Origin: a virus
DNA: 21,017 bases
Reading direction: 5' to 3' (one strand)
Virus record (IMG/VR): IMGVR_UViG_3300035034_002172
Location: 1 to 21,017 of that record
Shown here one piece after another: positions 1 through 21,017 of the stretch (position 1 is its first letter; each line of letters opens with the position of its first letter). Both the position numbers and the translations under genes were made by a program. A model generated the notes under the pieces. The model made no database searches, was not told where the DNA came from, and saw only the letters and a program-made list of their open reading frames with translations.

Positions 1-387
1 GAGTCCGTCTGCGAAGACATAAACAGAATATTTGGTGTTTGTTCGACTGCGATGCTTAGCATTACACTCCAAAGCCAACTGATACAGGCGCTGGTAGAAC
101 GTGAAAAATTCAGACGCCTTGGCTGCTGCTTCCTCGGTCTTGAAGGAGCGTCCAGCCTTAGTCCATGTAGTCCATATAGGATGTGCGGGTATTGAGCTGC
201 GCTTAATTGTAGCTCCCGATATTTCTATATAGAAGCTTCCGCCACTTGGCTCCCATGGAACCATTTGTTCAGACGTTGCTAACGCTTTACAGAGTTCTTT
301 GATTTCCCTAGTAATGTCTGACTGGTCAGCCGCTACTTGACGTTGACGCTCTTCGAGGGCTCTGAGTTTTTGTTCGTGTGTGTTCAT
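1..387 (-). CDS. Hypothetical phage protein, C-terminus cut by window edge
   Basis: An open frame of 129 codons runs from an ATG at 387 to the left edge without a stop, so the protein is partial. The first 35 residues are highly charged and probably helical (MNTHEQKLRALEERQRQ), consistent with a short coiled coil. A compact domain follows with aromatic residues (SGGSFYIEISG, then PIWTTWTKAG) and a helix rich in Phe/Tyr (SEFFTFYQRLYQLALEC). I do not recognise the family. It starts 3 nt after the stop of the 32-aa ORF upstream, so it probably shares its transcript. No clear Shine-Dalgarno precedes the ATG; the leader is AT-rich. Confidence 0.7.
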   Translation of the reverse strand, partial: MNTHEQKLRALEERQRQVAADQSDITREIKELCKALATSEQMVPWEPSGGSFYIEISGATIKRSSIPAHPIWTTWTKAGRSFKTEEAAAKASEFFTFYQRLYQLALECNAKHRSRTNTKYSVYVFADGL

Positions 388-390
388 ATA

Positions 391-489
391 TTATTTTGTG
401 ATTTTGAGGTTCTTGACGCCGAGTTTTTGTTCCAGCTCAGCGACTGTCATTTCAATGCTCCACTCTCGTAACTTTTGAATAGTGTTCAT
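391..489 (-). CDS. Possible 32-aa small protein
   Basis: A short ORF opens with ATG at 489 and stops with TAA at 391-393, 3 nt before the next gene. It has a coding-like composition: a charged helix (MNTIQKLREWSIEM) followed by a VAELEQKLGVKNL stretch that resembles a small coiled coil or HTH-like fragment. It fills an otherwise empty gap in a tightly packed genome. No Shine-Dalgarno is visible, and it lies just beyond a terminator hairpin, which weakens the case unless a promoter lies between. Function unknown. Confidence 0.4.
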   Translation of the reverse strand: MNTIQKLREWSIEMTVAELEQKLGVKNLKITK

Positions 490-499
490 GTTAGAGGTG

Positions 500-538
500 T
501 AAAAAATTAAACCCGCACAACGTGTATGTTGTGCGGGT
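500..538 (-). terminator. Intrinsic terminator after the 557-838 gene
   Basis: A perfect 11-bp inverted repeat (ACCCGCACAAC at 511-521, GTTGTGCGGGT at 528-538) has a 6-nt loop. On the minus strand it is followed by TTTAATTTTTTAC. It sits 19 nt past the stop of the minus-strand gene ending at 557, the expected place for a rho-independent terminator. On the plus strand it is followed by CGTTTTAG, so weak bidirectional activity is possible. Confidence 0.88.
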
Positions 539-556
539 CGTTTTAGTGGGTTGTGC

Positions 557-838
557 CTAGCTTCTAATCACTTCGCGGGTCTCCGTGTTGAGTAGACCTT
601 GAAGTTTTAGATTCTTATTGTTAGGGTAGACCTCCGGGGCCTCCGTGTAGGTGTTTGACTCTCCTACGAATAAAATATCAAGCGTCCTAGCGTCCTCCGA
701 CTCAGCATAAACTGCTACGGAGCTGCCAGGGTGCATGCTGCGCATATCGAGCAGACTGTCCCACACTGTCTCTTCGAGTGCCCACTGCTCCGGCAGTGCT
801 TCAGCGAGGCTTCCATCTTTAACTATCCTTATTTTCAT
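557..838 (-). CDS. Hypothetical protein, 93 aa
   Basis: A small acidic protein without recognisable domains. Residues 15-33 look helical (EQWALEETVWDSLLDMRS); the middle is probably beta-rich (SVAVYAESEDARTLDILFVG). Its start overlaps the last 20 nt of the 54-aa HTH gene upstream, so the two are likely co-translated. No Shine-Dalgarno is obvious; the leader reads TAATTATAAAAG before the ATG. An intrinsic terminator follows directly, so this is the last gene of the transcript that includes the thymidylate-kinase-like gene. Confidence 0.75.
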   Translation of the reverse strand: MKIRIVKDGSLAEALPEQWALEETVWDSLLDMRSMHPGSSVAVYAESEDARTLDILFVGESNTYTEAPEVYPNNKNLKLQGLLNTETREVIRS

Positions 839-983
839 CTTTTATAATTACTGTTTTATTCTCTACGGCACGCACCACAGCGTGATGCACTCCAAGTGTC
901 TTGGCCACCATGCGACGGGACATGCCCCGTCCGCGTAGTAGTCGTGCTTTTATAGCCAGAGGTCTTGATATTTCTTTCTTCAT
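819..983 (-). CDS. Small helix-turn-helix protein, 54 aa
   Basis: A 54-residue ORF starts at ATG 981-983, whose first bases overlap the TGA of the thymidylate-kinase-like gene (ATGA, 4-nt overlap), and ends with TAA at 819-821 inside the start of the 93-aa gene. The central segment GMSRRMVAKTLGVHHAVVRA fits a helix-turn-helix of the kind in recombinase, resolvase and transposase N-terminal domains: a helix, a turn around Gly, then a basic recognition helix. The protein is strongly basic in its N-terminal half. Likely a DNA-binding regulator or nucleoid-type protein; the target is unknown. The fold is inferred from the pattern only. Confidence 0.72.
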   Translation of the reverse strand: MKKEISRPLAIKARLLRGRGMSRRMVAKTLGVHHAVVRAVENKTVIIKDENKDS

Positions 984-1624
984 TTATTTTTGATCATGTA
1001 CTTGAGATACTTCTCGGTGGCACTCCACACTTCTTCTTCGGAGTTATTGGCGTCGATCGTGTAGATGTCGACATGGCTCCCTGGTAAGATGGAGTGCGCG
1101 AAGTCGTAGGCTGTAGCTATACGGCCCAAAGTGGCGGGGTCCTTCTCAAATATGGTAAGTTCATCACCACTCTCTAGCACACGCTTGCGTGCATTCTCCG
1201 GGGTTACGGAGTAGACGAGGTAGCTCTCTGGATACAGCTCTACCGGTAGTGCCAGTTTAAGAGCGTCCATCACAGCGTAGATGCTGCGTCCAGGTAACAA
1301 CCCCTGATAGATAAGAGTAGACAGCGTCCATCTGTTTAGGAGTACCCACTTACCAGAACGAAGTGCGGGGTGTATTAATTCCACCGCGGATGACACTAGG
1401 CTAAGTAACATAGCCTGTAGTCTAATTCGTTCTGGTAAGTCGTTTCTGAGAAAGTGTTCCCGGACCATTACGGCTAATTCCGTAGTTCCTGGGTTGGACA
1501 CTGTCTCAGTGGCGATACCTTGCGCTTCTAAAAACGCTTCAGCTCGCCGCATTTGTGAGGATTTGTAGGATCCTGCACAGCCCTCGAACGCGATTACGCG
1601 TGGGGATAATTTACTGTCACTCAT
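980..1624 (-). CDS. Thymidylate kinase-like P-loop protein
   Basis: A 214-aa protein with the layout of thymidylate kinase, the enzyme that phosphorylates dTMP to dTDP. Residues 13-23 give the P-loop (FEGCAGSYKSS, K21). Residues 43-55 correspond to the substrate-facing PGGT segment (SNPGTTEL). Residues 97-99 (NRW) sit where the family has the DR(Y/H/F) catalytic motif, followed by the expected STLIYQG. YLVYSVTPENARKRV matches the later core strand and helix. Two departures are visible: Tyr20 replaces the Gly before the P-loop lysine, and Asn97 replaces the catalytic-motif Asp. It may therefore act on another nucleotide or be impaired. Length fits the family (about 205-215). It is coupled to the HTH gene downstream by an ATGA overlap. 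Confidence 0.8.
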   Translation of the reverse strand: MSDSKLSPRVIAFEGCAGSYKSSQMRRAEAFLEAQGIATETVSNPGTTELAVMVREHFLRNDLPERIRLQAMLLSLVSSAVELIHPALRSGKWVLLNRWTLSTLIYQGLLPGRSIYAVMDALKLALPVELYPESYLVYSVTPENARKRVLESGDELTIFEKDPATLGRIATAYDFAHSILPGSHVDIYTIDANNSEEEVWSATEKYLKYMIKNK

Positions 1625-1644
1625 ATATAACTTGGTGTTGGTGG

Positions 1645-2166
1645 TTATTGCAGACCTAGCGCGTCGATGAAGAAGGGTGTCTTTTCCCCTAAACTGGCTC
1701 CCATTATGTTGGTATGCAAGGTTTGTTCTGCTGTAGTTGCATCATCATCGCTGTCCACTTGGGAGTCTATAAGACACTGCTTTGCTTTGATTGGGTCGTA
1801 GACTAGTGCTACGGGTGTGGATCCATCAACCGCGACACCTAAGACGGCATCGAATAAACTATCCCACACGATAAGTTTATACTCTTTAATAATGTGCCTG
1901 AATACGCTACCGGGAGGTTGGATTAAGAACAGTGGTTTGGGCTTCCCTTTAGTTGTGAGGAATCCCTCTACGGATCTTAAGCGTTCCATATAATCATCGT
2001 GTGCCTCGGATGTGAGGAACTTACAAGCCTCTAGGCTGTATAGCACACGCGGTGTGTCATTCTGGCGATGGACGGCGCCCATAATGGCGGTATCCATGTT
2101 GTCCCCAAGGAAGTGAAATATCGCCCATGGGTATCGGTCTTGAACTATCTTTGATTTATTGTTCAT
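1645..2166 (-). CDS. Hypothetical protein, 173 aa
   Basis: No family recognised. The protein looks globular and mixed alpha/beta, with Trp-Asp-Ser-Leu-Phe-Asp and VAVDGSTPVALVYDP segments in the second half and a short acidic run (DSQVDSDDDATTAEQ) near residue 140. No signal peptide or membrane segment is seen. The start is supported by an AGGA about 8 nt upstream of the ATG. That ATG overlaps by ATGA the stop of a short in-frame ORF following the 2274-2801 gene, suggesting coupling to it. Confidence 0.7.
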   Translation of the reverse strand: MNNKSKIVQDRYPWAIFHFLGDNMDTAIMGAVHRQNDTPRVLYSLEACKFLTSEAHDDYMERLRSVEGFLTTKGKPKPLFLIQPPGSVFRHIIKEYKLIVWDSLFDAVLGVAVDGSTPVALVYDPIKAKQCLIDSQVDSDDDATTAEQTLHTNIMGASLGEKTPFFIDALGLQ

Positions 2167-2249
2167 TGTGTATTTCCTGATTTTACTCCAGACAGGAACC
2201 TGGTTTTTGATTTAGGAGTCCAATCCCCATTTAGAGGGCTGGAGCTCAT
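2163..2249 (-). CDS. Possible 28-aa ORF or readthrough extension of the upstream gene
   Basis: From ATG 2247-2249 to TGA 2163-2165 there are 28 codons (begins MSSSPLNGDWTPKSKTRF), and the stop overlaps the next gene's start as ATGA. The same frame is open upstream to 2273, directly behind the TGA of the 175-aa gene, and that gene is in the same phase. It could be an independent small protein (from this ATG or from TTG at 2271-2273), or a 36-residue C-terminal extension made by UGA readthrough. No Shine-Dalgarno is visible at this ATG. Function unknown. Confidence 0.4.
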   Translation of the reverse strand: MSSSPLNGDWTPKSKTRFLSGVKSGNTQ

Positions 2250-2273
2250 TAAATCAACATAACTCGACGCCAA

Positions 2274-2801
2274 TCAGTAAACTATTGTGATTGACTTCAG
2301 GCGGTCTGGGTGCAAGTTCATCCGCCCGATGTAAGAGCTAACAGGGAGTTGTTTCTCGATAGCATTTTTGGCAAGTGTCTTAGGCTTGGAGTTCACTACC
2401 TTTGTCTTGGGTTTAAGATTCTGGGTTTCAATAACCTTCAAGTTGAGAATGACCACAGCGCCCGGGTTAGACTCTGATGTTGCGTAGTACTTATGCGTAT
2501 CTAGGGTCTCGTTGAAATTACGCTGTGCGTGCTCTCCGGACAGTGTCTTTTCGAAGCTGGTGATCTTCTCTGACAGAGCCTCGTTAAATACCGCATCTTC
2601 GAAAGACCCGTCATTGGTGACTTTTAACTCTTGGAGCTGTGTAAGAGACTCTTCCACCAACTTTTTGTAACCACCCGCGGGTAGCTGGGATACAGTGTAG
2701 TTGCAAACTGAACCACTGGTTGATTCGTAACCTTCGATGCGTATCGCTTTCTTTTGGGAGAATGCTTCCTCCACTACTTTTTTGATGTTATCTGGTGTCA
2801 T
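2274..2801 (-). CDS. Hypothetical phage protein, 175 aa
   Basis: A hydrophilic, lysine-rich protein with a predicted helical middle (KKLVEESLTQLQEL, EALSEKITSFEKTLS) and a basic linker NLKPKTKVVNSKPKTLAKN before a short C-terminal module (AIEKQLPVSSYIGRMNLHPD). I cannot name the family. It starts 43 bp from the divergently transcribed plus-strand RuvC-like gene, so a divergent promoter may lie in that gap. No Shine-Dalgarno precedes the ATG. Its TGA stop is followed by 36 further sense codons in the same frame. Confidence 0.7.
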   Translation of the reverse strand: MTPDNIKKVVEEAFSQKKAIRIEGYESTSGSVCNYTVSQLPAGGYKKLVEESLTQLQELKVTNDGSFEDAVFNEALSEKITSFEKTLSGEHAQRNFNETLDTHKYYATSESNPGAVVILNLKVIETQNLKPKTKVVNSKPKTLAKNAIEKQLPVSSYIGRMNLHPDRLKSITIVY

Positions 2802-2844
2802 AATATTTTGTTGCTTTAGTTTATTTTTCTAGGATTATGCAGCT

Positions 2845-3414
2845 ATGAATAATACTGAGTATATCCTAGGAATGGATCCCGGTAAGTCCGGGGCGTTGTG
2901 TTTTCTACCTCTTGATGGTAGTGCTTTGATTTACCTCGCTACTCCTACTATAAAAGGTACGCGAGAGATTGATCTGTGTAAGATATATCGCTTTGTGCAC
3001 CCTTTAATGGCGTGTACGAGGGTTTGTGTGATTGAAGATGTTCATTCAATCTTCGGAACGTCCTCAAAGTCCAACTTCCAGTTTGGAAGGTCTTTGGGTA
3101 ACATTGAAATGCTCCCTGTCGTATTCGGGAAACCTCTTATAAAGGTGGCTCCTAAGACCTGGCAGAGAGTCGCTTGGCAGGGTATACCTGTCGTGAAGAA
3201 TCCTAAGGTTGTAAAAGCCTCCAAGAATAAAGACGGCACTTTAAAACCAGAGCGCACCTTGATGAAAACAGATACTAAGGCCACGTCTCTGAACGCGGCG
3301 AGGCGCTTGTTTCCTAAAGAAAGTTTTCTAGACAGCCCTCAGAGCAGTGTAGCGCACGACGGCGTGGTCGATGCAGCACTCATAGCATATTGGGCTAAGC
3401 GAGAGAACATCTAG
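2845..3414 (+). CDS. RuvC-like Holliday junction resolvase
   Basis: A 189-aa protein with the RNase H-fold layout of RuvC. The first strand carries the catalytic Asp11 in GMDPGKSGA; the second acidic site is Glu64/Asp65 in CVIEDVHSIFG; the C-terminal pair is Asp172/Asp176 in HDGVVDAALIAYW. RuvC enzymes cut four-way DNA junctions; in phages they resolve recombination and replication branches before packaging. A lysine-rich insert (about 118-143) separates the core from the last acidic motif. An AGGA lies about 10 nt before the ATG. It is the only plus-strand gene here: divergent from the 2274-2801 gene, and convergent with 3428-4798 with only 13 nt between stops and no terminator visible. Confidence 0.85.
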   Translation: MNNTEYILGMDPGKSGALCFLPLDGSALIYLATPTIKGTREIDLCKIYRFVHPLMACTRVCVIEDVHSIFGTSSKSNFQFGRSLGNIEMLPVVFGKPLIKVAPKTWQRVAWQGIPVVKNPKVVKASKNKDGTLKPERTLMKTDTKATSLNAARRLFPKESFLDSPQSSVAHDGVVDAALIAYWAKRENI

Positions 3415-3427
3415 CAGGTGTCCGGAA

Positions 3428-4798
3428 CTAAAATTTCGGTATCGCTTCTTCCTTGCCAGCTACGTCCTCTCCCGACAACAGTTCGTCAATAGCATCATCC
3501 TTTTCAGAATCTGGGGACACGCCTGGGTTCCCTTCAGAAGATTCTTCCGTATCCTTCTCTAAGCTTAGTCCGCTCTCGGCTTCCTCAGAGATAGCCCCAT
3601 CCGGTTGTTGCTGCGGCTGCTGGACTTGCTCTATAGCGCGTTGAAGTAAATCAGGGACTCTGAGCTCAGGAACACCTAGCTCCTGCTCCGGGGATGTGTT
3701 GTCTTCGATCTGTAGTTCCTTTAGAATGTCTGCTGAAGCTTCTTTTCTGAGCATGACTCCGTATGTGCAGACGATACCAGTCAGGGCTTCCTTGATGTGC
3801 TCTGGTAGGGTGGAGGCGAGCTTAACAAGCCCGCTGGCCATGTTGCTGTACTCTGCTGCGGCCAGCACCTTTACCGACGGCCCCAACCCTGCGCTCTTGA
3901 CTGCAAGTATGTGTGCAAGCTCCCGAGCCACGGGTGATGTTGTCGACGCGCTGGCACCTTTGACAGTCTCTAGCGCGAAGTCCATACCATTGAGCGCTGC
4001 CGACTCAAGCTCAGCGTGCCTGCCGGAAGCAATCGCATGAACAAGGTCTGGAAGGTCGGATGCCGACTTCTCAGCATGCGTCACAAGGTGTAGAAGGAAT
4101 TCAGCACCGTCGTCCAAATCGTAGGTTATCGGAAATGAAGCTTCCTTACCCCGCAACTCCTTGTCTTGAGCGTCAGTGCTTTCCGGATCATCTTTTTCAA
4201 CGGCGGTTGGTTTGATCTCCTCGCCGTGTCTGCTGCGTAATACAATCCGCTTAGGTCTGAGTTTATTGGTTTCCGTTTTTTTGTTCGTCGGGTAAGCGTC
4301 GTCGAGAAGTTTATGCGCAACCACACCGGAACCAAGCCCTAGAACCAAAGGCGCTGCCCACGGTAGGGATGTGAGAAATTCTAACACGCCCATACTCTTG
4401 CCTCCTTCTGCAGCCTGCTTAGGTTCGTCATCTCCCGCCTCAGCATCAACAGCGTCGATATAACCAAGTTGGGCCTGGTCTAGCAGCGCCTGATATCTCT
4501 TTTGCTTAAGGTTCTGATACAACTTGCGTACAGCGGCATACGAAGCCAGCGTACCTAAACCGCCGGCTGTCAATGCGACACCACCGCCGATGGAAGCTGT
4601 CTTATCCTTACTGGGAGGGAGTGTAACATATAGCACATCATCGTCGTCGGAGGTTGAAGCCCTCTCCGCGTTTAGAGTTTTAAGGTAGTTCGCCAAAGAG
4701 ACGGCAAGCCCTGTCGCACCACCTACAGCGAGTCCTCCTGTTAGCATTTTTTTGATGAGTTGCGAGTCTCGTGAATTAAAGATTTTTTTGTCAGCCAT
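3428..4798 (-). CDS. Glycine-rich membrane-active virion-type protein, 456 aa
   Basis: Three hydrophobic, Gly/Ala-rich segments stand out: about residues 18-38, 68-88 and 145-163. Their GxxxG-type spacing suggests glycine-zipper helices. The middle is charged. Residues 230-350 look alpha-helical. The C-terminus is a disordered, Gln/Pro- and acid-rich tail (QVQQPQQQPDG, then many Glu/Ser). K-x-A-S occurs six times (residues 66, 218, 244, 280, 326, 352), plus KSAG at 301, far more than expected by chance. It fits a structural or ejected protein that inserts into the host membrane during DNA entry and is matured by proteolysis; this is inference. An AGGA 8 nt upstream supports the start. Confidence 0.75.
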   Translation of the reverse strand: MADKKIFNSRDSQLIKKMLTGGLAVGGATGLAVSLANYLKTLNAERASTSDDDDVLYVTLPPSKDKTASIGGGVALTAGGLGTLASYAAVRKLYQNLKQKRYQALLDQAQLGYIDAVDAEAGDDEPKQAAEGGKSMGVLEFLTSLPWAAPLVLGLGSGVVAHKLLDDAYPTNKKTETNKLRPKRIVLRSRHGEEIKPTAVEKDDPESTDAQDKELRGKEASFPITYDLDDGAEFLLHLVTHAEKSASDLPDLVHAIASGRHAELESAALNGMDFALETVKGASASTTSPVARELAHILAVKSAGLGPSVKVLAAAEYSNMASGLVKLASTLPEHIKEALTGIVCTYGVMLRKEASADILKELQIEDNTSPEQELGVPELRVPDLLQRAIEQVQQPQQQPDGAISEEAESGLSLEKDTEESSEGNPGVSPDSEKDDAIDELLSGEDVAGKEEAIPKF

Positions 4799-4807
4799 TT
4801 TGTTTTC

Positions 4808-5227
4808 CTATTCGATGTTTTTGTCAGAGGGTCGTATAAGTTTCTTATAGAGCACCTTCGCGTGTTTAACAAGTATCAACCACTTACCCTCGTAGAACTC
4901 TTTTTCTTCCAGGTAAATTAAACTTCTGGGCGCTTCCAGCGGCACAGTGCCTCCTAAGAGTTTGTTGTATTCTTCTAAGTCCCTGGGAATCTCGAACACA
5001 CTGCAACGAGGAGACTCTTGCTTACAAGTCTGCGGTAATACTATAAATTGATCGGCCAGCGTGGGCTCTTCCGTCCAAATAGGACTGCCGTCCGAGTTAA
5101 CCTTAGCATCATACGCCTTACCATCTTCCTGGTTACTGACAGGCTTTTGTTTCTCAGGTTGTTTTTCTTTATTAACACCAGAACCAGGCGCTACTTTAGA
5201 TCTATGCGATTGGGTCATGTTGCTCAT
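4808..5227 (-). CDS. Hypothetical protein, 139 aa, disordered N-terminus
   Basis: The first 45 residues are low-complexity and charged (Lys, Gln, Ser, Pro); the rest looks folded with aromatic residues (SLIYLEEKEFYEGKWLILV) and a basic helix near the C-terminus (HAKVLYKKLIRP). No recognised domain. The start lies 26 nt inside the end of the upstream gene; an alternative ATG three codons downstream (MTQSHRS) is possible and no Shine-Dalgarno decides between them. Its position among glycine-rich proteins suggests a virion or assembly role, but it has no membrane segment and no K-x-A-S motif. Confidence 0.65.
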   Translation of the reverse strand: MSNMTQSHRSKVAPGSGVNKEKQPEKQKPVSNQEDGKAYDAKVNSDGSPIWTEEPTLADQFIVLPQTCKQESPRCSVFEIPRDLEEYNKLLGGTVPLEAPRSLIYLEEKEFYEGKWLILVKHAKVLYKKLIRPSDKNIE

Positions 5228-5831
5228 ATTGCTCTAAGTCTTCGTCGGTTACCATACCTTTATCTTCCAAATCTCTGGATATCTCATCAGTTATCTGGTT
5301 GTAGTAATCTATCCGGGCTTTGGTAGCTTCCAGTTTCGCTTCGTCTTTGTCAGCGTCTCGGTTCATTTTCCAGCTCACAGCACCTCCTGCCGCACCGACC
5401 CCAGCTCCGAGGCCAGCTAGTGTGACAATCATTGAAGGTGTGGCAGCGACACCTTTACCAACCAAGGAAGGTATTAAGCCTGCTAGGAATCCCACTCCGG
5501 CGGATTTTTCGGATCCGGCGAACTCCCTGTCAACACGCTCCACGACAGTTCCTAAACCTGTTAGCGCGGAGTCGAAATAGACGTTCAAAGGTTCTGGCCA
5601 GGCATACGCAGCTGCGAGCTTTTTAAACACCCAGTATTCTGGTAGATCTTTCTTACCACAACCTTCGTACATATCGGCTGCCATCTTACAGACACAGGTT
5701 TTAACCACCGTATCCTGGCTGGCCGTAGCGTGCGCCGCCTGTTTAATGTCAAGTGTGTAAGGGTCTACGCCGTGCAACACACAGGCTAAGTCCGCTCCGA
5801 ATTTCTTATATTTTTCAATGTTAGCTTCCAT
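5202..5831 (-). CDS. Glycine-rich membrane-type virion protein, 209 aa
   Basis: The N-terminal half is a Cys-containing helical domain (five Cys, including CVCKMAADMYEGCG). Residues 109-153 form a hydrophobic Gly/Ala-rich hairpin (AGVGFLAGLIPSLVG, then VTLAGLGAGVGAAGGAVSW) typical of membrane-inserting proteins. The C-terminal 50 residues are a charged coiled-coil-like helix (DKDEAKLEATKARIDYY) and an acidic end. A KSAG variant of the recurrent K-x-A-S motif lies at residue 109, exactly at the border between the soluble domain and the hydrophobic hairpin. Probably a virion protein involved in membrane passage of the genome; no named family. Confidence 0.7.
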   Translation of the reverse strand: MEANIEKYKKFGADLACVLHGVDPYTLDIKQAAHATASQDTVVKTCVCKMAADMYEGCGKKDLPEYWVFKKLAAAYAWPEPLNVYFDSALTGLGTVVERVDREFAGSEKSAGVGFLAGLIPSLVGKGVAATPSMIVTLAGLGAGVGAAGGAVSWKMNRDADKDEAKLEATKARIDYYNQITDEISRDLEDKGMVTDEDLEQYEQHDPIA

Positions 5832-5842
5832 AATATTATTGG

Positions 5843-6646
5843 TTAAATTGGGTTCCCGAATATCGAATGATTGTTTAAAGAGTTCTGACCTAGTGCATTC
5901 TTGGGGGCTCCTCCGAAAAGAGTACGACCTACCACACCCCCTACTAACCCAGCGAATAAGGTGCCTCCTAGTCCGGCCCCTAAAAGAAACTTAGCAACAA
6001 TTGCAGCTGTGCCGGCGCCGAAAGAAGCACCTAGCATATTAGCCAGACGCTCCGCTTGCTGTGGTGGAAGTTTTCTAACTCCCTGCATCAAGTTAGCTCT
6101 CTCTGAGAAAGACAAACCTTGAGCACTGCGCAGCTCGTCGATTATCGCCTGTTGTGACCCTTCACGCCAGCTAGCGCTCTTTCTGTTTTGGTAGCCTCTG
6201 TATGCTCCGTAGCCTCCTCCAAGCACACCAAGCATCAGCGCCATTCTTGCAGGGCTTATATGCTCATTCTTACGTTGCCCTAGCAATCCAAGAACTCCAC
6301 CGGCACCGGCCCCAAGAACGGCTCCGATTAAACCTGCGGGGAGAGCGCCCCCGGAAAAACCTCTATTAACAATATTGTTACTACCAGCCCAGTTTGTTAT
6401 ACCACTTCCCATCCTATAGCCTAAGCTTTGCGGCATGGTGTGTTGATTGCGGTATTTACCTAGGACGGCAAGCTCCGGGTTACTGGTTTGCCAGTCGCGG
6501 TGCTGGGGTAGCGTGGCCTTAGCTTGCAGACCTTTCAACTGCATCTTAGGGTTTTCGCCGTCTATATCCAATCTGCTTTTATCAACAAAATTGTATCCTT
6601 CAGCCTTATCTGCGGCTGTAAGTAGTGTAGGGGTGGGAGTTTGCAT
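5843..6646 (-). CDS. Glycine-zipper membrane-type virion protein, 267 aa
   Basis: The first 90 residues are polar. Three Gly/Ala-rich hydrophobic stretches follow: about 97-123 (ALPAGLIGAVLGAGAGGVLG), 132-150 and 203-246, the last long enough for two passes (FLLGAGLGGTLFAGLVGGVV). A polar helical domain lies between the second and third, beginning with KSAS at 156-159, one copy of the motif shared by these virion-type proteins. The ATG is 1 nt from the stop of the 88-aa gene; an AGGAG lies 18 nt upstream, too far for a normal site, so coupling is likely. Plausibly a pore-forming or ejected virion protein. Confidence 0.72.
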   Translation of the reverse strand: MQTPTPTLLTAADKAEGYNFVDKSRLDIDGENPKMQLKGLQAKATLPQHRDWQTSNPELAVLGKYRNQHTMPQSLGYRMGSGITNWAGSNNIVNRGFSGGALPAGLIGAVLGAGAGGVLGLLGQRKNEHISPARMALMLGVLGGGYGAYRGYQNRKSASWREGSQQAIIDELRSAQGLSFSERANLMQGVRKLPPQQAERLANMLGASFGAGTAAIVAKFLLGAGLGGTLFAGLVGGVVGRTLFGGAPKNALGQNSLNNHSIFGNPI

Positions 6647-6647
6647 G

Positions 6648-6914
6648 TTAACCGGTCTTGTATTCTCCTAGACTAGCACCGTGTCCGGTACCTGTGATAG
6701 TTTTCCAGCCGTTGCCCGCTTCGACTTGGTTCTTCATAGGATACTCGTGATTAGTTTCATCTACATTTACACCCCAATCAGGAAGCCCTGCAGGAACTGA
6801 AGAGTCCTGACTGTGCCAGTTACCTACACGACTACGCATCGATTGCGCAAGGTCTTCCTTCGCCTCAACGGCGGCCTTGATCAGACACGCCTGCAATAGT
6901 TCCGAGTTTTTCAT
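6648..6914 (-). CDS. Hypothetical protein, 88 aa
   Basis: A short helical N-terminus (ELLQACLIKAAVEAKEDLAQ) is followed by an extended polar region with several Trp and Gly (VGNWHSQDSSVPAGLPDWG, NGWKTITGTGHGAS). No family recognised. It lies directly behind the portal gene and ahead of the glycine-zipper gene, so a head or neck role is possible. A GGAGG sits only one base from the ATG, unusually close, and no alternative start explains it. Confidence 0.65.
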   Translation of the reverse strand: MKNSELLQACLIKAAVEAKEDLAQSMRSRVGNWHSQDSSVPAGLPDWGVNVDETNHEYPMKNQVEAGNGWKTITGTGHGASLGEYKTG

Positions 6915-6955
6915 ACCTCCAAGCTAAGGTGCTCTGCCCAATACAGCAAGTGAAA

Positions 6956-8773
6956 TTAACCCCCGGCGATCAGCTGACCTACAGACTGTCTACCTTGTGA
7001 GGCGGCCGCGGACCGCATCTCTTCCATCTTCTGCTTTACTGCTGCGTGTAGATTCGGGTTCGTGGCCTCTATGTCCTGCAGCATCTTACGCCGCTCCCCG
7101 TCCGATTCGATCTGTAGCAACTGCGCAGCCTGCTCCTCGGCCTGAGACATAATGTCTAAAGGTGTTGTGGATCCGCCTGCAGGAGATCCTCCAAGCCCCG
7201 CACCACCTGCGGTACCTGGTTGCGCTCCGCCCATCTGCGATGCTATGATGTCGTCGGCGGAACCCATTGTCTGCTCTCGCTCGAAATCTGCCTGAATCTT
7301 CTGCTGCGCGCGTTGGATTTCAATGTCTTCCTCCATCCGCTTCTTGGCCTCCTCGATAGGATCTTTAATATTGAACTGTTTGTAGACCTTATCACGGCTC
7401 ACCTCACCACCTGCGGCTAGTTGCAGGTAAACATGGCGCTGTTCAAGATCATCTGCGATCGATGGAAGCTGCAGGGTTACACCAATCTGCTCGCGACCTG
7501 TGTAGTCTAAAATGCGACGTGTGGCCCACTTAAGCATGCGGTCATAGTTCTGATGCATGAAGTAGAAAGAGTTCTCAAACAATCGAATAGCTGTAGGAAT
7601 CTGCTGAACCTGCAGAGAGCCTCTAAACAACTCCGCAGGGTATCCCATACCATCAAGCATGTCGTTGGTCTGATACTCGATCAGATCTTTAGGAGTCAGC
7701 TCTTTACCACTAGCACCTTCCTCCTGGTATCGTATAGGAAAAGGGAAAGCATGTATCTGCTCAGGATTCTTGCGCCGGGAAGCTATGAGATCCTTCACAC
7801 GGTCTCCCCATACACCCAGGTGTGAATACATTGTAATGTCTGAGGCGTTGTTGCCCAGCTCTGGTGAGAAGAGGCGGAACGGTAGCATGTAATCCCGTCC
7901 GACAGACTCGTCTATCTTACGGTATACCTGCAGCTGGTGTAAGGATCGGTAGTTGACTAAAGTCTCCGGAACACCCCAACCATTGTTAGACACTCCGGAA
8001 ATTGTAGGCGCCTTGAAGTGAAATACTTCGTCTTCCTGGAACATAAAGTCCTGATCATTCTGGATGGCTTTAAGCATCGCTATAGGCGTCTTGTTGACTT
8101 GATAAAGTCGGCCTTCTTTTATCTGACTCACGAACCACTCCTCAAACTGGTAAATGAACGTTGTGTCCCGCCCTATCCAAGAGAACTGCAATCGCATGCG
8201 CTTGGGATCTAAAGGTGCGAGCTTGATCCGAGTAGACTCGGTAGAACGTCTGTCCCTAAAAGGCAACTCTACCGTAGGTATACTGCCACCTTTATGCTTA
8301 CTCATCGCCGCGGGATCCGGGACTGTGTAAGTCATTCTTGTTAGATTGAATTTAGCATCGTTGCCGAACATATCCAACGAGTATTCTTTCAGCCGCCCTT
8401 CTCTACGGTCGATCAGGAACCTGTCGAAAGGGAAGCATATCCGCCAGAAGCTATTTCCGTAGCATGACCACTCCTCCCCGGCCGTAAGCATTGCGCTGTA
8501 TAGATCCAACTCCTCTGTCAGATATTCTTTAAGCTCATCCCGCTCTCTCTGATCACCCTGCTTGCCTACAAAGTCGATGTCCGTAACGAAGTGTGCTACC
8601 ACTCGCTTAGAGGCCCTGCGGTATAGAGGGTTCATGTAGAATAGAAACATGCAGAACTCCAAAGCTGAATCCAAAGATGTAGGCATGTATTCGCTGCTAG
8701 GTAGTAAGAACGGATCGGAGAATTTACCACCTGTATCAAATATGTTAGCAAGATCTTGGTTTTTTTGTGACAT
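6956..8773 (-). CDS. Portal-like protein, 605 aa
   Basis: Size and segment order fit a tailed-phage portal, the dodecameric ring at the capsid vertex through which DNA is packaged and ejected. Near the N-terminus is the helical FLFYMNPLYRRASKRVV region, then an alpha/beta wing with LTAGEEWSCYGNSFWRICFP. A long stem/clip part carries KELTPKDLIEYQTNDMLDG and SLQVQQIPTAIRLFENSF. From residue 504 there is a Gly/Ala/Pro-rich linker and a helical tail (EEQAAQLLQIESDGERRKML) as in other portals. GAGG 9 nt upstream supports the start. Portal is the best call from pattern, but I cannot rule out a related large head protein. No terminase was seen in the window. Confidence 0.78.
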   Translation of the reverse strand: MSQKNQDLANIFDTGGKFSDPFLLPSSEYMPTSLDSALEFCMFLFYMNPLYRRASKRVVAHFVTDIDFVGKQGDQRERDELKEYLTEELDLYSAMLTAGEEWSCYGNSFWRICFPFDRFLIDRREGRLKEYSLDMFGNDAKFNLTRMTYTVPDPAAMSKHKGGSIPTVELPFRDRRSTESTRIKLAPLDPKRMRLQFSWIGRDTTFIYQFEEWFVSQIKEGRLYQVNKTPIAMLKAIQNDQDFMFQEDEVFHFKAPTISGVSNNGWGVPETLVNYRSLHQLQVYRKIDESVGRDYMLPFRLFSPELGNNASDITMYSHLGVWGDRVKDLIASRRKNPEQIHAFPFPIRYQEEGASGKELTPKDLIEYQTNDMLDGMGYPAELFRGSLQVQQIPTAIRLFENSFYFMHQNYDRMLKWATRRILDYTGREQIGVTLQLPSIADDLEQRHVYLQLAAGGEVSRDKVYKQFNIKDPIEEAKKRMEEDIEIQRAQQKIQADFEREQTMGSADDIIASQMGGAQPGTAGGAGLGGSPAGGSTTPLDIMSQAEEQAAQLLQIESDGERRKMLQDIEATNPNLHAAVKQKMEEMRSAAASQGRQSVGQLIAGG

Positions 8774-8775
8774 GT

Positions 8776-8928
8776 TTATTTATCCTCTGGAATTTTAAGA
8801 TCTTCTATTTTAACTTCGGGGGCCTCTTCAGAATTACATACAGCGGAGCCCTCCTTCAAGGTCTGCGACTTGCGTCCACTAACCTCTGAAGGCGTCTTAC
8901 CTACCTCTACTCTTCCGTTTTTAATCAT
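8776..8928 (-). CDS. Small protein next to portal, 50 aa
   Basis: A 50-residue hydrophilic ORF (starts MIKNGRVEVGKTPSEVSGRK, ends in an acidic Ile/Glu/Lys stretch) fills the gap between the 184-aa gene and the portal. Its ATG overlaps the upstream stop in the 8-nt arrangement ATGATTAA, seen at two other junctions here, and its stop lies 2 nt before the portal ATG. The spacing and coding-like composition make it a probable real gene. Function unknown; likely disordered. Confidence 0.7.
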   Translation of the reverse strand: MIKNGRVEVGKTPSEVSGRKSQTLKEGSAVCNSEEAPEVKIEDLKIPEDK

Positions 8929-9475
8929 TGAATCTATCCACTCGAAGAAATGAGACTAGACTGAAACCTAGCTCTTGGAAAGTGAAAAACCCACCTGCGT
9001 ATATCACTCTGTAAGTGGTGCTGTCGTGAGTTATCTCTATCTCAGTCTTAAGATCTGGTTCGAATGTTGTTCCTAAAGGTACGAAGAAAGCTAAAGCCTG
9101 TTCAGTCACGCAGAACTCCATAATATCCATACTCATGGTGAGTTTAGGCATCTTTATGCGCACACTATCTCGCACAGCAGTATCCAAGTGATCCCGGACA
9201 CGTTCAGTAGGTTTCCTGCGCCGCGGTACTCGCTCTTGCGTAGTCCGGGTAACTTCGACGACGACCGCTGTCTTATGGGCTACGGGTATTCGCATTGTCT
9301 CATTCGGATCTGGGTCATCCTCCAGCAACAACAGCGCCGCATTATCGACACTTCCGTCGTCCTTGTTATTGCTATTACCTATGATGGCGTCCCGCATAGC
9401 CCTGCTTTCACGCAACGATTCTGGTTCTTCCCCATAGTCTATCAATCCACCTAACACATCATCAGTACCACTCAT
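8921..9475 (-). CDS. Hypothetical protein, 184 aa, beta-rich C-terminus
   Basis: An acidic disordered N-terminus (about residues 1-65, Asp/Asn/Glu-rich) leads through a basic linker (ERVPRRRKPTERVRD) to a compact, probably beta-barrel domain (about 100-180: KLTMSMDIMEFCVTEQAL, then TEIEITHDSTTYRVIYAGG). No confident family. The start overlaps the upstream HTH gene by ATGA and has GGAG 7 nt upstream. Position between the HTH gene and the portal suggests a head-assembly accessory; this is inference. Confidence 0.65.
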   Translation of the reverse strand: MSGTDDVLGGLIDYGEEPESLRESRAMRDAIIGNSNNKDDGSVDNAALLLLEDDPDPNETMRIPVAHKTAVVVEVTRTTQERVPRRRKPTERVRDHLDTAVRDSVRIKMPKLTMSMDIMEFCVTEQALAFFVPLGTTFEPDLKTEIEITHDSTTYRVIYAGGFFTFQELGFSLVSFLRVDRFND

Positions 9476-10104
9476 ATTTTAGCTCCATCTACCATTTGTT
9501 TCAGTTTACCCACTATACGTAAAAGCCCATCAATGTCGCAAGACGACTTCTTAATAGATACGGCCTCACAAGTCTCCTTGTTTGTTATAAGGCCCAGCTC
9601 GACAAACAACCGCTCGGCCTGTACATCCCCTGTAATCTCCAATACGTATCTGGTGAAACGTTTCCTGTCGGATAACAGTGCTCTAGCTCGGAGGTCTGTA
9701 CCGAACATCGATTTTAACTCCACGGTGTAGTGATCTCCCAGCGTTTGATAAACCAGGCCGCCTACGATTACAGCAGCGTGCTGCAACGACTTAAACTGCG
9801 TGACGATGTCGCCGACTCGTGCGCTTAGAATAAAATCTTTCCGGAGGTCTCTTAAGTCGCTTGGGGAGCTTTCGAGAGCTTGTAGCTCCCTACTGAAACT
9901 CTCCCGTAGCCTTGTGGAATTCGAGCTGCTGGGATATGTTGCCCCGCTCATCCACCGCCACACAGCCACTCTGCTTAAGCTAGTACCTGTCCTTTTACTA
10001 AACTCTCTAGCAAAGGTTGTAGCGTTCCACCCAGTTGATGCGAATAGAAATCTTAACGTTCTACTCCATCTTAATTTATCATCTAATACGCAATCGTTCG
10101 ACAT
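9472..10104 (-). CDS. HTH (Cro/CI-like) DNA-binding protein, 210 aa
   Basis: Residues about 15-70 read like an XRE/Cro-CI helix-turn-helix: TTFAREFSKRTGTSLSRVAV followed by WRWMSGATYPSS and a charged helix, matching the usual spacing and the W.(W/S)G.(T/S).P pattern after the recognition helix. The remaining 140 residues (FKSLQHAAVIVGGLVYQTLG onward) are unfamiliar, probably alpha-helical. A regulatory role is likely, perhaps controlling head-gene transcription, and it sits unusually in the middle of structural genes. It ends with an ATGA overlap into the next gene. TAGG and CAGG lie upstream of the ATG, with no strong Shine-Dalgarno. Confidence 0.7.
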   Translation of the reverse strand: MSNDCVLDDKLRWSRTLRFLFASTGWNATTFAREFSKRTGTSLSRVAVWRWMSGATYPSSSNSTRLRESFSRELQALESSPSDLRDLRKDFILSARVGDIVTQFKSLQHAAVIVGGLVYQTLGDHYTVELKSMFGTDLRARALLSDRKRFTRYVLEITGDVQAERLFVELGLITNKETCEAVSIKKSSCDIDGLLRIVGKLKQMVDGAKI

Positions 10105-10131
10105 AACCTGAGACCTATAAAAGGAGCTTAG

Positions 10132-10145
10132 GTTGCCGAAGCAAC
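10132..10145 (-). terminator. UUCG-capped hairpin in intergenic gap
   Basis: On the minus strand GTTGC-TTCG-GCAAC forms a 5-bp stem closed by a C(UUCG)G tetraloop, an unusually stable loop, 14 nt after the stop of the 62-aa gene. It is followed by CTAAGCTCCTTTTATAGG, a poor U-tract, so it could be a weak terminator, a 3'-end stabiliser or a processing site ahead of the HTH gene. Confidence 0.45.
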
Positions 10146-10159
10146 ACTTAAATAATTAA

Positions 10160-10348
10160 CTACGCTTCCTCGCCGACAAGCGCCCCCATCATCTCCGAGT
10201 ACTTATCTCCACGTCGCGCAGCCTGTTTGATATAGCTGGCGTGAGCCTTTTTGACGGTGTTAGAATCCCGACCGGCCGCGGTCAGGTGCGTGACGACTGC
10301 TTTAGAAGCAGCTTTATTGATACGGGTTAGAATTTCTTGTGGTTCCAT
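10160..10348 (-). CDS. Small basic helical protein, 62 aa
   Basis: A strongly basic, mostly helical small protein with KAAS at residues 12-15, close to the N-terminus as in the two polymerase-trio proteins upstream. The basic middle (AGRDSNTVKKAHASYIKQAA) could contact nucleic acid. No named family. No Shine-Dalgarno is visible. Its leader holds an 11-bp inverted repeat (10351-10402) whose near arm ends 3 nt before the start codon, so translation or transcription may be controlled there. Confidence 0.65.
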   Translation of the reverse strand: MEPQEILTRINKAASKAVVTHLTAAGRDSNTVKKAHASYIKQAARRGDKYSEMMGALVGEEA

Positions 10349-10350
10349 AG

Positions 10351-10402
10351 TAGTTGTATAGTTGAATTAATTTCTTGTGTTTAAGAAGACCCTATACAAC
10401 TA
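10351..10402. repeat. 11-bp perfect inverted repeat, 30-nt spacer
   Basis: TAGTTGTATAG at 10351-10361 is exactly repeated in inverse at 10392-10402 (CTATACAACTA), separated by 30 nt of AT-rich sequence. It lies between the beta-fragment gene and the 62-aa gene. It may be an operator half-site pair for a dimeric regulator, or a long-loop RNA hairpin that sequesters the start region of the 62-aa gene. Confidence 0.7.
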
Positions 10403-10428
10403 GACGTGCCGTTATCTGTCAAGGAAAC

Positions 10429-11112
10429 TTATGCAGGTAGCTTAACCACGAGCCCGTCTAAGTCTTGCGCACTGAGCCACCGGTATCTTTTCTTACGGCG
10501 ATCGTAATAGCGCTGGTATAATTTACCGTCCCTACCTATCTTACTGCCCTCAGCCATACGGGTGTCGATGCCCGCCCTCGACGATTCTGGCCCTTCGATA
10601 GAGGATAAGAACCCGAACTGCGAAGTGTTCAACGCCTGAGCCTCCTCCGTAATAGCCTGGTCCGACCCCAAACCCCCGGGGCCCATGAGTGTCATACGTC
10701 GGGCCTGCTCTACGAGCTGCATTGGATTGATCTCCTCCAGAGGCGCAGACAACACACTACCCAGCAGGTGTTGCTCGGTGTAAGGGTCGAAGTAGAATGA
10801 GTGGATGGGTTTCAAGCTCTTGTGCTTCGCGACACGGTAGGCCAGCTGTTGGCGTAGCTTACCAGCATCCATCTGAACTCTTTCACGTAGTAAGTCATTT
10901 GTTCGAAATATCTTCTTAAACTGTAGGTTGTCTCGCTCGTCCGGTGGTTCGACGCCCTTGTTGACCGCTAGAAGCTTCTCAGTGGATGCTAGAATACCTT
11001 CCAGACCTACGGACACACTCTCCTCAACCTCATCATCTTCATAGACGCTGCTGGCTTCTTTGCAGGATTTCGCCTGCTCGAGTTTGTCGAATATGTCGTC
11101 TATAAGGCTCAT
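10429..11112 (-). CDS. RNA polymerase beta subunit fragment (protrusion return, fork and Rif-pocket region)
   Basis: Residues about 57-220 of this 227-aa protein align by eye with bacterial RpoB from roughly E. coli residue 445 to 600. ERDNLQFKKIFRTNDLLRER matches the D-HLGNRR..S.GE segment. NPMQLVEQARRMTLMGPGGL matches the rifampicin-pocket NPL.E..HKRR.SALGPGGL. SIEGPESSRAGI matches PIETPEGPNIGLI, and the end matches the YGFLETPYRKV region. Residues 1-56 are acidic with KEAS at 18-21, perhaps a propeptide. The nucleotide-contacting C-terminal half of beta is absent from the window. The ATG overlaps the upstream 84-aa gene's stop (TAATG), so the three genes from 14070 are translationally coupled. 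Full-length beta is about 1,100-1,400 aa; this is a genuine split piece, since both ends are clean. Confidence 0.85.
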   Translation of the reverse strand: MSLIDDIFDKLEQAKSCKEASSVYEDDEVEESVSVGLEGILASTEKLLAVNKGVEPPDERDNLQFKKIFRTNDLLRERVQMDAGKLRQQLAYRVAKHKSLKPIHSFYFDPYTEQHLLGSVLSAPLEEINPMQLVEQARRMTLMGPGGLGSDQAITEEAQALNTSQFGFLSSIEGPESSRAGIDTRMAEGSKIGRDGKLYQRYYDRRKKRYRWLSAQDLDGLVVKLPA

Positions 11113-11366
11113 TAGAATAGTTTGGTCTGGGTTGGTGCTTTAGGTTTAGACAGTTGATCCGTTATCGACTTCAGCGCACTCTCCGGGTTCCTGAACATTG
11201 GAGACTTTTTGGCTTCTGTAAAGGTCATACGTGCGGCGTCCATTAGGTGTCTGTCAGCCGCATCACGCATACCATGCTTCCACAGAGTGGTGGCTCTCAG
11301 GAATGCCTGTAGTTGCTTCTGCTTAGTCAGCAGCGAGGCTGCCTTGGTGATCTGTTTGTTATTCAT
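11112..11366 (-). CDS. Small basic protein between the two beta fragments, 84 aa
   Basis: A basic helical protein (LLTKQKQLQAFLRATTLWKH, DAADRHLMDAARMTFTEAKK) with KAAS at residues 8-11 and a Pro/Lys-rich C-terminus. No RpoB similarity is seen, so it interrupts the split polymerase gene. It starts by an 8-nt overlap (ATGAATAA) with the 903-aa gene and ends by a TAATG overlap with the next beta fragment. It may be a scaffold, an assembly factor or a small polymerase-associated protein; unknown. Confidence 0.68.
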   Translation of the reverse strand: MNNKQITKAASLLTKQKQLQAFLRATTLWKHGMRDAADRHLMDAARMTFTEAKKSPMFRNPESALKSITDQLSKPKAPTQTKLF

Positions 11367-14070
11367 GTCCGAATGCCGCTATGTCTGCTTCAGCTGAGCG
11401 GCGGCGTCCTTCCTCAGGACTCTGCGCGTAGCCTAGTAGTTCGTGTTGAGTGATGATGCGGTGACTTGCGCACTCCTCGCCTGGGTGTGTTACTTGGAGG
11501 GATGCGCTCTTCAGCTCGCCCGTGTTCTCCTCCACCCCGACAGCTCTGTCGTCGAATAGTTTAACCATCCCAGGTGTCTTACGGTTGGTCACCTCCATAG
11601 GTGGTAGCTTGTGTGTTGCGAGCCACGCCTCCACGAGCTTGCGCTGCGGTTCGCTGACAGCTCTCGCCGTGAACACCTTCACTTCTTTACCCTCATCGAT
11701 CCATGCGTTGACGCGGTCTACCATCTTTTTGATGGGTTGTCCGATGATAGCCGGGTTAAACTTCTTCCCGTCTCCACTATTCTCCGCGAGTGTGCCGTCG
11801 AGGTCGACTGCAATGTACGGAGCCTCCTTCTTGGAGCGCCCGCGGTACTTCTTCTGAAACTTACGGAGGTCCTTAACCTGTGGTCCTATGTAATCCGGAT
11901 CATCTAAAGTGGACTCCACCAATATAACCTTCTCTGTCTTAGAGTTGGTAGCCTGGTACGTGCCGGCACTCAGTCCATGATCGTATGCGATAAACAGAGG
12001 GCAATCCTTGAACTTCCCACGCGACTGGTAGCCGAGTAGTGCAATCTTATCCGACATCTCCAAAGGATCTAGCCCGAACTCCTCACGCATCTCTCGGAGT
12101 ATGGTCTGCTTCAAATTCGAATCCCGCTTGTCCTTACCGCCGCCAGCGGGGCGTAGCTTGCCTACAAGCTTTGGGTCCATACCCTCCTCCGCATAGTTCT
12201 CCTCTAGGAGGAACTTACCGTCAGGCTGAGCGAACAGAACCCCGGCGCCGAATCGGGCGAGCTTCTGCATAATGCGTAGGCCTTCCGGGGCAGAGCTTGC
12301 CTTAGTGAATGTTGATCCGATCGGCGCCTCGGCCGGTGCCGGTACAACTGGAGCCAGTTTAGGAGCTTGAGTTGTGACAGGAGCTGCTGTAGTCGCTGCG
12401 TTCGGACGCACCATTGCTTCCAGCGGATCTGCTACGGACACAGGAGCTGCAGGAACCTCCTGTGTGTTGTAGAATTCACGAGGGTCGAACTTACTGCGCG
12501 TATCCCAACCCTTATTAACGCCGTACTTTTCAGGATTCTGCGTACGTAGGCGATCGTAGCGCTCCTGCTGAAGACGCTTTATACTCTCCATGGCAGCATC
12601 GCGATCCATAGCTGGTAGGGCCTTAATGCTAGCAGACCCGAATATACCATCTGCCCCAGCCTCGCCTATATCCAGTCCTTGCTCAAGCATAGCCTGTTGG
12701 AGCATCTTCTGCGCCGCAGCGGGTGATCCATTAACACCTACATCAAACACCTTCTCTCTAAGAGCAGGGTAGTCGTCAGGTAGATAATCAGGCCAGTAGG
12801 AGCGATATATCTCAGTCGCACGCTCGTCAGTCATGTTAGCGATATCTTCACTCGGGTGGGCTTTGGTGCTTATTCCTTTGTTGGTAAACCCTCCAGAGTC
12901 TGTGACCGTCCCACCTTCACGGTCTAGCACACCGCGCACCGCTTGATCAAAGCCTCGTATAGGTTGAGTCACTACGGCTTCCTTCGCAGACGCGGCCTTC
13001 TGCACTGATTTGAGACCCTCTATACCAGCGGCGAGCATAGACGGATTAGACCCTTGGGAACCTGTTACAAAGTCGAGTATCTGCTGCTCGAGCTGTTCAG
13101 CGGGCGCATATAAATCCAACCCTGCCTGGTTCTCATTGTTAAGGAACTGCGCCAACACCTGCAACTCCTCCGAGTTCAACGCAGCGACTTTCACCGTAAC
13201 CTCAGCCTGCTTACACTGCGCATCCTTGGTGTGTAACGCCTCCTTAAGAGAAGCCAGCTCACGCCAGGAAGCGGCCTTCTGTCTCGAAAACATATTTGGT
13301 AGATTACGCTCAGCCACACGTCGCTCCACCTTAGACGAGTCCATAGCCGTCCGCACCGCTGAGATCTTGTCCTCGCGCGTGGCTGCGGGGTCCTGCTTAA
13401 ATTTACTGACAAGACGATCGTAGGCTTTATCCAAAACTCGACTGTCGTATTTGGCCGCGTTGGCTTCTAATATTGCAGGGCCCCAGCGTTTAGCGAGTTC
13501 TTCGTCAGAAGTACCCATGTCTCTCAGCAGGCTATACAGGTGTAAGTTTGCCTGGTGTATGTGGAGCTTATACTGCTTTGTCTCCGGCAGGAATCCTACA
13601 CGGAATGCACTGCCTGTTCCTCGACGCACATTGAATTGAGTCTCCAACTCTCCATTCTTCTTACGCCGTGTGTAAACTCCGGGACGTAGTCTGCCTTGCA
13701 TGATGGAAGCATACTCATTACCTCCGTGGATGAATGTTCCTCGCTCTGTGAGATACGGAACCCTCATCAGAGTGAGATCCTTCTCGTCGAGCATCTCATT
13801 CGTATTATCATCAAAAAGACGCACCTTGCCTCGGAGGCGCCTTGCCAAGTACTTATCCTTAAGTAAGGCCTCCTTCTGCTGCGCAGGATCATACTCCTCT
13901 GGATCTACGTATTCCAGCGATTTCAACTCTGTGCGTATGCCATTATGAGACAGAGGGAATGATTTTTGAAGTGCGTCCTTGGCATCATCAAATATCAACT
14001 TCCGGTGTGTCTGGAAATCTTCAAAGTCGTATAGGTCGACACCTTCTGGAGTTTCGTCAGGGAGTGGCAT
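11359..14070 (-). CDS. Fusion protein: RpoB N-terminal region, GH108 lysozyme, Nudix-like and HAD-like domains
   Basis: A 903-aa multidomain protein. Residues about 20-200 match the N-terminal (protrusion) part of RNA polymerase beta: VPYLTERGTFIHGGNEYASI and MQGRLRPGVY equal the family's IPLMT..GTF.ING.ERV...QL.RSPGVY. Residues 200-360 are helical. Residues 374-530 fit GH108 N-acetylmuramidase with its C-terminal partner: Glu385 in DREGGTV, GGFTNKGIS, FDVGVNGSP, DGIFGSASIKAL. After an Ala/Pro linker (535-590), 600-700 is Nudix-like, with REMREEFGL at 659-667 but Ser651 where the box has Glu. Residues 752-850 are HAD-like: DLDGT at 756-760, VFTARA, LFDDRAVGVEENTG. KAAS (265, 358), KASS (590) and KSAS (854) fall between these units. 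No Shine-Dalgarno is seen. Confidence 0.85.
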   Translation of the reverse strand: MPLPDETPEGVDLYDFEDFQTHRKLIFDDAKDALQKSFPLSHNGIRTELKSLEYVDPEEYDPAQQKEALLKDKYLARRLRGKVRLFDDNTNEMLDEKDLTLMRVPYLTERGTFIHGGNEYASIMQGRLRPGVYTRRKKNGELETQFNVRRGTGSAFRVGFLPETKQYKLHIHQANLHLYSLLRDMGTSDEELAKRWGPAILEANAAKYDSRVLDKAYDRLVSKFKQDPAATREDKISAVRTAMDSSKVERRVAERNLPNMFSRQKAASWRELASLKEALHTKDAQCKQAEVTVKVAALNSEELQVLAQFLNNENQAGLDLYAPAEQLEQQILDFVTGSQGSNPSMLAAGIEGLKSVQKAASAKEAVVTQPIRGFDQAVRGVLDREGGTVTDSGGFTNKGISTKAHPSEDIANMTDERATEIYRSYWPDYLPDDYPALREKVFDVGVNGSPAAAQKMLQQAMLEQGLDIGEAGADGIFGSASIKALPAMDRDAAMESIKRLQQERYDRLRTQNPEKYGVNKGWDTRSKFDPREFYNTQEVPAAPVSVADPLEAMVRPNAATTAAPVTTQAPKLAPVVPAPAEAPIGSTFTKASSAPEGLRIMQKLARFGAGVLFAQPDGKFLLEENYAEEGMDPKLVGKLRPAGGGKDKRDSNLKQTILREMREEFGLDPLEMSDKIALLGYQSRGKFKDCPLFIAYDHGLSAGTYQATNSKTEKVILVESTLDDPDYIGPQVKDLRKFQKKYRGRSKKEAPYIAVDLDGTLAENSGDGKKFNPAIIGQPIKKMVDRVNAWIDEGKEVKVFTARAVSEPQRKLVEAWLATHKLPPMEVTNRKTPGMVKLFDDRAVGVEENTGELKSASLQVTHPGEECASHRIITQHELLGYAQSPEEGRRRSAEADIAAFGHE

Positions 14071-14131
14071 TTAACAAAGCTATGCGCTCGTCACGTAATC
14101 TTCAAGTTTGGATTTACCTACTAGAATAGAT

Positions 14132-14166
14132 AAAAAAGAAAGGACGGGCTGCTACACCCGTCCTTT
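14132..14166 (-). terminator. Intrinsic terminator after the hairpin-rich gene
   Basis: A perfect 10-bp stem (AAAGGACGGG at 14139-14148, CCCGTCCTTT at 14157-14166) with an 8-nt loop is followed on the minus strand by CTTTTTTATC. It lies 14 nt past the stop of the 297-aa gene and before the polymerase-fusion gene, which must therefore have its own promoter in 14071-14131 or depend on readthrough. Confidence 0.88.
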
Positions 14167-14173
14167 CGTCCTT

Positions 14174-15029
14174 CCGCCCTCACATGAGGGGCGGCACTGC
14201 GATATCCGGCTCGATTATATCGAGTATCCGGAGGTCCTGCGAGCGAAGTTCATCCACCGTGAAGTCCAGCTCGCAGCACGCGGGTAACTGTGCGCCTACT
14301 CCTTCGTCGGAGTAGAATTCTTCCTTATCTAGGAGGTGAGTTTGTTTCACCCACCTATCCAGTTGGTTTGCTGGAGTCGACCAGGTTATAAACATGGTCC
14401 GCCCCTCGCGTAACTGATATAAGTGATAAGACGCTCTCAGTCGCAGCAGCTCAATGTCTCCTTCTTCCAAAGGAGACTCGCATACTAGCGAGTATATATC
14501 ATCTATGCTGGAGTAGCCTATTGGATACTCTATTATCTTCAACCGGACTTCCTGTCCGGTGTTGGGGTTCACCCGCAATACTGCGGGTTCCCCCTTCTCC
14601 GCCTCTACGGCCATAACTGGTATGACCGGGGATTGGCATAGGGCGTGCCGATACCTGAGGAATTCCCACATCTCTGTGGTCTTCCTCAGGTGGTATTGGT
14701 ATTCCATCCCCGCCGGGGTTTGGATTTCCCTAACTACCCCCAACACGTGGTGAGGGAGGTCGGGTCTTATGTGGTAGGACCCGGACGGGGTCCTCAATCT
14801 AACCCGGTCAAGGGTCGGAGTGAGGCTTATCCCCTGTGAGGTCATCGCCGCCCCGCGCTGGAGGTCGTCCTCCGAGACCTCCAGCCCATCGGAGCTCCAG
14901 GTTATCTTTCGAGGGGTTGTCCCCTCGAAAAGCAAGTCCGCACAATAGCGGACTAGCTCGAGGTTATCAACACTGGGGTCTCCCCCAGTGTTGATGATTG
15001 GCACTGCCTGGGCGTGGCCCAAGTAGTGC
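14174..15029 (-). repeat. Dense array of perfect inverted repeats inside a coding sequence
   Basis: About twenty stems lie head to tail. The strongest are 14966-14978/14983-14995 (13 bp), 14907-14916/14921-14930 (10 bp), 14857-14866/14876-14885 (10 bp) and 14653-14662/14682-14691 (10 bp, with inner CCACA/TGTGG). Next come 14456-14463/14470-14477 (8), 14237-14244/14269-14276 (8), 14542-14548/14554-14560 (7), 14571-14577/14582-14588 (7), 14296-14302/14309-14315 (7), 14776-14782/14788-14794 (7) and 14935-14941/14948-14954 (7). There is a nested pair at 15001-15029 (GCACT and TGGGC arms) and one over the stop codon at 14174-14194. On the mRNA strand two loops are GAGA, a GNRA tetraloop. Other genes in the window show only occasional stems. 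Confidence 0.9.
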
Positions 15030-15073
15030 TGTTCAAACTTAACCGCGTGCGCTACAATTGATTTTGATTTCAT
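14180..15073 (-). CDS. Unknown 297-aa protein encoded by a hairpin-tiled gene
   Basis: No family recognised. The protein is soluble, mixed alpha/beta and mildly acidic, without signal peptide, membrane segment or K-x-A-S motif. Features include INTGGDPSVDNLELV near the N-terminus, TPSGSYHIRPDLPHHVLGVV in the middle, a long helical stretch (ELLRLRASYHLYQLREGRT) and a cysteine pair near the end (LPACCELDF). The striking feature is the DNA: the coding sequence is a chain of perfect short inverted repeats, so codon choice appears to serve structure as well as protein. The gene is monocistronic, with two hairpins in its leader and an intrinsic terminator behind it. No Shine-Dalgarno is visible; an AT-rich 24-nt leader precedes the ATG. 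The frame is well supported by the clean 5' and 3' borders. Confidence 0.75.
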   Translation of the reverse strand: MKSKSIVAHAVKFEQHYLGHAQAVPIINTGGDPSVDNLELVRYCADLLFEGTTPRKITWSSDGLEVSEDDLQRGAAMTSQGISLTPTLDRVRLRTPSGSYHIRPDLPHHVLGVVREIQTPAGMEYQYHLRKTTEMWEFLRYRHALCQSPVIPVMAVEAEKGEPAVLRVNPNTGQEVRLKIIEYPIGYSSIDDIYSLVCESPLEEGDIELLRLRASYHLYQLREGRTMFITWSTPANQLDRWVKQTHLLDKEEFYSDEGVGAQLPACCELDFTVDELRSQDLRILDIIEPDIAVPPLM

Positions 15074-15096
15074 AGTTATATTTTTTTATTTTTTAC

Positions 15097-15144
15097 GGAG
15101 TCACAGGAACGTGACTCCTAGAATAGTAGAGTCTTCTACTATTC
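15097..15144 (-). promoter_or_regulatory. Two tandem leader hairpins upstream of the 297-aa gene
   Basis: Two perfect inverted repeats lie 2 nt apart: GAATAGTAGA/TCTACTATTC (15121-15144, 10 bp, 4-nt loop) and GGAGTCAC/GTGACTCC (15097-15118, 8 bp, 6-nt loop). On the minus strand they are followed by an A-rich tract, not U-rich, so they are not ordinary terminators for this direction. They sit in the leader 24 nt before the start codon. AT-rich sequence farther upstream (15145-15173, with TTATATAAG and ATTATAAGG) may hold the promoter. Confidence 0.75.
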
Positions 15145-15173
15145 TTATATAACTAGAAATACCTTATAATTGC

Positions 15174-15746
15174 TTAGTCGCTCTGAGTATCACCACCAGC
15201 GAAATCAATCTCCACACGGTTACCCGCCACGGACATAACCTCGTGCCTGCCGTCTAGTCGCATACCGGGCTTAATCTCTGCGACGGTGTCGAGTAGTTGA
15301 ATGACGCGGATAAAACCTTTAGTCAATACATGCCCGGGGGCCGTTTTGATGTCAATCTGTCCCTCAGCGCCTACAGTGAGTTGAATGAGGTCAGGGTTTT
15401 GTTCGTCTGCCCTTGCTACGTTGTGCATCAGTTTCCTAAGCTTCGGAAAAGTATCCACAGACGTAACAATACCATCCTCATTGATGCCCACAAGGAATTC
15501 TAGATCCCTACGCATATCCATACCGGGGTGTGGTTGCTTGGGACGTGGTTTCCCTTCGACGCGGCGGAAGACATCCCTAGTGCAGGGTGCGTGGCGTAGG
15601 TTACTCTGCGCTGTTATGAAGTGGACCGCCGTGTTGGGAGCGTCTAAGACCTCGCCTGCTGTGGTGCTGGGCGGGTTCATTCGCACAGCGTGTATCTGCT
15701 GCTTAAACTTACGGATGGGTTTTTTGATAGTGTTAGTGTTACTCAT
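15174..15746 (-). CDS. Hypothetical protein, 190 aa
   Basis: I start it at ATG 15744-15746 (MSNTNTIKKP) because this overlaps the upstream stop in the same 8-nt ATGANTAA pattern used at two other junctions. The frame is open a further 17 codons to 15797, which would run deep into the upstream gene. The basic N-terminus (about 35 residues, IKKPIRKFKQQIHAVRM) precedes a probably globular part with DMRRDLEFLVGINEDGIVTS and a C-terminal beta-like module (RHEVMSVAGNRVEIDFAGG). No family recognised. It is the last gene of the RecA-to-RecQ transcript; no terminator hairpin with a U-tract follows it. Confidence 0.68.
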   Translation of the reverse strand: MSNTNTIKKPIRKFKQQIHAVRMNPPSTTAGEVLDAPNTAVHFITAQSNLRHAPCTRDVFRRVEGKPRPKQPHPGMDMRRDLEFLVGINEDGIVTSVDTFPKLRKLMHNVARADEQNPDLIQLTVGAEGQIDIKTAPGHVLTKGFIRVIQLLDTVAEIKPGMRLDGRHEVMSVAGNRVEIDFAGGDTQSD

Positions 15747-15939
15747 GTTCGTTGTATTTGGTGGTTGTTTTTGTAGGTGTCGTGGAAATATCCACAACAG
15801 TTTCTTCTTCTTCTCTGAAAAGCCCCAAGAACCAATTAATTGGTGCCATGAGGCTGGTGTAGCTCCATTTAAAATAGGAGGCTAGTAAAGCTCCTACGTA
15901 AATAAGGAGGCATGCTATTAATAATGTTACAATACTCAT
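15739..15939 (-). CDS. Small membrane protein, 66 aa
   Basis: Start chosen at ATG 15937-15939, which overlaps the TGA of the Cys-rich gene as ATGA; the longer frame to 16107 lies wholly within that gene. Residues 2-24 form a clear membrane helix (IVTLLIACLLIYVGALLASY), followed by a second amphipathic hydrophobic stretch (SLMAPINWFLGLF) and an acidic/Thr-rich tail. Size and layout would suit a small holin, pinholin or another membrane accessory, but nothing specific identifies it and no lysis gene is adjacent. Confidence 0.65.
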   Translation of the reverse strand: MSIVTLLIACLLIYVGALLASYFKWSYTSLMAPINWFLGLFREEEETVVDISTTPTKTTTKYNEHE

Positions 15940-16334
15940 TTTCTTTGTTTGTCGTATATTTGTTTCTCCACCAGTAAAGACTCCTTTAATCCAGGAGTGC
16001 ATACTCCACACTGTTCCAGGTGATACGTGTGGTTGGCTAAATAACAGAAGCCGCTCTTGTCTTTGTTCGGCGCCAAGCGCATAACAACCTGCCGACACTG
16101 TGCACACACGATGCGCGCAGTCTCCCGGTCGTGCTTCTTGGCTGATTTACAGTCCTTGCACACATTACTTATAATGGTGCATACACCCGAATGAAACACC
16201 TCTAACTTATGCACGGCTACAACATTGTCGCACACGCACTTCATGTTCTTACCATCCAACAAAGAATCTTTCAGAGCAGACGGTGGCTGAAGTTCTTTAA
16301 GAATTTTGGCTAAGTCATCGGGTATTTGTTTCAT
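15936..16334 (-). CDS. Cysteine-rich zinc-binding-type protein, 132 aa
   Basis: Ten cysteines occur in pairs: C33-x-C35, C59-xx-C62, C77-xx-C80 and C109-xx-C112, with C52 and C97 between, plus several His in NHTYHLEQCGVC. This pattern suggests two zinc-binding sites of the zinc-ribbon type. It lies 8 nt behind the RecQ-type helicase gene and probably shares its transcript, so it may act on DNA with the helicase. The N-terminal 25 residues are helical (DDLAKILKELQ). Function unknown; zinc binding is inferred from spacing. Confidence 0.72.
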   Translation of the reverse strand: MKQIPDDLAKILKELQPPSALKDSLLDGKNMKCVCDNVVAVHKLEVFHSGVCTIISNVCKDCKSAKKHDRETARIVCAQCRQVVMRLAPNKDKSGFCYLANHTYHLEQCGVCTPGLKESLLVEKQIYDKQRK

Positions 16335-16342
16335 CGTATCAA

Positions 16343-18034
16343 TCAGTCTTTACCGAAGTAATTTTCTAGGTATTCGTGTTTATCCTCATCAGCAGTGTCG
16401 AAGTAGGCAAGCAATTTATCAAAGTTAGCCCAGTCCCGAACTGCCTTCTCTTCCAACCTCGTGAAATCTATAAGGTTTAGAGGACCAGTGATGTGGGTAA
16501 TCTTGCCGTTGTAGGGCGGCTCATACTTTAGATACTCATCTTTTTCCCACTGTTTAATGTGTTTCATCACAGTGTTCTGAGATATGCCTACACGCTCCAC
16601 GAGCCAATCTAGGCTGATCGTTATATAGCCGCTGTCGGAAGCCACACCACCCTCCCTTAACATCTTGAAGTAGTTCGTCATACGCACGTCGCCCTCGTCA
16701 GGCTTGCCCAACTTAACACGAAACGTTTTATCAGTGTTACTAACACGCTTAATACAACCCGCACCTAAAAGCACTGATAGGGCAGCCGTAGTAAAAATGT
16801 CCTTCACACCGGACAGGCGCGACATTTCATTCATCTTCAAGTAAATCTCTCCATTAGAATCCTCACTCATTTTCAACGCATCGTAGATCGCTTGCACGTC
16901 TGTCTTATGAGGATTAGCTGACTCGATGAAGAAGTTCTGCACATCGATCGCCTTCTTATGTCTGTAGGACATACACAACGATGGTTTACCATCACGCCCT
17001 GCGCGACCACATTCCTGAGACAACGCCTCAAGACTTCCTGGAAGGTCTCGATGAATTACTGTCCTGATATCTGGTTTGTCGATACCCATACCGAACGCAT
17101 TAGTGGCTACTACAATCCGAGCGTGGTTATCCATGAATCTGTCCTGGTTTATGCGCTTCTGGTCATTGGAGAGCTTCCCATGATAGTAAACCACCTCCTC
17201 GTCCATGTTATCGGACAGAAACACCGCCAAGTCTTCCACGTTCCTAATAGTTGAACAGTAGATAATAGCCGAACCTTCCCGACTTCTTAACAGATTTGCT
17301 ATCTGCGCGTCCCCTTGCAGGTCCTCGCTTCGCAGCTCCAGGTTATCTCTACGTGGGTAGAACTTACATCTGTTGGCATGTGGTATGCCTAAAACACGTC
17401 GTATATCCTCCTCCACCTCTGCTGGAGCGGTTGCGGTGAATGCAGAAACAACCTTGGGGTCATACTCCTCAATGAAGCCTCCCACCTTAACATAGTCGGG
17501 ACGAAAGTTGTCCGACCATTGCGACAGTGTGTGGGCTTCATCCAGCACAACCATATCCGGCGTTACGTGTTTCATGGCAGCTTTAAACATAGCGTTACCC
17601 AGCCTCTCTGGAGCCACGTAAAGGAATTTCAAATGTCCTGCCAACCAATCACTCAGTACCGCAGCATTCTCCGCCGGGGTCTGGAGTCCTGATATCTGCC
17701 CGGCTGGTATACCCTTCTCCCACAACCCCTTCACCTGATCACGCATGAGCGCCACCAAGGGGGAAAACACAATGGTCTTCCAGTCTAAACATAGTGTTGG
17801 GATCAAGAACACCGCTGTCTTCCCGCAACCTGTTGGCAGGATGCAGATAGTATCGCGTCCAGCCATGATGTTGTAAATCGGTATATCCTGCCCCTCGCGC
17901 ATATTATCGAACCTAAGGCTTGTGAGAACCTCTGGTATGCGAGCCGCGGCACTCATAAGCTGCGACTTGTTTACACGAGGACCCCGCAAGGGTTTCTTAC
18001 TTAAATCAATTTCTTCAGTTGCTGTTTGGACCAT
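16343..18034 (-). CDS. RecQ-type superfamily 2 DNA helicase, 563 aa
   Basis: All SF2/RecQ helicase motifs are present. Numbered from the chosen start: Walker A LPTGCGKT (Lys72), DEAH at 165-168, SAFTATA at 197-203, YYHGKLSND, VVATNAFGMGIDKPD and the motif VI SQECGRAGRDG at 339-349. A winged-helix-like part follows, and the chain stops at ENYFGKD. That corresponds to the LL.YFGE end of the RecQ zinc subdomain, but the four metal cysteines are missing. RecQ unwinds 3'-5' at forks and recombination intermediates. I prefer ATG 18034 over the open frame to 18076 because GGAGG lies 4 nt before it; this leaves a 20-nt overlap with the gene upstream. HRDC is absent. Confidence 0.88.
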   Translation of the reverse strand: MVQTATEEIDLSKKPLRGPRVNKSQLMSAAARIPEVLTSLRFDNMREGQDIPIYNIMAGRDTICILPTGCGKTAVFLIPTLCLDWKTIVFSPLVALMRDQVKGLWEKGIPAGQISGLQTPAENAAVLSDWLAGHLKFLYVAPERLGNAMFKAAMKHVTPDMVVLDEAHTLSQWSDNFRPDYVKVGGFIEEYDPKVVSAFTATAPAEVEEDIRRVLGIPHANRCKFYPRRDNLELRSEDLQGDAQIANLLRSREGSAIIYCSTIRNVEDLAVFLSDNMDEEVVYYHGKLSNDQKRINQDRFMDNHARIVVATNAFGMGIDKPDIRTVIHRDLPGSLEALSQECGRAGRDGKPSLCMSYRHKKAIDVQNFFIESANPHKTDVQAIYDALKMSEDSNGEIYLKMNEMSRLSGVKDIFTTAALSVLLGAGCIKRVSNTDKTFRVKLGKPDEGDVRMTNYFKMLREGGVASDSGYITISLDWLVERVGISQNTVMKHIKQWEKDEYLKYEPPYNGKITHITGPLNLIDFTRLEEKAVRDWANFDKLLAYFDTADEDKHEYLENYFGKD

Positions 18035-18557
18035 AGTACCTCCATATCTTTGCGAGTTTTGTAGTGAATTTTTCACGTTCTTCGATCTGTGCTGCTTCCG
18101 GACTTACAAGCCATGTCAACATAGTGTCCAGCCCGAACGAGGAACGCTCCTGGAATGTTAGTATGGAGTTTCCGTAAAACCACTCACACATATCAATGGT
18201 AGGTATACCCTCCAGCAGCCTAGGCTTTTTACTACGAAGCGCTCCTAGTCTATCGACTAGTTTTAAGACTCTGTGAGGGTGTATACACACAATTGCGGAG
18301 ACGTTACACCACTTACTATGGCTATCCTCTAAGGCCTCCGCGATAGCATCTATCAAATCTGGTCCATCTTTATAACTATCCAACGCATAGACACTCTCCT
18401 CTAATGTGTCCCCACAATCGTAAACTACTCTCATGCATTGACACGAGAGCAGGTCTTTCAGACTTGCCGGGGCTTTGACTACGCCTGCTGTGGTATCCCA
18501 CACCTCATCGAATAGGATAAAGACTTTCTTATTAATGCAAAATTTTTCTACTTCCAT
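18015..18557 (-). CDS. Hypothetical protein, 180 aa
   Basis: The N-terminus has a hydrophobic strand ending in Asp-Glu (KKVFILFDEVWDTTAG), resembling a Walker B strand, but no P-loop precedes it. Further strands (CMRVVYDCGD, NVSAIVCIHPHRVLKLVD) suggest an alpha/beta Rossmann-like fold. No family recognised. It overlaps both neighbours (10 nt with the gene upstream, 20 nt with the helicase), so it belongs to the RecA-RecQ transcript and may serve recombination or replication, for instance as a loader or clamp-like factor; that is a guess. Confidence 0.65.
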   Translation of the reverse strand: MEVEKFCINKKVFILFDEVWDTTAGVVKAPASLKDLLSCQCMRVVYDCGDTLEESVYALDSYKDGPDLIDAIAEALEDSHSKWCNVSAIVCIHPHRVLKLVDRLGALRSKKPRLLEGIPTIDMCEWFYGNSILTFQERSSFGLDTMLTWLVSPEAAQIEEREKFTTKLAKIWRYYGPNSN

Positions 18558-18937
18558 TTTATTTTAACTGGGTTAGGCAGGCTCATTAAACGTAGGCCTG
18601 CGACTGCGGTATCGAATATTTTAGTCTCTTTGCTCCACAGGTGTCTGTCGTATCTGTCGGATACCACCAACAACGAGTACACTTCTTGAAGGCTTTTATG
18701 AATATTTACCAGGTCGTGACGGCGGATAGGTCTGGGGACTTTCTCTACTCTTGTGTCTAAGAACCTGTCAAAAACATCCGAAGGGTAAGGAAACTCTGCC
18801 AGAGGCAGTCTCCCACCCACACTCGCGTAATCACCTGCTTCTATCTCTTTAGTTTCTCTGATGTCTGTGACACCGCCGAGTCTGTAAAACACCGCGTAGA
18901 AACCTTTAATTTTTATAATCTCTCTTCCTTTTAACAC
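18548..18937 (-). CDS. Hypothetical protein, 129 aa, GTG start
   Basis: The frame opens at GTG 18935-18937, 1 nt past the upstream TAA, and no ATG occurs until near the C-terminus, so a GTG start is the likeliest. The protein is basic with an alpha/beta look (IIKIKGFYAVFYRLGG, then a helical KSLQEVYSLLVVSDRYDRH). No named domain is visible. Its stop lies within a 10-nt overlap with the next gene. Probably part of the recombination/replication operon. Confidence 0.6.
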   Translation of the reverse strand: MLKGREIIKIKGFYAVFYRLGGVTDIRETKEIEAGDYASVGGRLPLAEFPYPSDVFDRFLDTRVEKVPRPIRRHDLVNIHKSLQEVYSLLVVSDRYDRHLWSKETKIFDTAVAGLRLMSLPNPVKIKWK

Positions 18938-18938
18938 G

Positions 18939-19379
18939 TTATAAGCTGAATGCGGATACGGGTATGGAAACTATGGAATACCCGTATTTAGAATCCGTAC
19001 CCATTAATAACTTCGGCGCCGGCATGCTTGATACCAGGCCTGCTACGATGCTGGAGAGTGTTCCGCCACTCTCCATCGTAGCCATACATATAAACAAGCT
19101 TTCCTTGCTCGGCAGCTGAGCGTCTTGCACGAGATGGTAGCGATCCTGATCCTCCATTAAACACTGCGTCAAAAGACTCTTATATTTAGGTAGGACTGTA
19201 TTGGTCACTACATGCACTTTTTCCGGCACAAAGTTCACCTCACTAAATAGCAAAGGAATCTCTATAACCGGGTCCATGTCTAGCTCGTTGAGGAGCTCTT
19301 CCAGCCCACACTCCGATAAGTTGGGCCGTCGGAATATTCTAGTAAGGTGCTTAACTACACTACTTTGACTTACCTGCAT
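18939..19379 (-). CDS. Hypothetical protein, 146 aa
   Basis: It begins 20 nt inside the end of recA and is preceded by AGGAGG 6 nt before the ATG, the clearest ribosome-binding site in the window; that site is built into the Glu/Asp codons of the RecA C-terminus. The N-terminal 30 residues resemble a small helical region (SSVVKHLTRIFRRPNLSECG). The C-terminal part is hydrophobic and Gly/Ser-rich (SGGTLSSIVAGLVSSMPAP). No family recognised; it could be a recombination mediator because of its place, but no sequence evidence shows this. Confidence 0.66.
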   Translation of the reverse strand: MQVSQSSVVKHLTRIFRRPNLSECGLEELLNELDMDPVIEIPLLFSEVNFVPEKVHVVTNTVLPKYKSLLTQCLMEDQDRYHLVQDAQLPSKESLFICMATMESGGTLSSIVAGLVSSMPAPKLLMGTDSKYGYSIVSIPVSAFSL

Positions 19380-20769
19380 CGTCTTCCTCCTCTTGTTTAA
19401 TTATCTGATCCACCGTGTCGTCATAACCATGAATCCTCAACAACTTACCGACCTTGGCTATAATATCAGGGCGTGCATGAAACGCTTTACTGAAGTCTTC
19501 CGCGGTCACACCGGTAACGCCTAGATCCTTGCAGGTGTATCTCTTAAAACTTACTACAGTTCCAAGTATCGACTCATTTGCAAAGAAGTCCGCCATGGCT
19601 CGGTCAAAACTGATCGAGCATTGGGTTTCTTCATCCGTATCTGAATGGTGATCGTTAATAAGATCATACTCGATTATACGGTTATTTGCGCCGTAGGAGT
19701 TTTTATCGATACGCATCATGACAGTCGTTCCTATCTTTCTTCCGGAGCCATCCTTCAGGATACCTTTCCGGGATAGTATGAGTTGCATTGCAGCGGTCTG
19801 ATTAAAAGCCTTTCCGCCTATCTTTGTCTTGTTGTAGAGACTGCCCATCTCCGCGGACATGAAACTACCTGTGGCGCTCATGTCCACTTTGTCGTTCTGG
19901 TGCGAGGTTATGATTAAAACGCTGTTTAGGTCTCCCAGCAGGAACGGCAGTTTACGACACCACTCTTGAGCCCACTTAGAGTGACCGAAGTTTGAACCCT
20001 CTCCAATCTCTTTGATTTTGACCGACTTCTTAGCGGCTTTCTTAGCGGCTTTCTTGGCAACTTTCTTGACGGCTCCCTTAGCCTCGACGGGCTCAACTGT
20101 GTTCTCGTGCCCCTTCTTCTTCCAGTCATACACCCCGGCAGACTCAGCCTTAGACATAAGCTTGGACCAAGTATCCACTACCATGAGTAGGGGCGTATCC
20201 TTACCTACTATCCTTGTAGATTTTGAAGAGCTCATACCCCTTTGTGATAGTATCCAGTTGGTGTGATTCTTAGCCATCTGATCCACCGCGTGTACCCCGG
20301 TGAACATGCCAATCCGTTTGAGCATCTTAGCAGCAACCAAGCGACTGTTATTCAGAGCACGCATAGCCCAGTTTGGGAGTAGAGGTTTGCTCTCTGTCTC
20401 TTGCAAGGAGCAGGGAACTCCTACGAGCATCGCGCCTCCCATAAAGTAGTAGCACAATGTTGTCTTTCCTATGTTTTCACCTCCGATTATCTCTACCATC
20501 ACCTTTGTTGGGATGCCATAAGCTCCGAACAAGTATTGAAGGTAGAAGTGCCTGAAAGGGATCATGTTGTGTTTAACTGAGTCAGCTGTATGAAAACCAG
20601 CAGGGCTGATCTTACTTTTAGCAAACATTGCGGCGAGAGTCTCACCTACTTGATCGACGAAATTTTCATTCTCATCGGCCATAATATCGAACGAGTAACT
20701 GCTATTCTGCATGAATGCAGGTATTTGAGTAGTCTCGGGTTTTATAGATTCTTCTTTTTTCTTAGGCAT
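19360..20769 (-). CDS. RecA/UvsX-type recombinase with basic insert, 469 aa
   Basis: The RecA core is readable: Walker A GGENIGKTT (Lys102), QETESK at the position of RecA's AEHALD catalytic strand, and Walker B LLMVVDT (Asp199). The stretch SKLMSKAESAGVYD equals RecA's AAL.PKAEIEGEMGD. LIITSHQN is followed by the DNA-binding loop region ending KIGGKAF (RecA: TTGGNAL). It catalyses ATP-dependent strand pairing, for recombination-dependent replication and repair in large phages. A lysine/alanine-rich insert (about residues 215-262) splits the core between the GEMGD-like segment and the following helix. The N-terminus is about 60 residues longer than bacterial RecA. A hairpin lies immediately upstream, and no Shine-Dalgarno is seen. 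Confidence 0.85.
   Translation of the reverse strand: MPKKKEESIKPETTQIPAFMQNSSYSFDIMADENENFVDQVGETLAAMFAKSKISPAGFHTADSVKHNMIPFRHFYLQYLFGAYGIPTKVMVEIIGGENIGKTTLCYYFMGGAMLVGVPCSLQETESKPLLPNWAMRALNNSRLVAAKMLKRIGMFTGVHAVDQMAKNHTNWILSQRGMSSSKSTRIVGKDTPLLMVVDTWSKLMSKAESAGVYDWKKKGHENTVEPVEAKGAVKKVAKKAAKKAAKKSVKIKEIGEGSNFGHSKWAQEWCRKLPFLLGDLNSVLIITSHQNDKVDMSATGSFMSAEMGSLYNKTKIGGKAFNQTAAMQLILSRKGILKDGSGRKIGTTVMMRIDKNSYGANNRIIEYDLINDHHSDTDEETQCSISFDRAMADFFANESILGTVVSFKRYTCKDLGVTGVTAEDFSKAFHARPDIIAKVGKLLRIHGYDDTVDQIIKQEEEDDAGKSK
20026..20073 (-). repeat. Four 12-bp tandem units encoding AKK-type repeats in RecA
   Basis: Four 12-bp units at 20026-20037, 20038-20049, 20050-20061 and 20062-20073 differ at only a few bases. 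They encode a run of Lys/Ala tetrads inside the RecA insert, resembling histone H1 and bacterial Hc1/HU-tail repeats. Near-identity of the units points to recent expansion by slippage. Confidence 0.85.
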
Positions 20770-20782
20770 AATTGGATGGTAA

Positions 20783-20811
20783 GAACTGTAAGGGGTCGGA
20801 CCTTACAGTTC
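20783..20811 (-). promoter_or_regulatory. Hairpin just upstream of the RecA start
   Basis: A perfect 11-bp inverted repeat (GAACTGTAAGG at 20783-20793, CCTTACAGTTC at 20801-20811) with a 7-nt loop ends 13 nt before the RecA ATG. On the minus strand it is followed by TTACCATCC, so it lacks the U-tract of a terminator. It may control RecA translation or mark an RNA-processing point between the upstream gene and recA. Confidence 0.72.
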
Positions 20812-20822
20812 CACCTATTTCT

Positions 20823-21017
20823 TTATTTACTTTGCTTCTGCGCCAGATTCACTAGTCGCCGAAGTGATTCCGCAGACAGATTGTCTCCGGAATCCATACT
20901 TGCCTGGAGCGCATCCAGTTCCGCGGCTTCTTCCGCACTCAGTGAACTTCCTGCAGACGGCGTCTCGACTGGTGCTGCTTGAGACGGAGTCGAAGCGGGT
21001 GTCGCAGCAGGGGCTGC
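20823..21017 (-). CDS. C-terminus of an Ala/Pro-rich protein, N-terminus beyond window
   Basis: The frame is open from the right edge to TAA at 20823-20825 (64 residues). The first 20 are Ala/Pro/Thr/Ser-rich and probably a flexible linker; the rest is a short helical, mildly acidic module (SAEEAAELDALQASMDSG, then ESLRRLVNLAQKQ). Tails like this occur in single-strand DNA-binding and other replication proteins, but the visible part is too short to assign. It sits directly upstream of recA. Confidence 0.7.
   Translation of the reverse strand, partial: AAPAATPASTPSQAAPVETPSAGSSLSAEEAAELDALQASMDSGDNLSAESLRRLVNLAQKQSK

What the first reader, a model, noticed from the sequence alone, without database searches (positions are those of the whole stretch)
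14132..15144. A protein gene whose coding sequence is a chain of perfect hairpins
The whole transcription unit, from two leader hairpins through a 297-codon ORF to the terminator, is tiled with inverted repeats: twelve or so stems of 7-13 bp, several nested, every 30-60 nt, covering roughly a third of the coding bases. The 13-bp stem at 14966-14995 encodes INTGGDPSVD and the 10-bp stem at 14907-14930 encodes FEGTTPR, so ordinary protein sequence is written with codons that also make near-perfect palindromes. Neighbouring genes do not show this. Two loops are GAGA (GNRA) on the mRNA strand. Possible roles: a dual-function RNA carried in particles or acting as scaffold or decoy, an RNase-resistant or translation-limited mRNA, single-strand DNA structures read by a phage nuclease, or a product of template-switch palindrome correction.
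Basis: partly seen in the sequence, partly recalled or inferred. Interest (0 to 1): 0.88.

Follow-up and report, generated by a model that had tools for sequence, protein, structure and literature searches.

The report
Phage gene selected for self-folding mRNA
A little-known group of large bacterial viruses has at least one working protein gene whose messenger RNA is written, through silent codon choice, to fold into an almost unbroken chain of hairpins, probably to make that message hard to destroy; this is rare in DNA viruses and can be tested directly.

Summary
The 297-codon ORF (14180-15073, -) folds about 14 kcal/mol per 100 nt more stably than synonymous-codon shuffles of itself (z -9 to -19), the most extreme of roughly 750 phage genes scored; none of 201 T4, lambda, phiKZ or Arash genes passes -6. 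Its protein is an orphan, but the same slot (just before RNA polymerase beta) in related phages holds 300-330 aa genes, also over-folded in 7 of 7 homologs of the best sampled family. That family is under protein-level purifying selection and its synonymous sites are saturated, so folding is a maintained bulk property while individual hairpins turn over. Stems in the adjoining small gene covary. The excess is stronger on the sense strand across 35 transcripts of one promoter class (GCAAY-N15-YTATATA), whose first genes are more folded than other genes (p = 5e-6). I read this as RNA-level selection for a compact, nuclease-resistant mRNA: 5' double hairpin, exposed A-rich start, hairpin body, terminator. 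The role in decay is inferred. Rivals: palindrome-making mutation, translational control, a specific functional RNA. New variant of a known kind.

The parts
15146..15173 (-). Promoter-like motif GCAAT-N16-TTATATA upstream of the leader hairpins; same class as motifs before hp in L004 and the L007 group
   Evidence: Pattern scan, intergenic, rare in reversed-sequence controls; not tested as a promoter
15120..15145 (-). Leader hairpin 1, 11-bp perfect stem, at the presumed 5' end of the transcript
   Evidence: I2; leader z -7.2
15097..15118 (-). Leader hairpin 2, 8-bp perfect stem
   Evidence: I12
15074..15096 (-). Unpaired A-rich stretch before the start codon, no Shine-Dalgarno
   Evidence: (centroid); relatives also lack Shine-Dalgarno
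14180..15073 (-). hp ORF, 297 aa, orphan protein, body of the hairpin chain
   Evidence: no Pfam or PHROG match; over-folding
14966..14995 (-). 13-bp perfect stem, GAGA loop
   Evidence: I1
14931..14958 (-). 11-bp stem, 91% complementary
   Evidence: I8
14907..14930 (-). 10-bp perfect stem
   Evidence: I6
14857..14885 (-). 10-bp perfect stem
   Evidence: I5
14761..14794 (-). Two alternative stems, 9 bp (14761-14783) and 7 bp (14776-14794)
   Evidence: I13 and I19
14653..14691 (-). 10-bp perfect stem enclosing a 5-bp stem with GAGA loop
   Evidence: I9
14571..14588 (-). 7-bp perfect stem
   Evidence: I18
14542..14560 (-). 7-bp perfect stem
   Evidence: I17
14456..14477 (-). 8-bp perfect stem
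   Evidence: I11
14296..14315 (-). 7-bp perfect stem
   Evidence: I15
14234..14279 (-). 11-bp stem, 91% complementary
   Evidence: I7
14132..14167 (-). Intrinsic-terminator-like hairpin, 11-bp stem followed by a T run
   Evidence: (I3)
980..1651 (-). Second site of the promoter motif (1624-1651) and the thymidylate kinase-like gene behind it (980-1624), also over-folded
   Evidence: dE -5.3

Best explanation
The unit is one transcript of a large tailed phage with its own multisubunit RNA polymerase. A promoter-like motif (GCAAY-N15-YTATATA) starts an mRNA that begins with a double hairpin, exposes only an A-rich start site, encodes a real protein in a body folded into successive local hairpins, and ends at a terminator hairpin. 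Shown by computation: the over-folding, its recurrence in the homolog family, the sense-strand bias there, purifying selection on that protein family, and the link to the promoter class. Inferred: the folding is selected as a bulk property because it leaves few single-stranded entry sites for endonucleases and closed ends for exonucleases, giving a long-lived message for a few phage genes. That these are early genes, or that the virion polymerase reads the motif, is a further guess.
For: Over-folding against synonymous shuffles, absent from 201 control phage genes. 7 of 7 members of the A4 family over-folded, z -3.5 to -10, although their codons agree at only 41-55% of conserved residues and dS is saturated, so the state must be renewed. 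Sense-strand excess beyond antisense in that family and in 35 promoter-class transcripts, p = 2.7e-5; GNRA tetraloops on sense only, 7 to 0 with two overlapping counts. Covarying stems in the adjoining small gene of relatives. First ORFs behind the motif more over-folded than others, p = 5e-6, and 1.6e-5 without the window gene. Start region unpaired. Folded coding sequence lengthens functional half-life in engineered mRNAs (PMC6883848).
Against: No RNA data at all. The window gene itself is strand-symmetric and poor in GU pairs, which a DNA-level or mutational cause would also give. Pairs inside the ORF are hardly conserved: both-sides-changed pairs kept 39.6% against 34.6% in controls. L004, the nearest relative by portal, is only mildly over-folded. 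Some first ORFs behind the motif are not over-folded, and 18939-19379 is over-folded without the motif. The motif was noticed beside this gene before it was tested.
Confidence: 0.45

Rival explanations
1. Mutational origin: template switching at quasi-palindromes keeps turning imperfect inverted repeats into perfect hairpins in these genes, with little or no function of the folding.
For: The window gene is equally over-folded on both strands and its stems are unusually perfect, GU fraction 0.067 against 0.105 in shuffles. Hairpins turn over between homologs.
Against: Sense-strand bias in the homolog family and in promoter-class transcripts; covarying stems in the adjoining gene; concentration in a few genes behind one promoter class needs an extra assumption.
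Confidence: 0.17
2. Translational control: the hairpins slow or pace ribosomes, or hide internal start codons in a host that does not use Shine-Dalgarno sites, so that little or well-timed protein is made.
For: Relatives lack Shine-Dalgarno (4-15% of genes); the hp start region alone is unpaired; the ORF favours codons otherwise less used in the window, such as GGG and ACC.
Against: The hairpins also fill the leader, where they cannot pace elongation. The codon bias can be a by-product of pairing.
Confidence: 0.15
3. A specific dual-function RNA: the transcript folds into one defined architecture that binds a partner, acts as decoy or scaffold, or is packaged.
For: Two covarying stems in the small gene preceding hp in relatives; alifold energy of the hp family lower than column-synonymous controls, z about -3 with seven and -1.8 with six sequences.
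Against: Pairs inside the ORF are barely conserved; no Rfam match.
Confidence: 0.1
4. Co-transcriptional protection: folding of the nascent RNA prevents Rho loading or R-loops on strongly transcribed phage units.
For: Over-folding is linked to a promoter class and to its first genes and is RNA-level.
Against: Nothing here tests Rho or R-loops.
Confidence: 0.07
5. DNA-level structures (cruciforms or single-strand hairpins read by a nuclease or the packaging or replication machinery).
For: Strand symmetry of the window gene.
Against: Sense-strand bias of the homolog family and transcript class.
Confidence: 0.04

Closest known systems
Genome-scale ordered RNA structure (GORS) of RNA viruses
   Same: Pervasive folding of coding RNA beyond codon-preserving expectation, kept as a bulk property while individual stems change
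   Different: A few genes of a double-stranded DNA phage rather than an RNA genome; tied to a promoter class
General selection on local mRNA folding in coding sequences (delta-LFE; Peeri and Tuller 2020, PMC7063772)
   Same: Same kind of measure; folding stronger than in randomised coding sequences inside the CDS
   Different: That is described there as genome-wide profiles; here one gene stands about 12 kcal/mol per 100 nt beyond the median of its neighbours
Highly structured, long-lived engineered mRNAs (PMC6883848)
   Same: Folded coding sequence; there shown to raise functional half-life
   Different: Engineered messages in animal cells; here natural and in a phage, with half-life unmeasured
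Stable phage T4 gene 32 mRNA (PMC3014915)
   Same: A phage message that is exceptionally stable, with a structured leader
   Different: Structure in the T4 case is a leader pseudoknot and stability also depends on translation; no hairpin-filled ORF
Salmonella phage Arash and Vibrio phage D181
   Same: Homologous portal and RNA polymerase beta, in related order
   Different: 20-28% identity; no hp homolog found there; no Arash gene scored passes -6

Membership tests
GORS-like coding RNA structure | Folding energy lower than sequence-order-randomised controls that keep protein and codons | tested here: met
GORS-like coding RNA structure | Maintained across homologs without conservation of individual pairs | tested here: met
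   for the A4 family; the window protein joins it by gene order only
GORS-like coding RNA structure | Property of a whole RNA genome | tested here: not met
   Confined to a few genes of a DNA phage
Nuclease-resistant mRNA | Longer half-life than ordinary transcripts | not testable with these tools
   Needs RNA decay measurements
Nuclease-resistant mRNA | Hairpin at or near the 5' end | tested here: met
   the start site itself is inferred
Known Rfam RNA (for example ROOL or GOLLD) | Match above the curated threshold | tested here: not met
Specific conserved RNA architecture in the hp ORF | Covarying pairs across homologs | tested here: inconclusive
   Weak in the ORF; clear only in the adjoining small gene
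Arash/D181-like phages | Homologous portal and RNA polymerase beta | tested here: met
Arash/D181-like phages | RNA polymerase carried in the virion | not testable with these tools
   Reported for Arash (PMC10585845); inferred here by homology

The most novel reading that the evidence does not exclude
A double-stranded DNA phage lineage marks one set of its transcripts, defined by a phage promoter class, with armour written in synonymous codons: a naturally evolved class of highly folded mRNAs that outlasts other messages.
Probability: 0.33. Interest if true: 0.82.

Novelty: new variant of a known kind. Interest (0 to 1): 0.62.

Why it matters
Pervasive folding of coding RNA is known in RNA viruses and as a mild trend in cells. 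Here it appears in extreme form in a few genes of a DNA phage, is tied to a promoter class, and is kept while synonymous sites saturate. That offers a natural test of what coding-region structure does to the life and translation of an mRNA, a question otherwise studied mainly with engineered messages.

Tried and rejected
Chance or base composition: rejected by synonymous and dinucleotide shuffles. Known RNA family: no Rfam match. Inserted repeat family: the stems share no sequence. Known protein family or fold: no Pfam or PHROG match and no convincing PDB or Foldseek match; the window protein modelled alone is uninformative (pLDDT 31) and the A4-family model weak (54). Homology of the window protein to the A4 family: not detectable by hhalign, so the link is gene order. 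GU against AC mismatches as an RNA test: too few cases, 10 against 8. Pairs shared between homologs were discounted because shared descent inflates them; the stricter test shows little pair conservation. More homologs in genome contigs and phages: none.

Full report
Observation. The ORF at 14180-15073 (-) carries 11 perfect stems of 7 bp or more where synonymous shuffles give about 1.5, and its local folding energy lies 9 to 19 standard deviations below those shuffles, depending on the measure. In the survey (754 gene entries, partly redundant between related phages) it is the extreme; none of 201 genes of T4, lambda, Arash and phiKZ passes -6 kcal/mol per 100 nt against its -13.8. The stems share no sequence, so they are not an inserted repeat.

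Setting. The window is a 21-kb fragment of a phage related to Salmonella phage Arash and Vibrio phage D181 by portal and RNA polymerase beta. In Arash the beta homolog is the most detected protein of purified particles (PMC10585845). The hp gene lies just before the beta gene. Related contigs L004, L007, L008, L011, L017, L019, L020 and L023 carry a 300-330 aa gene in that slot. The window protein shows no detectable similarity to the A4 family, so it is placed there by gene order, and the family evidence below applies to it only by that analogy.

Conservation. Seven members of the A4 family (L007, L008, L017, L020, L053, L054, L058) are all over-folded, z -3.5 to -10. The family is under protein-level purifying selection: dN 0.2-0.5 with dS at or above 1.7 where it could be computed, that is near saturation, so ratios are rough. 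Synonymous codons agree at 41-55% of conserved residues, less than in the portal gene at 56-66%. Individual pairs inside the ORF are hardly conserved. What is kept is the degree of folding. In the small membrane-protein gene that precedes hp in these relatives, two stems covary: 97.3% of cells paired, seven pairs changed on both sides, none of 500 shuffles as high, slid controls far lower; the shuffles do not correct for relatedness.

Strand. A4-family members are more over-folded on the sense than on the antisense strand, by 1.1 to 5.1 kcal/mol per 100 nt against a mean of 0.5 (sd 1.5) in 40 ordinary genes. For 35 transcripts of the promoter class the paired test gives p = 2.7e-5, though homologous transcripts are not independent. 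GNRA tetraloops occur 7 times on sense and never on antisense, two of the seven being one hairpin counted twice. This speaks for selection on RNA. The window gene alone is strand-symmetric, so for it a mutational or DNA-level source is not excluded.

Transcription unit. A motif GCAAY-N15-YTATATA lies upstream of hp in the window, L004 and the L007 group; 27 sites in five sequences against 4 in reversed controls, all but one intergenic. First ORFs behind the motif or its variant are more over-folded than other ORFs: n = 21, mean -4.8 against -1.8, p = 5e-6, and 1.6e-5 without the window gene. Many of its transcripts begin with a hairpin whose sequence differs from site to site; leaders are more folded than 60-nt stretches upstream of random genes, p = 0.001. 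The motif was noticed beside this gene before it was tested, hp relatives are among the first ORFs, and some first ORFs are not over-folded.

Mechanism. I propose an mRNA armoured against decay: closed 5' end, few single-stranded sites, closed 3' end, and one exposed start. Folding and its RNA-level nature in the family are shown by computation; the effect on decay is inferred, supported by analogy with engineered mRNAs (PMC6883848). Translational pacing, protection of nascent RNA, a specific functional RNA and palindrome-making mutation remain open.

Verdict. A real and unusual feature, best filed as a new variant of a known kind: bulk selection for folded coding RNA, here in a few genes of a DNA phage.

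Noticed in passing
11359-14070 and 10429-11112 (-): RNA polymerase beta is split: the first ORF has a beta-like N-terminus followed by GH108 lysozyme, NUDIX and HAD/PNKP-like phosphatase modules, and beta continues in a separate ORF.
   Followed up: partly
18939-19379 (-): Orphan 146-aa ORF, strongly over-folded on the sense strand (dE -8.7 against -3.1 antisense) without the promoter motif upstream.
   Followed up: partly
L007:20107-20733 (G001:39816-40442), with relatives in L008 and L017: Second over-folded gene family of this group (208 aa, dE -10.3 in G001, the top of its contig), directly behind a variant of the promoter motif.
   Followed up: partly
Window, G001, G002, G003, G006: Relatives largely lack Shine-Dalgarno sites and have A-rich start contexts, and the promoter motif resembles TAnnTTTG boxes, hinting at a Bacteroidota-like host; the host was not determined.
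   Followed up: no
L007 group, downstream of hp: A terminator-like hairpin AAAGAGCTCGCGGATAACTACCGCGCCTCTTTTTT is nearly identical across homologs whose proteins are only 28-70% identical.
   Followed up: no
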